Source of the DNA: Holdemania sp. Marseille-P2844
GTDB lineage: Bacteria; Bacillota_I; Bacilli_A; Erysipelotrichales; Erysipelotrichaceae
Direction: 5' to 3'
NCBI RefSeq assembly: GCF_900120005.1
Contig: NZ_LT635448.1
Location: 1 to 64,000 of the forward strand
Length of the DNA stretch: 64,000 nucleotides
Positions 1-64,000 of the stretch are shown piece by piece (the stretch's first letter is position 1; every line of letters starts with the position of its first letter). A program made the translations under genes and the position numbers. Below the pieces are notes generated by a model. That model had not been told where the DNA came from and did no database searches. It saw only the letters and a list, made by a program, of their open reading frames with translations.

Positions 1-94
1 GGTCACACCTGTTCCCATCCCGAACACAGAAGTTAAGCATTTCCGCGGCGAGAATAGCTATGCCTGCCATAGTGAACGTAGCTCGTTGCCAGGT
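1..94 (+). rRNA. rrf: 5S ribosomal RNA, 3' part (5' end outside window)
   Basis: The window opens inside a 5S rRNA. The conserved core CCCATCCCGAACACAGAAG (15-34 region) and the following AAGTTAAGC-type helix are plain, and the gene closes near GTTGCCAGGT at about 94. The last dozen bases of the mature end are estimated by resemblance to Firmicute 5S RNAs, so the end may be off by a few bases. It implies that a 16S-23S-5S operon lies just upstream. Confidence 0.93.
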
Positions 95-99
95 TCTCC

Positions 100-128
100 G
101 GTTCCCTTTCTCAGGGAGCCTTTTTTTG
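100..128 (+). terminator. intrinsic terminator of the rRNA operon
   Basis: An 8-bp stem (100-107 with 113-120, one G-T pair), a 5-nt loop and a run of seven T. It follows the 5S gene immediately. Confidence 0.85.
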
Positions 129-270
129 TTTCTCGCATCATTCAAACCCAAACAGATGATAAAGCACGTTGTATAAATTGAACGTGTGGAAAATTAATTC
201 GCAGAGAAAAAGGCAGAATGCGGCTTCAATAAAGCGGAAAATTTCTTTCCTGATCGCAGCGACGTCAAGC

Positions 271-299
271 TTGCGGCTCAATTTGTGAAGAAATATAAT
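271..299 (+). promoter_or_regulatory. sigma-A type promoter of the creatininase-family gene
   Basis: TTGCGG (271-276), 17-bp spacer, TATAAT (294-299). Transcription would start near 306, just before the AAGGAGG at 307-313, so the leader is very short. Confidence 0.6.
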
Positions 300-320
300 T
301 GAAAATAAGGAGGATGAACA

Positions 321-1197
321 ATGAGAACAAGAATCTACAATAAATGCACTGACGCAGAAATTACGGAATATTTGAAAAACGGCGGGGATACGCTGTTTAT
401 GAGCGTCGGGGTGACTGAACTTCACGGTCAGCTTCCGGTGGACTGCGAATCCATTCTGGCAGAAGCCGCCGCCATCATGATGGCGGAGAAGGCTGATGGG
501 CTGGCGGTGATTAATCTTCCATTTTTTCATGCCGGGGCCAACCGCGATCGGACAAAGTACGGTGAATATCTCCATTAAAGCGGGATATGATTACTTGAAA
601 ACTCTGGTTTATGCCTTTTATAAACTGGGATTCAAGCGGATCTTTTTCCTGAGCATGCATGGACCGGCCTATCTGACGATCAATTCCGTCTGCATGGATT
701 TTTTTCATGAAACACAGAATCCAATATGTCATCTTGAGCTTGGCCACGTCATGGAAATCGCAAGGGAAAACGGTTGGGAATGCGGCGAGGATCGCATGGA
801 AACATTCACAGATTTGATGTATGGTGCGTATAAAGCGATGAATCAGCTGGAATTCATTCCGGTTCTGCCTGACTTTGATCGGGAAGCCTTCCTGACTAAA
901 CGCCGGGAAGGAAATGCGAAACAATGGTTTAAGAAAGATTTGCATAAACTGAATTCCGGCACCGGCGGATTCGGCTCGTTCTATGCGGAATTAGAAGAAC
1001 ATGGCGGACTGGAGTATTCTGTTACAGAAGAAGAACGCGAACAGCGCGGAGAGAAAGGTTTAAAGCTGCTGCAGGACATGATCGAAAAATTTGATCCCCG
1101 GCATTTCAGCACGCTGCTTCAAGCTCTGGATCAGGCGGTGAATGAAGAGATTGTTCCCCGTTATCCGCACTTAAAGATGGATAAGCCGTATAAATAA
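321..1197 (+). pseudogene. creatininase-family amidohydrolase, interrupted by a frameshift
   Basis: Two overlapping frames together encode one creatininase-family protein (metal-dependent amidases of creatinine or related cyclic amides). The first frame (321-578) starts at ATG after AAGGAGG and carries the N-terminal metal ligands in TELHGQLPVD (Glu33, His35, Asp41). It then runs off-frame. The second frame continues at about 537 with the central SMHGP segment, the later Glu/His region and the C-terminus, ending at 1197. Dropping one G from the GGGG run at 533-536 joins them into one protein of about 291 residues (..FHAGPTAIGQSTVN..). It is therefore a recent pseudogene or a base-call error in a homopolymer. 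It has its own promoter and terminator, and no neighbour suggests a substrate. Confidence 0.8.
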
Positions 1198-1224
1198 GAA
1201 ATACGGAATATTGAGATTCTCATA

Positions 1225-1275
1225 AAAAAACCTGTTGTTTTTGCCTTATTGAAGGACAGAATCAACAGGTTTTTT
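1225..1275. terminator. bidirectional intrinsic terminator
   Basis: AAAAAACCTGTTG (1225-1237) pairs with CAACAGGTTTTTT (1263-1275). A and T runs flank both sides, so it can stop transcription from both the creatininase gene and the convergent tetR-type gene. Confidence 0.75.
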
Positions 1276-1396
1276 ACAATGTGTTCAGATAAAGTGTTCC
1301 GAAACCGATCAATCTGCGATGTGAAATCCCCGGTTTCAAAAGAGGCAAGTCGGAAAAAAGTGAACGCCCCACTGGCTGGGAGTGATCTCTTGCACT

Positions 1397-2035
1397 TTAC
1401 TGAAAACTCTGCGAATGTGAGTTTGCGGCATCGAGTAATTCCTGCTGCTTTTGACGAAACACGCCGTTGACACCGTCAAAGATAAGCAAACCGGTGATTT
1501 TGGAAATCTCTTCCAATGAAGGCTCTGATTCATTCGCATCGAACCACTGCTGATAAACGGCGATCAAACCGGATGCGATGAATTCCAGCACATATTGCGG
1601 CAAAACCGTATCGTTGGGGAAGTATTTATCAAATTGAATCAGAAGATGATCTTTGATGACGCCTTTAATTTTATTTAACAAGTGACTATGCCCTGAGGAT
1701 TGAAGCAGACAATGGAAAAACTCCGCGTCCTGATTGATCATCGCCGTTAATTTCTCGAACAGGGGATACGGATTCAGCCGTTCTGCGGAAAAATCCGTAC
1801 TGTCCAGAATCTGAATCAGCGATTGGATGATTTCGTTTTCAATATCGTTAAGAACATCGTAAATCGAATCATAATGAGTATAAAAGGTCTTGCGGTTAAT
1901 CAACGCGGTATCCGCTATTTCTTTAACAGTAATCTGTTCGATTCGTTTAACGCCCATAAGTTGAATGGTTGCGCCGATAATTGCTTTTCGGGTTTTGATC
2001 ACGCGCTTGTCTTTTGCATTTAAGTTTTTTTCCAT
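1397..2035 (-). CDS. TetR/AcrR-family transcriptional regulator
   Basis: A 212-residue protein with the TetR layout. The N-terminal HTH is at about residues 10-60 (RKAIIGATIQLM, then TVKEIADTALINRKTFYTHY, the recognition helix and the typical FYxHYxS). It is followed by an all-helical ligand/dimer domain of the TetR_C type seen in Firmicutes. The start at 2035 has the ribosome site AGGTGAGG. It is divergent from the DegV-family gene at 2330. The spacer carries two near-identical 22-bp sites, one in each promoter, so autoregulation and repression of the DegV gene is the simple reading. The ligand is unknown; a fatty acid or acyl derivative would be a guess from the DegV partner. Confidence 0.85.
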   Translation of the reverse strand: MEKNLNAKDKRVIKTRKAIIGATIQLMGVKRIEQITVKEIADTALINRKTFYTHYDSIYDVLNDIENEIIQSLIQILDSTDFSAERLNPYPLFEKLTAMINQDAEFFHCLLQSSGHSHLLNKIKGVIKDHLLIQFDKYFPNDTVLPQYVLEFIASGLIAVYQQWFDANESEPSLEEISKITGLLIFDGVNGVFRQKQQELLDAANSHSQSFQ

Positions 2036-2056
2036 ATCCTCACCTGATTTGAGCCT

Positions 2057-2086
2057 AGTATAATCCCCATGTGTTGCTTATGTCAA
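2057..2086 (-). promoter_or_regulatory. promoter of the TetR-family gene
   Basis: On the minus strand: TTGACA (2086-2081), 18-bp spacer, TATACT (2062-2057). The operator-like site at 2060-2081 fills the spacer. Confidence 0.75.
2060..2081. promoter_or_regulatory. putative TetR operator, copy 1
   Basis: A 22-bp site that matches copy 2 (2250-2271) at 18 of 22 positions. Both share GTGTTGCTTAT and an outer ATAA..TTAT frame. It sits between -35 and -10 of the regulator's own promoter. That the adjacent TetR protein binds it is inference. Confidence 0.6.
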
Positions 2087-2209
2087 TAAAGAAGCAGGTT
2101 TGTTGAACAAAAGCCTTTCTATTTCATTTCAGAGCAGAAAAATTTCTTAATAAAACAACAAATGCTGTGAAATAAGTCACATAAACCACGCTGCACAAGA
2201 ATCTGACCG

Positions 2210-2238
2210 TTGTTTCAGATAACGATAGGGCTTATACT
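2210..2238 (+). promoter_or_regulatory. promoter of the DegV-family gene
   Basis: TTGTTT (2210-2215), 17-bp spacer, TATACT (2233-2238). The predicted start near 2245 lies just before operator copy 2. Confidence 0.7.
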
Positions 2239-2249
2239 TCTATCATGCA

Positions 2250-2271
2250 ATAAGTACCAGGTGTTGCTTAT
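2250..2271. promoter_or_regulatory. putative TetR operator, copy 2
   Basis: Imperfect palindrome (ATAAG arm at 2250-2254, CTTAT arm at 2267-2271; 8 of 11 half-site positions symmetric). It lies just downstream of the predicted DegV-gene start point, where a bound repressor would block initiation. Confidence 0.6.
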
Positions 2272-2329
2272 TCTCCAAAATGATAAAAAAACACCATGAC
2301 TTGTAGTTTATAACGAGGAGGAAGTTCCT

Positions 2330-3199
2330 ATGAGCGAATTTATTCTGATGACTGACAGCACGGCGGATATGCCGGAGTCTTTCTATCGCGAGAATCAGAT
2401 TCCTGTTTTATCCCTGACTTATACACTTGACGATCATACCTATACGCTGGCGGACAGCCTGCCGATGACGCAATTTTATGACAAGCTCCGGCAGGGCGCA
2501 ATGCCAGTCACTTCCCAGGTGAATCCTGAAGCGGCCTTGATGGGCTTTCGCGAAGCGGCGCGGCAGGATAAAGACATTCTGTGCGTGTGCTTCTCATCGG
2601 CGCTTAGCGGCACGTACAACAGCTGCCGGATCGCGGCACAGATGTTGAGTGAGGAAGGCTTCAGCCGCCGGATCGTCGTGATCGACTCGTTGTGCGCTTC
2701 AACGGGAATGGGATTGCTTCTTTATCAGGCCAATCAGATGAAAGTCAGCGGCGCTTCGCTGGATGAAACGGCGGCGTGGATTGAAGCGCATAAGCTGAAC
2801 GTCTGCCATGTGTTTACCGTGGATGATCTGAATCATCTCTACCGCGGCGGACGGGTGTCGAAGACCGCCGCCATTGTTGGCTCAATGATCAGTATCAAAC
2901 CGATCCTGCATGTCGACGACGCCGGCACGCTGCAGGTGATCGGAAAAGTCCACGGCCGCAATAAATCATTGAAGACGCTGGTAGATCTGATGGAAGAAAA
3001 AATGGGCAGCTGGAAAGACAAAGATGAGATTTTCATGATCTGCCAGGGCGATGTCCAGCCGGAAGCTGAACAGGTTGCGCAGATGGTGAAAGACCGCTTC
3101 GGTATTTCCCAGTCGCTGATCAGTTATACCGGACCGGTGATCGGCAGTCATACCGGCGCGGGCGTTATCGGCTTGTTTTTCATGGGTGATCACCGATAA
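2330..3199 (+). CDS. DegV-family fatty-acid-binding protein
   Basis: A 289-residue DegV/FakB-type protein. DegV proteins bind a fatty acid in a cleft between two domains. FakB members present it to the FakA kinase, which makes acyl-phosphate for phospholipid synthesis. Visible marks are the N-terminal TDSTADMP, the central SALSGTYNSC and VVIDSLCAS, the HLYRGGRVSK loop and the C-terminal GPVIGSHTGAGVIGLFF, which carries the conserved GxHxGpGaxG pattern. The start has a strong GAGGAGG site. It is transcribed away from a TetR gene that probably controls it. No fakA is in the window, so which pathway it serves is not shown. Confidence 0.9.
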   Translation: MSEFILMTDSTADMPESFYRENQIPVLSLTYTLDDHTYTLADSLPMTQFYDKLRQGAMPVTSQVNPEAALMGFREAARQDKDILCVCFSSALSGTYNSCRIAAQMLSEEGFSRRIVVIDSLCASTGMGLLLYQANQMKVSGASLDETAAWIEAHKLNVCHVFTVDDLNHLYRGGRVSKTAAIVGSMISIKPILHVDDAGTLQVIGKVHGRNKSLKTLVDLMEEKMGSWKDKDEIFMICQGDVQPEAEQVAQMVKDRFGISQSLISYTGPVIGSHTGAGVIGLFFMGDHR

Positions 3200-3219
3200 T
3201 CCTATTGAATAAACGGATA

Positions 3220-3283
3220 AAAAAGACACGTCTTCTCCTTTTTCAGGCAAGCAGCTGTCAAAGGAAGGGGTTCGTGTCTTTTT
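3220..3283 (+). terminator. intrinsic terminator after the DegV-family gene
   Basis: AAAAAGACACG (3220-3230) pairs with CGTGTCTTTTT (3273-3283). An inner CCTTTT/AAAGG pairing shortens the loop. Confidence 0.6.
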
Positions 3284-3329
3284 GATTTAAGAAAAATTTC
3301 CAAGATCAAACAAAGCTGAAAAGGATATC

Positions 3330-3368
3330 AAAAAAAACAGCTTTCCTGCGGTATTCCGCAGGTAAAGC
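3330..3368 (-). terminator. intrinsic terminator of the DUF4272 gene
   Basis: On the minus strand, stem 3368-3340 (core CCTGCGG-AATA-CCGCAGG) is followed by a run of eight T (3337-3330). Confidence 0.85.
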
Positions 3369-3400
3369 CGTCTCCTTAAATAAAGATCGCCGATTTCACT

Positions 3401-4069
3401 TCAGGTATTGCAGCTGACGTGATCCCAGTCATTCTGTCCGTCGACGTCGATCAGCCAGTTCAGTCCCCAATGCCGTTCATAGACGACTTCGCTGTTCAAG
3501 CCGGCCGGAGCCGGTTCGCCTTTGATCCGCGCGTCGACGCACGCCCAGTCATAGCGGAAGATTAAATCCGCTTCGTCGAGAATGTCGTCGATCGGCCGCA
3601 GCTGCACGTCCTTCATGAATTCGTCAAACGTCGCTTTGGTGCTGACGACTTCAATTGCTTTCTGACAATCGCAGATCTGATCCGGGAAGGCCAGCGAATC
3701 GACCAGACCCAGCGCCCAGATCAGCGGCCAGTAGGCTTCGTATTTCCAAACCATGTTGACCCAGTCCTGTTCCGTTGCCGTACCGTTAAAGATCGCTTTT
3801 TCTTTCTCCGTCAGAAACAGCCGAACGCCGAAGCGGTCTAACAGTCCGGTCATAAACAATCGCGAGTCCTCAACGTCCTGTTGATTCTGTAAATCGCAGG
3901 CCAGCTGGATCGTGATCAGGCAGCAGATCGCCCGGCGCGCGATTTCCTCGGCGCTGCGCAGGCGGACGTCGTCGGCGGTTTCAATGACTGGCAGATGTTC
4001 AATATAAGGCACGCCCTGCTCTTTCAGCAAAGCGATGGATTGTTGCTTTCTCTCTTCAGCGCTTTTCAT
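3401..4069 (-). CDS. DUF4272 domain-containing protein
   Basis: A 222-residue soluble protein that matches the DUF4272 family throughout. It starts with the family-typical KSAEERKQQSIALLKEQGVP. A middle segment follows (AEEIARRAICCLITIQLAC) and the family's WKYEAYWPLIWALGLVD. The end is the acidic W..DWDHV type. The family has no established activity. The start has AAGGAGG five bases upstream, and a TAGAAT with TG extension stands upstream on the minus strand. It is a single-gene unit between two terminator/promoter regions, with no functional link to uvrA, which is divergent from it. Confidence 0.85.
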   Translation of the reverse strand: MKSAEERKQQSIALLKEQGVPYIEHLPVIETADDVRLRSAEEIARRAICCLITIQLACDLQNQQDVEDSRLFMTGLLDRFGVRLFLTEKEKAIFNGTATEQDWVNMVWKYEAYWPLIWALGLVDSLAFPDQICDCQKAIEVVSTKATFDEFMKDVQLRPIDDILDEADLIFRYDWACVDARIKGEPAPAGLNSEVVYERHWGLNWLIDVDGQNDWDHVSCNT

Positions 4070-4308
4070 GGCAGCCTCCTTTTTTTATCTCCTCTATTCT
4101 ATCACGAACAGGTGATGAAAAGCTGACGTCTTTGTCAACGATTGTTGAAATTCATGAATTTAACTTGAATATCGTTCAAGAAAAGCTTGCGGCAGTCCCG
4201 CTCACCCTCTATAATAAGGAGGAAGTAGTCATTCCCAAGCATTTTTTTAAAGAATGATGTACAATAGAAGCACTCTTGGGAAAGCTATATGAAGCGAGGT
4301 GTAAGAAC

Positions 4309-7134
4309 ATGCAACATGATAAAATTGTGATTAAAGGCGCGCGTGAAAACAACCTTAAGAATATTGATCTGACGATCCCGCGGGATAAGCTGGTCATCAT
4401 GACAGGTTTGTCCGGATCAGGGAAAACGTCGCTGGCGTTTGATACGATCTATGCGGAAGGACAGCGTCGGTATGTCGAGTCGTTAAGCGCCTATGCGCGG
4501 ATGTTTTTGGGCGGTGTGGAGAAACCGGACGTCGATTTGATCGAAGGCTTGTCGCCGTCGATTTCGATTGATCAGAAGACCACGAGCAACAACCCGCGTT
4601 CGACTGTCGGCACGGTCACGGAAATCTACGATTACCTGCGGCTTTTGTATGCCCGCGTGGGCGTTCCGTATTGCCCGGTTCATAACGAACCGATCGTTTC
4701 CCAGACGATCACGCAGATGGTTGACCGGATTATGGAACAGCCGGAAAAGACGCGGCTGGAGATCCTGGCTCCGGTGGCGCATCGGGAAAAGGGAACATTT
4801 AAGGATGTCTTTGAGAAACTGTTGAAGGATGGTTATCTGCGGGCCCGCGTCGACGGACAGATGATTCTGCTGGAAGACGTCAAACCATTAGAGAAAAACA
4901 AAAAGCATTCGATCGACGTCGTTGTTGACCGGATTGTGAAGAATGACGGTATCCGCTCCCGGCTGCATGATTCACTGGAAACGGCAGTGAAGCTGGCCAA
5001 TGGCATCGTCGTGGTGCTGGCAGGCGAAGATGAGCTGTTGTTCTCTCAGAATTATTCCTGTCCAAAGTGCGGCTTCTCGGTTCCGCGACTGGAACCGCGG
5101 TTATTTTCGTTTAACTCGCCGCTGGGGGCGTGCGACGAATGCAAGGGTCTGGGCATCACCCAGCGGGTGGACATTGATTATCTGATTCCGGATCGGTCGA
5201 AGTCGATCCGCAAGGGCGGCATCGTGTATTACAAAAATATTGTCGACACGGAGAACATTGAATGGCAGACATTCAATACCTTGTGCCGATATTACCATAT
5301 CGACCTGGATAAACCGATTCGGGATTTCACGCCGGAAGAACTGGAAATTGTTTTATACGGTTCTAAAGAACCGATTGCTTACAGCATCGCTTCCCGTTCC
5401 GGCAACCGCTTCAGCCGCAACGATTACATTGAAGGCGTCAAGACGTTGATCGAGCGGCGTTTTGTCGAAACAACCTCGACGATGTCGCGCGAATGGTATG
5501 CTTCGTTTATGGCGGAGTCGCCGTGTCCGAAGTGCGGCGGTAAGCGGCTGAACGAGATGGCGCTGAGCGTGCGCGTGGGCGGCAAGAACATCTATGAATG
5601 GACGACGATGTCGGTCATTCAGGCGCTGGACTTTATGAAAAACCTGCAGCTCGATCCAATGCGGGCGGAGATCGCAAGATTGGTGATTAAGGAAATTGTC
5701 AGCCGGCTGACGTTCTTGAAGGACGTGGGTCTGGAATATCTGACGCTGGACCGGCTGGCGGGCACGTTGTCCGGCGGTGAGGCGCAGCGGATCCGGCTGG
5801 CGACGCAGATCGGCTCACAGCTGACCGGCGTACTGTACGTGCTGGACGAGCCGTCGATCGGGCTGCATCAGCGTGATAACGCGCGGCTGATCAAGACGTT
5901 GAAGAATATGCGCGATCTGGGCAACTCGCTGATCGTCGTCGAGCATGACGAGGAAACGATGATGGAATCCGACTGGATCGTCGATATCGGGCCGGGCGCA
6001 GGCGTGCATGGGGGCGAAGTGATCGCCAGCGGAACACCGCAGGAAGTCATGCAATGTGAAAACTCGATTACCGGCCAATATCTCAGCGGCCGCAAAAAGA
6101 TCGACGTTCCGGACAAACGCCGCAAGGGCAACGGTTTGTTTCTGGAAATCAAGGGCGCGCAGGAGAACAACCTGAAAAATGTGAACGTCAAGTTCCCGTT
6201 AGGCACCCTGACCGTCGTCACCGGCGTCAGCGGCAGCGGCAAATCCTCGCTGGTCAATGAAATCCTGTGCAAAGCTGTGCAGCATTCGCTCGGCCGCACG
6301 CGCATCAAGCCGGGCAAGCACAAAGCGATCCTGGGCTTGGAAAACATCGATAAGGTGATTGAGATCTCGCAGGATCCGATCGGCCGCACTCCGCGTTCCA
6401 ACCCGGTCACCTACACCGGCGTGTTCGACGATATCCGCGATCTGTTCACCCAGACGCCGGAAGCGAAGCTGCGCGGCTATGACAAGGGGCGCTTCTCCTT
6501 CAATGTCCGCGGCGGCCGCTGCGAAGCGTGTCAGGGCGATGGCGTAAAGCGGATTTCGATGCACTTTCTGCCGGACGTCTACGTACCGTGCGAGGAATGC
6601 CATGGCAAGCGCTACAACGAGGAAACGCTGCAGGTCACCTATAAAGGGAAGAATATCTATGACGTGCTGGAGATGACGGTTGAGGAAGCGATCGAGTTCT
6701 TTTCCTCCATCCATCGCATTAAATCCAAGCTTCAGACGCTGCATGACGTCGGCCTGGATTACGTCAAGCTGGGCCAGCCGGCGACGACGTTGTCCGGCGG
6801 CGAAGCACAGCGCGTCAAGCTGGCGAGCGAGCTGCAGCGCAAGGCGACGGGCAAGACCGTCTTCATCCTGGATGAACCGACGACCGGCCTGCATACCCAT
6901 GACGTTAAAAAATTACTTGCGGTCTTACAGCGAATCGTCGATAATGGAGATACGGTCATTGTCATCGAGCACAATCTCGATGTGATTAAATGTGCCGACT
7001 ACATTATTGATATTGGCCCGGAAGGCGGCGACCAGGGCGGTACGATCATCGCCAAGGGCACGCCGGAACAGATCGTCAAGGTGGAAAAGAGCTATACCGG
7101 CCAATATCTGAAATCCATGCTTGAGAAAGGATGA
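4309..7134 (+). CDS. uvrA: excinuclease ABC subunit A
   Basis: UvrA (941 residues from this start) is the DNA-damage sensor of nucleotide excision repair. It scans DNA as a dimer and loads UvrB. It has both ABC ATPase modules: Walker [13 protein letters not shown] near the N-terminus and [13 protein letters not shown] in the second half, each paired with an LSGGEAQR signature and a LDEPS/T Walker B. Three zinc-type Cys pairs are visible ([15 protein letters not shown], and CEACQGDG with CEECHGKRY). ATG 4309 is preferred because GCGAGGTG lies just upstream; the frame is open back to a TTG at 4276 without support. A -10-like TACAAT is at 4260-4265. No uvrB is in view. hprK follows after four bases. 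Confidence 0.97.
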
Positions 7135-7138
7135 GGCT

Positions 7139-8110
7139 ATGGAATACGAAGGCAAGGTCATGATCAGCGAGCTGCAAAGTTATTTTAAATTTGAACAGCT
7201 CTCTGGCAATGAGGAATCATTAAACCGATGGGTGATCGTTCCGGATGTCAATCGTCCGGGCTTGGAGCTGGCGGGCTTCTATAAACATACCGAGCCGCGC
7301 CGGATCGTCATCATCGGCGATAAAGAACAAGCGTATATCGACACGCTCTCCGTGGAAATCCAGCGAGAGCGTTTTGAGCAGCTGACCGACGGGTATACCC
7401 CGACGATCATTCTCACCCATCACCGCGAATGTCCGCCGGTGCTGCTGGAAGTCGCGGGGTACAAGAATTTCCCGATTTTCCGCACGGCGATGACGACCTC
7501 GCGGCTGATGGTCGATCTGATCAGCTTTCTGGACGAACGTCTGGCGCCGTCCGACAGTATTCATGGTGTCCTGATCAGCGTCTATGGCAAGGGCGTGCTG
7601 ATCTGCGGCGAAAGCGGCATGGGCAAGAGTGAAACCGCGCTGGAACTGATCCGTAAGGGTCACATTCTCGTCGCGGACGACCGCGTCGACGTGGTCCGCG
7701 TTCACAACAGCATCATCGGTCATTCCCCGGAGCTGCTTCAGGGAATGCTGGAAATCCGCGGCATCGGTATCATCGACGTTGCCAAGATGTTCGGCGCGAG
7801 CGCGTTATTGCCTTCGGCAACGATCGACCTGGTCGTGTCGCTGGAGAAGTTTGATTCCAGCGCAGAGTATGCGCGGGTGGGAATTGAAACGGAACAGTTC
7901 ATGCACATTCTGGAGGTCGACGTGCCGAAGATCGTGCTGCCGGTCAAAGAAGGCCGGACAATCGCGGTCCTGATCGAATCAGCGGTCACGAATTTCCGCC
8001 TGAAAGAAATGGGCTTCGACAGCGCGAAAGCGTTTGAAAACCGGGTGTACGACTACATCGAGCGGCAAAACGCCGCCAATGCCGTACCGCCGGAAACAGA
8101 AAAGGAGTAA
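7139..8110 (+). CDS. hprK: HPr kinase/phosphorylase
   Basis: HprK (323 residues) phosphorylates HPr on Ser46 with ATP or PPi and removes the phosphate by phosphorolysis, releasing PPi. It is the switch of CcpA carbon control. The N-terminal domain is followed by the P-loop GESGMGKSE (about residue 155), the conserved His in SIHGVL, the ADDRVDV Walker B region and the family signature EIRGIGIIDV. ATG 7139 is four bases after the uvrA stop, with AAAGGATGAGG as ribosome site inside the end of uvrA. It is followed at six bases by the lgt-ppaX fusion. In many Firmicutes hprK, lgt and ppaX form one operon, which supports all three calls. Confidence 0.96.
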   Translation: MEYEGKVMISELQSYFKFEQLSGNEESLNRWVIVPDVNRPGLELAGFYKHTEPRRIVIIGDKEQAYIDTLSVEIQRERFEQLTDGYTPTIILTHHRECPPVLLEVAGYKNFPIFRTAMTTSRLMVDLISFLDERLAPSDSIHGVLISVYGKGVLICGESGMGKSETALELIRKGHILVADDRVDVVRVHNSIIGHSPELLQGMLEIRGIGIIDVAKMFGASALLPSATIDLVVSLEKFDSSAEYARVGIETEQFMHILEVDVPKIVLPVKEGRTIAVLIESAVTNFRLKEMGFDSAKAFENRVYDYIERQNAANAVPPETEKE

Positions 8111-8116
8111 TCGACA

Positions 8117-9571
8117 ATGCAGTTTTTTCCTGATCCGCAGACTTTTATCGCTATCGGAAGTCTGTCAATTAAATGGTACGCAGTGATCATCCTCTGCGGA
8201 GCGGTCCTGGCGTATTCTTTCTGCGTCAAGGAAATCAAAAAGATGGGGTATAAAGCCGAAACCGCGGAGGATCTGTTCCTCGGCTGTCTGATCTGCGGGC
8301 TGGTCGGCGCGCGGCTGTGGTACTGCGCGTTCTACAATCTGGAATATTACCTGGCCAATCCGATCCATATTCTCTATACGTTTGAGGGCGGTCTGGCGAT
8401 CCAGGGCGGATTGTTCGGCGGGGTGCTGTTCGGTCTGTGGTATGCGCACAAGCATAAGATCAATTTCATGCGGATGGCCGACGCGATCGTGCCAAATGTG
8501 CTGTTGGCGCAGGGGATCGGCCGCTGGGGCAACTTCATCAATCAGGAGGCGTTCGGCCGCACGGTCAGCGAATCCTTCTACCGGTTTTTCCCGGAGTGGT
8601 TTAAAAACCAGATGTATATCCAGGGAGCCTACCGTGAACCGACGTTCTTCTATGAAAGCGTCGGCGATATCCTGGGCTTCATTCTGATTGTCTTTGTTTA
8701 TAAGAAATATTCCAAACCGAAGCGCGGCGATATGGTCTACGCGTATCTGCTTTGGTATGGGGCGGTGCGGATCGTCGTCGAGGGTCTGCGTACAGACAGT
8801 CTGATGTTCGGCCGGCTGCGGATGGCGCAGGTGATTTCGGTCGTCTTTATCGTCGTCGGTCTGTTGGGGATGCTCGGCGTCTTCCGCAAGGTCATGAAAA
8901 ATCCGAAGCCGGTGATTCTGTTCGATCTGGATGGAACGCTGCTGAACACGGAACCGGCGATCTTAAAGAGCTACCGCGAACTGTTTAAAAAGTATAGAAC
9001 GGAAGAAGAATTCACCCGCGATAAACAGCTGGCGGTGCTGAGGCCTTCGCTGCAGACGATGTTTGCGCAATATTTCCCAGAGCAGGATACCGAGCAGCTG
9101 GTCAAAGAATACCGCGAGCACAACCGCGCCGCACACGCCGATCTGGTCAAGCCGATGGACGGGGCGGTCGAGCTGCTGGAAAGTCTAAAAGCACAGGGCT
9201 ATAAGCTGGGCATCGTGTCCACGAAGGTTAAGGAAATGGTTCTGCTGGGGCTGACGTTGAATCACATGGATCATTATTTCGATGTGATCGTCGGTCATGA
9301 CGATGTGCAAAACGGCAAGCCGGATCCGGAAGGCATTCTGACGGCCTGCCGGCTGGTCAACGAGGGTCACGACAGCGTGATCTACATCGGCGACAGTCCG
9401 ATGGACATTCAGGCCGCCCGTAATGCCGGCGTCTTCTCGGTCGGTTATCTGTTTAATCTGGAACGCCGGGAACAGCTGGAAAATGAGAAACCGAACCGGA
9501 TTATCGACGATCTGCGGCAGGTGGAAGCACTGGTGAAGGAGGATCTTGCATGGACTTACAATATGATGTAA
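8117..9571 (+). CDS. lgt: fused prolipoprotein diacylglyceryl transferase / PpaX-like HAD phosphatase
   Basis: One uninterrupted frame of 484 residues holds two enzymes. Residues 1-258 are Lgt, the membrane enzyme that adds diacylglycerol to the lipobox Cys of prolipoproteins. It has several hydrophobic helices, GGLAIQGGLFGG and the signature GRWGNFINQEAFGR. Residues 266-484 are a HAD-family hydrolase with ILFDLDGTLLNTE (Asp270, Asp272), a VSTK motif II and GDSPMDIQAA motif IV. This fits PpaX, the pyrophosphatase that removes the PPi made by HprK, which is encoded just upstream. In most Firmicutes these are two genes. No stop or obvious start lies at the junction. The last 22 bases overlap trxB. 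Confidence 0.93.
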   Translation: MQFFPDPQTFIAIGSLSIKWYAVIILCGAVLAYSFCVKEIKKMGYKAETAEDLFLGCLICGLVGARLWYCAFYNLEYYLANPIHILYTFEGGLAIQGGLFGGVLFGLWYAHKHKINFMRMADAIVPNVLLAQGIGRWGNFINQEAFGRTVSESFYRFFPEWFKNQMYIQGAYREPTFFYESVGDILGFILIVFVYKKYSKPKRGDMVYAYLLWYGAVRIVVEGLRTDSLMFGRLRMAQVISVVFIVVGLLGMLGVFRKVMKNPKPVILFDLDGTLLNTEPAILKSYRELFKKYRTEEEFTRDKQLAVLRPSLQTMFAQYFPEQDTEQLVKEYREHNRAAHADLVKPMDGAVELLESLKAQGYKLGIVSTKVKEMVLLGLTLNHMDHYFDVIVGHDDVQNGKPDPEGILTACRLVNEGHDSVIYIGDSPMDIQAARNAGVFSVGYLFNLERREQLENEKPNRIIDDLRQVEALVKEDLAWTYNMM

Positions 9572-10467
9572 TCATCATCGGCGCCGGTCCCGCCGGCATG
9601 ACCGCGGCGGTGTATGCCAGCCGTGCAGGTCTGAAAACGGCGATGTTGGAAAAAGCGGCGCCCGGCGGCAAGATGATTAAAACCTTTGAAATTCAGAACT
9701 GGCCGGGAATTAAGGAGATTAACGGCGCGGAGCTGGCGTATCAGATGTTCGAGCATTCCACCCATTTCGGCGCGGAATATCTCTATGGCGACGTCGAAAA
9801 AATCATCGACGGTCCGATCAAGCAGGTGGTCTGCGCGGATGGTCAGATCTATGCCGCTCCGGCGGTGATCATCGCCACGGGAACGCGCGAGCGGCTGTTG
9901 GGCATTCCAAATGAGAAAGAACTGACGGGCAAGGGCGTATCCTATTGCGCGGTGTGCGACGGCAGCTTCTTCCGCGATCAGCCGGTGACGGTCATCGGCG
10001 GCGGCAATTCTGCGCTCGAGGAATCGTTATATCTGACGCAGTTTGCCAGCGAGGTTCACATCGTGATCCGCCGCGACGTCTTCCGCGCGGAGCCGATCAT
10101 CCAGCAGGCGATCGAACAGAACCCGAAAATCGATATCATCCGCAGCCATGTTCCGGTCGAAATTCTGGAACAGGAGGGGAAAGTCGGCGGCATCGTATTG
10201 AAAAATGTTCATGACGGGCAGCTGATGAAGCTGGAAACCAAAGCGGTGTTCCCGTACATCGGCGCAGATCCGTGCACGGAATTTGCGCAGGATCTGGGGA
10301 TTCTGGACGAGCGTGGTTATATCCGGGTCAACAACAATATGGAAACTGCCCGGGCCGGCATTTACGGCGTCGGCGATGTGACGGCCAAGACGCTGCGGCA
10401 GGTGGTCACCGCGGCCAACGACGGCGCGATCGCCGCGCAGCAGGCTTTCCATCAGATTAAGCAGTAA
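9550..10467 (+). CDS. trxB: thioredoxin reductase (NADPH)
   Basis: A 305-residue flavoprotein that reduces thioredoxin with NADPH through FAD and a redox disulfide. The FAD-binding GxGxxG is at the N-terminus (IIIGAGPAGMTAAVYASRAG), the CAVC active site is at residues 133-136 (YCAVCDGSFF) and the NADPH-binding VIGGGNSALEE follows. The C-terminal FAD contact GIYGVGDVTAK closes the protein. The start lies within the end of the lgt-ppaX gene, with AAGGAGG nine bases upstream, so translation is probably coupled. Ferredoxin/flavodoxin reductases of the same fold lack the CxxC, which supports this call. Confidence 0.96.
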   Translation: MDLQYDVIIIGAGPAGMTAAVYASRAGLKTAMLEKAAPGGKMIKTFEIQNWPGIKEINGAELAYQMFEHSTHFGAEYLYGDVEKIIDGPIKQVVCADGQIYAAPAVIIATGTRERLLGIPNEKELTGKGVSYCAVCDGSFFRDQPVTVIGGGNSALEESLYLTQFASEVHIVIRRDVFRAEPIIQQAIEQNPKIDIIRSHVPVEILEQEGKVGGIVLKNVHDGQLMKLETKAVFPYIGADPCTEFAQDLGILDERGYIRVNNNMETARAGIYGVGDVTAKTLRQVVTAANDGAIAAQQAFHQIKQ

Positions 10468-10573
10468 GCGCATCGACATAATCGTCAAAGCGTAGAGTAA
10501 GAAGGAACGCGCAGGGAAACCGGAAATGGAATCCTGCGGATTCATGAAGAAGCAAAAAGGAGGAACGAAAAAG

Positions 10574-10960
10574 ATGACATCAAGAACAATTCGATTTGCC
10601 AACGGCTTCAACGGCGAGCTGCTGCTGGACGAGGGCAGCGTCAAGATCGGCCGCGGGGCGGGCGAGGCAGCGCCTTACGACATGCTTTACGGCGCGCTGG
10701 CGTCCTGTTTGTACGCGACGTTCTCAGGCATTCTGGAAAAGAAACGGATTGAAATTGAAGGCGCGGAAATCGTGGTCGCAGGCGAAAAGCGCACAGAGGT
10801 TCCGACAACCTTAAAAACGGTGCATCTGACCGTAACGATTCACGGAACGGATAAGGAAGACGCGGTCCGCAAATCCTTTGATCTGGCGACGAAATACTGC
10901 TCTGTCTACCAGACGATCAGCCACGTGGCGGAAATGAGCTACGAGCTGCATTTTGCCTAA
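10574..10960 (+). CDS. OsmC/Ohr-family protein
   Basis: A 128-residue OsmC-type protein, a family of thiol peroxidases that reduce organic hydroperoxides. Two Cys stand at the expected places: one in ASCLYATF near the middle and one in TKYCSVYQTI near the end. The glycine-rich N-terminal strand region is also typical. ATG 10574 follows AAAGGAGG at a 10-base spacing and is preferred to an upstream in-frame ATG at 10526. It follows trxB and ends in a terminator, which gives a redox pair at the end of this gene run. Activity against peroxides is inferred from family membership. Confidence 0.83.
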   Translation: MTSRTIRFANGFNGELLLDEGSVKIGRGAGEAAPYDMLYGALASCLYATFSGILEKKRIEIEGAEIVVAGEKRTEVPTTLKTVHLTVTIHGTDKEDAVRKSFDLATKYCSVYQTISHVAEMSYELHFA

Positions 10961-10973
10961 GCGTTACGAATTG

Positions 10974-11004
10974 AACCTGAACCTTATCCGGTTCAGGTTT
11001 TTTT
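10974..11004 (+). terminator. intrinsic terminator after the OsmC-family gene
   Basis: Perfect 9-bp stem AACCTGAAC/GTTCAGGTT (10974-10982, 10991-10999), 8-nt loop, then a T run. Confidence 0.9.
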
Positions 11005-11059
11005 CAATCATCTGCGGTTTTTGATGAAGGGAAAACGGCACGAAGAAAAGAGGAAAATT

Positions 11060-11968
11060 ATGATCTATACTGTCACCTTAAATCCGGCGCTGGATTATTA
11101 CTGCACCATGGAAACGTTCAAGCTGGGGGCAACGAACCGCTGTGTCACCGAGAGTCTGATCGGCGGGGGCAAGGGTATCAACGTGTCGCTGATGTTGGCG
11201 CAGCTGGGCGTGCCGACCACGGCGCTGGGCTTCGCCGCCGGGTTTACCGGCGAGGAATTGATCCGCCAGCTGCGGGATCAGGCCGTCAATGCGGATTTTA
11301 TCCGCTGTGCGAGGGGGCAGACGCGGATTAACGTCAAAATCAGTGCGGGAGTGGAAACAGAGATCAACGGCCGGGGACCCCAGGTCAGCGCATCGGAAAG
11401 AGAAGCGCTGTTAGACAGGATCCGCCGGATTCAGCCCGGGGATACGCTGGTGCTGTCCGGGAATGTGCCGCCCACGCTGCCCGGATCGATTTATCAACAA
11501 ATTCTGGCACAGGCTGCGGATCCCGCCATTCGCGTCGTTGTGGACGCCGAAGGCGAACTCCTGCGGGATACCTTGCCCTTTCATCCGTTTCTGATCAAGC
11601 CCAATCTTGCGGAACTACGCCAGCTCGTTGCCAATCCTCAAGCGCCTATATCGGATCAGATTCAGGAGCTGCGGGATCAGGGTGCCGGGCATATCCTGGT
11701 GTCGATGGGGGCGGAAGGCTCAGTCCTCTTTGCGGCCGGGGGCGGCGTCTATCGCCAGCTGCCGCTGGCAGGCCCGACCGTCAGTACCGTCGGGGCCGGC
11801 GATTCCATGGTCGCAGGCTTTCTGGCAGCGCTTGAAAATCCTGCCTGCACGCTGGAAGACAGTCTGCGCTGGGCAGCCGCCTGCGGCACCGCGACGGCGT
11901 TGAGCCGCGGGATCGCCCGGCGGGAAAGGGTCGAAGCTTTGCGGGATCAGATTCAGATCGAATTCTGA
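11060..11968 (+). CDS. PfkB-family sugar-phosphate kinase (1-phosphofructokinase / tagatose-6-phosphate kinase type)
   Basis: A 302-residue kinase of the 1-phosphofructokinase/LacC branch of the PfkB family. The start MIYTVTLNPALDYY, the GGKGINVSLMLAQLG substrate motif and the C-terminal PfkB signature STVGAGDSMVAGF with the catalytic Asp are all present. FruK, LacC and related kinases share these, so the substrate is not fixed by sequence. ATG 11060 follows AAAGAGG; an upstream TTG at 11021 is open but unsupported. It stands before a NagA-type deacetylase and a mannose-family PTS. That would suit N-acetylgalactosamine use through tagatose-6-phosphate, or simple fructose-1-phosphate use. Both are inferences. 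Confidence 0.85.
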   Translation: MIYTVTLNPALDYYCTMETFKLGATNRCVTESLIGGGKGINVSLMLAQLGVPTTALGFAAGFTGEELIRQLRDQAVNADFIRCARGQTRINVKISAGVETEINGRGPQVSASEREALLDRIRRIQPGDTLVLSGNVPPTLPGSIYQQILAQAADPAIRVVVDAEGELLRDTLPFHPFLIKPNLAELRQLVANPQAPISDQIQELRDQGAGHILVSMGAEGSVLFAAGGGVYRQLPLAGPTVSTVGAGDSMVAGFLAALENPACTLEDSLRWAAACGTATALSRGIARRERVEALRDQIQIEF

Positions 11969-12149
11969 AAAACCGTTTCTATCCTGATGAATTCCGTGCA
12001 GATGAGGAATAAGGCTCGTCCTGCGAACGATCCGGATGGGTTCTTCCCTGGTTTTGGTTTCCATTGAAACCCGAACTTTTTCTGATGGAAATTCAGGCGC
12101 TGCTTCTTTATAGTGAAATCAGAGCATTGCAGAAAGAAGGTACAAACGA

Positions 12150-13361
12150 ATGAGAAAGCTACTATCCCGTCAGATCGTGACAGAACAGGGCATCGTTGAA
12201 GGCAGTTTGACGTTTCAGGGAGATACGATTACCGCCATTCAGCCGGAATCGCTGAATGAAGCGGAAGGAAGTGAAGCCTGGGCGATTTTGCCGGGCATCA
12301 TCGACATTCACACCCATGGGGGCGGCGGATATCTCACAAATTATCTGGCCAATTCCGGCTCGATTGATGAAATCCGCAAGCTGTCCCGGTTCTATGCTTC
12401 CCGCGGCGTCACTTCGTTTATGGCGACGGTATCGCTGTGGTCCGAGGAGAAAATGGGCGCGATCATGTCTGGCATCGCGGATCTGGTCCATCATGAAAAA
12501 ATGCCGGGCGCACAGATTCTGGGCATCAATCTGGAGGCGCCGTGTTTCAGCTTGAAGAAATCCGGCGCCGGGTTTATGACGCCGCAATGGATGCCGAATC
12601 CGAGCCGTGAACTGGCTGAGCGTTTCATCGAAGCCGGGCGCGGTCTGCTGAAATATGTAACGCTGGCCCCGGAGCTGCCGGGGGCGCAGGCGGCGATTGA
12701 AACGTATCGGAAAGCGGGAATTCAGGTGGCGGCCGGTCATACCGACGCTTCTTCGAGCCAGATGAAGCAGGGAATTGAATGGGGCGTGCGCAGCGTGAGT
12801 CATGCCGGCAACGCGATGTCGATGATCCATCAGCGGGACATCGGGGTGTTGGGCCAGCTGATGCTTCATCCGGAAGTGATGGCCGAGCTGATTTGTGATT
12901 TTATCCATCTCAGCCCGGAATTTATCCAGCTGATGCTTCAGGTCAAGGGCAGCGATCACTTGTGCATGATCGCCGACGCCTCGGAGCTGGCTGGCCTGGA
13001 GGAGGGCGTCTATGATACTCAGCCCCGGCCGGTGCGGCTGAAGCCGGATGGCCGGGTGGTTGTGGAGGGCAGCGACGTCCTGTGCGGAAGCAGTCTGTTC
13101 GTCATCGACGGTCTGCGCAATCTGACCTCCGCTCTGCACTTACCGTTGACGGAAGCGGTGAAAATGTCTTCGCTCAACGCCGCCCGGCATTTCCAGCTGG
13201 ATTCTCGGATTGGCAGTCTCAAGCCGGGGAAACAGGCGGACTTGATCGTCATTGACAAGGAATTTCACGTCCTGGAGACCATTGTGCAGGGACGGACGGT
13301 CTATCGCCAGAATGATAAGATCGAACGGAATCCGGCGATTACAGATCTCAAAATCGGCTGA
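12150..13361 (+). CDS. nagA: N-acetylglucosamine-6-phosphate deacetylase family protein (first of two)
   Basis: A 403-residue amidohydrolase of the NagA family, which removes acetate from GlcNAc-6-P (AgaA members act on GalNAc-6-P). It has the metal HxH in IDIHTHGGGG, the Glu in INLEAP (usually LEGP), a metal His in AAGHTDAS, a second His in SHAGNAMS, DFIHLSPE and the catalytic Asp in MIADASELAG. The Ala in place of Gly beside the metal Glu and a shortened insertion around it differ from the usual family pattern. The second NagA (27763) keeps LYMEGP. It lies between the PfkB kinase and PTS cluster 1 and ends in a terminator, so it is co-regulated with the kinase more surely than with the PTS. 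Confidence 0.88.
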   Translation: MRKLLSRQIVTEQGIVEGSLTFQGDTITAIQPESLNEAEGSEAWAILPGIIDIHTHGGGGYLTNYLANSGSIDEIRKLSRFYASRGVTSFMATVSLWSEEKMGAIMSGIADLVHHEKMPGAQILGINLEAPCFSLKKSGAGFMTPQWMPNPSRELAERFIEAGRGLLKYVTLAPELPGAQAAIETYRKAGIQVAAGHTDASSSQMKQGIEWGVRSVSHAGNAMSMIHQRDIGVLGQLMLHPEVMAELICDFIHLSPEFIQLMLQVKGSDHLCMIADASELAGLEEGVYDTQPRPVRLKPDGRVVVEGSDVLCGSSLFVIDGLRNLTSALHLPLTEAVKMSSLNAARHFQLDSRIGSLKPGKQADLIVIDKEFHVLETIVQGRTVYRQNDKIERNPAITDLKIG

Positions 13362-13379
13362 ATGCCAAAATGGCAATAA

Positions 13380-13428
13380 AGGTCCGGAACACTCGGGGTT
13401 GACCGAGGAGTTTCAGATCTTTTTTTTG
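13380..13428 (+). terminator. intrinsic terminator after nagA
   Basis: Stem CTCGG/CCGAG extended by wobble pairing over 13380-13420, followed by eight T. Confidence 0.75.
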
Positions 13429-13700
13429 ATTTCCTGCCAGCGAAATTCCCTGCATAAACTCCGGGTTCATCCCGTTGTTTTTATATTTGACAAACAGGCA
13501 GTCTTGAAAATGCAGGGAAAAGGAACCTTTTACGCAGGAAAAAAGCCTGGAGAAATTACCGGTTAAACACGAATTCTGTGCGATGGTATTTGCTTCCCAA
13601 GCTCTTTACAATGAAGTTATCAGAAGCGTACCGCAGGATCTCTTCACACGATCCCAAAAGAAAGATGAATTTCTGGAAAGAGAAAGCGAGGTGAAAGTGA
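13429..13700 (+). other. leader region of PTS cluster 1
   Basis: 272 bases without a gene. A -10-like TACAAT is at 13607-13612 but no good -35 stands 17 bases before it. A TTGACA at 13488-13493 lacks a partner. I see no inverted repeats like those before the second PTS, no clear cre box and no antiterminator-like hairpin. The ribosome site GAGGTG for the IIB gene is at the end. Confidence 0.4.
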
Positions 13701-14177
13701 ATGATTCAGTTATTGCGGATTGACGAACGTCTGATCCATGGGCAGGTCGCTACGGCCTGGACGCGCCAGCTGGGGATCACCGCCGTGGTGGTGGCCAACG
13801 ATGAGGCGGCAGCCAACGAGCTGGTTACCATGACGCTGCGGATGGCAACACCGCCGGGGATAAAGGTCGCGGTAAAAACCGTCCGGGAAGCGGTCAGCCT
13901 GTTCCACGACAAGCGCACGGCAGGGTTAAAGATTCTGATCGTTGTGGACAAGCCGTGCGATGCGCTGAAGCTGGTTCGGCAGGTGCCCGGGATTCCCTGT
14001 GTCAATATCGGCAACTTCGGCCGCGTCGGCGACCGCCGGGGGCGCCGGGCGCTGACTGACAATTTCTCAGCCAGTGAAGAAGAGCTGGAACAGCTGCGGG
14101 AAATCGCCCGATCCGTCCGCTGCGAGGTGCAGGTGCTGCCGTCGCTGCCCAAAAAAGACCTGAAACAATTTCTTTAA
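13701..14177 (+). CDS. PTS mannose/fructose/sorbose family IIB subunit (cluster 1)
   Basis: A 158-residue cytoplasmic IIB protein. It takes phosphate from IIA on His13, in the family motif RIDERLIHGQV, and passes it to the sugar entering through IIC/IID. The rest follows the family (VVVANDEAA, CVNIGNFG) with a usual length. Substrate candidates are mannose, fructose or an amino sugar, the last favoured by nagA just upstream. It is followed by IIC and IID with short gaps. No IIA is encoded in this cluster, so phosphate must come from elsewhere, for example the IIA at 56084. Confidence 0.95.
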   Translation: MIQLLRIDERLIHGQVATAWTRQLGITAVVVANDEAAANELVTMTLRMATPPGIKVAVKTVREAVSLFHDKRTAGLKILIVVDKPCDALKLVRQVPGIPCVNIGNFGRVGDRRGRRALTDNFSASEEELEQLREIARSVRCEVQVLPSLPKKDLKQFL

Positions 14178-14195
14178 GAAAGAGGAGGAAAATCC

Positions 14196-14996
14196 ATGTT
14201 ACAAAGTGCCTTGATTCTGGCGTTTGTGTACTACATCGTCTACCTGCTGGACTGCAGCATGGCCTGGGACGCTACCTGGCGTCCGCTGTTCGTCGCATTT
14301 CTGACCGGACTTGCGTTAGGGGATATGAAAACCGGTCTGATCATGGGCGCTTCCCTGGAAGCGATCTACATGGGCATCTCCGCGATCGGCGGCGTAATTC
14401 CTTCCGATCCCTGTTCAGCTTCGATTCTGTCGGTGGCCTTCGTCGTGCTGACCGGCGCAGATCTCAATCTGGTGCTGGCGCTGGCGGTGCCGATCGGCAC
14501 GGTCATGCAGTATGTCAGCACGCTGATCTCCCCGATTGATATTTCGTTAGTCGGCTTGTTTGAAAAATTTGCCCGCGAAGGCAAGGATAAATCTTATACG
14601 CTGCTGCATTATGCAAGCCTGTTTATCATCCGTCCGCTGCCGAAAACGATGGTCGTTTTCCTGGCCGCTGTGCTGGGCGTGGAAAATCTGCAGGCGGTTA
14701 CCAACCTGCTTCCAGCCTTCGTCATGAACGGGCTGAGCGTCTCCGGCGGCATGTTAGTGGCCGTCGGCTTCGCGATCCTGACCTCGATGATCTGGTCGAA
14801 AGAGCTGGGGATTTACTTCTTCATCGGCTTCGCCTGCGTCAAGTTCCTCCATCTGCCGATCATCGGCGTCAGTATCTTTGCCCTCGCCGCAGCGATTCTG
14901 AACTACACCCGCCAAAGCCAGATTAAGAAAATGAAGGATGAAATCATCGCGCAGCTGCCTGAAAATCAGGAAGGGAAGGAGGACCTGTTCGGATGA
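14196..14996 (+). CDS. PTS mannose-family IIC subunit (cluster 1)
   Basis: A 266-residue polytopic membrane protein, the sugar-channel partner of IID in the mannose PTS family. It opens with a hydrophobic segment and the family stretch LFVAFLTGLALGDMKTGLIMGASLEAIYMG, and carries several more membrane segments. GAGGAGG precedes the ATG. It overlaps the IID start by four bases (ATGA), so the two are translationally coupled. Confidence 0.95.
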   Translation: MLQSALILAFVYYIVYLLDCSMAWDATWRPLFVAFLTGLALGDMKTGLIMGASLEAIYMGISAIGGVIPSDPCSASILSVAFVVLTGADLNLVLALAVPIGTVMQYVSTLISPIDISLVGLFEKFAREGKDKSYTLLHYASLFIIRPLPKTMVVFLAAVLGVENLQAVTNLLPAFVMNGLSVSGGMLVAVGFAILTSMIWSKELGIYFFIGFACVKFLHLPIIGVSIFALAAAILNYTRQSQIKKMKDEIIAQLPENQEGKEDLFG

Positions 14997-15814
14997 AAAA
15001 GACGTATACACCGGAAGAAAAGAAAAACCTGAGACACCTGTTCTGGCGTTCCGGTCATTTCTGGGCGACCTTCAACATGGTGAAGATGATGGGCCAGACC
15101 TATGCTTTCTGCCTGTTCCCGATTCTTAACGAAGTCTACGCCGGAAAGGAAGACCTGCGCCGGGAAGCGATGCTGCGCAATACCGAGTTCTTTAACTGCA
15201 ATGCCAGTATGTCCGGTCTGTGTCTGGGCGTCAGCTACGCGCTGGAAAAAGAGCGGGCGGCCAATCCGGATTCCGTCTCGCCGCAGATGATTACCAACAT
15301 CAAGACGTCCCTGATGGGACCGCTGGCAGCGATCGGCGATTCCCTGTTCTTCAACTGCATCCGCGTCATTTCCGGCGGCATCGGCATCGCGCTGGCCTCG
15401 CAGGGCAATCCATTAGGCGTCGTGTTGTTCGTGGCGATTTACGGCGGTCTGTTTCTGGTGCTGAAATGGACGCTGATCAAGCTCGGCTATGGCTTGGGTA
15501 CTAACGTTATCACCGAAGCCTTCCATTCCGGCATCATCGGCATGATCACCCAGTCGGCGTGCATCATGGGCTTAATGATGGTCGGCGCGCTGGTGGCGCA
15601 GATGGTTTCCGTGCAGATTCCGCTGGTTGTCCCGATGGGCGGCGGCGCGGAGATGGTCGTCCAGACAATCTTCGACGAGATCATGCCGGGCTTGCTGGAA
15701 CTGGGATTGTTGTTCGGCATCGTCGCCCTGCTCAAACGCAAATGGAAGCCGATCACCGTGATCGCGCTGATTCTGGTCATGGCGATCACCGGCTCATTCT
15801 TCGGCATTTTCTGA
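14993..15814 (+). CDS. PTS mannose-family IID subunit (cluster 1)
   Basis: A 273-residue IID protein, the second membrane component of a mannose-family PTS. The N-terminal part carries the family features RSGHFWATFNMVKMMG and FFNCNASMSGLCLG. The middle has SLMGPLAAIGDSLFF, the near-invariant family motif. Several hydrophobic segments and a short tail follow. It ends the PTS cluster, before a strong terminator. The regulator at 15985 follows separately. Confidence 0.95.
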   Translation: MKKTYTPEEKKNLRHLFWRSGHFWATFNMVKMMGQTYAFCLFPILNEVYAGKEDLRREAMLRNTEFFNCNASMSGLCLGVSYALEKERAANPDSVSPQMITNIKTSLMGPLAAIGDSLFFNCIRVISGGIGIALASQGNPLGVVLFVAIYGGLFLVLKWTLIKLGYGLGTNVITEAFHSGIIGMITQSACIMGLMMVGALVAQMVSVQIPLVVPMGGGAEMVVQTIFDEIMPGLLELGLLFGIVALLKRKWKPITVIALILVMAITGSFFGIF

Positions 15815-15823
15815 TCGGCTCGC

Positions 15824-15850
15824 AAAAAAGGAAGTCCCCTTCCTTTTTTG
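15824..15850 (+). terminator. intrinsic terminator after PTS cluster 1
   Basis: AAAAAAGGAAG (15824-15834) pairs with CTTCCTTTTTT (15839-15849) around a 4-nt loop. The poly-A/poly-T arms make it work in either direction. Confidence 0.85.
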
Positions 15851-15937
15851 TGTTGATTCAAGCTGAGAAGACAGGAATTCCCAAGGCAAAAGGAAAAATT
15901 TGGCATAGGATTGCTGACCTGAAAGAAAGCGGCGCAA

Positions 15938-15946
15938 TGCTATAAT
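15938..15946 (+). promoter_or_regulatory. extended -10 promoter of the PTS regulator gene
   Basis: TGCTATAAT, a perfect extended -10. No consensus -35 is seen. The predicted start, near 15953, leaves a leader of about 32 bases before the regulator. Confidence 0.6.
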
Positions 15947-15961
15947 GAGGAGGAAACAGGC

Positions 15962-15988
15962 ATGAAAAGCAAAGGATGTTGGGCATGA
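15962..15988 (+). CDS. possible 8-codon leader peptide overlapping the regulator start
   Basis: ATG 15962 opens a frame MKSKGCWA whose stop TGA overlaps the regulator's ATG as ATGA. A GAGGAGG stands upstream (15947-15953). If transcription starts from the TATAAT at 15941, that ribosome site would be mostly missing from the RNA. So the little frame is either read from a longer transcript or not at all. Confidence 0.3.
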   Translation: MKSKGCWA

Positions 15989-17970
15989 ACGCAAATTACC
16001 GGCAGCTGTCCCTGCTCTACGAATTTCTTAATCATACGGGACAATATCTGACTTATTCGATGCTGTGCGAACAGATGAACGTCTCCGAGAAAACAATCCA
16101 TAACGATATTCAGGTGATCAACGATACCATCCGCAAGAATAACCTTCAGATCTGTCTGCGCAAGAACCGGGGATTTCTTCTGCAGGCGCAGGATCCGCGG
16201 GTGATCCGGGAGCTGAAAAACCAGTTCCGCTACCGGTTCTACAATGTCTACGATCTTCAGGAGAACTTCAAGCTGCGCATCAACACCATTTTGAAACAGC
16301 TTCTGATCAGCGAGGAGTATATCAAGCTGGAGACGATCGCCGATCGGATGTGGCTGAATCCACAGTCGATTTCCCGGGAGATGAAGGAAGTCCGGAAAAT
16401 GCTGGGCGATTACAATCTGGAACTGATCAGCCGCCCTTACCGGGGGATGAAGATCGAAGGCAACGAAATCAACTACCGATTCTGCTACATGGATTCAATT
16501 TGTTACTACAACCACAAGGTAAAGATGATGGACGTGTTTCTGGACGTCGATCACAAGGATCAGATGGAAGGCGAGGAACGCGAGGCGATCGCGAAAATGG
16601 TTTCCGATTTGATCTGCACGCGGGAAATGGGGATCAGCGACCTGGAAACCCGGAAATGGATCGTCATGATCATGTTGTCGGAAAAACGCCGGAAAGCCGG
16701 TCATTTTGTGAGCTTTTCTGAGGAACAGGCGCAGCTGCTCGATCAATTCCGGCCGCTGTTTCCGTTGGATGATCTGGGTTCGCAGCTGGCAGCGTATTAT
16801 GGAGAACCACTGCCGCCGCAGGAACAGCGCTTTCAGCTGTTGTTTCTCTTATGCAATCTGGACCTGTCCGATACGGCGATCGAAGAAACCCGATTCGGGC
16901 CTTTTTATGATTTGGCAGTCGTCCTGTTTGATAAAATCCGCAGAAAATTCGCCTCTTTAGACATTTTAAACCTCACGGCGATGGAGGCGATGAAGATGGA
17001 ATTTCTGCGTTTTCTGATCCCGATCGTCGTGCGGATGTCGTTTAAAATCCCGGAAAACAACACGACCTCCGAGCTGGTGCGGATTGCCAAGCAGACGCCA
17101 GTTTCCTGTCAGATCGCGATCATCATTCACGATATCATTCAGAACTGGTTCGACTGCGATATCGGCGAGGTCTCGCAATGTCTGATTTCACTGTTCATCT
17201 ATCGTCAGATCAAGAAGATCGAGAATAAGCGGATGCAGCTGCGGCTGGCCCTGTATCCGGTCGCGAATGTGTTTGTCGGGGAGGCGCTAAAGGAAGCGCT
17301 GCTGGAACGGCTGCATTATTATGTCAAATCCGTGGATATTCTAAGAGAGCGGGAACTGGCGGACATTTCTTCGGAAACCGTGGACTTCTTAATCTGCTTT
17401 GACGAAAGCGTGCCGGTTTCCGTGTCCTCTTCCATCCCGGTTTTAAAAATTGACTACTATCTCAACAACGATGACTACCAGTCGCTGTATCAGAATATGA
17501 TTCAGCCGTCGCTGAAATATGAAACGCCGTTCTCGCCGCTGAGCCGGGAGGACGTTTATCTGGACGCCCGTTTTTCCAGTATGGAGGAACTGAAGCAGAC
17601 GCTGATCAGTTTTTATCTGGAAGAGCTTGACCAGCAGTGGCTGGCTTATTTATTGTATCGGAAATTTCTGCATCTGGACTGGCTGGTATGGGATGAGACG
17701 CTGAATATCATTCTGTTTACCTCGGAAAAAAGACGGATGATGACCAAGCTGTTCGATCTTGCGAAACCCTTGCCGGTCAAAAACAAGAAGATCAAACGCA
17801 TCTATTTTTTCGTGATTCAGACCGGCGGCGACCCGATCCGGTTAAATACGGCGGAAACATTGATCCGGCGGATGACGGAGGGACAGCCCCGGATTCTGAG
17901 GGATGAGGCGGGAAGTCTGTTAGATCCGTATGCCTATTATATTCATCACCGCAAGGTTAAAATCAGCTGA
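15985..17970 (+). CDS. PRD/Mga-type transcriptional regulator of PTS cluster 1
   Basis: A regulator of about 661 residues with two N-terminal helix-turn-helix regions (YSMLCEQMNVSEKTIHNDI, residues about 22-42, and IADRMWLNPQSISREMKEV, about 115-135). The long middle part is of the PRD/Mga class, and a C-terminal domain of PTS-EIIB-like size follows. PTS components phosphorylate His residues in such proteins to set their activity. The PRD-like segment here (MEFLRFLIPIVVRMSFKI) has Phe/Leu where the usual HL..R His would stand, so classical PRD phosphorylation may be lost. ATG 15985 has AAAGGA eight bases upstream and is preferred to ATG 15976. It follows PTS cluster 1 and is probably its activator. 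Confidence 0.8.
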   Translation: MNANYRQLSLLYEFLNHTGQYLTYSMLCEQMNVSEKTIHNDIQVINDTIRKNNLQICLRKNRGFLLQAQDPRVIRELKNQFRYRFYNVYDLQENFKLRINTILKQLLISEEYIKLETIADRMWLNPQSISREMKEVRKMLGDYNLELISRPYRGMKIEGNEINYRFCYMDSICYYNHKVKMMDVFLDVDHKDQMEGEEREAIAKMVSDLICTREMGISDLETRKWIVMIMLSEKRRKAGHFVSFSEEQAQLLDQFRPLFPLDDLGSQLAAYYGEPLPPQEQRFQLLFLLCNLDLSDTAIEETRFGPFYDLAVVLFDKIRRKFASLDILNLTAMEAMKMEFLRFLIPIVVRMSFKIPENNTTSELVRIAKQTPVSCQIAIIIHDIIQNWFDCDIGEVSQCLISLFIYRQIKKIENKRMQLRLALYPVANVFVGEALKEALLERLHYYVKSVDILRERELADISSETVDFLICFDESVPVSVSSSIPVLKIDYYLNNDDYQSLYQNMIQPSLKYETPFSPLSREDVYLDARFSSMEELKQTLISFYLEELDQQWLAYLLYRKFLHLDWLVWDETLNIILFTSEKRRMMTKLFDLAKPLPVKNKKIKRIYFFVIQTGGDPIRLNTAETLIRRMTEGQPRILRDEAGSLLDPYAYYIHHRKVKIS

Positions 17971-18174
17971 TCGGGAAGTCGGCCGGGCGTTTCGGGATAA
18001 GAAAGCGATAAGGCTACAAGGTTTGATAAGCCGCCGCCATCTTATTGACAAGGAGCCGCCGGATTTTGACTTCTCTTTTTTTGTGAAACAGATGCGCTCC
18101 TCAGGAATCTTTTCCGGACTAAACGCTGAAGCTGAAGAAGAAAGTTCTCCGAATAAAAATCGGCATGTTCCCGA

Positions 18175-18203
18175 TTGAGAACCGCCAGGGGCTGTGGTAA
18201 AAT
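18175..18203 (+). promoter_or_regulatory. promoter of the rapZ-yvcK-whiA operon
   Basis: TTGAGA (18175-18180), 17-bp spacer, TAAAAT (18198-18203). It lies 28 bases before the rapZ start codon. Confidence 0.75.
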
Positions 18204-18231
18204 ACAGCTAACAAAACAAGAGGTGATCGAG

Positions 18232-19095
18232 ATGAAGAAAAAGCGTGTAATCCTGGTCAGCGGAATGTCCGGCGCAGGCAAGACGAGCGCGACCAGCGTT
18301 TTGGAAGATATGGGTTATCACTGCATCGACCAGTTTCCCGTTCAGCTGTTAAGCCTGTTGGTGGATCTAATTGAAAGCAGTACCGATCCGCGCTATTCCT
18401 ATCTGGCGCTGGCAACGTCGGCCAAGGATTTCCCGGAGTTCCTGAATGCTTTTGAGGGTGAGGATATGGATGTGCGCGTACTGTTTCTGGACGCATCCAA
18501 TGATGTGCTGCTGCACCGCTACAAATCCACGCGGCGCACGCATCCGCTGCTGATCTCCAACGTCTGCAATACGCTGGAGGAAGCGATCAGCGTCGAGCGG
18601 CAGATGTTTCAGAATTACAAAGACACCGCGTTTCTTTCCGTCGACACGACGTTTTTAAAAGCGTCGGAACTGAAGCAGAAAATCGAGAAGTATTTCTCAC
18701 TGAGCAGCGCGCCGGTCTTTTCGATCAGCTTCATCTCGTTTGGCTATAAGCACGGCGTCCCGCTGGATGCCGATCTGATGATCGACGTGCGCTTTCTCCC
18801 CAATCCCTATTGGGAAGTCGAACTGCGTCCCTACTCCGGCGACGATCCGCAGGTCTACCATTACGTCATGGACAAACCGGAAACCCGGGAATTTATCAAG
18901 CGGCTGCTGGAATTTCTCGATTACGCGTTTACCGAATATGTCAAGGAAGGCAAGAATCACTTCACCGTAGCGATTGGCTGTACCGGCGGCCAGCACCGCT
19001 CCGTCGCGATCACGAATTTCCTGTATGATCACTATAAGATCCAGTATAACTGCTATAAAGAACATCGCGATAAGCGGGGGCTGGATGAACAATAA
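18232..19095 (+). CDS. rapZ: RapZ/YvcJ-family nucleotide-binding protein
   Basis: A 287-residue P-loop protein of the RapZ/YvcJ family. Walker A VSGMSGAGKTSA is at about residues 9-20. The C-terminal domain carries the family motif IGCTGGQHRSVAI with its conserved Cys and His. E. coli RapZ is an RNase adaptor for glmS control; in Gram-positives YvcJ binds nucleotides and its role is less clear. ATG 18232 follows AGAGGTGAT. A longer frame from TTG 18175 would start inside the promoter. It overlaps yvcK by 11 bases, in the conserved order rapZ-yvcK-whiA. Confidence 0.95.
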   Translation: MKKKRVILVSGMSGAGKTSATSVLEDMGYHCIDQFPVQLLSLLVDLIESSTDPRYSYLALATSAKDFPEFLNAFEGEDMDVRVLFLDASNDVLLHRYKSTRRTHPLLISNVCNTLEEAISVERQMFQNYKDTAFLSVDTTFLKASELKQKIEKYFSLSSAPVFSISFISFGYKHGVPLDADLMIDVRFLPNPYWEVELRPYSGDDPQVYHYVMDKPETREFIKRLLEFLDYAFTEYVKEGKNHFTVAIGCTGGQHRSVAITNFLYDHYKIQYNCYKEHRDKRGLDEQ

Positions 19096-20056
19096 CCCGT
19101 TGAAGGTCGTCGTTATCGGCGGCGGGCATGGCCAGTCGGTCATCCTGCGCGGCATTAAATTCATTCAGGATATTCAAATCTCGGCGATCGTCACCGTGGC
19201 GGATGACGGCGGCAGCACCGGACGGCTGCGGCGTCAGTTTCATATCCCCGCGATGGGCGATATCCGCGCGGTGCTGATCGCGCTGGCGGAGTCGGAAACC
19301 TTGCTTAAAAATCTGATGGAGTATCGCTTTGAAGGCGATCCGGATCCTGATCAGGAAGATCAGGGCGTCATGGGCCACAACCTCGGCAATCTGATTCTGA
19401 CCGCCCTGACGCAGAGCTGCGGCAGCTTTCTGGAAAGCATCGGAATTCTTTCCAAGATCCTCAATGTGCGCGGCGATATCATTCCCGCTACTACTCAGGT
19501 GATCACGCTGTTCGCCCGGATGGCCGACGGCACGATCGTGCGCGGGGAGTCCAACATTCCCAATATCAATAACCGGATCGACACGGTGTTTTATCAGGAA
19601 ACCGTCAAGGCCTCCGAGAAGGCAGTTCGGGCGATCCGCGAAGCGGATGTGATCATTTACGGCATCGGCAGCATCTTCACCAGTATCCTGCCGAATCTGA
19701 TCATTCCGGAGATCGCCGAAGCGATCCGCCAGTCGGACGCTTACGGCGTGTATTTGTGCAACGCGATGAGCCAGCCGGGTGAAACCGACGATTTTACAAT
19801 GGAGGATCATGTCGACGCACTGGTCCGTCACGGTGCGAAGATCGACGAGGTGCTGGTCGCTCAGGATCCGATCCCGGATGCGGTCCTGAACCGCTATGCG
19901 TTAGAAGGCGGAAAGCCTGTCAGCATCCTGCAGCAAGAGCATCCCTATCAGGTTACCCCGGCGCCGCTGCTGGATTTCAGCGACGATTTGGTCCGCCACG
20001 ACGCCGATAAGATCCGCCGCTGCATGCAGCAGCTGTTAGCGAAAATAAAGGAGTAA
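19085..20056 (+). CDS. yvcK: YvcK/GlmR (CofD-like) gluconeogenesis/cell-wall factor
   Basis: A 323-residue CofD-like protein. It has the glycine-rich start KVVVIGGGHGQSVILRG and TVADDGGSTGRLRR, typical of YvcK/GlmR. In Bacillus this protein binds UDP-GlcNAc and steers carbon into cell-wall precursors. Later family features are GHNLGNLILTAL and GPGSIFTS-like YGIGSIFTSILPNL. Its start lies inside the end of rapZ (GGGGG ribosome site), so coupling is likely. whiA follows after two bases. Confidence 0.95.
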   Translation: MNNNPLKVVVIGGGHGQSVILRGIKFIQDIQISAIVTVADDGGSTGRLRRQFHIPAMGDIRAVLIALAESETLLKNLMEYRFEGDPDPDQEDQGVMGHNLGNLILTALTQSCGSFLESIGILSKILNVRGDIIPATTQVITLFARMADGTIVRGESNIPNINNRIDTVFYQETVKASEKAVRAIREADVIIYGIGSIFTSILPNLIIPEIAEAIRQSDAYGVYLCNAMSQPGETDDFTMEDHVDALVRHGAKIDEVLVAQDPIPDAVLNRYALEGGKPVSILQQEHPYQVTPAPLLDFSDDLVRHDADKIRRCMQQLLAKIKE

Positions 20057-20058
20057 GT

Positions 20059-21018
20059 ATGTCGTTTACCACTGAAGTCAAATCCGAAATCGCTCAGAAT
20101 GAGCTGAAACCCTGCTGCCAGAAGGCGGAGCTTTCCGCGTTGGTGCAGCTGTGTTCGTCGTTAACGATCAACGCTCAGGGCATGTCGTTGATGATCAAGA
20201 CGGAAAACGCGGCGACGGCAAAACGAATCCTCAAGCTGCTGAAGGAAAATTACGCCGTGGAAACCGATCTGTCGGTCATCAAGAAGATGAATCTGAAAAA
20301 AAACAACATCTACCGGCTGCAGGTGCTGAACAAGACGACCGAGATTCTCAACGATCTGGGCCTGTTCACCGATCACGGGCTGCAGAACCACCCGACCCGC
20401 AAGCTCGTTCAGAAAGAATGCTGCGCACGGGCTTATCTGGCCGGGGCGTTCATGGCGATGGGTTCAGTCAATTCCCCGCAGAAGACCAATTATCATCTCG
20501 AAATTGTAACCAACGACGAAGCTCACGCGCTGTTCATTCAGAAGCTGATGCATAAATTTGATCTGCCGGCCAAGGTGATCGCCCGCCGCACGGCCTTTGT
20601 CGTGTATTTGAAAGCGGCCGATAAGATCGCTGATTTCCTGCGCTGCGCCGGCGCGTATGAAGCGCTGATGAAGTTTGAGGATATCCGCATCCACCGCGAT
20701 TTCCGCAACAACCTGACGCGGCTGGACAACTGCGAGGTTGCCAATGAAATGAAAAGTCAGGCGGCAGCCAAGAAGCAGCTGGAGGATATCGCCCGGATCG
20801 AGAAAGCCGGCCGGCTGCGGTTTCTCGATGAAAAGCTGAAAGCTGTGGCCCAGCTGCGCGTGCAGTTCCCGGAGGCCAGTCTGAACGAACTGAGCGCGGA
20901 ATATGAAAAACAGACGGGGGTTGCCATGTCCAAATCCGGCATGAAGCACCGCTTCGGCAAGCTCCACGAGATCGCGGAGCAGCTTCCCCCAATTTCGGAA
21001 ATCCAGAATGAATCCTGA
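20059..21018 (+). CDS. whiA: WhiA-family DNA-binding protein
   Basis: A 319-residue WhiA homologue. The N-terminal part is the degenerate LAGLIDADG-type fold (CCARAYLAGAFMAMGSVNSP). The C-terminal helix-turn-helix domain includes LNELSAEYEKQTGVAMSKSG. In Streptomyces WhiA drives sporulation genes; in Bacillus it affects division and nucleoid organisation. This genome shows no sporulation context here. It is the third gene of the conserved operon and is followed by a hairpin that runs into the next gene. Confidence 0.95.
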   Translation: MSFTTEVKSEIAQNELKPCCQKAELSALVQLCSSLTINAQGMSLMIKTENAATAKRILKLLKENYAVETDLSVIKKMNLKKNNIYRLQVLNKTTEILNDLGLFTDHGLQNHPTRKLVQKECCARAYLAGAFMAMGSVNSPQKTNYHLEIVTNDEAHALFIQKLMHKFDLPAKVIARRTAFVVYLKAADKIADFLRCAGAYEALMKFEDIRIHRDFRNNLTRLDNCEVANEMKSQAAAKKQLEDIARIEKAGRLRFLDEKLKAVAQLRVQFPEASLNELSAEYEKQTGVAMSKSGMKHRFGKLHEIAEQLPPISEIQNES

Positions 21019-21029
21019 AGAATCCGCAT

Positions 21030-21084
21030 AAAAAAAGCCAGGATGTTCCATACTTCTAAGGAGGTGAGGACATTGGCTTTTTTT
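21030..21084 (+). terminator. terminator-like hairpin overlapping the start of the next gene
   Basis: AAAAAAAGCCA (21030-21040) pairs with TGGCTTTTTTT (21074-21084). An inner ATGT/ACAT pair (with a GG bulge) continues the stem. The loop holds the ribosome site AAGGAGGTG, and the 3' arm is the coding start (TTG plus a Phe/Leu run) of the next gene. Confidence 0.6.
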
Positions 21085-21600
21085 CTTTTATTAATCCAGC
21101 TGGCCGGTTTATCCTGGAATTTAACGTACACCGCGGAAGAATGGAACTGCGATCAGGGGCAGATTACCGTCGTGCTCCACGAACAATCGCTGCCGATTTC
21201 CCTGTTTGATGTCGAGCTGACAGACGCCGGGAAAACACGGGCTTGCGAAATTGTGAGTCAGGCGGAAACACTGACGTTGGAAATTGACGATCATGTCGCC
21301 CAGACCTCGCCGCTGCCGGTATGGCTGTTTGCGGATGGGGAGCTGGTGCAGCGCTTGTTGATTGAGGAAGGGCTGGCTTCGGTTTCGATCTCCAACCCGG
21401 AATACACCTATGCCGCCCAGCTGCAGGCCGCCCAATCTCAGCCGGTGATCGCCCACGGCTCTGTCAATTCAGTCACGGAGTACAGCCGCCGGCGGGGCGA
21501 GGTGGGACTGGCGGTGCTGTGCTTTATGACGTCCGGCTTTCTTGTCCTGTGGATTCTTGGCGTCCGTCATGCCCGCCGCCGTCATCCGCAGAGAAGCTGA
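21073..21600 (+). CDS. membrane-anchored protein with a degenerate nuclease-like (SNase/OB) domain
   Basis: A protein of about 175 residues of uncertain role. It starts at TTG 21073, six bases after a near-perfect AAGGAGGTG. An N-terminal hydrophobic segment (AFFLLLIQLAGLSW) looks like a signal peptide, and a C-terminal membrane helix (GLAVLCFMTSGFLVLWILG) with a basic end follows. The stretch PVWLFADGELVQRLLIEEG resembles the thermonuclease motif around YADGKMVNEALV. The Arg and acidic residues of the nuclease active site are not seen at their places, so it is probably inactive as a nuclease. Its start is buried in the hairpin after whiA. Confidence 0.5.
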   Translation: MAFFLLLIQLAGLSWNLTYTAEEWNCDQGQITVVLHEQSLPISLFDVELTDAGKTRACEIVSQAETLTLEIDDHVAQTSPLPVWLFADGELVQRLLIEEGLASVSISNPEYTYAAQLQAAQSQPVIAHGSVNSVTEYSRRRGEVGLAVLCFMTSGFLVLWILGVRHARRRHPQRS

Positions 21601-21659
21601 AGAAATTCTTAAATTTGAGGTTCGGGTTGCAAAACTTTTCTCTTTTGCGGTCAATTAGG

Positions 21660-21665
21660 ATATAA
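21660..21665 (+). promoter_or_regulatory. -10 element for the membrane/acyltransferase gene run
   Basis: TATAAT at 21660-21665, with no clear -35. It would start RNA near 21672, shortly before GGTGAT and ATG 21683. Confidence 0.5.
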
Positions 21666-21682
21666 TGAAACCGGTGATAAAC

Positions 21683-22000
21683 ATGAGATTTCTAACGATG
21701 ATTTTTACAATCCTGCTGATCATCGCCTTTCTCAGCATGGCCTGGCCGTTTATTCTGGCGATGCTGGCAGTCATGGCGGTCTTGGGGGTCTTTGGCATGT
21801 TCAAGATCAGAAAGATGACCAAGACGATGAACGACCAGTGGTCGTCGATGGATCAGAATCAGGATTCGATTTGGATTGACGAACAAACTCAGGACAGCCC
21901 GTTTGAACAGCGGGTAGCTCAGCCTGAGGTTTTTGAGGCGGAATACACTGAAAGAAGGACGGATGAGGATGGAAGCCAGTCAGATACAAAGGGACTTTGA
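21683..22000 (+). CDS. small membrane protein, function unknown
   Basis: A 105-residue protein with a hydrophobic N-terminal half (two close membrane segments, FLTMIFTILLIIAFLSMAW and FILAMLAVMAVLGVFGMF). A basic stretch and an acidic, Gln/Asp-rich cytoplasmic-type tail follow. ATG 21683 with GGTGAT is preferred to ATG 21665, which overlaps the -10 element. The end overlaps the next gene by 32 bases. No family was recognised. Confidence 0.6.
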   Translation: MRFLTMIFTILLIIAFLSMAWPFILAMLAVMAVLGVFGMFKIRKMTKTMNDQWSSMDQNQDSIWIDEQTQDSPFEQRVAQPEVFEAEYTERRTDEDGSQSDTKGL

Positions 22001-22883
22001 TCCCGTTACCGTAGACGATTATCCGCTGATCCAGCGCTATTTATCGCTGGCGCAGTATGAAGAAAGCAACCACAACTTGGTCAACATGATCCTGTGGATC
22101 GATTCCTATCCGCTGTTTAAGTGCCAGAATGAAAACTGGCTGCTTCTTTTGGGCGTGCACGAAGGCACGTTGTTTATTTACATGCCCTTATGCCGACCGG
22201 AATATTTCAAGGAAGCAATTCTGGCAGCCAGAGGCATCTTTGAGCATTATCGGCTGCCGTTTGTGCTGAGCTGCTTCACAAAGGAAGCGGCGCAGTGGTT
22301 TGCGGATACGTTTCCCAACACCTGTCTGGAGGAAAACCGCGACAGCGCAGACTATGTCTACTTGTGCGAGAAGTTGAAAACCTTCGCAGGCAAGAAGCTG
22401 CAGAAGAAGCGCAATCATCTCAACGCATTCTATAAGGAGTATGCGGGACGCTGGGAATATGAGTCGTTCAACGCGGACAATGTGAAGGAATGTGAAGCGT
22501 TTCTGCGGCAGTGGCATGCCGAGGATCCGGATGAATTTCTGCAGGCGGAACGGCGCGGCGTCTTCCGGATTCTGGAATTATTCGGGCAGATTCCTTACCG
22601 CGGCGGTCTGATCCGCATCGACGGGAAAGTGAAGGCCTTTGCGGTCGGTTCCTGGTTAAGCGCGCGGATGTGCCAGGAAAACATCGAAAAAGCTGACGAC
22701 GAGATCCGGGGATTATACCAGGCGATCATGAAGGAATGGCTGGCGCATGAGTTTGATGGAGCCGAGTATGTCAACCGTGAAGACGACATGGGCCATGAGA
22801 ATATCCGTCAGGCTAAACTGGCGTATCATCCGGAGTTTTTGATCGAGAAGTACCGGATTTGCGGAAAGGAGAATCAGCTATGA
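21969..22883 (+). CDS. DUF2156-type (phosphatidylglycerol lysyltransferase C-terminal-like) protein
   Basis: A 304-residue soluble protein of the DUF2156 group, related to the tRNA-dependent aminoacyl transferase domain of MprF and FemX-like GNAT folds. Typical stretches are NLVNMILWIDSYPL, AGKKLQKKRNHLNAFYKEY, GGLIRIDGKVKAFAVGSWL and YVNREDDMGHENIRQAKLAYHPEFL. It lacks the membrane part of MprF, so lipid lysylation is not implied. ATG 21969 has AGAAGGA nine bases upstream; ATG 21963 is too close to it. The stop overlaps the next start (ATGA). The next gene is also an acyltransferase type, so the two may act together. Confidence 0.8.
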   Translation: MEASQIQRDFDPVTVDDYPLIQRYLSLAQYEESNHNLVNMILWIDSYPLFKCQNENWLLLLGVHEGTLFIYMPLCRPEYFKEAILAARGIFEHYRLPFVLSCFTKEAAQWFADTFPNTCLEENRDSADYVYLCEKLKTFAGKKLQKKRNHLNAFYKEYAGRWEYESFNADNVKECEAFLRQWHAEDPDEFLQAERRGVFRILELFGQIPYRGGLIRIDGKVKAFAVGSWLSARMCQENIEKADDEIRGLYQAIMKEWLAHEFDGAEYVNREDDMGHENIRQAKLAYHPEFLIEKYRICGKENQL

Positions 22884-23794
22884 TCAGCAAGGCGCTGCCG
22901 CAGGAAAAAAAGATTGTGTACGGCATCTGGAAGCAGGTGTTTGCCGGCGATGACGGTGGTTATACGGATTATTTCTTCCGCACGCTGTACAAGCCGGAGA
23001 ATACGCTGGTGCTGAAAGAGTCGGGAAATATCGTATCGACGCTGATGCGGATTCCGCATTCTATAATGTTAGCCGGGCATGTTCTGGAAACGTCGATGAT
23101 TTTAGGGGTGGCGACGATTCCGTCTTACCGCAAGCGGGGCTGCATGCACGAGCTGATGAACGACGTGCTGGACGAGGTGGAGCACAGGGAGCTGGTGACC
23201 TTGATTCAGGCTTACAATCCGTCGATGTATACGCAGTTTGGCTTTGAAATGGTGTATTATCGCCGGCGGTATTCCATCCATCGCTCCCAGATTCCCCTTT
23301 GCAGCAACGAGGGCCTGACCTACAAGGTGCAGTCGCAGGATCTGCTCGATGTGTATACGGCGTATGTGCGGCGCTTCGATGGTTTCTATCTGCGGACGAA
23401 AGAAGACTTCGATCATCTGCAGGAGGAGTGCAATGCCGAGGGCGGCAAGCTGATCGCCTACTATGATCAGAACAAACAGATTCAGGGCTACGCGTCATTA
23501 TATCAGACCGCGCAGGGCATCGAGGTGCGCGAGTGTATTTATCTCAACAGCGTCGCGTTGTTCAAATTGTTGAATCTGGCGCTGCAGCTGAAACCGGAGA
23601 TTATCCTGCATACCACGCAGGACGAGCATCTGGAAAAGATTATTCAGGGCCTCACATGGCAGGACTATGGCTTCACGATGGCGCGGATTAACGATTACGA
23701 TCTGTTCAACCGGCTGTATGGGAGTGCGGTGACTTCGCCGAAGGAGGCGTTCGCGCTGAGCGGCAAGCCGTTGTTTATGCACGAATACGCATAA
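22880..23794 (+). CDS. GNAT-family N-acetyltransferase, Eis-like
   Basis: A 304-residue protein with an N-terminal GNAT domain. It carries the acetyl-CoA loop region ILGVATIPSYRKRGCMHELM (about residues 74-93), with the R/Q-x-x-G-x-G/A-type turn altered to RKRGCM. A second acyltransferase-like half follows and then a short SCP2-type end, the order found in Eis-family proteins. Eis enzymes acetylate amines such as aminoglycosides, but nothing here identifies the substrate. GGAAAGGAG precedes ATG 22880, which overlaps the stop of the previous gene. Confidence 0.8.
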   Translation: MISKALPQEKKIVYGIWKQVFAGDDGGYTDYFFRTLYKPENTLVLKESGNIVSTLMRIPHSIMLAGHVLETSMILGVATIPSYRKRGCMHELMNDVLDEVEHRELVTLIQAYNPSMYTQFGFEMVYYRRRYSIHRSQIPLCSNEGLTYKVQSQDLLDVYTAYVRRFDGFYLRTKEDFDHLQEECNAEGGKLIAYYDQNKQIQGYASLYQTAQGIEVRECIYLNSVALFKLLNLALQLKPEIILHTTQDEHLEKIIQGLTWQDYGFTMARINDYDLFNRLYGSAVTSPKEAFALSGKPLFMHEYA

Positions 23795-23961
23795 AAAAGA
23801 ATGAAGTACCAAGTTTTAATGATAAGGGTTATCTCGCGATTCTGTCAGGACAGGAAGTAGTTCGCAGAAAAGAGTTATGCCGCGCATGCTGGCGATCCAG
23901 CGTTTGAAAAGTCTTGTGGACAGAGATCGTAATCAGAAAGAAGCGAAGGAGGATCCTGCCG

Positions 23962-24189
23962 ATGATTATGGTATTGATCATTGCGTTTTGTTTCTGGTAT
24001 GGCGGATATGCTTTTAAAAATCCTGAGAAAGTCTGGGAGTACCAGCATTTCCTCACGGTTAAAGATGGAACACCGACTCTATTTTCCATCTATTTTATCA
24101 AAGCTTGCGGTATTTTATTGATCATGACTGCCATCGTCATGGTATTCCCTTTTATTGAGGTGATATTGGATAAAACAATATTCAAATGA
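23962..24189 (+). CDS. small two-helix membrane protein, function unknown
   Basis: A 75-residue protein with two hydrophobic helices (MVLIIAFCFWYGGYAF and IKACGILLIMTAIVMVFPFI) joined by a polar loop with a WEYQ motif. ATG 23962 has AAGGAGG at a good spacing. The frame opens at GTG 23914 but with no site there. No family was recognised. It is followed by a bidirectional terminator. Confidence 0.6.
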   Translation: MIMVLIIAFCFWYGGYAFKNPEKVWEYQHFLTVKDGTPTLFSIYFIKACGILLIMTAIVMVFPFIEVILDKTIFK

Positions 24190-24232
24190 TATTTTTAAGA
24201 GTCATTATAAAAATCAGGAACAATGTAAAAAC

Positions 24233-24284
24233 AAAGGCATTGGGTTAAGTCATCGAAACAACTTAACGTAATGCCTTTATTTTA
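24233..24284. terminator. bidirectional intrinsic terminator
   Basis: AAAGGCATTGGGTTAAGT (24233-24250) pairs with the complementary arm at 24260-24279 (one mismatch), and T and A runs flank it. Confidence 0.8.
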
Positions 24285-24328
24285 CAGTTTACAAACTTTT
24301 CAGGGATTCTTCTATATTCCAATCTTGG

Positions 24329-24348
24329 ACTTCGCCAACCTGCGAAGT
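24329..24348. promoter_or_regulatory. palindrome upstream of the MerR-family gene
   Basis: Perfect 7-6-7 palindrome ACTTCGC-CAACCT-GCGAAGT. Possibly an operator. It differs from the palindrome in the downstream promoter (25274-25294), so binding by the same MerR protein is doubtful. A TG-extended TAAGAT (24392-24397) follows. Confidence 0.4.
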
Positions 24349-24470
24349 GAAACCAGAAACGCCCGGAGTACAACGGCGGGTGATTCTATGTTAAGATAGA
24401 AATGATCATCATGAAATCAACAAAGAAGGCAGGTGAACGGCGGTGCTTTCGGGGAAGCATCCGCAGAAAT

Positions 24471-25274
24471 ATGGTCACAAGCAAGAAGTTTTGCGCTATT
24501 TCAGGGATTACCCTGGAGACGCTGCGGCATTATATCGACCTTGGACTTTTAAAACCAGCGAAAGTGCTGGCGAACGGCTACCGGGAATTTTCCATTGATA
24601 ATGCGGTCGAGGTCTTCTATCTAAGACATGAACGGGGACTGGGGGCGAGTCTGAATCAATTCCATCCCGAAAACGAGGCCGAAAGTCTGGCGGATCAGGA
24701 TGGGCGCTATCAGGAAAATCTGCTTCAGCTGCAAAAACAAAAAGCATTGCTGGAACGGCAGATTGAGCGTAATATCTATTATCGGAATTTAATTCAGCGC
24801 GCGATCCACCAGAAGGGGCAGCCCTTGTATTTGAATGTGCAGCAGCTGTTCAGCCTGAGCTTCCTGGAGTTTTCTCCCGCCAACCTGGACCGCCAGAACG
24901 TCTTGAAAATGATCGAAAAATGGATGCAGTTTCCTGAACTGCTGCATCTGGCCTTCCGGATCGATCCAAAGCAGCTGACATCCGATTCTGATATCGTGGA
25001 ACCGCGTGTCGGATTAGGGATCCGAACCGATTTTGCCAGACAAAACGAACTTCCGTATGCGGAAGCCGAGACCAGCTGCGGCAGCGGAAAAATGGTAATG
25101 ATTGTTTCGCGCAGTGAAAGCTTAACGCAAATCCCGAAAACGGCGCTGGCCTCTTTGCTGGAATGCACCGATCAACCCATCCGCAAGGAGCTGGTCGGTC
25201 GGCTGATCACACGGGTTCAGGAAGACGGCAAACTCTGGTATTATTTCAGCTGCAGTCTGGATTTGGGATCTTGA
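24471..25274 (+). CDS. MerR-family transcriptional regulator
   Basis: A regulator of about 267 residues. The N-terminal MerR helix-turn-helix is plain (FCAISGITLETLRHYIDLGLLKPAKVLANGYREFSI). A long linking helix (residues about 70-105, Gln/Lys-rich) follows, then a C-terminal effector domain that resembles the GyrI-like drug-binding fold of larger MerR proteins. The exact start is open: ATG 24471 fits family alignment, but in-frame ATGs at 24402 and 24411 also exist. Its stop codon overlaps the -35 element of the next gene's promoter, whose 19-bp spacer holds a perfect palindrome. That arrangement is the signature of MerR-activated promoters, so the flavoprotein gene is its likely target. Confidence 0.85.
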   Translation: MVTSKKFCAISGITLETLRHYIDLGLLKPAKVLANGYREFSIDNAVEVFYLRHERGLGASLNQFHPENEAESLADQDGRYQENLLQLQKQKALLERQIERNIYYRNLIQRAIHQKGQPLYLNVQQLFSLSFLEFSPANLDRQNVLKMIEKWMQFPELLHLAFRIDPKQLTSDSDIVEPRVGLGIRTDFARQNELPYAEAETSCGSGKMVMIVSRSESLTQIPKTALASLLECTDQPIRKELVGRLITRVQEDGKLWYYFSCSLDLGS

Positions 25275-25301
25275 CCCCGTGGTAACCACGGGGTTTATAG
25301 T
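25271..25301 (+). promoter_or_regulatory. MerR-type activated promoter with palindromic operator
   Basis: TTGACC (25271-25276), a 19-bp spacer, TATAGT (25296-25301). A perfect palindrome with ten-base arms ACCCCGTGGT/ACCACGGGGT around a central A (25274-25294) fills the spacer and overlaps the -35. This matches MerR/SoxR-type promoters, where the long spacer is corrected by DNA twisting. Confidence 0.8.
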
Positions 25302-25343
25302 AAGGTCAGATCGATTGTGAAAATATCGACGAGGGAGGAAAAT

Positions 25344-27566
25344 ATGAAAAGACTTGGCCTTATCTTGATTTCTCTTTTCATGGTGCTTTCCTGCGCTGCC
25401 TGCGGGCAAACGAAGGAAGAAACGAAGAAAGCAGAACTCAAATTCACGGCTGGAAGCTATACGGCTTCAGCACAGGGCTACAACGGGGAAGTGTCGATTG
25501 AAGCGACTTTCTCAGAAAACGCAATTACGGACATTCAGATTCAAGAACAGAAGGAAACGGCGCATGTCGGCGATGTCGCTTATCCCATTTTGATTGAGGA
25601 TATCCTGGCAGCCAACGGCACGGGGGTTGACGTTGTCAGCGGGGCGACCTTTACGAGCATCGCTTTGAAGAACGCGGTCAACGCAGCGGCGGAAGCGGCG
25701 GGCGCTTCTGATCTGGACGCCTTTAAGAAGAACACCGTAGAACATGCGGCGCAGGAAGAAATTACAGGGACCTGGGACGTCGTCATCGTCGGCGCCGGCG
25801 GAGCAGGCATGATGGCCGCCGCGCAGGCAGCCCAAAACGGGGACACGGTTCTGGTATTGGAAAAGAACGCGGAAATGGGCGGAAATACGTTAGTTTCCGG
25901 CGGCGCTTATCAGTCGACCTTTGACGCTGTTGTCTGGGATCCGGCCAATCCGGATGCGACGACCGGCGAATACAATGGCGAAACCTACGAAAAAGTTAAA
26001 AATGACGCGGGACGGATTGACACGCTGAAAACGATTCTGAACTGGTCGGAAGAACCGTTTGACGGAACGATCGACGACGAACATCCGTTTGTCGCGGGCG
26101 ATATTGCGCTGAATGCGGTGCGCGGCGTCCATGAGGAATACCTGCCGACGCTGAAAGCGCTGAAAGAAGAAATCCGGGCTTATCTGGATTGGGCCCAGCC
26201 GCAGCTGGATGCGGGCGTCCATGAAACAAAGCTGACGTTGTTCTCCACGATCAACCTGCATATCTTCCAGACATATTATGGCGGCTTGCGTCCTAACCGG
26301 GAGAATACGGAATGGATTTACGGCGATGAAAAGCTGGTGCGTCAGTTTGTCGAAGGTGGTCAGGAAATTAAAGACTGGCTGGAAGCTCAGGGAGCTTCGA
26401 TTGATCAAAGCCGTGCCTTTACGTTAATCGGATGCTTGTGGCAGCGTGAAAACGCAGTCAATGGCGGCACGGTTGACGGCGAATTCTATGAAGGCAAGTG
26501 GGGCGGATATTTCGCGGTCCCGGCCAATACGGTTTTAAAAGCGAACGAAGCGAATAAAATTATGACCCGCACGACGGCGAACGAATTGATCACGGATGAA
26601 TCCGGGCGCGTTACCGGCGTGAAGGCGACGCAGTTTGACGGAACTCCGGTCACAGTCATGGCCAACAAGGGCGTCATTCTGGCGACCGGCGGCTATGGCG
26701 CGAATATTGAGATGGTCCAGAAGACAAATGATTACTGGAAAGATGAATTCATTGCCAACAATATCGGGACAACCAATCGTTCGAGTCTGAAGGGCGACGG
26801 CACGACGATGGGTCAGGCTGTTGGTGCAGCGACAATCGGTGAAGGCTGGACACAGATGATGCCGTTAGGCTGGGTTGATAATGGAAATCTGGCTGGCGGC
26901 GCCGGCGAGAATGTCATTTACGTCAATCCGGAAACGGGCAAGCGGTATGTCGATGAATCCGCGGAACGCGACGTTCTGTCAGAAGGCGGCTTTGAAAACG
27001 GAATGAGCGAAGCAAAAGCAAAGGAACTGGGATTAAAATATGTACCGGGGATCTACGTTGAAATTTCCAATGTGGGAACAACGGCCGGCACCGGCGGTTT
27101 CAACAACATTCCTGAAGATGTTGAAGGCCGGATGATTTTCAGAACGGTGGAAGAAACCGCGGAATTGATCGGCTGCGACGCGGAAACGCTGCGGCAGACA
27201 ATTCTGGATTACGATAACTACGTCATGGGCGTTGCCGATACGCTGGACGTGGAGAAGCTTTCGTATCGCGGAACTGTCGGTCAGGTCGAAATGGACGACG
27301 AAGGCAATTATCTGCCGGATACGTACAAGCTGGACATGATCCGGGTTCGTTTCCTGGCTCCTTCTACACATCACACGATGGGCGGATTGAGGGTCGATAC
27401 CGATCGCCGCGTCCTGAATGAAAACGGCGAAGCGATCAAGGGATTGTATGCGGCAGGCGAAGTTACCGGCGGCTTCCATTCAGGAAATCGTCTGGGCGGC
27501 AACGCAATCACGGAGATCATCGTTTCCGGACGCATTGCCGGAAACAGCGCTTCCAACGAGAAATAA
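25344..27566 (+). CDS. FMN-binding, FAD-dependent fumarate/urocanate-reductase-like lipoprotein
   Basis: A 740-residue extracytoplasmic flavoenzyme. A signal peptide ends in a lipobox-like SCAAC near residues 16-20. An FMN-binding domain carries the flavinylation motif DVVSGAT (Asp96 to Thr102), where ApbE attaches FMN. The FAD_binding_2 domain begins at WDVVIVGAGGAGMMAA and MGGNTLVSGGAY, and ends with STHHTMGGLRVD and GLYAAGEVTGGFHSGNRLGG. This layout is that of flavin-based extracytoplasmic reductases for fumarate, urocanate, acrylates and similar alkenes. The substrate cannot be read from sequence. GAGGGAGG precedes the ATG. It is a single transcription unit from a MerR-type promoter to its own terminator. 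Confidence 0.9.
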   Translation: MKRLGLILISLFMVLSCAACGQTKEETKKAELKFTAGSYTASAQGYNGEVSIEATFSENAITDIQIQEQKETAHVGDVAYPILIEDILAANGTGVDVVSGATFTSIALKNAVNAAAEAAGASDLDAFKKNTVEHAAQEEITGTWDVVIVGAGGAGMMAAAQAAQNGDTVLVLEKNAEMGGNTLVSGGAYQSTFDAVVWDPANPDATTGEYNGETYEKVKNDAGRIDTLKTILNWSEEPFDGTIDDEHPFVAGDIALNAVRGVHEEYLPTLKALKEEIRAYLDWAQPQLDAGVHETKLTLFSTINLHIFQTYYGGLRPNRENTEWIYGDEKLVRQFVEGGQEIKDWLEAQGASIDQSRAFTLIGCLWQRENAVNGGTVDGEFYEGKWGGYFAVPANTVLKANEANKIMTRTTANELITDESGRVTGVKATQFDGTPVTVMANKGVILATGGYGANIEMVQKTNDYWKDEFIANNIGTTNRSSLKGDGTTMGQAVGAATIGEGWTQMMPLGWVDNGNLAGGAGENVIYVNPETGKRYVDESAERDVLSEGGFENGMSEAKAKELGLKYVPGIYVEISNVGTTAGTGGFNNIPEDVEGRMIFRTVEETAELIGCDAETLRQTILDYDNYVMGVADTLDVEKLSYRGTVGQVEMDDEGNYLPDTYKLDMIRVRFLAPSTHHTMGGLRVDTDRRVLNENGEAIKGLYAAGEVTGGFHSGNRLGGNAITEIIVSGRIAGNSASNEK

Positions 27567-27578
27567 AGAACATCAGGC

Positions 27579-27624
27579 AAACATGGTGAATCCTCTTATC
27601 GAGGGCTCGCCATGTTTTTGTTTT
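27579..27624 (+). terminator. intrinsic terminator after the flavoprotein gene
   Basis: AAACATGG (27579-27586) pairs with CCATGTTT (27610-27617), extended inwards, and is followed by T's. Confidence 0.8.
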
Positions 27625-27762
27625 CAGAGGTGATTGTATCCTTCCTTTCTCGCAGGACATGCGGCGGTCTTGACAAACGAAGGCAAAGAAATTTTTTCTA
27701 TTAAAAAGCATTGAAGTCCCACCTTGTTCCATAGACTACAAGAAAGGAAGGTGGAATGATTT

Positions 27763-28956
27763 ATGAAAAGTATTCACAGTCATCACATCGTCACGGAAAC
27801 TGAAGTCGTCGACGGATGGCTGACGATTGACGACGAAGGCCGAATTGCGGCGATCGGCGATACACCCGTGGGCACACGGATAGAGGAGGTCCAGGACGAC
27901 TGGCTTTTACCCGGTTTGATCGATCCTCATCTGCATGGCTTTATGGGCTGGAACGCCTCGAAAACAACCGATGAAACGCAGATCCTCCACATGGCCGATG
28001 CACTGTTGTGGGCGGGAGTGACAGCCTTTGTACCTTCCTGCATTTCCTCCCCGGTGATGCTGGAAAACGTCCGCGCGCTGCATGAGGCGAGAATCCATCA
28101 GCGGCAGGGGGCTGAAATTTTGGGCCTATATATGGAAGGGCCGTTTTACAACCCGGAGTATAACGGCGGGACGCCCGTGCAGTATTTCCAGAAGCCTTCG
28201 GTTGATCAGGCCCTGCGGTTTTATGAAGCCGCTGGCGGCGATTTAATCAGTCTGGGTCTGGCTCCGGAACTGCCGGGAGCGATGGAGGTCATCACGGTTT
28301 TAAATCAGAAAGGCGTGCGGGTCGGCATTGCGCATACCGGGGCCGACTATGATCAGACGATGGCCGCGATTGACGCCGGCTGTCAGATGGCGACGCATTC
28401 TTTCAACGCGATGCGCGGATTACATCATCGGGAAGTTGGCGTGACCGGCGCGATTCTTCTGGATCCGCGGATATACAATGAAATCAACTGCGATTTCATC
28501 CACGTCTGTCCGCAGATGATTGAAATTCTGCTGAAGATGAAACCGTGGGATAAGATTTTGATGATGACTGACAGCGACAGTCTGACCGGCATGCCGCCGG
28601 GCACGTATCAGATCGGTGAGACCCCGGAAACGCTGGAATCGAACGGGAAAATTCATTTGCCGGACGGCACGATCTACGGCAGCGGACGGCTGCTTCTGCA
28701 GGACGTGTTCAACCTGATCGACACTCTGAAAATTCCAGTGCCGGAAGCGGTGGCCATGGCGTCGCTGAACGCTGCGCGGTTCCTGAACGTCGACGACCGG
28801 CTGGGTTCGCTCAAGGTGGGAAAGCAGGCCGACTTCATCATCGTCGACCCATTGCACCAATGCCGCGCGACATTTAAAAAAGGGGTGCAGGTTTGCGGCC
28901 GCGATCAGCGCAATACGCTGGTCAATCCGGAGTTTATGAATCTGAAAATCGCATAG
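27763..28956 (+). CDS. nagA: N-acetylglucosamine-6-phosphate deacetylase family protein (second of two)
   Basis: A 397-residue NagA-family amidohydrolase. It has the metal HxH in LIDPHLHGF, the Glu in GLYMEGPFYNPEYNGG, His in GIAHTGAD, HSFNAMRGLHHREVG, DFIHVCPQ and the catalytic Asp in MMTDSDSLTG. Compared with the first NagA (12150) the metal Glu motif is regular (MEGP). This makes it the more conventional GlcNAc-6-P deacetylase, though subtle changes could alter specificity. AGGAAGGTGG precedes the start. It stands alone, not near nagB or a PTS. Confidence 0.87.
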   Translation: MKSIHSHHIVTETEVVDGWLTIDDEGRIAAIGDTPVGTRIEEVQDDWLLPGLIDPHLHGFMGWNASKTTDETQILHMADALLWAGVTAFVPSCISSPVMLENVRALHEARIHQRQGAEILGLYMEGPFYNPEYNGGTPVQYFQKPSVDQALRFYEAAGGDLISLGLAPELPGAMEVITVLNQKGVRVGIAHTGADYDQTMAAIDAGCQMATHSFNAMRGLHHREVGVTGAILLDPRIYNEINCDFIHVCPQMIEILLKMKPWDKILMMTDSDSLTGMPPGTYQIGETPETLESNGKIHLPDGTIYGSGRLLLQDVFNLIDTLKIPVPEAVAMASLNAARFLNVDDRLGSLKVGKQADFIIVDPLHQCRATFKKGVQVCGRDQRNTLVNPEFMNLKIA

Positions 28957-28960
28957 AAAA

Positions 28961-29003
28961 AAAGAGAACGTTTTGGTTGGAAAGCAGGGCGTTCTCTTTC
29001 TAT
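28961..29003. terminator. bidirectional intrinsic terminator
   Basis: AAAGAGAACG (28961-28970) pairs with CGTTCTCTTT (28990-28999). It serves the second nagA from one side and the c-di-GMP gene from the other. Confidence 0.75.
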
Positions 29004-29064
29004 CTGGTTTGAATGCGGAGTAAGAAAGATCGGCCATTCCTCTCTTTCACCTCTGAAAATCAAA

Positions 29065-32000
29065 TTATTCCCAATTCTTATTGAATAACGTGCGGAAATC
29101 ACCCACCGGCATCGGCTTGCCATAGAAATACCCTTGCCCCAGACTGCATCCCAGCTGCCGCAGTTTATCCCGCTGCGCTTCAGTTTCGACCCCTTCGGCG
29201 ATGACGCTGACCCCCAGCTGATGACACATGGAAATAATGCTGGCAACGATGATCTGATTCTGCGCGGAATCGACCAGTCCCTGAATCAGACTGCGGTCCA
29301 GTTTCAGGACGTCGAAATCCGCAACCGTCAACATGCTTAAATTGGTGTATTTTGTCCCGAAATCATCCAGGGAAATTCGCAGATGCAACCGTTTCAACGA
29401 TTGAATGACCGTGCGCAGCGTTTCCTTTTCAATTTCACCGACTGTTTCAGTGATTTCAATTTCAATTAACGAAGGATCGAAATCATAGCGCGATAAAATT
29501 TTCTCCACCTCCAGCGCCATGTTTTCTTCCAACAAGGTCAGGCGTGAGAAATTTAACGACAACACCGCGGCATTCCGGCTCTGCCGCTGCCGGCGCTGCT
29601 GCATCTGGCAGACCTCGTCGAGGACAAACAAATCAATGACCCGAATCAGATGTTCGTTTTCCAGCACCGGGACAAAGCGCGCGGGCGGAATCACACCCAT
29701 CTGCGGATGCAGATAGCGGATCAAGGCTTCCCCACCCAGGATCCGTCCGCTTTCCAAGTCGGCTTTTGGCTGGATATAGACGGTGAACCGGTTTTCTTTG
29801 AGCGCCTCCATCAGCTGTTGATAGGTCTCCGGCCGGTAATGCTTGGACAGATTGTAAGTCGTTTTATAATAATTCTGCTTGGCGATATACATCAGCTGAT
29901 CGGCATGATTCATTAAGGCGCTGACGTCCGGCTCGTCCCCGCTCCAGCTGCTGCCCATTGACACGCCGTTGACAATGATCGTAAACGCGTTTTTCAGCCG
30001 GGCCAGCCGCTGCTGGAATTCCGCGTGCGAAATATTCTCGTAGACAGCAATGAATTCGTCGCCGCCTAAGCGGAATAACTGCTCCGGCCGGGCATGCAGA
30101 TTCAGAATCCGCGCCAGTTCGATCAGGACCTGATCGCCATAGTGATGCCCATACAGCTCGTTGAGCTGCTTCAGCCCGTTGACGTCGCAGACCAGAACGC
30201 CCGCCTGCGATAAGGGATGCCGCTGCCAATGCTGGAGCTGCTCGACATACCGGTTGCGGTTGCCCAGCCCCGTCAGCGGATCGTGATAGCTCATAAACCG
30301 CAGCTGTTCCACCGCCTGATATTTAAGCAGTTCACTGACCAAAAAGGCGATCAGCGATTCCGCAAAGCTTAAATCCTGTCCCTGCGCCGACGGATTGACG
30401 ATGGCGCAGCAGCCGATAATCTTCTCCTGGGAAAGCAGCGGCACCGCAAGCAGCGACCGCACACCCAGCCGTAAAAACGTGCGCACCAGTTCGGCGTTCT
30501 GACTCTTCAAGGCGTCGATATCCACTAAGACATAGGCGTCGTGCGCATGAAAATAGGTGTACCCCGGTTCCAGCAGCACTTCCGCCAGATTGTTCCAGAC
30601 TTCCTTGAACGAAGGCAGCGGCGTCTTCATCCACTCGTAAACCGGAGGCGTTTCCTGCAAAAAGCTGAGCACGACCCGCTCCGCCGCGTAATAGCGGCCG
30701 ATACCGGTCAGGCTTTCCTCTATCGCCAGACTGACGGAATCCGCGTCGACGATCTGGCGCACATGTTCAAGCAGCGCGTTGCCGCGCTCCAGCTGCAATG
30801 ACAGTTCCTTGCTTAAATGATTGTGTTCAGCGATATCCATCGCAAATTCCATCCGCGCAGTCCGGCCCTGCCACTGGATCAATTTATCTTTGACGATGAA
30901 ATCCCGGTTCATCAGCTCGTTGGTATGCTCCCAGACATAATATTCGTTGAATTTCAGCTTGTCGTTGGTGCAGAACGGACACGGCGTATCGCGGCCCTGC
31001 AGCACCTTATAACATTTCTTGCCGATGTAGTCGTCGATGATATTGAGATCTTCTTTGATCGTCCGGTTGATGAATAACAATTCGTAAGTCTTTGGATCGC
31101 TGACATAGATCACGTCGTTTAATTCCTCAAGCAGCTGCGAGGTCAGATGTTCTTCCAGCCCCGGCGCTGCTGCGATCACCGGCATTTCCGTGCGCAGCTC
31201 GTCGATTTCGGTACTGTTGACCGTCCAGCTTTCCTGCTTCATCGAAGGCAGGTAAAACTGCACCTGATTCTTGCCCTGACGTTTGGATTGATAGAGCGCG
31301 ATGTCTGCGTTCTGGTAGAGCTGATAGAAATAAGTTCCGTCCTTGGCATAGAAAGAAACGCCGATGCTGCAGGAAACGCTGTCGTCAAACAACGCCGCCA
31401 GCTTTTGACACAGCTGTCCTGCTTTTTCCCGTACGATCTGTTCCGTCTTGCAGTTTTTCATCAGAATCGCGAATTCATCGCCGCCGATCCGGCCCAAAAC
31501 ATCATCGCCGCGGAAAACCTCGCGGATCTGCCGGGCAATTCGGGAAAGCACCTGATCACCATAGAGATGGCCGAAGGTATCGTTAATTTTTTTAAACTCG
31601 TCGATATCCAGAACCAACAGCGCGTGCATTGCCTGGGGATCGTTTTCCAGCACCGACTGAATCTGAGCTTCAGAGGAGCCTTTGTTCAATAAGCCGGTCA
31701 GCGAATCCCGCTGGGATTGATATTGCAGGATCAGCTCATGTTTCTTTTCTTTATCAATATCGCGGATAAAAAACAACACCTTCAGATGCTGGGTCGCCGG
31801 ATCCTGAATGATATGCGCAGTCGTTTCCACCCATACCATCTGGCGTTTTTCCGACAACCGGCGATATTGCAGCGTGATTTCCCGCTGTTCCTGATTAAAC
31901 GCGGCTTTCAAAGCGTCCCGGCTGAACGTCGAAAGAAACGTCGGACGGTCGTCGGGATGGATCTGCTGCCGGGCGATGCGGCGCTGGAACTGATCGTAAG

Positions 32001-33723
32001 GCGTCCGCAGCGCGTCGTCGATCAAAAAGCCCCAGTCGCCGCTGATTTTTTCCACAAGATTGTCGCACAGATTGATCTCAATCATCAGACAGGCGCCGGC
32101 CGCGATGGCCTTGCGGTACTGCTGCTCCTTGGCGTAAGCCAGTTCGGCATCTTTCTGCAGCGTGATGTCTTCAATGATGCCGACGGCCTGTTCCGTCTGC
32201 CCAAACTCGTCGGGCAGCGTGACCAGCGTTAGCTGCGACCAGTGCACGATGTTGTCCTGATTGCGGTTTTTAATAATGCAGCTTACGCGTTCCTCTCCCT
32301 GACGCAGCCGGTGAATCATCGCGAGGAAAGATTCCCCGAAGGGCGGCAGGATCAGTCCGCGGTCGATAAAATATTCCGGATTGACGGCGGTGTCTGGAAA
32401 ATTGTAGCGGGCGCAGGCTTGCGGCGTACCGAGAATCTGATTGGTTTTAAAGTCATAATCAAACAGCACGCAGCCGACCTGTTCAAGAGCTTTCGTCATC
32501 CTCTGCTCGTTGATCGCGATATTCATTTCCCGCTGCTTGCCCTCGGTGATGTCGAGCACAACGCAGTTGATCGTCTGGACGCTGCCGGTCAGCGCGAAAG
32601 AAGCATAGACCATCAGAAATAAAATGCCGGTTTTTGTCGGAACCCGCAGCTGATAGTGCAAGCCGGGCAAGCCGGCGGTGAAGGCTTCTTTGATCTGGGC
32701 TAAAACGGCGTTTCGGTCATCGGGATGAACCATCCGGATCCATTCGTTTTGATAACGCTGACGGATTTCATCTTCCGAAGTCTGAAGCAGCTGATAAAAC
32801 CGGCGGTTGCCGTAAAGCAGGGTCTGCGCGTCGTCGAGCTGAAGCAGGCAGATTCCACCCGGCAGATTGTCCGTTAACATCGCCATCTCATCGTTGCGTT
32901 GGCGCAGCTGACGAATCTGCGTCTCCAATTCAGCCTGACGTTCTTTCACAGCGTGGATATCGGCAAATCGAAGCAGGATCGCAATGCGGCCCTGATCTGT
33001 CAGAAAGCGGTAGCCCTGACATTGCCGCCACAAAGCCGTTCTGTCCCTGCGCACAAACCGCAGAGGCATCTGAAATTCATCGCCATGCTGAAACGCGTCT
33101 TCACATTGGGTTTTCATCGTTCCGACATCGTCGGGAACCAGGATCAGATCAAGCTGATTCCGACAATGAGCATAGAATTCTTCGTAGGTGAATCCGAGTT
33201 GCTTCAGCAGCGGGGAACTGATATAAAACAACGGCATGTTGGCTTCCAGATACACACCGGCCATCTCCGCCTGCAGCGCCGGTTCCGCCATTGTGAACAG
33301 CCGCGGATGGGCAGTGAAAAGTTGCGGCTGCGGCGAGAAGACCCGCGAGGCAGGCAGATCGAGGTCCAGCCGCACATAGACGGGCCGGGGTAGTTCTTCC
33401 AACGTTGCCCGCAGCTGCAGACAGGCGGTCTTCCCGTCGGGATAGTCCAGCTCAAAGGCGGCGAACAGGGCGCAGAGATGGGGCTGTTCGCGCAGGACTT
33501 CCAGACTGATCCAGCGGATCTGCACAGGCGGGAGGGTCTGTTTATAGTAGCGGTTTAACGACAAAAGCAGATCGTCGCGGCCGGCAATCATGTCCGGATA
33601 GAGCCCGCGGCAGATCAGCGCTTCGCTCAACGCTTCCTTCAATGCCGGCCAATCCCGGCAAAGAAAGACGGCGTCCACTAATTGTTCAAAGGCTTCGCGT
33701 AATTTAACTGTATTTTTTTCCAT
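29065..33723 (-). CDS. 1552-residue PAS/GAF protein with two GGDEF domains and one EAL domain
   Basis: A very long soluble signalling protein for the second messenger c-di-GMP. Domains in order: poorly conserved N-terminal part (1-155), PAS domains at about 160-255, 285-395, 405-525 and 535-660, GGDEF 1 at about 670-830, a PAS with a CPFC motif (915-918) at 860-970, GAF at about 985-1135, GGDEF 2 at 1145-1290, and EAL at 1300-1545. Both cyclase signatures are intact (GRIGGDEFAI, FRLGGDEFIA). GGDEF 1 also has the inhibitory RxxD (RGDD, 738-741), which GGDEF 2 lacks. The EAL keeps EALIR, the Asn of SLNFSR, EITET, DDFGTKY, AEGVE and GQGY, so hydrolysis is likely. No membrane segment is seen. Confidence 0.92.
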   Translation of the reverse strand: MEKNTVKLREAFEQLVDAVFLCRDWPALKEALSEALICRGLYPDMIAGRDDLLLSLNRYYKQTLPPVQIRWISLEVLREQPHLCALFAAFELDYPDGKTACLQLRATLEELPRPVYVRLDLDLPASRVFSPQPQLFTAHPRLFTMAEPALQAEMAGVYLEANMPLFYISSPLLKQLGFTYEEFYAHCRNQLDLILVPDDVGTMKTQCEDAFQHGDEFQMPLRFVRRDRTALWRQCQGYRFLTDQGRIAILLRFADIHAVKERQAELETQIRQLRQRNDEMAMLTDNLPGGICLLQLDDAQTLLYGNRRFYQLLQTSEDEIRQRYQNEWIRMVHPDDRNAVLAQIKEAFTAGLPGLHYQLRVPTKTGILFLMVYASFALTGSVQTINCVVLDITEGKQREMNIAINEQRMTKALEQVGCVLFDYDFKTNQILGTPQACARYNFPDTAVNPEYFIDRGLILPPFGESFLAMIHRLRQGEERVSCIIKNRNQDNIVHWSQLTLVTLPDEFGQTEQAVGIIEDITLQKDAELAYAKEQQYRKAIAAGACLMIEINLCDNLVEKISGDWGFLIDDALRTPYDQFQRRIARQQIHPDDRPTFLSTFSRDALKAAFNQEQREITLQYRRLSEKRQMVWVETTAHIIQDPATQHLKVLFFIRDIDKEKKHELILQYQSQRDSLTGLLNKGSSEAQIQSVLENDPQAMHALLVLDIDEFKKINDTFGHLYGDQVLSRIARQIREVFRGDDVLGRIGGDEFAILMKNCKTEQIVREKAGQLCQKLAALFDDSVSCSIGVSFYAKDGTYFYQLYQNADIALYQSKRQGKNQVQFYLPSMKQESWTVNSTEIDELRTEMPVIAAAPGLEEHLTSQLLEELNDVIYVSDPKTYELLFINRTIKEDLNIIDDYIGKKCYKVLQGRDTPCPFCTNDKLKFNEYYVWEHTNELMNRDFIVKDKLIQWQGRTARMEFAMDIAEHNHLSKELSLQLERGNALLEHVRQIVDADSVSLAIEESLTGIGRYYAAERVVLSFLQETPPVYEWMKTPLPSFKEVWNNLAEVLLEPGYTYFHAHDAYVLVDIDALKSQNAELVRTFLRLGVRSLLAVPLLSQEKIIGCCAIVNPSAQGQDLSFAESLIAFLVSELLKYQAVEQLRFMSYHDPLTGLGNRNRYVEQLQHWQRHPLSQAGVLVCDVNGLKQLNELYGHHYGDQVLIELARILNLHARPEQLFRLGGDEFIAVYENISHAEFQQRLARLKNAFTIIVNGVSMGSSWSGDEPDVSALMNHADQLMYIAKQNYYKTTYNLSKHYRPETYQQLMEALKENRFTVYIQPKADLESGRILGGEALIRYLHPQMGVIPPARFVPVLENEHLIRVIDLFVLDEVCQMQQRRQRQSRNAAVLSLNFSRLTLLEENMALEVEKILSRYDFDPSLIEIEITETVGEIEKETLRTVIQSLKRLHLRISLDDFGTKYTNLSMLTVADFDVLKLDRSLIQGLVDSAQNQIIVASIISMCHQLGVSVIAEGVETEAQRDKLRQLGCSLGQGYFYGKPMPVGDFRTLFNKNWE

Positions 33724-34086
33724 GATCGGTTTGCCTCATTTTCGATATCCGTGCGAGTTTGATTCTCATTTAATAATATAAGGATAGCATAACCCCGGGG
33801 CAAAAACCAGCGCGGGGTCAGCGCGGACAGCGAATTTTCGGGAGCGGCAGGGGGCGGATAAAAAAACGGGCAGACTGAGGGTGGGCAAACCGGTCTTGAG
33901 CGGCAAAGTTTCACTTCACTCGCCTTGAATTCAAACGATGGGAAAACAGGCGGAAATCAGTCGGATTGAAGGAAGCGGCAAGAACCGGCCATAACATAAA
34001 AAAAACGTCCGCAGAGAACCTGCGGGCGATTTAAGAGCTCGGTGGATGGGAAACGGGGATTGGAAATTCGTGCAATCTTCGCAGCG
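33724..34086. other. gene-poor stretch between clpP and the c-di-GMP gene
   Basis: 363 bases. The clpP terminator is at 33997-34028, and the promoter of the c-di-GMP gene must lie near 33724-33790 (AT-rich, TATATT-like elements on the minus strand). Between them I see GC-rich sequence without a credible gene. Confidence 0.6.
33997..34028 (-). terminator. intrinsic terminator of clpP
   Basis: On the minus strand CGCCCGCAG (34028-34020) pairs with CTGCGGACG (34014-34006), followed by a run of T. Confidence 0.85.
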
Positions 34087-34668
34087 CTATTTTTGTTTAT
34101 GCACCAGATCGTCGATCAAACCGTAATTCTTTGCCTCTTCGGCGCTGAAGTAGCGGTCGCGGTCGCTGTCTTCGCTGATTTCCCGCAGACTGCGGCCGGT
34201 GTCGCCGGCTAACAGTGTATTTAAGCGCTGGCGGATCTGCAGGATATGCTCGGCGGCAATCTTGACGTCGGCGGCCTGTCCCTGGACGCCGCCCAGGGGC
34301 TGGTGAATCATGATCTCACTGTTGGGCAGGGCATAGCGCTTGCCGCGGGTTCCTCCGGCTAACAGGACGGCGGCCATACTGGCAGCCATGCCCATGCAGA
34401 TCGTCGATACGTCGCAGCGGATCAGCCGCATCGTATCGTAAATCGCCAGCCCGGCGCTGACGCTGCCGCCGGGGGAATTAATATACAGCTGGATATCCTG
34501 AGACGAACGCGAGGCCAGGTATAACAGCTGCGCGCACAGGCTGCCGGATACCGTGTCGTCAATCGGCGAGGTCAATAAAATGATCCGCTCCTTCAACAGA
34601 CAGGAGATCAGATCGTAAGCCCGTTCGCTGCGGGCGGACTGTTCAATAATCGTAGGAATTAAGGTCAT
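34087..34668 (-). CDS. clpP: ATP-dependent Clp protease proteolytic subunit
   Basis: ClpP (193 residues) forms the barrel-shaped serine protease that works with ClpX/ClpC. It carries the conserved [21 protein letters not shown], the catalytic Ser in GMAASMAA, the catalytic His in IMIHQPLGG and the Asp in [12 protein letters not shown]. The start has an AAAGGAAAGGAG site upstream. It is a single-gene unit with its own terminator, divergent from gap. Length and motifs are usual for the main ClpP of Firmicutes. Whether the genome has a second clpP cannot be seen here. Confidence 0.96.
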
Positions 34669-34765
34669 GGAGAAGACTCCTTTCCTTTTACAGTATGCCA
34701 GAATTCAGCGGATCAATACCTCGATGAAAAAAAATTGTAAAACCGTCAAGTGAAGTCATTCACAA

Positions 34766-34794
34766 TTGACATTTTATGCCTTAAACACTATAAT
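34766..34794 (+). promoter_or_regulatory. strong sigma-A promoter of gap
   Basis: Perfect TTGACA (34766-34771), 17-bp spacer, perfect TATAAT (34789-34794). It is the best promoter in the window and fits a highly expressed glycolytic gene. Confidence 0.92.
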
Positions 34795-34822
34795 TAAGTC
34801 GTGTCATAAGGAGGTCTATAAA

Positions 34823-35833
34823 ATGACAGTAAAAGTTGCGATTAATGGTTTTGGACGCATCGGACGTCTTGCTTTCCGCCAGATGTTTGTAGCCGAAGGT
34901 TATGAAGTTGTAGCCATCAACGATCTGACAAGCCCTAGAATGTTAGCTCATCTGTTGAAATATGATTCAGCTCAGGGCCCTTTCACAGGACATACGGTTG
35001 AAGCGAAGGAATCTTCGATCGTTGTCGACGGACACGAAATCGAAATCTATGCGAAGGCTGACGCGAAAGAACTGCCTTGGGGAGAACTGGGCGTTGACGT
35101 CGTTCTGGAATGCACAGGCTTCTATACATCGAAGGCAAAGGCTTCCGCTCATATCGAAGCCGGCGCGAAGAAAGTCGTCATTTCCGCTCCTGCCGGAAAC
35201 GATCTGCCGACGGTTGTCTTCGGCGTTAACGAAGGCGTTCTGACAAAGGAAGACACCGTAATTTCCGCGGCTTCCTGCACCACGAACTGCTTAGCTCCAA
35301 TGGCGAACACATTGAACAAATACGCTCCGATCGTCAGCGGCATCATGACGACAGTTCATGCTTACACAGGCGATCAGATGACTCTGGACGGCCCTCAGCG
35401 TAAAGGTGATCTGCGTCGTGCTCGCGCGGCTGCGATCAACATCGTTCCAAACAGCACCGGCGCTGCCAAAGCAATCGGTCTGGTTATCCCGGAACTGAAC
35501 GGCAAGCTGATCGGCTCTGCTCAGCGTGTACCGGTTCCGACAGGCTCCACAACGCTGCTGGTTGCGGTTGTTAAGGGCAAAGATGTTACGAAAGAAGGCA
35601 TCAACGCTGCGATGAAGGCTGCTTCCAACCCGTCTTTCGGATATACGGAAGAAGAACTGGTTTCCAGCGATATCATCGGTATCACTTATGGTTCTCTGTT
35701 CGATGCAACACAGACCATGGTTACCAAGATTGACGACGATACTTATCAGGTTCAGGTTGTTTCCTGGTACGATAACGAGAACAGCTACACAAGCCAGATG
35801 GTTCGTACAATCAAATACTTCGCTGAACTGTAA
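34823..35833 (+). CDS. gap: glyceraldehyde-3-phosphate dehydrogenase
   Basis: A 336-residue type I GAPDH, the NAD-dependent glycolytic enzyme that makes 1,3-bisphosphoglycerate. It shows the Rossmann start [16 protein letters not shown], the active site [12 protein letters not shown], the catalytic His region TVHAYTGDQ, and the conserved [20 protein letters not shown]. The last stretch is [16 protein letters not shown] 34823 follows AAGGAGG. The smooth, biased codon use fits high expression. It is monocistronic, between a consensus promoter and a terminator. Confidence 0.97.
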
Positions 35834-35856
35834 GAGCGAAAGTCAAAGGCATAAAG

Positions 35857-35886
35857 AAAGCGGCTTTTCCAAAGTCGCTTTTTTTT
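35857..35886 (+). terminator. intrinsic terminator of gap
   Basis: AAAGCGGCTTT (35857-35867) pairs with AAAGTCGCTTT (35871-35881) around a 3-nt loop, and T's follow. Confidence 0.9.
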
Positions 35887-36045
35887 GCGCTTTTTTGTGG
35901 AAAAAAATAAAAATTTGACAGGAAATCCCCGGTAAAAACGGACTTTGCGGTCCACAGCGGTTGACAATCGGAGTGAAAACAGGGATGATATTAATGGATT
36001 TTTATGGCCCTTTTTATATCACAACAGAGGAAAGGAGTGCTGGAC

Positions 36046-38115
36046 ATGAATAAGCTGCCTGAAAAATTAACACAGCTAAGAAAATATAACGGGTTTTCAC
36101 AACAGACTGTCGCCGAGAAAGCGCAGGTTTCGGTTCTGGATTATATGGCATGGGAGAACGGAAGAGCGATTCCGGATGTGGATCATCTGATCTTATTAGC
36201 GGAATGCTTCAATGTCAGTCTGGATGAGATGGTCCGCAACGAAGCGGTGAAGCTTCCGGAAAAGGATCTGCATGAAACACTGGATATTCCATTTATGAAG
36301 AAGCCGGAGGAGGAAGTGCCTGCCCCCCCGCTGATCAATGAGCCGATTCCGCCGCAGGAAAAGCTGGGTCAGACGCGCGTCATTCCGGCTGTGAAAGATC
36401 TGGAGAAGACCAAACCGCTGAACGTTGTTAAAGAATCCCCGGTATCGCCGCATGCCGCCGGTACAGCCCGGCCGAAACCCGGACCGGCCAGCGTCAAAAA
36501 GAAGAAACAGACTCAACTGATCGGCGCGGCTGTGGGGATCGGATTAGGCGTGCTGCTTCTGATTCTGGCGCTGAACAGCTTGAGTGGCGGAAAAAAGGAG
36601 AACGTCACCAACATCATGACCGCGGAAAATCGGATTGCGGCGGGCGAGGAGTTCACGCTAGTGCTGAATACCGACGGGACGGTGAAAGGCCAGGGCAGCA
36701 ACGACGAAGGTCAGCTTGACGTCGGCAGCTGGGCGAACATCACCTCCATCAAGGCGGGAGCACGGCACAGCGTCGGCTTGAAGAAAAACGGCATGGTCGT
36801 CGCGGCCGGCAGTTCCCGGCAGCATCAGACCGAAGTCGGCGAATGGAGCGGGATCACGGCCATTGCGGCAGGTGAAAATCACACGCTGGGATTAAAAAAA
36901 GACGGGACTGTTGTCTGCACTGGCGACAACAGCGCTAAACAATGTGAAGTTTCTGAATGGAAGGACGTTGCGAAAATCGCCGCGGGCGGAGATATCAGCG
37001 TCGGCATTACCCGGGAAGGAAAAGTTCTGACCGCCGGCAGCAGCGCGGATGTATCCTCCCTCACCGACGTGCAGAATGTCGTGATCAGCGGCGATACGTT
37101 GTTGATTATAAACAAGTCCGGAGGCCTTGACTGCATCCCGGGCAAAACCGGCGTCTGTCCGGCGAAGACGCCGTCGAACATCACGATGGCCGCTGCTTCC
37201 GCAGAGCACGTCCTGCTGCTTGGCAGCGATGGCACGGTGAGCGCCGAAGGCGATAAGGAATACGGCCGGCTGGAAGTTGAAGCATGGAAAGATGTGATCG
37301 CGGTTGCCGCGGGAGACAAGCATTCCGTCGGTTTGCTGAAAAATGGCAGTCTGGTTGCATCCGGAGATAACAGCCGCGGTCAGAGCGAAATGAACGATAA
37401 CCACGAAGAAGAAAAACAGCTGGAGGCGGTTAAAAATATCACGATCAGTCAGACTGGCGATCAGATCAAAATCAGCTGGGATAAAGTGGAAAACGCGGAT
37501 TACTATGAAGTCAGCGCCGCTTTGAAAAAGGAATATTCGGCCAAGATCGACGGAACTTCCGTTTCCTTAAATGGAAATTTGTTCGAGGATGGCAAGCAGG
37601 TGACTTTCAGCATCGTCGCGTATTCGCGGCAGGATGGTTTCAAGCCGTCGGAAGCGGCAACGCAGGTTTTCAATTATTTCGCTCCGACCGCTACGCCGTC
37701 GCAGACGCTTGCTTCCGTCGCTAACGTCAAGATCAGTCAGGACGCCAACAATGTCCGAATCAGCTGGGATGCGGTGGAGAATGCCGATTACTATGAAGTC
37801 AGCGTTACCAATCAAAACGGCTATCATGAGAAAGTCAGCGGGAACTCGGTTACGCTGCCCAACAGTTCCTTTGAGGATGGCAGACAGGTAACGATCACGA
37901 TCATCGCCGGATCCAACAGCACGCTGTATGAGAATTCGGTGGAATCCGTTACCAATTACAATTATATCGCGCCGACCCCGACGCCAACGCCAACCCCAAC
38001 GCCAACACCAACGGTGCTTCCGTCACCGTCAGAATCATCAGAGCCGACGCCGACTCCGGAGGATGGGGGCCAAGGCGCAGATCAGGAAAGCGAGGATAAT
38101 CATGGAAACGAATAA
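36046..38115 (+). CDS. membrane protein with cytoplasmic XRE HTH, external RCC1-like propeller and FN3 repeats
   Basis: A 689-residue protein with an unusual layout. Residues 5-65 are an XRE-type helix-turn-helix (LTQLRKYNGFSQQTVAEKAQ, WENGRAIPD). A Pro-rich linker follows, then one membrane helix (about 157-180). An outside part carries RCC1-like repeats (about 190-445; pattern AAGxxHSVGLKKNG, repeated). Two FN3-like repeats (465-540, 555-640) share KISWD.VENADYYEVS. A Pro-Thr run (643-656) and an acidic tail end it. ATG 36046 follows GGAAAGGAG. Topology suggests that outside binding is signalled to a cytoplasmic DNA- or protein-binding domain. This is inference. It overlaps the next gene by 14 bases. 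Confidence 0.75.
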   Translation: MNKLPEKLTQLRKYNGFSQQTVAEKAQVSVLDYMAWENGRAIPDVDHLILLAECFNVSLDEMVRNEAVKLPEKDLHETLDIPFMKKPEEEVPAPPLINEPIPPQEKLGQTRVIPAVKDLEKTKPLNVVKESPVSPHAAGTARPKPGPASVKKKKQTQLIGAAVGIGLGVLLLILALNSLSGGKKENVTNIMTAENRIAAGEEFTLVLNTDGTVKGQGSNDEGQLDVGSWANITSIKAGARHSVGLKKNGMVVAAGSSRQHQTEVGEWSGITAIAAGENHTLGLKKDGTVVCTGDNSAKQCEVSEWKDVAKIAAGGDISVGITREGKVLTAGSSADVSSLTDVQNVVISGDTLLIINKSGGLDCIPGKTGVCPAKTPSNITMAAASAEHVLLLGSDGTVSAEGDKEYGRLEVEAWKDVIAVAAGDKHSVGLLKNGSLVASGDNSRGQSEMNDNHEEEKQLEAVKNITISQTGDQIKISWDKVENADYYEVSAALKKEYSAKIDGTSVSLNGNLFEDGKQVTFSIVAYSRQDGFKPSEAATQVFNYFAPTATPSQTLASVANVKISQDANNVRISWDAVENADYYEVSVTNQNGYHEKVSGNSVTLPNSSFEDGRQVTITIIAGSNSTLYENSVESVTNYNYIAPTPTPTPTPTPTPTVLPSPSESSEPTPTPEDGGQGADQESEDNHGNE
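37435..37908 (+). repeat. tandem FN3-like coding repeat and a PT-codon run
   Basis: Two units, from about 37435 and from about 37724, repeat nearly the same 80-base stretch encoding the VENADYYEVS segment. A short run of ACN-CCN codons at 37973-38014 encodes alternating Pro-Thr. The first looks like a domain duplication and the second a slippage-prone linker. Confidence 0.65.
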
Positions 38116-38368
38116 TCGCTGGTATGTGCGCAGAAAAGATGGAAAGAAAGATGGCAGTTTCTCTGACGCGGAGCTGGCTGCTTTGATCAGTAAGGGGATC
38201 GTCGAGCCGGAGGATGAAATCTGGACGATGAAGATGACCGACTGGATGGCATTGAAAGATTCCATTTACAGTTTCTATCTGCCGCGTGAAGAAATGCCGT
38301 TCGTCCTGGAAGACACTGAAGTAGCGTTACAAACGGAAGTTCAATCCGCAGCTGACGAACAAGTTTAA
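38102..38368 (+). CDS. GYF_2-like (DUF4339) domain protein
   Basis: An 88-residue protein built around a GYF_2-type domain: RWYVRRKDGKKDGSFSDAEL, a LISKGIVEPEDEIW segment, then MTDWMALKDS. Such domains bind Pro-rich peptides or act as adaptors. The neighbouring protein ends in a Pro-Thr tail, so a physical interaction is a reasonable guess. The start ATG 38102 lies within the end of that gene, with GCGAGGA upstream, so the two are co-translated. A terminator follows. Confidence 0.7.
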   Translation: METNNRWYVRRKDGKKDGSFSDAELAALISKGIVEPEDEIWTMKMTDWMALKDSIYSFYLPREEMPFVLEDTEVALQTEVQSAADEQV

Positions 38369-38381
38369 GAAGCATAAAGAA

Positions 38382-38418
38382 AAACCGATTTCTGGGTGAA
38401 GGAACCGGTTTTTTTTAT
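38382..38418 (+). terminator. intrinsic terminator after the GYF-like gene
   Basis: AAAACCGATTTC pairs imperfectly with GAACCGGTTT (38403-38412), and eight T's follow. Confidence 0.75.
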
Positions 38419-38645
38419 TGGGTGAGAAAAGAGAGACGAGCGTTAAACATTACAGCTCTGTGTGGGAAACCGGTGTTACATGTCAGGGTCGTTGTTCCGC
38501 TGATCCTTTAAAATGAACAGACAGTTCAACAGGCTTAACGTATCAGTGTCGGCCAGATCCAGTCCCCAATCTTCCCGGAGTTTTCCAATTCGGTAGAAAG
38601 CCGCAAAGCGGTCAGGCTGGAACCGGAGCTGCCTGGCCGTTCTTT

Positions 38646-38765
38646 CAAGCCGCTGCGTATGGACTGTTGCCCCGAAGTATAGAATTTGTTTAACGCAAAC
38701 AGTTCCTGATGATTTCCACATTCCACGATGTCGCCGTTACGCATAATCAGGATCTGATCGGTGCT
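38646..38765 (-). pseudogene. remnant C-terminus of an ABC exporter
   Basis: On the minus strand a stop codon is followed by STDQILIMRNGDIVECGNH and QELFALNKFYT, the H-loop/C-terminal end of an ABC exporter ATPase domain (as in DQILVMKNGxIVEQGxHEELL). After a frameshift near 38673, NSPYAAA and a stop finish in the way such proteins do. No Walker motifs or membrane part remain. This is a decayed or deleted exporter gene, and the rest of 38369-38942 holds no other gene that I can support. Confidence 0.75.
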
Positions 38766-38854
38766 TTAAAGGGGGAACATCAGGGCCTGTTTGCCCGGGA
38801 TTGGAGTTCAAACAACGGTCAGGAGAATAAGAATTGTCCAAAACGGGTTGAATC

Positions 38855-38882
38855 TTGACCAAATTAGTTGCTTTTCTATACT
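38855..38882 (+). promoter_or_regulatory. promoter of the histidine kinase-LRR-MoxR operon
   Basis: TTGACC (38855-38860), 16-bp spacer, TATACT (38877-38882). The predicted start, near 38889, favours ATG 38943 over ATG 38904 as the kinase start. Confidence 0.65.
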
Positions 38883-38942
38883 TCTTTAAGGAATGATGTT
38901 AAAATGAAAACGATAACAATTTACTTGCCGAAAGAGGGTAAG

Positions 38943-40640
38943 ATGACGATGGGGACGCTTTTGACAAAGCTTGAGCCAGCCTTGATGCTGGGATTATTTT
39001 TTCTTGCGGAGCTGCTGGCCGCACTTTTTCTGTTGTCTGTATGGCAGCGCTTACAGGCGAAGCAAAAGCAGGACAAGATCGAAACCTCAGCCCGGAATCA
39101 GGGCGACGCTCTGCTTTTAAAACAAACGAAAGCGGCGCTGCTGACGCTGCGTTTAAGCGACAAGATGCCGCTGGCGGCGTCCAGCGGTCTCAGCGCGCTT
39201 ACGGGACTTTCATTTTCAGAGCTGAAGAGCGATATTCGAAAGCTGATGGACATTGGCGATCCTGCGGAAAGCCGGGCTTTTTTAAAACGTTACCAGAATT
39301 GGGACGGGACTGCGCTGCTCCATCAGCAATTTCAGACAGTAAATTCCAATCGGTGGCTGCGGTTGACGGTACAGCGCAGCGAGGATCAGACGGCTGACAT
39401 CTTTCTGTTTGAAGACTGGACGGAAAATCATGAAACGATGCGGGCATTGGAAGTTCAGCTGGAAGAAGCCGAGGCCGCCAGCCAGTCGAAAACGACGTTC
39501 CTGTCCAAGATGAGTCATGAAATCCGCACGCCGATGAACGGCATTGTCGGCATGCTGACGCTGGCTCACCATGCGCTCGACGAAAACGCGCCGGCCATCG
39601 TTTATCTGCACAAAGCAGAAGAATTAGTTCAGTATATGCTTTCACTGATCAACGATATTCTCGACATGTCGCGCATTGAAGCCGGGCGGATCGAGCTGGA
39701 AGAAAAAGAATTCGACATTCAGGATTTAGCGGAAAAGCTGCGCAGTCTGTTTCAGAAAAATGTGGAGAACAAAGGCGTGCAGTTTATTGTCGAGTTGCTG
39801 GATTTTGACGTGCATAATTTAATCGGCGATGAACTGCGAATTTCGCAGGTGGTAATCAATTTTATCTCCAATGCCGTAAAATTTACCGAGCAGGGGGAAA
39901 TCCGCGTAACCTTCCGTCAGATGCAGCGCTTAAACGGCCGGCTGGATCTTTTAATTCGCGTCCATGATACGGGAATCGGCATGGATCCGGAGTTTATCAG
40001 CCATCTGTTTCATCCATTTGAACAGGAAAGCACGGAAGTTACGAAAAAATACGGCGGCTCGGGTCTGGGGATGGCGATTACTGATCAGCTTGTACAGCTG
40101 ATGGGCGGCGAAATTGTCGTTGATACGACGCCGGGACAGGGTACGGATTTTACAGTCCTGCTGAACCTGCCGATCGCCGCGGATCAGACCGTGAAAACCA
40201 GACGTGTGCCATCGCCGGCAGCCGCTTCCGGAACCACCTCGCTGCAGGGGCGGCACTTCCTGATGGCTGAAGATAATGAAATCAATGCGGAAATTGCCGA
40301 AAGCATGCTTGAAATGGCAGGAGCATCGCTGGATATTGCCCGGGACGGCGCGCAGGCGGTCGCGATGTTTGAAAGTCATGAACCGCATACGTACGACGCA
40401 ATTTTAATGGATATCCAGATGCCGGTGATGGATGGAAGAACGGCGGCCCGGACCATCCGCGCTTTACCCCGCGAGGATGCCCGCCAGATTTTGATTTACG
40501 CTCTTTCCGCCGACGCTTTTGTCGAGGATCAGCGCGCTTCGCTGGAAGCCGGGATGAATGGACATTTTTCCAAGCCGATCAATTTTGAAGAAATGCAGAA
40601 AACACTGGCTGATGCGCTGAAAACGAGGGATTACCTATGA
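38943..40640 (+). CDS. hybrid sensor histidine kinase with receiver domain
   Basis: About 565 residues. An N-terminal membrane segment (MLGLFFLAELLAALFLLSVW) is followed by a PAS-like region and HisKA with the phospho-accepting His in SKMSHEIRTPMNGIVGM. The ATPase domain has N, G1 and G2 boxes (NFISNAVKFTEQG, HDTGIGMDP, GSGLGMAI). A receiver domain ends the protein, with the acidic pair AEDNE and the phospho-acceptor in ILMDIQMPVMDG. No output domain or separate response regulator is seen, so phosphate must pass to another protein. The start is taken at ATG 38943 (GAGGGT upstream). The stop overlaps the next start as ATGA. Confidence 0.9.
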   Translation: MTMGTLLTKLEPALMLGLFFLAELLAALFLLSVWQRLQAKQKQDKIETSARNQGDALLLKQTKAALLTLRLSDKMPLAASSGLSALTGLSFSELKSDIRKLMDIGDPAESRAFLKRYQNWDGTALLHQQFQTVNSNRWLRLTVQRSEDQTADIFLFEDWTENHETMRALEVQLEEAEAASQSKTTFLSKMSHEIRTPMNGIVGMLTLAHHALDENAPAIVYLHKAEELVQYMLSLINDILDMSRIEAGRIELEEKEFDIQDLAEKLRSLFQKNVENKGVQFIVELLDFDVHNLIGDELRISQVVINFISNAVKFTEQGEIRVTFRQMQRLNGRLDLLIRVHDTGIGMDPEFISHLFHPFEQESTEVTKKYGGSGLGMAITDQLVQLMGGEIVVDTTPGQGTDFTVLLNLPIAADQTVKTRRVPSPAAASGTTSLQGRHFLMAEDNEINAEIAESMLEMAGASLDIARDGAQAVAMFESHEPHTYDAILMDIQMPVMDGRTAARTIRALPREDARQILIYALSADAFVEDQRASLEAGMNGHFSKPINFEEMQKTLADALKTRDYL

Positions 40641-43600
40641 ACGATAAAAAACAAATAAGATTGCGAATCGGGCTGACGGTTGTCGGCATCGCGGCGGGGA
40701 TCATCGCCGGTTTGGCACTGTGGAAAATCTATCAGGCCGGCAGCCTGTTTGATCCTTCCCGGATTTCGCTGAACGAACAATTTCAGGAGAACCCAATTCA
40801 GTTCTCCGATCAGGAACAGCTTGGCACACAGGCAGGCGGTGAAAATGATAACGATCTTTTAAAGCAGGATCCGGACGCTGAGAATACGCAGAAACCAAAA
40901 CAGAATCCCGGGGTTGCCGATACGCTGCAGAAAACGGAAGCGAACGACGCTCATCAGCTGGTCATCGGCGGGGAAGGGCAAGGCGCGCAGATTGTGATCG
41001 ATCCGGACAGCGAGCATGTAATCGTTAAGCCCGATGGCGGTCATCAAGGCGGAAGTGTGCCTGACCATAAACCGGAACCTGAGCCGGTTGTCGATCCCGA
41101 TCCGGTGCCTGAGCTGCCGCCGGACATCTTTGAACTCTGGGGTACAAAGCCGTTTCCGGAAGAGGGAATTTCGCAGGGAAGCGATCAGAAACTCGAAGTC
41201 AACGTCTATGAAGGAGATCTCAGCCTGATTTATTATGGCGCGGTATTGGACGACTGGAAATTGTTATGTGCTGCGAATTTTTATATTTTTGAGGGCGGCG
41301 AGATCTACCGGATTGAAGCTTATGGCGAAAATTTTGAAATTGGCGATTATCCGCCGGTCGCGCTTGAGGACTTTACAGTAGCGTTCCGGATCCGGCGGAA
41401 TCCGCAAAGTCCCTGGCAGACGATCACGGTCGACTATACGATCCAGTCCTATAAGATTTTTGTTCAAAACTGGCAGGCGGGCGATTATCTGACTACCTAC
41501 AGTCCGGGCCAGAAGATCAATCTGATTCATTATTATCACTCCATGCTGCCGCAGGAAGGCCCGCTGAAGACCTTATTCTTAGGCTGGTCGCTGGATGGGA
41601 AAACTGCGGTCAATCCGTTGTTTGTCCCGGATCATGCCGGCCGGCAGGTGCTTGTTCCGCTGCCGCTGGCAGAGTTGGACGCCAATCAGGAAATATCTTG
41701 GCAGCAGGATTTTGATGAAAATTCTTTTGCCTATTTGGAATATGTGCAAACGCTGACCGGACTTGTCCAACCGGCAGAACAGCTGAGCGTGTCAGAAGGC
41801 GTGCAGTGGGTTGATCTTTCGGCTTCCGTCGATACGGTTTCATTGCCGAAGTCCGTGTATAAAATCAGCAATCAGAAACTGACGCCGCGCTTTGCCTGGA
41901 GCGTGGATGCGGGAAATCCGTATCTGAGTTCAGAAGATGGTCTGCTTTACAACAAAGCGAAAACCCGCCTGCTTCAGATCCCGTTATCCCGCACGGAAAT
42001 AACGCTGGACGAGCAAGTCGAGGCGGTAGAACTTACGACGGGAAATCATATTCAGCGGCTGATTCTGACCTCTGATCAGCCGGTGGAAATGGATCTGAGC
42101 CAGCTTCACGGCGCGGAAATTGTAGTGCCTTCGGGAACGGAGTGGCGGTATTTGTCCCGCTGGGGCAGTCAGCTTGCCGATAATCAGCTGGTCCGCGACG
42201 ATGGCCAGGCGATTCGGTATCGGGTTGAAGGTGAAGCGCTGCTTTCGGAAGACGGTACGCAGCTGTTAAGCATGCTTGCCAGCGCTGAGGGGATTGTAAG
42301 AATTCCTGAGGGCGTCGTTGAAATTCTGCCAGGCGCCTTGGAAAATCTGGAAAACGTGGAACTGCTTCTGCTGCCCGCAAGTGTAAGCCAGTTGGATTCC
42401 GCGAGTATAACCGCGAATATTCCGCAGATCGTATGTCTGGGCGAAGCGCCGGAAATTCAGCCGGACAGCTTTACGGATCTGACCGCGGTCAGCGCCTGGG
42501 TCAGCGAAGCTCAGGCGGAGAGCTATCGCAGCCGCTGGGCAGCACTGCTGGAGAAGCAGCCGCAGATGCTGCGGACCGCCGCAGAGCTGAGCGTCAAAGC
42601 GGAAGGCAACTTTGAAATTCTGACGCTGGACCAGGAACGGATTCTGTTAAGCGCGGAAAAGTGTCCGACATTCTTAAGCGCCGGGGACTGGCCGCAGGGA
42701 ATTACCCGAATTGGCAGCCGGGCCTTTGCCGGCAACGCTGCGCTGTTTGCAGCGGAGATTCCGGAAAGCGTGGAAGCGATCGGCAGGCATGCTTTTGCCG
42801 ACTGTCTTAAGCTGGAAGGACTGGTCAGCTTGAATCCGACCGCAATCACCGTGCAGGATCAGGCGCTGGAAGGCGCACCCAAACTGCATTTTGCAGCATT
42901 CAATGCCGGTCATGCGGAATTTGTCAATGACTATCAGCCTTCAATACCGGGGTTCGCGCCGGAAGATACCTATTTCAACTATGAATATCCCTATAGTTTC
43001 CATTACGCAAATCATCATTATTCTCTGGAACAGGTCGGGGAGACGGGCTTGTTGTATGGCTGGGGCGAAGATCTGGATCCCCAGGCACTGGCAGTTCTGC
43101 AGTCTACCTGGAATGCGGCAGGCGAAATTCCGCTGCTTCCGCATACGCGGGGGATCGACGAGGCGGCGTTTAAAGACTGCGCCAATCCGTTTACCTTAAC
43201 AAATGGAGAAGAACTGACCTGGATCATGGATTCCGCGTTTGAAAATTCAGGGTACTCCGGAACGTTCATCTTGCCGGAAGGTCTGGAGTATATTGGAATC
43301 CGTTCCTTTTCGAATTGTGTGAATCTGGAAGCTGTCCGCTTTACCGGCAGCTCTCTGACGCAGATAGAAGATTCTGCATTTGAAGGATGCGTCTCGCTGG
43401 CGACAGTTGAATTTGCACAGGACAGCGCGATCGACATGATCAGCACAGCGGCTTTTGCCAATACGGCGTTGAAAACCATTGATCTGCCCGCCAGTCTGAC
43501 GGCGTTGGGAACTGAAGTTTTCTATGGATGCACTCAGTTGAGCGAAGTGATTTTTCACAATCCGCAGCCGCCGACGCTGGTCGTGCCGAGCTACGCAATG

Positions 43601-44038
43601 CCATTTTATTTCGGCGACGCGCTGCCGGAAGATTTCCATGTCACATTGACCGATCCAGCCTGGACGCAAACGTATGTCGACCAGTGGAAAACACAATTAA
43701 TGGGCTATGGAAGTCCGGATGAAATGACTGCCGGGGAACTGGATGAGGGCGAGCGGCGAGCCTGGCAGCTGTTTGGGGGACAACGGTCTGCGACCTCTTT
43801 GATGGAGCCCGCGGCGTCCCTCAGTCCCGAACCTTCTCCGGAAATAGAATCTGCGCCAGAATGGGATCCGGCAATTCCGACTCCTGAGGTAACAGCGCCC
43901 ATTCCGGAATCAACGGCCGCACCGGATTCGATTCCGCCCAAAGCAATAGAGAACAATGACCCGGCGGTCATCCCGCCGTCGATTGAAGCAACGCCGCCAT
44001 CAGAGGCAATACCGCAGACACAGGAGGGACAGTCATGA
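40637..44038 (+). CDS. membrane-anchored BspA-type leucine-rich-repeat surface protein
   Basis: A 1133-residue protein. Residues 8-30 form an uncleaved-type membrane anchor (LTVVGIAAGIIAGLALW). An acidic, Pro-rich stretch (about 45-170) follows, then a folded region, and BspA/LRR_5-type repeats in the middle and later parts (ITRIGSRAFAGNAALFAAEI, LEYIGIRSFSNCVNLEAVRF, IEDSAFEGCVSLATVEF, LTALGTEVFYGCTQLSEVIF). A Pro/Glu/Ser-rich tail ends it. Such repeats are common on gut bacteria and bind host or bacterial ligands. It is coupled to the kinase in front and the MoxR gene behind by ATGA overlaps. It could be the sensor partner of the kinase, but that is inference. Confidence 0.8.
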   Translation: MNDKKQIRLRIGLTVVGIAAGIIAGLALWKIYQAGSLFDPSRISLNEQFQENPIQFSDQEQLGTQAGGENDNDLLKQDPDAENTQKPKQNPGVADTLQKTEANDAHQLVIGGEGQGAQIVIDPDSEHVIVKPDGGHQGGSVPDHKPEPEPVVDPDPVPELPPDIFELWGTKPFPEEGISQGSDQKLEVNVYEGDLSLIYYGAVLDDWKLLCAANFYIFEGGEIYRIEAYGENFEIGDYPPVALEDFTVAFRIRRNPQSPWQTITVDYTIQSYKIFVQNWQAGDYLTTYSPGQKINLIHYYHSMLPQEGPLKTLFLGWSLDGKTAVNPLFVPDHAGRQVLVPLPLAELDANQEISWQQDFDENSFAYLEYVQTLTGLVQPAEQLSVSEGVQWVDLSASVDTVSLPKSVYKISNQKLTPRFAWSVDAGNPYLSSEDGLLYNKAKTRLLQIPLSRTEITLDEQVEAVELTTGNHIQRLILTSDQPVEMDLSQLHGAEIVVPSGTEWRYLSRWGSQLADNQLVRDDGQAIRYRVEGEALLSEDGTQLLSMLASAEGIVRIPEGVVEILPGALENLENVELLLLPASVSQLDSASITANIPQIVCLGEAPEIQPDSFTDLTAVSAWVSEAQAESYRSRWAALLEKQPQMLRTAAELSVKAEGNFEILTLDQERILLSAEKCPTFLSAGDWPQGITRIGSRAFAGNAALFAAEIPESVEAIGRHAFADCLKLEGLVSLNPTAITVQDQALEGAPKLHFAAFNAGHAEFVNDYQPSIPGFAPEDTYFNYEYPYSFHYANHHYSLEQVGETGLLYGWGEDLDPQALAVLQSTWNAAGEIPLLPHTRGIDEAAFKDCANPFTLTNGEELTWIMDSAFENSGYSGTFILPEGLEYIGIRSFSNCVNLEAVRFTGSSLTQIEDSAFEGCVSLATVEFAQDSAIDMISTAAFANTALKTIDLPASLTALGTEVFYGCTQLSEVIFHNPQPPTLVVPSYAMPFYFGDALPEDFHVTLTDPAWTQTYVDQWKTQLMGYGSPDEMTAGELDEGERRAWQLFGGQRSATSLMEPAASLSPEPSPEIESAPEWDPAIPTPEVTAPIPESTAAPDSIPPKAIENNDPAVIPPSIEATPPSEAIPQTQEGQS

Positions 44039-44985
44039 TTATTGAACAATCGGAACAAATTATCCGCGAAGTTTCCAAAGCGTTTACCGGGAAAGATGAA
44101 ATCATCCGCAAGGTGCTGATGACGATCTATGCCGGCGGCCATATCCTGTTGGAAGATTGCCCGGGCGTGGGAAAAACAACGCTGGCCCTGGCTTTTTCCA
44201 AAGCGCTGGGGCTGGATTATCAACGAGTTCAGTTTACGCCGGACACGCTGCCCTCCGATATCACTGGTTTCAGCATGTTCAACCGCCAGACGAATCAATT
44301 TGAATACCGTGAAGGCGCGGCTGCCTGCAACCTTTTGTTAGCAGACGAAATCAACCGGACGTCGCCGAAGACACAATCCGCGCTGTTGGAAGCCATGGAG
44401 GAACATCGCGTCACCGTTGATGGTGCGACGCATCGGCTGCCTGATCCGTTTATCTGCATCGCAACGCAGAATCCGTTGGGAACGACCGGCACGCAGCCGC
44501 TGCCGGAATCGCAGATGGACCGTTTCATGGTACGGCTTTCGATCGGTTATCCGGCAACGGAGGATCAGGTGCGGATTCTCAAAGCCCGCCGTTATGTGAA
44601 CCCGCTCGATGAGATCCAGAAAATCGCATCCCGCTAGAATATCCGCGAGGTGCAGAATTATCTGACTTCCGTTCGGATTCATGACGATGTGCTGCATTAT
44701 CTGATCCGCCTGTGCGAACGGACGCGCGAGCTGCCGGCGATTGAGCTGGGCGTGAGTCCGCGCGGTGTTTTGGCGCTGACGCAGATGACCAAAGCCCATG
44801 CGGTATTAATGGACCGCAATTATGCGCTGCCGCAGGATGTCCGCGCTGTGTTTAACGACGTCTGTGCGCATCGTCTGATTTTACGTCCGCAGGCCAGGGT
44901 AGAAGGAATTATGCCGAAGGCTTTGATGAATGCGGTCCTGGATGAAATTGCGCCGCCGCAGAAACCGGGAGGCGCCCGGGCATGA
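44035..44985 (+). pseudogene. MoxR-family AAA+ ATPase with an in-frame amber stop
   Basis: MoxR proteins are AAA+ chaperones that usually work with a DUF58 protein. Codons 1-200 give the ATPase core: EDCPGVGKTTLALAF (Walker A), LLLADEINRTSPKTQ (Walker B), and TQNPLGTTGTQPLPESQMDRF. A TAG at 44635-44637 (codon 201) interrupts the frame after KIASR. The same frame continues without shift through the lid domain (NIREVQNYL..SPRGVLALTQMTKAHAV) to the normal end at 44985, which overlaps the DUF58 gene by ATGA. A CAG-to-TAG change would explain it (family members often have Gln there). It is either a fresh nonsense mutation, a sequence error, or suppression. Confidence 0.8.
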
Positions 44986-46136
44986 AGAAAAGCCGGCGTG
45001 CTTACGTCGTTTTCTTAATGACCTGTCTGCTTCTGACGTGGTTTTTCAGCAGCCGGCTTGTGTTTCTGATCCTGCTTCTGGGACTGAGTTTACCGGCGGT
45101 CCTGGCGATCTTGTTATTTCTGGATGTCAAACGGATGCGCTTTGAGGTCTGTCTGGATGGCAGCATTTTGCGGGGAGAAAAAACGTTCTATCGCATAATC
45201 GTCAATCGTTTTCCCCTGTTGGCCGCCGGCCAGCTGCATGTTCAGCTGACGGTTGAAAATCATCTGATTGGACAAATTCAAGAACAATCCGCGGTTTTTG
45301 CGCTGGATAAGAAACGGGAGGCCGCGGTCGAGTGGATTCCGGATTGCTGCGGCGAATATTCAATGAGCTGTCAGGCGCTGTGGGTCAGCGATCTGTTCGG
45401 TCTGTGCGCTTTCCGATTGCCTCCGCTGTCCAGCCAGAGCCTGACGGTTTATCCGCAGTCAGTGCCGGTCCAGTTAAAGATCACAAAGATGCCGCATGGG
45501 ATTCTGGAAGGGGAAACCGTCTATGAAAACCGCAAAGGCAGCGATCCCAGCGAGGTGTTCGATCTGCGCGATTATCAACCGCAGGACGATATCCGTCAAA
45601 TCCACTGGAAGCTTTCCAGTAAGCTCGATACGATGGTCGTCAAGGAAGCCAGTGATACAAGTCACTACGATACGATTTTGATGTTGGACGCCAGTCTGGA
45701 AAATCAGGAGCCGACAGTGCTTTCCGCTGTCGTGGAACTGGCGTTATCGTTCAGTCAGAAGCTGATCGAACAGGGTGTAGGTCATCAGGCGGTGTTTGCG
45801 GCAGAAAATCAGCTGGCGTCAAAACCGGTACGTTCAGTTCAGGACGGCGCTCAGCTGGCGGCATTCTGGATTCATCTGCGTCTGCCTTCAAGTCCGGGCA
45901 ATGGCCTGCGCTTGTTCGCGGGCCTGGGGGATTGGAAGCAATACAATAAGATGATTTATGTGACGGCCGGGGATTTCCCGCGGATGCTGAATTCGCTGGA
46001 TCCGCAGCTGGACGTGACGGCGATTACTGTCAGAGCGGATCAACAGACGATCCACATGAGTGAAAAAGGGCGCTGCCAACAGATTGAGCTGCCGCTGTCC
46101 GCATTGGACAACGCAGCCGTGCAGTTGATGATTTAG
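44982..46136 (+). CDS. DUF58 domain-containing protein
   Basis: A 384-residue protein with two hydrophobic N-terminal helices and the DUF58 signature VFDLRDYQPQDDIRQIHWKLSSKLDTMVVKE at about residue 190. The VWA-like C-terminal domain carries LMLDASLE. DUF58 proteins pair with MoxR ATPases and often sit beside TgpA-type transglutaminase membrane proteins, exactly as here. The pathway is linked to surface or envelope protein assembly, but the biochemical role is open. It overlaps the moxR reading frame and precedes the TgpA-like gene by ten bases. Confidence 0.9.
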   Translation: MKKSRRAYVVFLMTCLLLTWFFSSRLVFLILLLGLSLPAVLAILLFLDVKRMRFEVCLDGSILRGEKTFYRIIVNRFPLLAAGQLHVQLTVENHLIGQIQEQSAVFALDKKREAAVEWIPDCCGEYSMSCQALWVSDLFGLCAFRLPPLSSQSLTVYPQSVPVQLKITKMPHGILEGETVYENRKGSDPSEVFDLRDYQPQDDIRQIHWKLSSKLDTMVVKEASDTSHYDTILMLDASLENQEPTVLSAVVELALSFSQKLIEQGVGHQAVFAAENQLASKPVRSVQDGAQLAAFWIHLRLPSSPGNGLRLFAGLGDWKQYNKMIYVTAGDFPRMLNSLDPQLDVTAITVRADQQTIHMSEKGRCQQIELPLSALDNAAVQLMI

Positions 46137-46146
46137 GAGAGAGAGC

Positions 46147-48390
46147 ATGAGTGAAAAAGGGCGTCGGAAGAAAACCGAAAGAGAAATTGTTTACGCGATG
46201 GAGATTATCGCGGGTTTTCTTCTGCTTGCCGGTTTTGCCGCCCAGCTGGCTGTGATCTGCGCAAGACCAGTCAGCGGCCTTTGGGGTCCGTGGCTGGTTG
46301 GCGCCGCGCTGCTTGGATTGCAGGCGGGATTGACGAAAACCAGCCGGCTGCGGCTTTGCCGAAGCCTGTGGCTGGCATGGCTGGGATTGACGCTGCTTCT
46401 TTTGCCATGGCTGGTTTCCGGACTGGTGGCGTGCGTGAATGGCCTGATTCAGGCCTGGAATGTCTATGAGGAGGACGCCCGGAATATTCTGGCTAATCCC
46501 TTGTTAACACGTTTCTCTTATTCGATCTTTTTCACCGTCTTGATGAGCGGATTTGCGATTCTGATCTGGACATGGCGCAGCCATCCGGGCCGGATGGGAC
46601 TGACCGTTCTGCTTCTGATGATGCCCGGGCTGCGGTTACGCTGTGTGTCTTCCTGGGCGATGGTGCTGATGCTGGCGGGGATTGCAGCTCTCTGGCTTCA
46701 ATGGGTCAACGCGGCGTCTGTGGGAAAACGCTGGCTCTGGCTTGGCGTGATCAGCGCGCTGCTTCTGACATTCATCGGAAAGAATCAGGAATTAATGGAA
46801 ATGACGCGGCTGCGGAAGGATCTCTTTGCCAATCTGGATACGCTGCGCTATGGTGGGGATTCCCTGCCGCAGGGCGATGTTTGGAAAGCGGATCGTTTAT
46901 TAAGCGGGGAAGGAGCGACGCTGACGGTTACGACGGAGCAGCTGAAAACCTTTTATCTGCGCGGCTATATTGGCGGCCGGTATGAAGGGGGCCGGTGGCT
47001 GGCGCTGAAGAAAGCGGCCTATGCCGGAAGCAATGAAGGCATGTTAAAGTGGCTGGAAATGGAGAACTTCCCCGTCGGGGCGCAGTCAGCCGCAACGTTG
47101 AGGCTGGATCCGGATACCCCGCTGCAGGCAAATCGGATAGAAGTGGCCAATCACGGCGCAAATCGGAAATATTCCTACTTTCCTTATTCAGTGGAAGCAG
47201 ACACTATAACAGGTTCAGTCCGCAGCTGGCTGGATATGGGCTATCATGCCAACGCTCTGTTGGGTTTTCGGCATGGGGAGTTTGTCGAATGGTCTGGCGA
47301 TCAGCCGGGCGAACTGCTTCACGCCCCGGATTGGATAAAAGCACCTCAAACGGATGCGCAGCGTCAATACATTCAGGCTGAAGCCGTCTACCGTAGTTTT
47401 GTCTATCAGAATTATCTGGATGTCGATGCGGAAACTGAGTCGCTGATCCGCACTTTGTTTCTCAAGGAACCGATGAGCTCTCCGGGAATTTATGAGGCTG
47501 TGACGCGAATTCGGGATATTCTGGAAAAGCAGGTTCAATATGCCGAAACACCGCCGCAAACGCCGCAGTCAGCGGATCCGGTCCGCTGGTTTTTAAGCGA
47601 GAGCCGAACCGGCAATGCAGTGCAGTACGCCTCTGCGGCCGTCATGGCTTTTCGTGTTATGGGAATTCCAGCCCGTTACGCGGAAGGCTACCGGCTGACC
47701 AGAGAACAGATCAGCGCCGGGGGGATCGCAGAGCTGACCGCTCAGGACAGCCATGCCTGGTGCGAGGTGTATCTGGATGGCTTGGGTTGGATTCCTGTCG
47801 ATGTAACTCCCGGCTGTTATTACGATACATTTGCATTGCTGCAGATGGCGGAACAACCGCAGGATATTGAAATGACGGCAGCCTTGAAGGACTCGGAAGA
47901 TCCGGGCGAGCTGTTGGACGATCTCGCTTCCCAACCAACCGAACCCCAGACGCCGCTGCTTTCGCCAGTCAGCGGTGTTCTTGGAGCAATCCTGCTTTTG
48001 TGCGATTTTGTTCTGTTCTTGCTGATCGTGCTGGAAGTCCGGCGTCAGCTGCGGATAAGCCGCTGGCGGCGGCGTTGGAAAGACGCTTCGGCGCGGGATG
48101 AAATATTGTACAAGCTGATCGGCAGCTTGATGAAAGCTCTGGCAGTTCCTTATCAGCCTGGCTGGAAAGCTGAGCTTACCGCATGGAGGCTGAATCAGAA
48201 ACTGCCGGGGATCGCGGAAGCGGATATTCTGCGGGCGCAGGCGTTGATTGAAAAGCTGATCTATGCTCAAGAGTCGCTGCAGCCCCATGAACAACGCGTC
48301 CTGATTTCTGTGATCGAACAGATTTACGCCAACCGGAAATCGCTGACAGGCAAAGAACGGCTGCGGCTGCGCTATCGCATCGCATTGTAA
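46147..48390 (+). CDS. TgpA-type transglutaminase-like membrane protein lacking the catalytic Cys
   Basis: A 747-residue protein. The N-terminal third has several membrane helices, an external domain carries the transglutaminase core (about residues 480-560), and a late membrane helix (LGAILLLCDFVLFLLIVLEV) precedes a basic cytoplasmic tail. Members normally read GYC.HFA in the active-site strand. Here it is TGNAVQYASAAVM, with Ala in place of the nucleophilic Cys. The His and Asp stretches (SHAWCEVYLDGLGWIPVDVTPG) and IPARYAEGY are intact, which makes this a likely pseudo-transglutaminase with a binding rather than catalytic role. It is the last gene of the kinase-LRR-MoxR-DUF58 operon. Confidence 0.88.
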   Translation: MSEKGRRKKTEREIVYAMEIIAGFLLLAGFAAQLAVICARPVSGLWGPWLVGAALLGLQAGLTKTSRLRLCRSLWLAWLGLTLLLLPWLVSGLVACVNGLIQAWNVYEEDARNILANPLLTRFSYSIFFTVLMSGFAILIWTWRSHPGRMGLTVLLLMMPGLRLRCVSSWAMVLMLAGIAALWLQWVNAASVGKRWLWLGVISALLLTFIGKNQELMEMTRLRKDLFANLDTLRYGGDSLPQGDVWKADRLLSGEGATLTVTTEQLKTFYLRGYIGGRYEGGRWLALKKAAYAGSNEGMLKWLEMENFPVGAQSAATLRLDPDTPLQANRIEVANHGANRKYSYFPYSVEADTITGSVRSWLDMGYHANALLGFRHGEFVEWSGDQPGELLHAPDWIKAPQTDAQRQYIQAEAVYRSFVYQNYLDVDAETESLIRTLFLKEPMSSPGIYEAVTRIRDILEKQVQYAETPPQTPQSADPVRWFLSESRTGNAVQYASAAVMAFRVMGIPARYAEGYRLTREQISAGGIAELTAQDSHAWCEVYLDGLGWIPVDVTPGCYYDTFALLQMAEQPQDIEMTAALKDSEDPGELLDDLASQPTEPQTPLLSPVSGVLGAILLLCDFVLFLLIVLEVRRQLRISRWRRRWKDASARDEILYKLIGSLMKALAVPYQPGWKAELTAWRLNQKLPGIAEADILRAQALIEKLIYAQESLQPHEQRVLISVIEQIYANRKSLTGKERLRLRYRIAL

Positions 48391-48399
48391 AAATTTAAT

Positions 48400-48451
48400 A
48401 AACCGCAATCGGTATGGAGGACAAGCTGTCCCTGCCGGATTGCGGTTTTTT
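48400..48451 (+). terminator. intrinsic terminator of the kinase-to-TgpA operon
   Basis: AAACCGCAATC (48400-48410) pairs with GATTGCGGTTT (48438-48448), and T's follow. Confidence 0.85.
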
Positions 48452-48699
48452 CGTGTTCTAGCTGCTTTCTCAGCGTTATCCACTGTCATTTCAAGCATTC
48501 TTTTTCTTTGTCTATTCTGCTCTATTTCATGAACAAGGAACAGAAAAAAGCAGCTTCAGAGTGTTCCTGAGAGCTGCTTGCGTAGTTTTTAAAGCATCCG
48601 TAAACCGGAAGTCTTGGCGAGTGAAAGGCGAAGGTCAGCGCCATCCGCGGGAACTGTCCGACAGGGAAAGCGGGGCCTTGTTCCATATTGCCTGGGAAA
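48452..48699. other. convergent intergenic stretch
   Basis: About 250 bases between converging genes. It holds the mupG-type terminator (48544-48579), and otherwise I see no gene. A 39-codon-type open stretch at 48561 has no ribosome site and is not a credible gene. Confidence 0.5.
48544..48579 (-). terminator. intrinsic terminator of the MupG-like gene
   Basis: On the minus strand AAGCAGCT (48579-48572) pairs with AGCTGCTT (48555-48548), followed by T's (48549-48544). Confidence 0.8.
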
Positions 48700-49848
48700 T
48701 TACTCCTGATGCGTCTGTTCCTGACCCACAGTCGCATTCTGGATCTTTTCTGCTTCCACTAACCGGAAGGCAACCTTGCCATAACGGATCAGCGAGATCA
48801 GATTTTCCGCTAACATATCCACCTGTCCGATCACCGTGGCATATTCCACGCCCGGCATGCTTTTTAAGGCAATCTGCAATTCGCCTTCATATTTGCCGGA
48901 TAATTCGTTATCGAGGGTGATACACAGTTTATCGCGATCCGATCCCGGATGAGCTGGGACATGCCCCAAGCCGCGGGTCTGCGTGGCGCGCAGGATGAAT
49001 TCCGGCTGATCGCTGCGGGATTTCAGAACCACGTTCAAGAGCTTCTGACGCAGCTCATCATCCAGTCGGGAATTAAAGTAGACTGGAACGGAAACGCAAT
49101 GATGATGTACGATTTCCTGAACCTGTTCCATTTCGGTGCGGGAAGGATTGCCATCGCCGAAAAAGATGTAATCGAACATCCCGGTTGCCGTCAGTTCCCC
49201 AACACTTAAATAAGCCGGTTTGTAGCGGTGATTTTCCACCGTGCATAACCCGCGGCCATACCGGAATAACAGGTTGTCGGCGTCCAGCGAGTTGATGAAT
49301 ACCCCGGTACGGATGCCGCAGGCTTTAAACAGCTTCGCGTTTTTAAACGTGTCGGTAAACGACATGCCGGTGTCCGGATGCGGGAAAAAATTATGCACGG
49401 CGATGTAATTTTCAAGGTTGCCATGGCGCTGGATCGCCTTGATCCGATTGATCGGTTCCGCCTGCATCGACGCGTTGTCTTCAATCAATACGCCATCCTC
49501 GTTACAGGTCATCTGCGCGACCAGCTCGTGATCTTCCTCAAAGCCGAAATCCAAACGGATGATCCGGATGCCAAGACGGACAAATGGCGATAAATCGTCC
49601 GGTTGGGCGCCGACCTGTTCCATGACGCGTCGATTAATGTCGACATGCAGCGTCAGCCCCAGCTTCCGGCATTCACCGATCAGCCATTGAAACGGCGGCT
49701 TTAACTGTGTCGGTCCGTTCCAGGCCTGGGGCGATTGGACGGTTGTATAGACCTGGCTGTAACCGAGCGTAACGGCCAGGTTTAATTGTTGTTTCATCAC
49801 CGCTTCTGACTGCAGATGCGGGTAGAGAGAGATCCCTAAAAGACTCAT
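48700..49848 (-). CDS. mupG: MupG-family (DUF871) 6-phospho-N-acetylmuramidase-like protein
   Basis: A 382-residue protein of the DUF871/MupG family: a TIM-barrel followed by a C-terminal cyclophilin-like domain. MupG of Staphylococcus splits MurNAc-6-P-GlcNAc taken up by a PTS. It begins MSLLGISLYPHLQSEAVMKQ and keeps DINRRVMEQ, IIRLDFGF, HNFFPHPDTGMS, and FFGDGNPSR; the late part has TRGLGHVPAHPGSDRD. Its own -10 (TATAAT, 49886-49881 on the minus strand) and terminator make it a single-gene unit. It adds to the amino-sugar salvage theme of the neighbouring nanE-PTS operon. Confidence 0.85.
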   Translation of the reverse strand: MSLLGISLYPHLQSEAVMKQQLNLAVTLGYSQVYTTVQSPQAWNGPTQLKPPFQWLIGECRKLGLTLHVDINRRVMEQVGAQPDDLSPFVRLGIRIIRLDFGFEEDHELVAQMTCNEDGVLIEDNASMQAEPINRIKAIQRHGNLENYIAVHNFFPHPDTGMSFTDTFKNAKLFKACGIRTGVFINSLDADNLLFRYGRGLCTVENHRYKPAYLSVGELTATGMFDYIFFGDGNPSRTEMEQVQEIVHHHCVSVPVYFNSRLDDELRQKLLNVVLKSRSDQPEFILRATQTRGLGHVPAHPGSDRDKLCITLDNELSGKYEGELQIALKSMPGVEYATVIGQVDMLAENLISLIRYGKVAFRLVEAEKIQNATVGQEQTHQE

Positions 49849-49880
49849 GGTATTTTCCTCTTTCTTGTTTTTCCTTTCTC

Positions 49881-49951
49881 ATTATAACGCACTCCGGGTA
49901 AAAGAAAAAGGCGGACTTGATCCGGGATAGAATCCGGAACGCCTCCGCCTT
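49881..49951 (-). promoter_or_regulatory. mupG promoter element and the terminator of the preceding gene
   Basis: On the minus strand AAGGCGGA (49951-49944) pairs with TCCGCCTT (49915-49908), a terminator for the reductase gene. The TATAAT -10 of mupG (49886-49881) follows directly. Confidence 0.7.
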
Positions 49952-49961
49952 AACGCTGAGC

Positions 49962-51080
49962 TTATTTTTCAAATTCCCGCACGACTTTTTCCATTTCCGT
50001 CGGGATGTCGATGTGCTGCGGACACTTGGTTTTGCATGCGCCGCATTTCTGACAATGGGATGCTTTCGCGGTGACGTCCAGCGCGTCGTAGCTTTCCTTT
50101 TGGGCCGCGTGGACATTGTAGACGTGAGCGGTATTTAACAGCCGGAAGTTTTTCGGAATGTCCAGGCCGAACGGACATGGCATGCAATAGCGGCAGCCGG
50201 TGCACGGCACCTGAATCCGGGCCTGGAACAGCTGGCGAGCCTGTTCGATGGTCGCTTGTTCTTCTGTGTTCAGCGGTTCAATTTCGCTGAACGTCTTGAC
50301 GTTGTCGATGACCTGCTCCATCGTGCTCATGCCGGAAAGCACGGTCTGCACGTTGTCGTGGCCGCCGACCCAGCGCAGTGCCCAGGAAGCGTCGCTCCAA
50401 TCCGGATGGACGCGCCGGAATTCCGCCTGGATTTCCTCCGGAACGTTCGCTAACATGCCGCCCTTGACCGGCTCCATGATCGTCATCGGGATATTTTTGG
50501 CTTTTGCCAGCCCGTAGCCGCGCAATCCCGCCTGAATCTCGGTGTCCATATAATTGAATTGAATCTGGCAGAAGTCCCAGTCGTAAGCGTTGAGGATTTC
50601 CTCAAAGACCTCATAATCGTCGTGGAACGAGAAGCCGATCCGGCGAACCTTGCCGCTGTCCAGCACGGATTTCAGATGCGGAAGCAGATTCATTTCCTTG
50701 ATGTGCTCCCACCGCTCGCGGCTTAAGGCGTGAAGCAGATAAAAGTCGATGTAGGAGGTCTGCAGCTTGGTCAGCTGTTCCTCTAAAATCCGATCGAAAT
50801 CGGCGATGTCCTTGCACATCCAGGTTGGTGATTTCGTGACCAGGTAGAAGCTGCCGCGGGGTTTGGTGGCGACCCACTGGCCGACGACTTCCTCGCTTTC
50901 AAAGTTGTGGTACGGATAGGCGGTGTCGATATAGTTGACGCCATGTTCGTAGGCGTAGTCGAGCATTTTCATCGTTTCCGGGCGATTGATTTTTCCATCT
51001 TCGTTGACGGGGAAACGCATGCAGCCGAAGCCCAGCAAGGAAGTCCGCGCCGGGATTTTCCCTTTTTCTCTGTATTTCAT
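49962..51080 (-). CDS. aldo/keto reductase with C-terminal 4Fe-4S motifs
   Basis: A 372-residue protein. The N-terminal two thirds form an aldo/keto reductase barrel (LGFGCMRFPV, NYIDTAYPYHNFESEEVVG with the catalytic Asp and Tyr, YLVTKSP with the Lys). The C-terminal third adds two Cys clusters, CTGCRYCMPCPFG and CQKCGACKTKCPQ, which suit 4Fe-4S clusters. This is a common anaerobe form whose natural substrate is usually unknown. Start 51080 has AGAGGA upstream; an in-frame ATG at 51104 is possible. A TATAAT (51145-51140 on the minus strand) just upstream suggests its own promoter, besides read-through from the recombinase gene. Confidence 0.9.
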   Translation of the reverse strand: MKYREKGKIPARTSLLGFGCMRFPVNEDGKINRPETMKMLDYAYEHGVNYIDTAYPYHNFESEEVVGQWVATKPRGSFYLVTKSPTWMCKDIADFDRILEEQLTKLQTSYIDFYLLHALSRERWEHIKEMNLLPHLKSVLDSGKVRRIGFSFHDDYEVFEEILNAYDWDFCQIQFNYMDTEIQAGLRGYGLAKAKNIPMTIMEPVKGGMLANVPEEIQAEFRRVHPDWSDASWALRWVGGHDNVQTVLSGMSTMEQVIDNVKTFSEIEPLNTEEQATIEQARQLFQARIQVPCTGCRYCMPCPFGLDIPKNFRLLNTAHVYNVHAAQKESYDALDVTAKASHCQKCGACKTKCPQHIDIPTEMEKVVREFEK

Positions 51081-51140
51081 AACAATCCTCTTTCTATGAT
51101 TCACAACGGCGTCCGCTGTTCAATCCATTTGTTAACTTCA

Positions 51141-51737
51141 TTATACTGCATCGAGGTTCCGGATGTATTTATAAAACGTACTTTTTTTGATTTGCAGCTG
51201 ATCTAAAGCCTGCTGCAGCGTGCATTCATGCCGCAGATAACGGGCGGCCACAAGGCTGAAGTTTTCCGGCGGGATGTAGCGGGGGCGGCCTAAGTGCTTA
51301 CCCTTTTCCTTCGCGATCCGGATCCCTTCCGCCTGACGGGTCTTAATGTTGATCCGCTCATTCTCCGCGACAAAGCTGAGAATCTGGAGCACCAGATCGC
51401 TGATGAAACAGCCGACGAGGTTATCCGGGCGGCTGCGGGTATCCAATAGCGGCATGTCCAGCACGACAATCTGAACGTCCCGGCGTTTGGTCAAATCCGC
51501 CCATTCCTCCAGAATGGCCTGATAATTGCGGCCCAGCCGGTCGATACTTTTGATCACTAATAAATCCTGCGGCCGCAGAACTTCTTTTAACTGACGGTAA
51601 GCCTGACGGTCAAAATCCTTGCCGCTCTGCTGATCAATATAAAGCTGCGATTCCGTCAAGCCGAAAGCCTTTAATTCTTCAATCTGGCGATCCAGATTCT
51701 GACTTCGAGAAGATACTCGCGCATAGCCATAATTCAC
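51141..51737 (-). CDS. serine recombinase (resolvase/invertase family)
   Basis: A 198-residue site-specific recombinase, full length for small serine invertases/resolvases. The N-terminal catalytic domain has the nucleophile Ser9 in NYGYARVSSRSQ (Arg7 alongside), the SIDRLGRNY motif with the active-site Asp and Arg, and the E-helix region LVLQILSFVAENERINIKTRQAEGI. The link KGKHLGRPR leads into a C-terminal helix-turn-helix (CTLQQALDQLQIKKSTFYKYI). The start is GTG 51737, after AAGGAGG. Nothing is missing, so it should be active. Two matching inverted repeats lie upstream at 51827-51846 and 52000-52019, with a promoter between them that currently faces this gene. I take it to be the enzyme that flips that segment. 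Confidence 0.9.
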   Translation of the reverse strand: MNYGYARVSSRSQNLDRQIEELKAFGLTESQLYIDQQSGKDFDRQAYRQLKEVLRPQDLLVIKSIDRLGRNYQAILEEWADLTKRRDVQIVVLDMPLLDTRSRPDNLVGCFISDLVLQILSFVAENERINIKTRQAEGIRIAKEKGKHLGRPRYIPPENFSLVAARYLRHECTLQQALDQLQIKKSTFYKYIRNLDAV

Positions 51738-51826
51738 GTTTTTAATTCCTCCTTGACAAACGTTTGGCACGAAAGACAAAAACAGCTATCCCCTCCCTTG
51801 AATAGCTGAAATTGTCTGCCGTTTAT

Positions 51827-51846
51827 AAAGGTACACCTTTATAAAA
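51827..51846 (-). repeat. left inverted repeat of the putative invertible promoter
   Basis: The minus strand reads TTTTATAAAGGTGTACCTTT, identical to the right repeat. It belongs to a wider palindrome (51822-51845) with 11-base arms TTTATAAAGGT/ACCTTTATAAA around a central AC (51833-51834), which breaks the symmetry and gives the site a direction. Confidence 0.8.
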
Positions 51847-51855
51847 GCGCTTTCA
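51842..51855. promoter_or_regulatory. cre-like CcpA box near the start point of the invertible promoter
   Basis: TAAAAGCGCTTTCA fits the cre consensus TGWAANCGNTNWCA at 13 of 14 positions. It covers the predicted minus-strand start point (near 51856), a place where CcpA represses. Confidence 0.55.
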
Positions 51856-51862
51856 TGGTTTT

Positions 51863-51890
51863 ATTATAACATCATCATTTCAGAACGCAA
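51863..51890 (-). promoter_or_regulatory. extended -10 promoter inside the putative invertible segment
   Basis: On the minus strand: TTGCGT (51890-51885), 16-bp spacer, TGTTATAAT with a perfect extended -10 (TATAAT at 51868-51863). It drives transcription towards the recombinase in this orientation. I find no promoter of like quality in the segment facing nanE. Confidence 0.7.
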
Positions 51891-51899
51891 GCGTTTTCA
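51886..51899. promoter_or_regulatory. second cre-like box, overlapping the -35
   Basis: CGCAAGCGTTTTCA fits the cre consensus at 12 of 14 positions. Two boxes on one promoter support carbon-catabolite control, more usual for a sugar operon than for a recombinase gene. Confidence 0.4.
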
Positions 51900-51999
51900 A
51901 ATCGGAACTAAATAAAATACCCCCTCGGTGGAAGAAGTTGGTGAATAAATAATTTAAATTTTACCTGTTTTAGTTCTGTTCCGCGCTCTCTTGCATAAG

Positions 52000-52019
52000 T
52001 TTTATAAAGGTGTACCTTT
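52000..52019 (+). repeat. right inverted repeat of the putative invertible promoter
   Basis: The plus strand reads TTTTATAAAGGTGTACCTTT, the exact inverse of the left repeat. The core has central GT (52012-52013). The outer half-site (GCGGA at 52020-52024) is less symmetric than in the left site. Confidence 0.8.
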
Positions 52020-52047
52020 GCGGACACGAAAAGAGAGAGGAGCAGTT

Positions 52048-52752
52048 ATGAATAAAGAGGAAATTTTTCAACAGATTCGAGGAAAACTGATCGTTTCCTG
52101 TCAAGCCAACGAGGAAGAAAATCCGTTCAATCCGCCAGAGGAAATGACAAGAATGGCGAAGGCTGCCGCGATCGGCGGCTGTGCGGGTTTCCGGGCGAAT
52201 CGGCCGGAGAATGTGCGGATGATCAAAGAAGCTTTCCCGGATAAAGTCATGATCGGAATCTGGAAAGTCGTCACGGAAGGCTGCGACGTGTATATCACTC
52301 CAACGATGAAGGAAGTCGAAGTCCTGCGGGAGATCGGCAGCGACATCATCGCGGTGGACGGCACCGACCGCAATAACTGCAACGGACGCAAAGCCTATGA
52401 GCTGATCCGCGAGATTAAGGAAAAGTATCCGGATCAGGTCGTCATGGCGGATATCGCCACGATCAACGACGCCCGCCGCAGTGTGGAAGCCGGTGCGGAT
52501 ATCATCTCGACGACGTTGTCCGGGTATACCGAGGACAGTCTGGATCGCTATGCACTGGGCGCGGATTTTGATCTGATCGAGCAGGTCCGCAGAGAATTCC
52601 CAAATATTTTCATCAATGCTGAAGGTCGGATCTGGACGCGCGAAGAAGCGAAAAAGGCGTTTGAATGCGGCGCGGATGTGATTGTCGTGGGCACGGCGAT
52701 TACCAATCCGATGAGCATTACAAAACGATTTGCGGATTATATCAAGAAGTAG
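52048..52752 (+). CDS. nanE: N-acetylmannosamine-6-phosphate 2-epimerase
   Basis: A 234-residue NanE-family TIM-barrel enzyme that turns ManNAc-6-P into GlcNAc-6-P. It starts with KLIVSCQANEEENPF and keeps the family segments GGCAGFRANRPENVRMI, MIGIWK, YITPTMKEVEVL, DGTDR, VMADIATIND, STTLSGYT, and NAEGRI. ATG 52048 has AGAGGAG six bases upstream; the TTG at 51991 lies in the repeat region and is not credible. It is the first gene of a PTS operon, so the transported sugar may be ManNAc, taken in as ManNAc-6-P. NagA (12150 or 27763) would take the product further. The right inverted repeat lies 29 bases before it. Confidence 0.95.
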   Translation: MNKEEIFQQIRGKLIVSCQANEEENPFNPPEEMTRMAKAAAIGGCAGFRANRPENVRMIKEAFPDKVMIGIWKVVTEGCDVYITPTMKEVEVLREIGSDIIAVDGTDRNNCNGRKAYELIREIKEKYPDQVVMADIATINDARRSVEAGADIISTTLSGYTEDSLDRYALGADFDLIEQVRREFPNIFINAEGRIWTREEAKKAFECGADVIVVGTAITNPMSITKRFADYIKK

Positions 52753-52850
52753 GCATGGTGGGACTGCCTGCTGAATTGAATAGTAGAGGAGGTTGGGAAA
52801 ACAAAAAGAGAGGGCAGGAATAAAGGAAAATCCTAGAGAGGAGGTACAAT

Positions 52851-53612
52851 ATGAATATTGGACTAGGATATGCTTTATTTGTTTCTGTTGTGTGTGCATT
52901 CTTTGGATGGACAAACTATGGCTTCGTCAACTTACAGACTACCAAACCGGTCGTCTGCGGCGCTTTGGTCGGTCTTATTTTGGGGGATTTAAGAACGGGC
53001 ATTATTATCGGCGGTACCTTAACACTGGTTTACATGGGCGTGCAGGGCGTCGGCGCAGCGATTCCGGTCAATGCGACGACAGCGACGACGGTAACGACGG
53101 CGCTGTGCATTATTACGGGCGTGGAAATGGAAACGGCGATTGCGATCGCGGTTCCGGTTTCCGTTATGGGTCAGCTGGGCCGGATGGCCGCCTGGACGAT
53201 CAACACACCGTTGATGCATATTGCGGATAAGTACGCGGAAACGGCGGATTACAAGAAGATGACCCGGCTGCAGCTGGTCGGCTCGCTGGTGTTCTTCATT
53301 ACGGAATTCATCCCGGTCTTCCTGTGCATTTACTTCGGCTCCAGCTTTGTTACCATGGTCAACGAAAATATGCCGGTGTGGATCTCTGAATGGCTGACAG
53401 CCGCTACCGGTATGCTTCCGGCGTTAGGCTTCGGCATGCTGCTGGCGATGATGTACAAAGTCAAATACATTCCGTTCTTTATCGTCGGTTTCGTAATGTG
53501 CGCCGTTTTCGGCGGCTCGCTGCTGGCGATCGCGCTGCTGGGCGTTTCGATGGCAATCTTTGTCTTCTTCTTCGGTCCGCAGGGTAAACGGAGAAAAGGA
53601 GGTGCGATCTAA
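52851..53612 (+). CDS. PTS mannose-family IIC subunit (cluster 2)
   Basis: A 253-residue polytopic membrane protein with the IIC pattern: N-terminal FGWTNYGFVNLQTTKPVVCGALVG, then LGDLRTGIIIGGTLTLVYMGVQGVGAAIPVN, the substrate-channel region. A GAGGAGG site precedes the ATG. It overlaps the IID start by one base. With nanE upstream, the sugar is probably an amino sugar such as ManNAc, but the sequence alone does not show it. Confidence 0.95.
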   Translation: MNIGLGYALFVSVVCAFFGWTNYGFVNLQTTKPVVCGALVGLILGDLRTGIIIGGTLTLVYMGVQGVGAAIPVNATTATTVTTALCIITGVEMETAIAIAVPVSVMGQLGRMAAWTINTPLMHIADKYAETADYKKMTRLQLVGSLVFFITEFIPVFLCIYFGSSFVTMVNENMPVWISEWLTAATGMLPALGFGMLLAMMYKVKYIPFFIVGFVMCAVFGGSLLAIALLGVSMAIFVFFFGPQGKRRKGGAI

Positions 53613-54463
53613 TGACGGAAAACAGAATGGAACAGCCTGTCAACGATAACAAGATCATTTCGCTGGAACGCAAAGAATTGATGGGCGTCTTCTTACGATT
53701 CGCCTGCTTCCCGATGGTCACGATCAACTACGAACGTTTCCAGACGCTGCAGTATTTCTCGGCGCTGGCTCCGGTTCTTAAAAAATTATATCCAAACAAA
53801 GAAGATCAGATTTCTGCGGCTAAGCGCCACATGGCGTTCTACAACACGACGCCGGAATGGATGGGCTTCACGCTCGGCATGAACTGCGCGCAGGAAGAAC
53901 AGATCGCCAATATGCCGTACGGCGAGGAACGCACGGCGCTGGAAGAATCCGTCAATACGATCAAGGCGTCCTTAATGGGACCGCTGGCCGGCATCGGCGA
54001 TTCGCTGCGGGCGACCGTTGAAGCGATCATCGGCGCGCTGGCTGCCGGCTTCGCGATGAACGGCTCGATCTTCGGCGCAATCCTGTTCTTTGTCTTAGGC
54101 AACGCGTACTACTTTGGAATTTCCTATTTTGGATTCTTCTACACCTATAAAAATGGTATGAAGGTTATCCGCGATATGAACAAATCTGGAATTCTGGACC
54201 GCTTGATGGAAAGCGCCACGATCCTGGGCATGACCGCGGTCGGCGCGCTGATTCCTTCCTGGGTCGGCTTCAAGCTGACCAGCGCGATTCAGATCGGCGA
54301 TTACGTCTTGAACATTCAGCAGGAATTGGACAACATCATCCCGGGTCTGGCGCCGTTGGCGCTGACGATCTGTCTGGCTTGGCTGTATAAGAAGAACGTT
54401 TCTTCATTGAAGCTGGTCGGTTTGATCTTCGTCTTCTCGCTGATTATTTCCCTGATTCTGTGA
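53612..54463 (+). CDS. PTS mannose-family IID subunit (cluster 2)
   Basis: A 283-residue IID protein. It carries FACFPMVTINYERFQTLQYF, AKRHMAFYNTTPEWMGFTLG and the near-invariant SLMGPLAGIGDSLR, and ends with several membrane helices. Translation is coupled to IIC (shared TAATG). It is followed at 58 bases by IIB. Confidence 0.95.
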   Translation: MTENRMEQPVNDNKIISLERKELMGVFLRFACFPMVTINYERFQTLQYFSALAPVLKKLYPNKEDQISAAKRHMAFYNTTPEWMGFTLGMNCAQEEQIANMPYGEERTALEESVNTIKASLMGPLAGIGDSLRATVEAIIGALAAGFAMNGSIFGAILFFVLGNAYYFGISYFGFFYTYKNGMKVIRDMNKSGILDRLMESATILGMTAVGALIPSWVGFKLTSAIQIGDYVLNIQQELDNIIPGLAPLALTICLAWLYKKNVSSLKLVGLIFVFSLIISLIL

Positions 54464-54520
54464 TCATAAAATAGAAAAACAAGGGCGGAATTCACTACGA
54501 TTTGAAAGGAGAAATAAGAT

Positions 54521-55000
54521 ATGGCAGTTATTCAGTATCGGCTGGACGGAAGAATGCTGCATGGACAGGTCAGTAACTTTGCGCGTGCGCTGAACATCGA
54601 GGAATTTGTGGTGATCAACGAGAAAACGGCGAACGATCCGACCCAGGTCATGCTGCTGGAATTGGCGGCGCTCAATGCCGAAGTCGATGCGGTTTCCCCG
54701 CAGGATGCGTATGATTTACTAACCGGCGATGAGCTGGAAGACTACCGCGTGATGGTTGTTTTCAAAGAGATCTTTGACGCTGTGGAATTAGTTAAACTCG
54801 GCTATTCCATGAACGAGATCGTCATCAGCGGCATGTACGCCAAAGACAATGAAAATAAGGTCAAAGCGGAAGCTTGCTTGTTTGTCGACGATAAAGATAA
54901 AGAAGCATTCCGTTTTCTGGAAGATCATGGTGTTCTGCTCACGCATCAGATTTCACCGGAATATAACAAAAAAATGGTTCATGATCTCGTAAAGTTTTAG
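54521..55000 (+). CDS. PTS mannose-family IIB subunit (cluster 2)
   Basis: A 159-residue cytoplasmic IIB protein with the phosphorylated His14 in YRLDGRMLHGQVSN, and the family's VVINEKTANDPTQ region. The usual length and placement follow IIC and IID. A terminator hairpin follows at 55008, so expression of the next two genes is probably lower. Confidence 0.95.
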   Translation: MAVIQYRLDGRMLHGQVSNFARALNIEEFVVINEKTANDPTQVMLLELAALNAEVDAVSPQDAYDLLTGDELEDYRVMVVFKEIFDAVELVKLGYSMNEIVISGMYAKDNENKVKAEACLFVDDKDKEAFRFLEDHGVLLTHQISPEYNKKMVHDLVKF

Positions 55001-55007
55001 CTTGCAG

Positions 55008-55033
55008 GGCCGACCGTATTCGTCGGCCTTTTC
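55008..55033 (+). terminator. intrinsic terminator inside PTS cluster 2
   Basis: GGCCGAC (55008-55014) pairs with GTCGGCC (55022-55028), then TTTTC. It stands between IIB and the last two genes, so it may reduce read-through. Confidence 0.75.
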
Positions 55034-55057
55034 TCACCGGGAAAGGAAAGAAACGCG

Positions 55058-55957
55058 ATGGATGTACAGGAGAATATGAAGGAACGCCTGCTGACGTTAT
55101 GTCAGCGGATGGCGCGGCGCAAGAGCGCAGGTCAGAAAAAGCGCACGCTGCTGCAGTTAAGCGAAATGTTGGGAACGCTGGGCTACCGCACGGCGTTGAT
55201 CGGGAAAAAGGGCATTCATGGGCAGCAGCTGATCGGCGGCGATCCGGAGCATGCCCGCCTGATTGTGGCGGCGGATTTCAATCTGCGTGAAGCCCGAATG
55301 ATCCCCGGCCGGCAGCGGCTGCTTGATCAATCGGCGAACCGGAAAAATCAACTGGATAATCTGACGGTGACGTTGGTGCTGAGCGTGCTGCTGGCTGTGA
55401 TGGGCGTGCTGCTGTGCATCGCGGGAACTAAGGAAGACGGGCGCTGGTATTTCTTCATCCTTGCGGCTCTGATTTTTCTAATTGCTTTCGGCTTGGGCCG
55501 GCGACAGACGGCGGGCAATGCCGGAAAGAACGCGGCGTTGTTCGCGATGCTGGAATGCGCCCGCACTTACCGCCATCAGCCGGTTGCGTTCTGCTTTCTG
55601 GAAGAAACCGGGACGGAGCTGGGGTTGCAGCAGCTGCGCGAGCACTTCCCGCAGGCCCGATTGGTTTATTTGAATCAGCTCGGCCGGGAAAAAGCGCTGT
55701 GCGTCATTTTAAAAGGGAAGGAAGCGAAGCTCTGTGAGCTTTGCGCACAAGCCTGGCCGGAAACTGTCGTTCAGGCAGCGGCGGAACCAGACGACAGCCT
55801 GATCCGCAGTTGGGACAGCGGCATTCTGATCAGCACGGCGGATCCTGCCACAATGACCTGCGAAATGCCGGGCGGCAAGTTCGACGTGCAGATGGACAGC
55901 GATCAGATTCGGGCCGCAGTCGGGTTGATCGGCTGGCTGATCCAGATGAATGATTAA
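55058..55957 (+). CDS. membrane protein with a degenerate M28-peptidase-like fold, in the PTS operon
   Basis: A 299-residue protein. An N-terminal soluble part leads to two membrane helices (about 103-123 and 129-148). A C-terminal part resembles the M28 zinc-peptidase core in order: DPEHARLIVAADFN for the usual GAHxD region, GNAGKNAALFAMLE for the DNASG region, FCFLEETGTELGLQQL for the EE motif, and ARLVYLNQLGREKALCV for the later Asp strand. The metal-binding His and Asp are changed, and only the Glu pair remains, so catalysis is unlikely. The inserted membrane helices are odd for M28. It lies between IIB and IIA and may modulate the PTS. The family is not named. Confidence 0.5.
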   Translation: MDVQENMKERLLTLCQRMARRKSAGQKKRTLLQLSEMLGTLGYRTALIGKKGIHGQQLIGGDPEHARLIVAADFNLREARMIPGRQRLLDQSANRKNQLDNLTVTLVLSVLLAVMGVLLCIAGTKEDGRWYFFILAALIFLIAFGLGRRQTAGNAGKNAALFAMLECARTYRHQPVAFCFLEETGTELGLQQLREHFPQARLVYLNQLGREKALCVILKGKEAKLCELCAQAWPETVVQAAAEPDDSLIRSWDSGILISTADPATMTCEMPGGKFDVQMDSDQIRAAVGLIGWLIQMND

Positions 55958-56083
55958 ACGGCGGACAATGCCTGAAGCACAAAGCCCCGGGAAAACCGCA
56001 GGATCAGAATCGGAATAAAGATGAAGGAATAATCAAGGAAAATACAGGCAGCCGAATGAAAAACAGACTGCCGGGAGGTAGAG

Positions 56084-56536
56084 ATGAAAGGTATTTTGTT
56101 AATCAGCCACGGCCCTCTGGCCGAAGGAATGTTGAAAACAGCGGAGATCTTTTTCGGCGAAAACATTCCGCAGATGAAAGCGGTCGTTTTGAATACGCAG
56201 GATGATCCGGAGGATTTCCGCACACGGCTGCAGGAAGCGGTCAAGGAGGTCGACACCGGAGAAGGTGTTCTGGTCTTTGCGGATTTACTAGGCGGTACGC
56301 CGTGCAATCAGTCGGCATTTGTGCTGAACGAACAGGTTACGGTGCTGACCGGCATGAATCTGCCAATGGTCATGGAATGCCTGGGCATGCGCATGGGCGG
56401 TGAAATTTCAATGGAGACGCTGGAAGAAACCGCAAGAAACGGCATCGTCAATTTCAATACGATGCTGGAAGAAAAGAAGAAAGCCACCCGTCGCCGCCGC
56501 AGTAAGGAACCTGCGGCAGAATCGTCGTCCAATTAA
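56084..56536 (+). CDS. PTS mannose-family IIA subunit
   Basis: A 150-residue IIA protein that takes phosphate from HPr on His9, in GILLISHGPLAEGM. It also carries VLVFADLLGGTPCNQSAF and TGMNLPMVMECLG. The Lys/Arg-rich tail (KKKATRRRRSKEP) goes beyond the usual domain end and is unusual for this family. It is the only IIA in the window. PTS cluster 1 has none and might use it. A terminator follows. Confidence 0.95.
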   Translation: MKGILLISHGPLAEGMLKTAEIFFGENIPQMKAVVLNTQDDPEDFRTRLQEAVKEVDTGEGVLVFADLLGGTPCNQSAFVLNEQVTVLTGMNLPMVMECLGMRMGGEISMETLEETARNGIVNFNTMLEEKKKATRRRRSKEPAAESSSN

Positions 56537-56546
56537 ACTGAATTTG

Positions 56547-56598
56547 AAAATCAGGAATCCAATCTGCCGCAGACAGGTCTTTGATTTCTGATTTTTTT
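56547..56598 (+). terminator. intrinsic terminator of PTS cluster 2
   Basis: AAAATCAG (56547-56554) pairs with CTGATTTT (56588-56595), followed by T's. Confidence 0.8.
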
Positions 56599-56730
56599 GT
56601 GCGCAGCTTGTTTTAAACAGGATAAAATGGTTGAAAATGAACAATAATTTACTGCAAAACAGAGGGAAAAGATTGCAAGTCGCCTGCGTCGTGATTAAAA
56701 TAGAAGCTATGTTTGAAAAGAGGAAACGCT

Positions 56731-57459
56731 ATGAAGAAGAAATTTAATTGGAATTCATTTATCTATAACTTTGTCTTCGTCACGATGATCCTGTCGGTGA
56801 TCTTCCTGATCATCCGGATCGCCTTGTCGCCTTCCGAGGCTGTCGCCGAAGATGTCCGTGTGAAGAGCGATTATCTGCTGATGCTGGTGCAGTGCATTCT
56901 GGGGGTTGTCGCAATGCGGCTGCCGGATTTTATCGAGCATAAAATTCAGATCCAGATTCCCAGCAACATGCTTCTGTTATACGCGGTCTTTCTGTACTGT
57001 GCGATTTATCTGGGCGAGGTGCGGGCGTTTTATTACAATGTACCGCATTGGGATACGATCCTGCATACCTTCAGCGGCGGAATGCTGGGGGCACTGGGCT
57101 TTTCCTTCGTCACGATCTTAAATAAGTCGGAAAAGATTCCGATGAACCTGTCGCCGGTCTTTGTTGCGGTCTTCGCGTTCTGCTTCGCGGTAACGTTGGG
57201 CGTCTTCTGGGAAATCTATGAATTTACCTTTGACGGTATCCTGCGTCTGAATATGCAGAAGTTCATGTTGGAAAACGGAACGCAGCTGATCGGCCGGGCG
57301 GCGTTATTGGACACGATGAAGGATCTGATCGTCGACTGTCTGGGAGCGTTGATCATGTCCTTTGTCGGCTACCTGTCGCTGCGTTATAAGACGGGCTGGA
57401 TTGAAAAGCTGCAGCTGAAATGGCGCAAGGGCGCGATCAAGGATAACAAAACAGCGTAG
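56731..57459 (+). CDS. YjdF-like (DUF2238) multi-pass membrane protein
   Basis: A 242-residue integral membrane protein with about six hydrophobic segments. The conserved polar residues of the DUF2238/YjdF family are seen in the membrane: PHWDTILHTFSGGML, VFWEIYEFTFDG, and LDTMKDLIVDCLGALI. The N-terminal segment contains a short signal-like helix. ATG 56731 follows AAGAGGAAA. Function is unknown in this family. It is a single gene. Confidence 0.75.
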   Translation: MKKKFNWNSFIYNFVFVTMILSVIFLIIRIALSPSEAVAEDVRVKSDYLLMLVQCILGVVAMRLPDFIEHKIQIQIPSNMLLLYAVFLYCAIYLGEVRAFYYNVPHWDTILHTFSGGMLGALGFSFVTILNKSEKIPMNLSPVFVAVFAFCFAVTLGVFWEIYEFTFDGILRLNMQKFMLENGTQLIGRAALLDTMKDLIVDCLGALIMSFVGYLSLRYKTGWIEKLQLKWRKGAIKDNKTA

Positions 57460-57516
57460 CGGATCCAGCGGGCAATTAAGAATAATCGGGGGCAAAAAAC
57501 AAATTGATAAAAAACC

Positions 57517-57544
57517 TTGAAATAACTCAGGAATGGAATATACT
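57517..57544 (+). promoter_or_regulatory. promoter of a possible small RNA
   Basis: TTGAAA (57517-57522), 16-bp spacer, TATACT (57539-57544). The predicted start is near 57551. Confidence 0.55.
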
Positions 57545-57550
57545 ATAAGT

Positions 57551-57655
57551 GTAGGGACGCTTGAGAAAGCGATACCCATCGTTCGCTATCTCTTCATTGA
57601 AGGGAAGCGGTGGATAGATAAGTGCCGAGTATCTTTGTGGGATGCGGCACTTTTT
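57551..57655 (+). ncRNA. candidate structured small RNA or terminated leader, family unknown
   Basis: About 105 bases that start after a promoter and end at an intrinsic terminator (AAGTGCCG 57620-57627 with CGGCACTT 57645-57652, then T's). Between them, CTTC/GAAG and CGCT/AGCG form a stem with symmetric internal loops (about 57578-57612). No open frame fits. I could not assign it to a known riboswitch or sRNA family by eye. GC content is higher than that of the IS that follows. Confidence 0.45.
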
Positions 57656-57779
57656 CGTATTATAAAAGTAGGAATAAAGTATCCTACTCGAAATAGAATT
57701 AGATGAGTATAAAATATTGAAATTGAGAAGAAATCATACAGGTGATGTTCAGTTAATCTTAGTATCTCATCAAGGGTAT

Positions 57780-58000
57780 CAGAAGTTAGGATATAATATT
57801 CTTAGCTTCTTTTCTTTTGTGGGCCAACCTAAGTTGAGAAGCTCATAGAGAAGAAATGGCTTGGCACTTTTTGGAACAATCTAGTTCGTAAAAGAAAATG
57901 CCATTCTTCCTATTCAAATTCATAAGCTTGTTTAAATCTAAAAAGGCATCCGCCACAAGAGTGGAATCGTCTGGATTTCTTACGAAACAAAGTTGAATTG
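57780..58000 (+). ncRNA. candidate bridge-RNA region of the IS110 element
   Basis: IS110-group elements encode a bridge RNA between the left end and the transposase. Here, after GATATAATATTC (57790-57801), two stem-loops with long loops follow: AGCTTCT (57804-57810) with AGAAGCT (57837-57843), and AATGGC (57856-57861) with GCCATT (57900-57905). That is the kind of paired-loop layout expected. The guide sequences were not identified, so this is a positional inference. Confidence 0.4.
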
Positions 58001-58046
58001 AATATGGAAGTATTCTCTCTCTTATTTGTGAAAGGAGGTTTTGTCA

Positions 58047-59249
58047 ATGAAAGGGCCTATCGTTAGTATTGATGTATCCAACGGAAACAGTCACTTCCAA
58101 TGTTTTACACAAAGAGGCACTAAAATGGGAAAGGTGCATCGGATTTCTCACACCGTAGAAGGCTTTAACTTCTTAAAATCAAAAATAGAAGAACTGGAGA
58201 AGAAAACAAACGAAGAAGTGGTTGCGGTCTATGAAGCAACCGGCGTGTATACGAAGCCATTAGAAAGATTTTTAGAAAAGAACGAAATCAAACAATACTC
58301 CATCTCGCCGTTACAGTCAGCGAAACAAAGGAAAACAGAAATACATAATAAGAAAACAGATAAAAAAGACCCAGAATCCATCGCGGAAGTCTATTATATT
58401 AAAGAGCTCCGAGAGAATGAAAAAGAAGCGGATCTCTATCATGAATTGCGTACTGCCAATCGTGTATATGAAGACTGTCTTGTTCATTTAAGAAAGTATA
58501 AAGTCACCTTTCAAAGTCACCTGAGTATCGTGTTTCCAGGCTATATGAAGCTCTTTCAAGACGGATACAGTCAAATCTCGCTGCAGTTACTGGAAATGTA
58601 TCCCCATCCCGATAGGTTGAAGAACAAGCAGCCAGAGAAAGTGGCAAAAAAACTGAATAAGCACACTGATCATAGTTTTGAAGTTTGTTTGAAAACGGCA
58701 GAGAAGGTGATTGAGTTTGCGAACAAAACGTATCCGGGCTGTGATAAAGAGGATGCTTGGGTTGCGGTGTTGGTCGATGACATTCATCATCTCCAGGATA
58801 CGATGGAAGAGGCAGAGGCGAAGCTCGATAAAATTATAGAGCTTGCGAAAGCAACGCCCTACTACTCTATTATTTTAAGTATTGATGGTATCGGTCCCAA
58901 TCTGGCATCAAGAATCATCGCAGAGTTTGGCGATATAAGCAAATTCAAAACCAGAGGTGCAATGGTGGCCTATGTGGGGAATGATCCCAACAGAGCAGAA
59001 TCAGGGGACATAGAAGGCTATCATTTATCGATTTCCAAAAAAGGGAATAAACGATTAAGATGCATTTTATATTTAGCGGTAACCTGTAGTATACGATCAA
59101 GGAAAGAGAATCCCATTAACGCTTTCTATCAAAAGAAAAGGCAACAATCAACCCCACTAAAGTCGAAAGCTGCCAAGGTAGCTTGTATCACCAAGCTAAT
59201 TCGCACAATCCATGGGATGTGCAAGACGGGTACTGTGTTCACCAGCTAA
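58047..59249 (+). CDS. IS110-family transposase
   Basis: A 400-residue DEDD-type transposase. The N-terminal RuvC-like domain starts GPIVSIDVSNGNSHFQ, with the later Glu in AVYEATGVY and the Asp pair in KKTDKKDPESIAE. The C-terminal transposase_20 part has ILSIDGIGPNLASRIIAEFG and the serine-containing RAESGDIEGYHLSISKKGNKRLR, which marks IS110. The length is usual and the gene is intact. ATG 58047 follows AAAGGAGG. Codon use and AT content differ from the rest of the window, as expected for a transferred element. Confidence 0.93.
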   Translation: MKGPIVSIDVSNGNSHFQCFTQRGTKMGKVHRISHTVEGFNFLKSKIEELEKKTNEEVVAVYEATGVYTKPLERFLEKNEIKQYSISPLQSAKQRKTEIHNKKTDKKDPESIAEVYYIKELRENEKEADLYHELRTANRVYEDCLVHLRKYKVTFQSHLSIVFPGYMKLFQDGYSQISLQLLEMYPHPDRLKNKQPEKVAKKLNKHTDHSFEVCLKTAEKVIEFANKTYPGCDKEDAWVAVLVDDIHHLQDTMEEAEAKLDKIIELAKATPYYSIILSIDGIGPNLASRIIAEFGDISKFKTRGAMVAYVGNDPNRAESGDIEGYHLSISKKGNKRLRCILYLAVTCSIRSRKENPINAFYQKKRQQSTPLKSKAAKVACITKLIRTIHGMCKTGTVFTS

Positions 59250-59814
59250 CCACCTATATTATATCTCAAATTACAAAAAGTTGAAGAGATTCAATCTTTT
59301 TGTATTGATGTTTTTTGAGATTTTGAGATTTTTCAAATTCACGCAAAAAACTCTTGTTTTTTATTATCTAATTTCTTTTGAGTTCTATAATTTTTAAGAT
59401 GCAGTCCAAGCTGGTTGTCAAAAGCTGGGCAACCGCCAGAATGTCCCTTATCGTTAAAGAAGACAAAAGTTCCATGAAAAAATTCATAGAAAGCCCCTCC
59501 TTTCCAGAGCTGCAAAAAACAAGCTCGAAAAACAAATGAATCAAAAGAAAGATCCATCCAGGACGGGCAGCCGCTTTATCAAAGACCCTACATCTTTAAT
59601 ATTGCGTAAAATTCAAAAAAGCCTCCTGAGAAAATGGAAAATGTAAAATTACTTTTGAGGTTTAGTAAAACTCCATAGAGAAGAAATTGATATTCAGTCA
59701 GTCTGCAGGATTGATGCGAGGGATCCGACGTCGAACATGGCTGATTCAGCGGGATTGTGATATACTGAAAATAAAGATAAAAACGCAGACCAGAAGGGTC
59801 GGGAGGTGGCGGCA
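59250..59814. other. IS right flank and upstream region of the next gene
   Basis: 565 bases. The first 150 are AT-rich IS end. Then a stretch without recognisable genes follows. Short open frames exist (for example ATG 59400, 45 codons) but lack ribosome sites and known motifs. A TG-extended TATACT (59756-59765 region) is the likely promoter of the next gene. Confidence 0.5.
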
Positions 59815-60153
59815 ATGAGAAGAAAAACAGAGATTCGCACAACCCGTTCCAGCGCGATAAGCAATATTATCTCCGGTATCGCGTTGATCTTGTTTGGACT
59901 TTTTGTCCCAAACCTGCTTCATCTGGATGGCGGAATGGGGATGGGATTTGGCGGACCTTCCATGAATCCGGCTCTGTTCTTCACCGCATTTGGCTTGATT
60001 GGAGGGATCGCCAGTATTCTTTACGGACTGATCGCACTGAAGCGCGGCGGTATTGCGGAACATGAGATTGTGACGGAGACGACGGACGATTCCCGATTGA
60101 ACTCGGCCGCGGATCCGGCGGAACAATTAAAAAAAATCTTCCGCGGAATATGA
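59815..60153 (+). CDS. small two-helix membrane protein, function unknown
   Basis: A 112-residue protein with a basic N-terminus, two membrane helices (ISNIISGIALILFGLFVPNLL and FFTAFGLIGGIASILYGLIAL) joined by a Gly/Met-rich loop, and a polar tail. ATG 59815 has GGGAGGTGG upstream; GTG 59806 is open but not needed. The family was not recognised. Confidence 0.6.
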   Translation: MRRKTEIRTTRSSAISNIISGIALILFGLFVPNLLHLDGGMGMGFGGPSMNPALFFTAFGLIGGIASILYGLIALKRGGIAEHEIVTETTDDSRLNSAADPAEQLKKIFRGI

Positions 60154-60227
60154 GATGAAAAAGAAAGAAATTCTGAGTAAAAAGTGGTAGAATAAAAAAG
60201 AACAAAAAAACCGAAGACAAGAACGAG

Positions 60228-60433
60228 TAATCCGCAAACGCTCTGTCAAGAGAAGGTCTGGCCGGTGAAAAGACCAGGGAGCAGGCGGACGAATGCCTCT
60301 TGGAGGGCCAGCCTGAAATCCAGTAGGGCGGACGCAGCCGGCGTTAACGGAAGAACGAGCGGGACAGATCATTTCTGTTCAATAAAAGTGGAACCGCGCT
60401 TCAAGCGTCTTTTAAATCAGAGATGCTTTTTTT
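60228..60433 (+). promoter_or_regulatory. cysteine T-box riboswitch
   Basis: The leader of cysS has the T-box core TGGAACCGCG (60389-60398), which base-pairs with the tRNA CCA end. A terminator follows (AAGCGTCT 60403-60410 with AGATGCTT 60421-60428, then T's). In Stem I, GAATGC places the specifier codon TGC (60294-60296), Cys, matching cysS. Uncharged tRNA-Cys should favour the antiterminator and switch on the gene. A -10-like TAGAAT is at 60188-60193. The exact 5' end was not fixed. Confidence 0.9.
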
Positions 60434-60539
60434 GTGGAGAAATCATCTTGTTGGCAGTGTGGAGAACCTGTTTGCCAACAATGTGGAAAGCGCAGAACAA
60501 AGGCAGTGAAATGAAAGTAAAACCAAGGAGGAAAAAGTG

Positions 60540-61874
60540 ATGAGTATTCGTCTTTACAACACCCTGTCGGGGAAAATTGAAGAATTCAAGCCAATCAAAC
60601 CGAATGAGGTCAGCATGTATGTCTGCGGGCCGACGGTGTATAACCACGCGCATATCGGCAACGCCCGCCCGATCATCGTCTTCGATACGCTGCGCCGTTT
60701 ATTTGAAGCACAGGGATACACGGTTAAATATGTGTCCAATTACACGGACGTCGATGATAAGATTATTAAAAAAGCGCATGAGGAAAACGTAGCGGAAGGC
60801 GTTGTGTCCGCCCGCTATATCGAAGCCTATCAGAAAGTCCGGGAAAGCCTGAACACGGAACCGTTGTTCGCGACCCCCCGGGTGACGGAAACCATGGATG
60901 AAATTATTCATTTCATCGACGAACTGGTCAAAACCGGTCATGCTTATCAAGTCGGCGGGGACGTGTATTTCCGCGTCGGCAGCGTGCCTTCCTATGGAAG
61001 CTTTTCGAAACAGAACCTGGAAGACCTGCAGGTCGGGGCGCGGATTGAGGAAAACACAAAAAAGGAAAATCCGCTGGACTTTGCTTTGTGGAAAGAAACC
61101 GATATGGGCATCAAGTGGCAGTCGCCGTGGGGCGAAGGACGGCCGGGCTGGCATACGGAATGCGTCGTTATGATCCACAAGGAATTTGGCGATCAGATCG
61201 ACATTCACGGCGGCGGAATGGATTTGCGCTTCCCGCATCATGAAAACGAAGTCGCCCAGTCGCAGGCGCTGTTCCACAATTCCATCGCGCATTACTGGCT
61301 GCACAACGCGATGATCAATATCAACGGCGAAAAAATGTCGAAGTCGCTGGGCAACGTCTCCTGGGCCAAGGACGTCATTGAAAAGCTGGGCGCGGATTTA
61401 GTCCGCTGGCTGATGCTGAGCGTGCATTACCGCGGAGAACTGAACTTCTCGGATGAAACGATCGAAACCGCCCGCAAGGAACTGGACAAGGTCAGAACGC
61501 CGATGAAACAGGCGTATATCAAGAGTCAGCTGGCCGGTGTTATGGTAACCGGCTGCGACGGGGAAGCGGTAAACCGGTTTATCGACGCGATGAACGACGA
61601 TCTCAACACCCCGAATGGCTACGCTGAAATTTATGAAACGGTAAAGAAGCTGAATCAGGCGCTGCGCCAGCGGGAAATCCAATGGGATCAGGTCGGCGCA
61701 GAAGTCGGCGCCCTGGAAAAAATGCTGGAAGTGCTGGGCATCCGGCTGCCGAAAGTCGTGCTGAGCGATGAGGATAAGCAGGTCTTCGCGGATTGGAACG
61801 CGGCCAAGGCGGCCAAAGATTTTGCCCAGGCAGATCAGAAACGGGTGATCCTGATTGAAAGAGGTTTGATGTAA
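60540..61874 (+). CDS. cysS: cysteinyl-tRNA synthetase
   Basis: CysRS (444 residues) joins Cys to tRNA-Cys. It shows the class I HIGH-type motif in NHAHIGNARPII, the zinc-ligand Cys in VCGPTVYN and WHTECVVMIHKEFGDQIDIHGGGMDLRFPHHENE, and the KMSKS motif in INGEKMSKSLGN. ATG 60540 is eight bases after AAGGAGG; a GTG three bases earlier is less likely. It is controlled by the cysteine T-box upstream and overlaps mrnC by one base. Confidence 0.97.
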   Translation: MSIRLYNTLSGKIEEFKPIKPNEVSMYVCGPTVYNHAHIGNARPIIVFDTLRRLFEAQGYTVKYVSNYTDVDDKIIKKAHEENVAEGVVSARYIEAYQKVRESLNTEPLFATPRVTETMDEIIHFIDELVKTGHAYQVGGDVYFRVGSVPSYGSFSKQNLEDLQVGARIEENTKKENPLDFALWKETDMGIKWQSPWGEGRPGWHTECVVMIHKEFGDQIDIHGGGMDLRFPHHENEVAQSQALFHNSIAHYWLHNAMININGEKMSKSLGNVSWAKDVIEKLGADLVRWLMLSVHYRGELNFSDETIETARKELDKVRTPMKQAYIKSQLAGVMVTGCDGEAVNRFIDAMNDDLNTPNGYAEIYETVKKLNQALRQREIQWDQVGAEVGALEKMLEVLGIRLPKVVLSDEDKQVFADWNAAKAAKDFAQADQKRVILIERGLM

Positions 61875-62281
61875 TGCAGCCTAACGAGCTGTCCGGAAGT
61901 ACGCTGGCGTATATCGGCGACGCGGTCTGGTCGCTGTTGGTGCGGGAGTATCTGGTCGAGCTGGGCTATGGCCGGGCGAAGGATCTGCAGCGGCTGAGCG
62001 TGAAATTTGTCAGCGCCAAGGCGCAGGCCCGCTTTTATGAACAGCTGCATGCCGCAGGAGCGCTGAACGAGGAGGAAGAAGAAATCTTCCGGCGCGGGCG
62101 CAACTTTAAAAGCGGCAGTGTTCCGAAAAACACCGACGTGCAGATCTACCGGATTTCAACCGGGTTTGAAGCGCTGACCGGGTGGTGGCATCTGACCGGG
62201 CAGGCGCAGCGGCTGCGTGAAGTGTGGGAACAGGTCAGAGAAACGGTCGCTCTTGATTTCAATCCGGCAGTGAAAAATTAA
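61874..62281 (+). CDS. mrnC: mini-ribonuclease III
   Basis: A 135-residue mini-RNase III, which in Bacillus matures 23S rRNA ends. It is the RNase III catalytic fold without an RNA-binding domain: TLAYIGDAVWSLLVREYLV with the conserved Asp, VSAKAQARFY, and EEEEEIFRRGRNFKSGSVPKNTD. The start overlaps the stop of cysS by one base (TAATG). The cysS-mrnC-rlmB order is common in Firmicutes. Confidence 0.95.
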   Translation: MQPNELSGSTLAYIGDAVWSLLVREYLVELGYGRAKDLQRLSVKFVSAKAQARFYEQLHAAGALNEEEEEIFRRGRNFKSGSVPKNTDVQIYRISTGFEALTGWWHLTGQAQRLREVWEQVRETVALDFNPAVKN

Positions 62282-62300
62282 GTCAGCAGAACAAAGTTCA

Positions 62301-62336
62301 AAAACGTTCGTTTTCGATCCGGAGAACGGACGTTTT
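62301..62336 (+). terminator. intrinsic terminator after mrnC
   Basis: AAAACGTTCGTT (62301-62312) pairs with AACGGACGTTTT (62325-62336), with one mismatch. Confidence 0.7.
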
Positions 62337-62457
62337 CTAATCAAATGAAACAATGCCGCGAGGAAATGAGATAAAAATACGGGAAAAGAAAATGGAACCA
62401 ACAGACAGGGTGAACGGAACGCTTGAATATCTTTGTTGAAGCTTTGCCCTGATCCGA

Positions 62458-62486
62458 TTGCATTTCCTGATAACTCATTGTATAAA
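62458..62486 (+). promoter_or_regulatory. promoter of the rlmB-sigma factor genes
   Basis: TTGCAT (62458-62463), 17-bp spacer, TATAAA (62481-62486). Confidence 0.65.
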
Positions 62487-62564
62487 TAAAGAAGCCGTTT
62501 CAGGAGTATGAAACGATTTGGAATAAAATTGGGACAATTCCAGGACGAAACAGGAGGTCGAAGT

Positions 62565-63293
62565 ATGGCACAATGGATTTATGGGAAAAACGCAGCAATG
62601 CAGATCCTGAAAAGCAAGAAAAAAATTGAAAAAGCGCTCGTTGCTGAAGGGACGAAGTTTCCGGAAGCGGAAGCGTTATTGAAAAGCCGCAGAATCCCTG
62701 TTCAGCGGGTCAGCCGCCGGGAATTGGATAAGTGCTGCATGGATACGCACCATCAGGGGATCGCGCTGTATTGCGAGGATTACAAAACAGTCAGCGTGGA
62801 CGAAATGCTGAACCGCATTCCAAGCGGCAAGCTGGGCACGATCGTCGTTCTGGACGAACTGGAAGATCCGCACAATCTGGGCGCGGTGCTGCGGACCTGC
62901 GACGCGGTCGGCGCTGACGGCGTGATCCTGCGCAAGAACCGCTCGGTATCGCTGAACTCGACGGTCGCCAAAGTATCCACCGGCGCAATCGAAACGGTAC
63001 CGGTGGCGATGGTCGCCAATCTGACCCAGACGCTCAGGCAGCTGAAAGAAAAGGGCTATTGGGTTTACGGTACGGATATGCGCAATGCCCAGGATTACCG
63101 CCAGCCGGCTTTTGATACGTCCGTGGCGCTGGTGATCGGCTCGGAGGGAAAAGGCATTTCCCGGCTGGTCAAAGAAGAATGTGACGTGATGCTGACGCTG
63201 CCGATGGAAGGCACGATTTCCTCATTGAACGCTTCGGTCGCCTGCGCTGTCTTGCTTTATCAGATCCATGCGAAACGTTTCCCTCTGAAATAA
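62565..63293 (+). CDS. rlmB: 23S rRNA (guanosine-2'-O-)-methyltransferase, RlmB/TrmH type
   Basis: A 242-residue SpoU/TrmH-family (SPOUT fold) RNA methyltransferase. It has an N-terminal substrate-binding part (WIYGKNAAMQIL, THHQGIALYC). The knotted domain has VLDELEDPHNLGAVLRTCDAVGADGVIL, then ALVIGSEGKGISRLVKEECD and LPMEGTISSLNASVACAVLLYQI. RlmB methylates G2251 in E. coli. The position within 23S rRNA is inferred from the family. ATG 62565 follows CAGGAGGT; a longer open frame from ATG 62508 is not needed. Confidence 0.93.
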   Translation: MAQWIYGKNAAMQILKSKKKIEKALVAEGTKFPEAEALLKSRRIPVQRVSRRELDKCCMDTHHQGIALYCEDYKTVSVDEMLNRIPSGKLGTIVVLDELEDPHNLGAVLRTCDAVGADGVILRKNRSVSLNSTVAKVSTGAIETVPVAMVANLTQTLRQLKEKGYWVYGTDMRNAQDYRQPAFDTSVALVIGSEGKGISRLVKEECDVMLTLPMEGTISSLNASVACAVLLYQIHAKRFPLK

Positions 63294-63307
63294 CAGGAGG
63301 ATAGACG

Positions 63308-63946
63308 ATGTGTGAGGAAGTGTCCACAGACAACGAACTGCTTTATATGATCCGCCAACAGGACGACTGGGCGGTGGAGAATCTGCTGAACAAATACAAG
63401 CCGATGATCTGCGGGATGATTTTCAAGCTCTCTCAGCTGGACAGCTGCTCGGTTTCCAGCGAGGCATACAAGGAAGATCTTGAGCAGGAAAGCCGGATGA
63501 TGCTGATCGGCGCCGCGGAGAATTACCGGGAAGATTATCCCTGCTCCTTTAAAACCTATTTGCAGAATTGTCTGCGGAAGCGCCTGCTGACGATTTACCG
63601 GCATTCTCAATGTTCCAGCGACGCCGCGTTTTATGCCTGCGATTCGCTGGATACGGTGGTCGGCGAGGACCGGGGAATGTATAAGGCGGACACGCTGGCC
63701 TCCAACGACCGGTTCTTTGACCCTGTCTATCGCTTCACCTTAAACGAAGCGGCGAAGCAGGTAAAACAGCTGCGGCGCTACTTCACGCCGAAGGAATGGC
63801 AGATTCTGTGTCTGTCGCTGGACAACACATCCTATCAGGAAGCTGCGGCGATTTTAAACATCTCCCGGAAAAGCTATGGCAATCAACTGGGGCGAATTCG
63901 CAGGAAACTCGAGCACATCCTCAGGAAATTTTCCGAAGAGGCTTGA
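63308..63946 (+). CDS. sigma-70 family RNA polymerase sigma factor
   Basis: A 212-residue sigma factor with region 2 (NKYKPMICGMIFKL, then EDLEQESRMMLIGAAENYRE with the -10-binding stretch) and region 4 (FTPKEWQILCLSLDNTSYQEAAAILNISRKSY), the helix-turn-helix that binds -35 elements. No region 1 or long linker is present, as in alternative sigma factors. It lies directly after rlmB, as sigH does in many Firmicutes, so a SigH-like role is possible. GGAGGATAG precedes the ATG. Its promoter set cannot be read here. Confidence 0.85.
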   Translation: MCEEVSTDNELLYMIRQQDDWAVENLLNKYKPMICGMIFKLSQLDSCSVSSEAYKEDLEQESRMMLIGAAENYREDYPCSFKTYLQNCLRKRLLTIYRHSQCSSDAAFYACDSLDTVVGEDRGMYKADTLASNDRFFDPVYRFTLNEAAKQVKQLRRYFTPKEWQILCLSLDNTSYQEAAAILNISRKSYGNQLGRIRRKLEHILRKFSEEA

Positions 63947-63971
63947 AAAGAGCACGGGATGGTGCTATAAT
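63943..63971 (+). promoter_or_regulatory. strong promoter leaving the window
   Basis: TTGAAA (63943-63948), 17-bp spacer ending in TGC, perfect TATAAT (63966-63971). It overlaps the end of the sigma-factor gene. The target gene lies outside the window. Confidence 0.8.
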
Positions 63972-64000
63972 CCGCTTAAGTTAAGGGTTATTTGACGAAC

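Follow-up and report, generated by a model that had tools for sequence, protein, structure and literature searches.

A membrane-spanning HTH-RCC1 protein and an adjoining GYF protein form a conserved gene pair in Erysipelotrichaceae

In Holdemania sp., a gene whose predicted product places an XRE-type helix-turn-helix (HTH) domain inside the membrane and an RCC1 propeller outside it is overlapped at its end by a small gene for a GYF-domain protein. The association is not a matter of chance, the two genes being kept together in about half of the bacterial family. The pair is built from known parts, and no publication on this architecture was found in a search of the open-access literature (subscription papers lay outside it). 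The best reading of the pair, held with about even confidence, is that the two proteins form a complex across the membrane, in which the HTH serves for docking and GYF is a dedicated subunit. In such a complex, encoded as one overlapping two-gene unit, the propeller and its FN3/Pro-Thr extension would bind a wall or cell-surface ligand, and the XRE-fold domain inside would be a protein-docking platform. The GYF_2 protein would be a cytosolic subunit that docks either on the HTH or on the segment immediately following, and that would pass the signal to a further protein.

The gene pair and its conservation

The unit lies in a window of 64,000 nucleotides, the whole stretch of DNA that was analysed, and consists of the open reading frame for the protein P0001 (36046-38115, +) and that for P0002 (38102-38368, +), with an overlap of 14 nt. 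P0001 has 689 amino acids, starts with ATG at 36046 after an AAAGGAG-like site, stops at 38113-38115, and is 81% and 86% identical to its relatives in H. massiliensis and H. filiformis. The order proposed for it in the initial annotation, an HTH domain, a membrane helix, RCC1 repeats, two FN3 domains and a Pro/Thr tail, was right, as were the coordinates, judged by Pfam matches and by an AlphaFold model (mean pLDDT 80, from an alignment of 40 rows). The XRE-type HTH (residues 1-65; 36046..36240, +; HTH_3, 35.3 bits against a cut-off of 23) is modelled as five helices over residues 4-63 with a pLDDT of about 93, and its recognition face reads V-L-D-Y-M-A. A disordered cytoplasmic linker (residues 66-154; 36241..36507, +), mostly below pLDDT 50 over residues 76-154, leads to a transmembrane helix (residues 155-179; 36508..36582, +) that is supported by hydropathy and by the model. 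Basic residues stand directly N-terminal to this helix, and the charges suggest an N-in/C-out topology; a bitopic protein with its propeller outside and its HTH inside, as first proposed, is supported. The propeller of RCC1/BLIP-II type (residues 192-445; 36619..37380, +) matches RCC1_2 in five stretches with 139.7 bits (cut-off 22) and is followed by two FN3 domains (residues 466-543, 37441..37674, +; residues 562-639, 37729..37962, +). The latter are seen as FN3-like strands in the model, with weak matches to FN3-like families, GH85_C at residues 561-599 among them, and with fn3 matches in the relatives at L136, L107, L103 and L112. The Pro/Thr-rich C-terminal tail (37963..38112, +) is evident from the sequence, which showed no sorting motif, and is disordered in the model.

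P0002 (88 amino acids; 38102..38368, +) matches GYF_2 with 38.2 bits (cut-off 25.8), and its model (pLDDT 75) has a GYF fold with moderate Z scores of 6-7 to the solved GYF domains of GIGYF1/2, SMY2, GltJ and CD2BP2, in agreement with its earlier description as a GYF_2-like protein. Beyond the pair, two short overlapping frames at 38476-38744 (-) resemble, from their translations, the end of a disrupted ABC transporter gene. Further downstream, a BspA-type LRR protein (40637-44038) and a transglutaminase-core protein (46147-48390) are encoded beside moxR and DUF58 genes. The moxR-like gene (44035-44985; AAA_3 at 44035-44637, AAA_lid_2 at 44650-44985) is split by an in-frame TAG at 44635-44637, for which a pseudogene, a sequencing error and readthrough are candidate explanations.

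Among the 170 genomes of the family that are at least 90% complete, tallied by hand, 80 have both genes, six the HTH gene only, one the GYF gene only, and 83 neither; the two genes that the initial annotation had paired at this one locus are conserved together. Family-type HTH domains were accepted at E<=1.2e-20 (89 hits in 86 genomes), the next score, 1.1e-17, following after a gap, and family-type GYF domains at E<=1.5e-18 (81 genomes), again with a gap before the next score of 8.7e-14. All but three of the 89 HTH hits lie in open frames of at least 398 amino acids, and the three others (106, 204 and 152 amino acids) are probably contig-end pieces. Four of the six HTH-only genomes belong to one genus (G023, G264, G265, G266; the others are G186 and G170), and in that genus the HTH gene persists with the GYF gene missing; GYF is therefore dispensable, which counts against the proposed complex. 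In the GYF-only genome (G113), the open reading frame upstream of the GYF gene is cut off.

The same pairing is seen locus by locus. In 63 RCC1 open reading frames, taken from the window and from regions selected by the analyst among 175 RCC1-bearing genomes of the order, 40 carry an HTH and one membrane helix; a standalone GYF frame adjoins 37 of these 40, directly downstream on the same strand, as against none of the 23 RCC1 frames that lack an HTH. The reverse test started from 40 GYF loci picked from the 81 carrier genomes, mostly leaving out those of the HTH-RCC1 set, and found an RCC1 frame directly upstream in all 40, with the HTH visible in 36 and cut off in four (one of the 40, L215, is apparently the same contig as L066, both having 37,404 bases). 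The GYF gene thus adjoins the HTH-RCC1 gene family-wide. Across the 37 pairs the widest gap is 17 nt and the longest overlap 29 nt; 24 of them overlap when starts are set by one rule. At many loci gapA lies on one side of the pair and cysS-mrnC-rlmB-sigma factor on the other (names given to the genes from the starts of their sequences), a context that speaks for vertical inheritance. Standalone GYF occurs in 15 of 392 genomes drawn from the phylum, all 15 inside the family, and the pair was not seen outside the family among these 392; one genome of this draw (G006) has GYF within a 391-aa frame.

The HTH domain, its upstream region and its likeness to RodZ

Conservation within the P0001 family is highest in the HTH (0.59, against 0.46 for the propeller and 0.22 for the linker), which also leads in mean pairwise identity (0.48 vs 0.33). 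An alignment compared forty family HTH domains with 19 XRE-like controls from the same genomes, a few of these controls being weak or partial. The recognition helix of the 19 mostly reads S-R-Q-[AST]-[VI]-S-K-W (R in 14, Q in 15, S in 13, K in 14), whereas that of the family reads [DSP]-V-[LT]-[ED]-Y-M-[NGAS]-[WY], with E/D in 37, Y in 39 and M in 36 of 40, and is followed by a near-invariant ENG (E and N in 40, G in 39 of 40). By this sequence comparison V/L/T, E/D, Y, M and small residues have taken the place of the usual base-reading residues, at positions which we take to be base contacts as in 434/lambda-type repressors. R12, Q19 and N38, presumably the XRE positions that usually touch backbone phosphates, are kept. 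With base-reading residues lost in favour of a conserved [E/D]-Y-M face, the HTH is read as protein-docking, as in RodZ, and we infer that ordinary DNA binding has probably been given up. A 649-aa XRE protein near ftsZ (L274) was set aside as a family member, its helix being an ordinary SRQAVSKW.

The initial annotation had allowed for DNA binding by this domain, and the pair could in that case be a one-component membrane transcription regulator, in which the propeller senses a ligand, the HTH contacts DNA close to the membrane and the GYF protein has a modulating part. The HTH_3 fold scores above its cut-off, residues of the backbone-contact type are kept, and a uniform recognition helix could equally mean one uniform DNA site. 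There is also a 31-nt block near the promoter (35976..36006, +) that is conserved within the genus, matching at 31, 31, 31 and 29 of 31 positions in four Holdemania loci while the remaining spacer diverges. The promoter-like TTGACA-17-GATGAT (35961..35989, +; 10 of 12 consensus matches) lies in the stretch kept in these four loci but is weak by itself, three such sites having been found in the region against 2.3 expected. However, the block is missing from the 36 other loci, where no candidate scores above the top value from 100 shuffles of that locus, despite the conserved HTH, and no upstream element common to the whole family was found. Nor does the genome contain a regulon for it, its 20-nt core having one exact site and one site with three mismatches; as a genus-only feature, the block was rejected as an autoregulatory operator. 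With the base-reading residues replaced as well, DNA binding by the HTH is not supported, and such a regulator is considered unlikely.

A docking HTH on a membrane protein has a precedent in RodZ, whose XRE-class HTH is reported to contact MreB, not DNA (PMC6946637). RodZ of E. coli and B. subtilis is likewise bitopic, with an N-terminal XRE-class HTH inside, one helix, and a further domain outside; P0001 differs in carrying an RCC1 propeller outside and in having an HTH of another family. Orthology to RodZ was rejected: P0001 has no Pfam match to HTH_25 at E<=0.1, the genome encodes a separate RodZ-like HTH_25 protein of 299 amino acids together with MreB, and the pair persists without MreB. 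An envelope scaffold for growth or division, RodZ-like except that its partner would be a different component of the cytoskeleton or divisome, would fit the shared HTH-membrane-ectodomain plan and an acidic-IP-aromatic motif near the HTH (motif A, below), which is slightly like the FtsZ tail; in 24 genomes this tail mostly has IPxFF at its end. However, RodZ and MreB are separate genes here, and of 15 carriers of the pair among 97 genomes, eight lack strong matches to MreB and RodZ. Furthermore, motif A is IPF rather than IPxF, save at a few loci (IPSF in L107, L218 and L194), and it is mostly missing where linkers are short. Mimicry of the FtsZ tail by motif A was rejected as a weak likeness, and the scaffold is regarded as somewhat less probable still than the regulator.

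The linker and the GYF protein

The linker varies from 16 to about 130 amino acids across loci. Long linkers contain two short motifs. Motif A (LDIPF, residues 79-83; 36280..36294, +) follows the pattern [IVL]x[IL][PA][FS], found in 36 of 45 long linkers (shuffles: mean 1.0, maximum 6), mostly 12-15 amino acids past the HTH, and is absent from most short-linker loci. Motif B (LGQTRVI, residues 107-113; 36364..36384, +) follows T[RKQ][VIAS][IMVL], found in 35 of 45 (shuffles: mean 4.3, maximum 11). Both stand far above shuffles, which makes them plausible docking sites in long linkers, and possibly sites for GYF, though GYF is also retained at loci without motifs A and B. An FHA domain, sought as a reader of motif B, was not found in the Holdemania genome itself, and that reading was dropped.

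That the GYF protein binds the Pro-rich cytoplasmic linker, as had been suggested initially, fails as a general rule, since GYF is kept where linkers have 16-42 amino acids and hold 0-3 prolines. Such short, Pro-poor linkers beside a GYF gene occur at L108, L111, L122, L124 and L125, and at loci of genera g3, g45 and g75. The GYF proteins of the family stand alone; with starts set by a single criterion they have 58-88 amino acids, and their end is conserved as DSIYxFYL. Loci with long linkers show the classical GPF/W features, which most loci with short linkers have lost; the GPF-type groove position is GSF in P0002, GSF or GGF in Holdemania, and GPF or GPY in many long-linker loci. Fisher tests join canonical GYF strongly to linker type, but the two traits change only twice and once on the tree (76 rows, 75 of them different), and for this reason the covariation is not counted as evidence. 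One locus with a misplaced HTH start (L229) was dropped from the trait counts on the tree and from the motif and mirror-tree analyses; it was kept in the tree itself and in the N64 and Fisher tallies.

Docking just after the HTH is hinted at by N64 (model column 64, residue N65 of P0001), an asparagine directly past the domain that is present in 72 of 73 rows with GYF and in none of three rows without, a hint weakened because those three rows all come from one genus. Mirror-tree analysis of 22 loci gave no specific co-evolution of HTH and GYF (partial r -0.10 given CysS and RCC1; 467 of 500 permutations as high), GYF following the propeller better (0.39), a result that counts against the proposed complex. 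No HTH fused to GYF was seen in the open reading frames of L048-L063. The best PDB sequence match to P0002, a weak one (E 0.025), is the bacterial GYF fold of GltJ/AgmX of Myxococcus (Z 6.7). In other genera GYF domains lie within larger proteins that, to judge by their sequences, resemble zinc-ribbon/TM proteins; P0002-type proteins differ from GltJ/AgmX and from zinc-ribbon-GYF-TM proteins in being standalone and paired with an HTH-RCC1 gene.

The propeller and related receptors

Structure prediction, which had been called for as a check on the RCC1 part, gave a closed seven-bladed propeller in the AlphaFold model, with seven strand groups over residues 197-440 as against the five repeats scored by Pfam; the blade count is new relative to the initial annotation. 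Its structural neighbours are of RCC1 type overall (Z 25-31), among them UVR8 (Z 31.0, rmsd 2.0, 258 residues), BLIP-II (Z 28.4, rmsd 2.2, 231 residues, 29% identity) and the plant CR4 ectodomain (Z 27.7, rmsd 2.3, 248 residues), as well as HERC and RCC1. Like P0001, BLIP-II of Streptomyces offers an extracellular bacterial propeller of this type, but it is a free secreted beta-lactamase inhibitor with neither membrane anchor nor HTH. One survey (PMC9218822) describes the RCC1/BLIP-II propellers of its data set as mostly bacterial in origin. In the Holdemania genome, RCC1_2 has five matches, all inside the P0001 frame. Blade 3 contains C291 and C300, the latter in all of 40 family members and both in 35; Cys pairs in propeller blades are described for CR4 receptors (PMC4617170).

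What follows the propeller varies: FN3 domains and a Pro-Thr tail in P0001, Flg_new or MucBP in other loci, and a Cys-containing C-terminal domain in the short-linker genera. A PASTA nature of this last domain was rejected, with one of 17 members matching at E 0.093 and an unrelated best PDB hit. A surface adhesin or wall protein, with the HTH as an inert N-terminal anchor, would suit the fn3, MucBP and Flg_new domains of the relatives and the Pro/Thr tail, but is improbable and the least favoured of the readings, with the HTH more conserved than the rest of the protein and coupled to a cytosolic GYF gene.

The propeller is also found joined to other partners. A Ser/Thr kinase, a membrane helix and an RCC1 propeller share one open reading frame at L128 (2589-5450), resembling the plant CR4 plan. 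TIR-TPR-membrane-RCC1 proteins are encoded at L114 (2813-5461) and L126 (3943-6765), possibly with a part in defence or signalling. An RCC1 propeller lies within an OppC-type ABC permease at L113, L118 and L160, and a multi-helix pattern suggests the same at further loci such as L117. Joined in this way to kinase, TIR-TPR and permease, the propeller appears to be an interchangeable external module, comparable to that of the CR4 receptors of plants (PMC4617170). CRINKLY4/ACR4 share with P0001 a seven-bladed RCC1-type propeller outside (Z 27.7 and 26.6), one helix, and an effector inside, which is a kinase there and an HTH in P0001, where Pfam gave no kinase match.

In summary, the proposed membrane-spanning complex of docking HTH and GYF subunit may, more tentatively, stand for an Erysipelotrichaceae-wide receptor class, in which the RCC1 propeller would read a wall or surface ligand and control a cytosolic target through the docking HTH and a GYF adaptor, the propeller module being shared with kinases, TIR proteins and a permease. 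Because the two genes occur almost one to one in some 80 species, whether their products are partners can be tested directly. If the proposal is true, the family would have a further membrane XRE domain, apart from RodZ, that serves protein rather than DNA contacts and has a defined partner gene, and P0001 and its relatives would be a bacterial counterpart of the plant propeller receptors.
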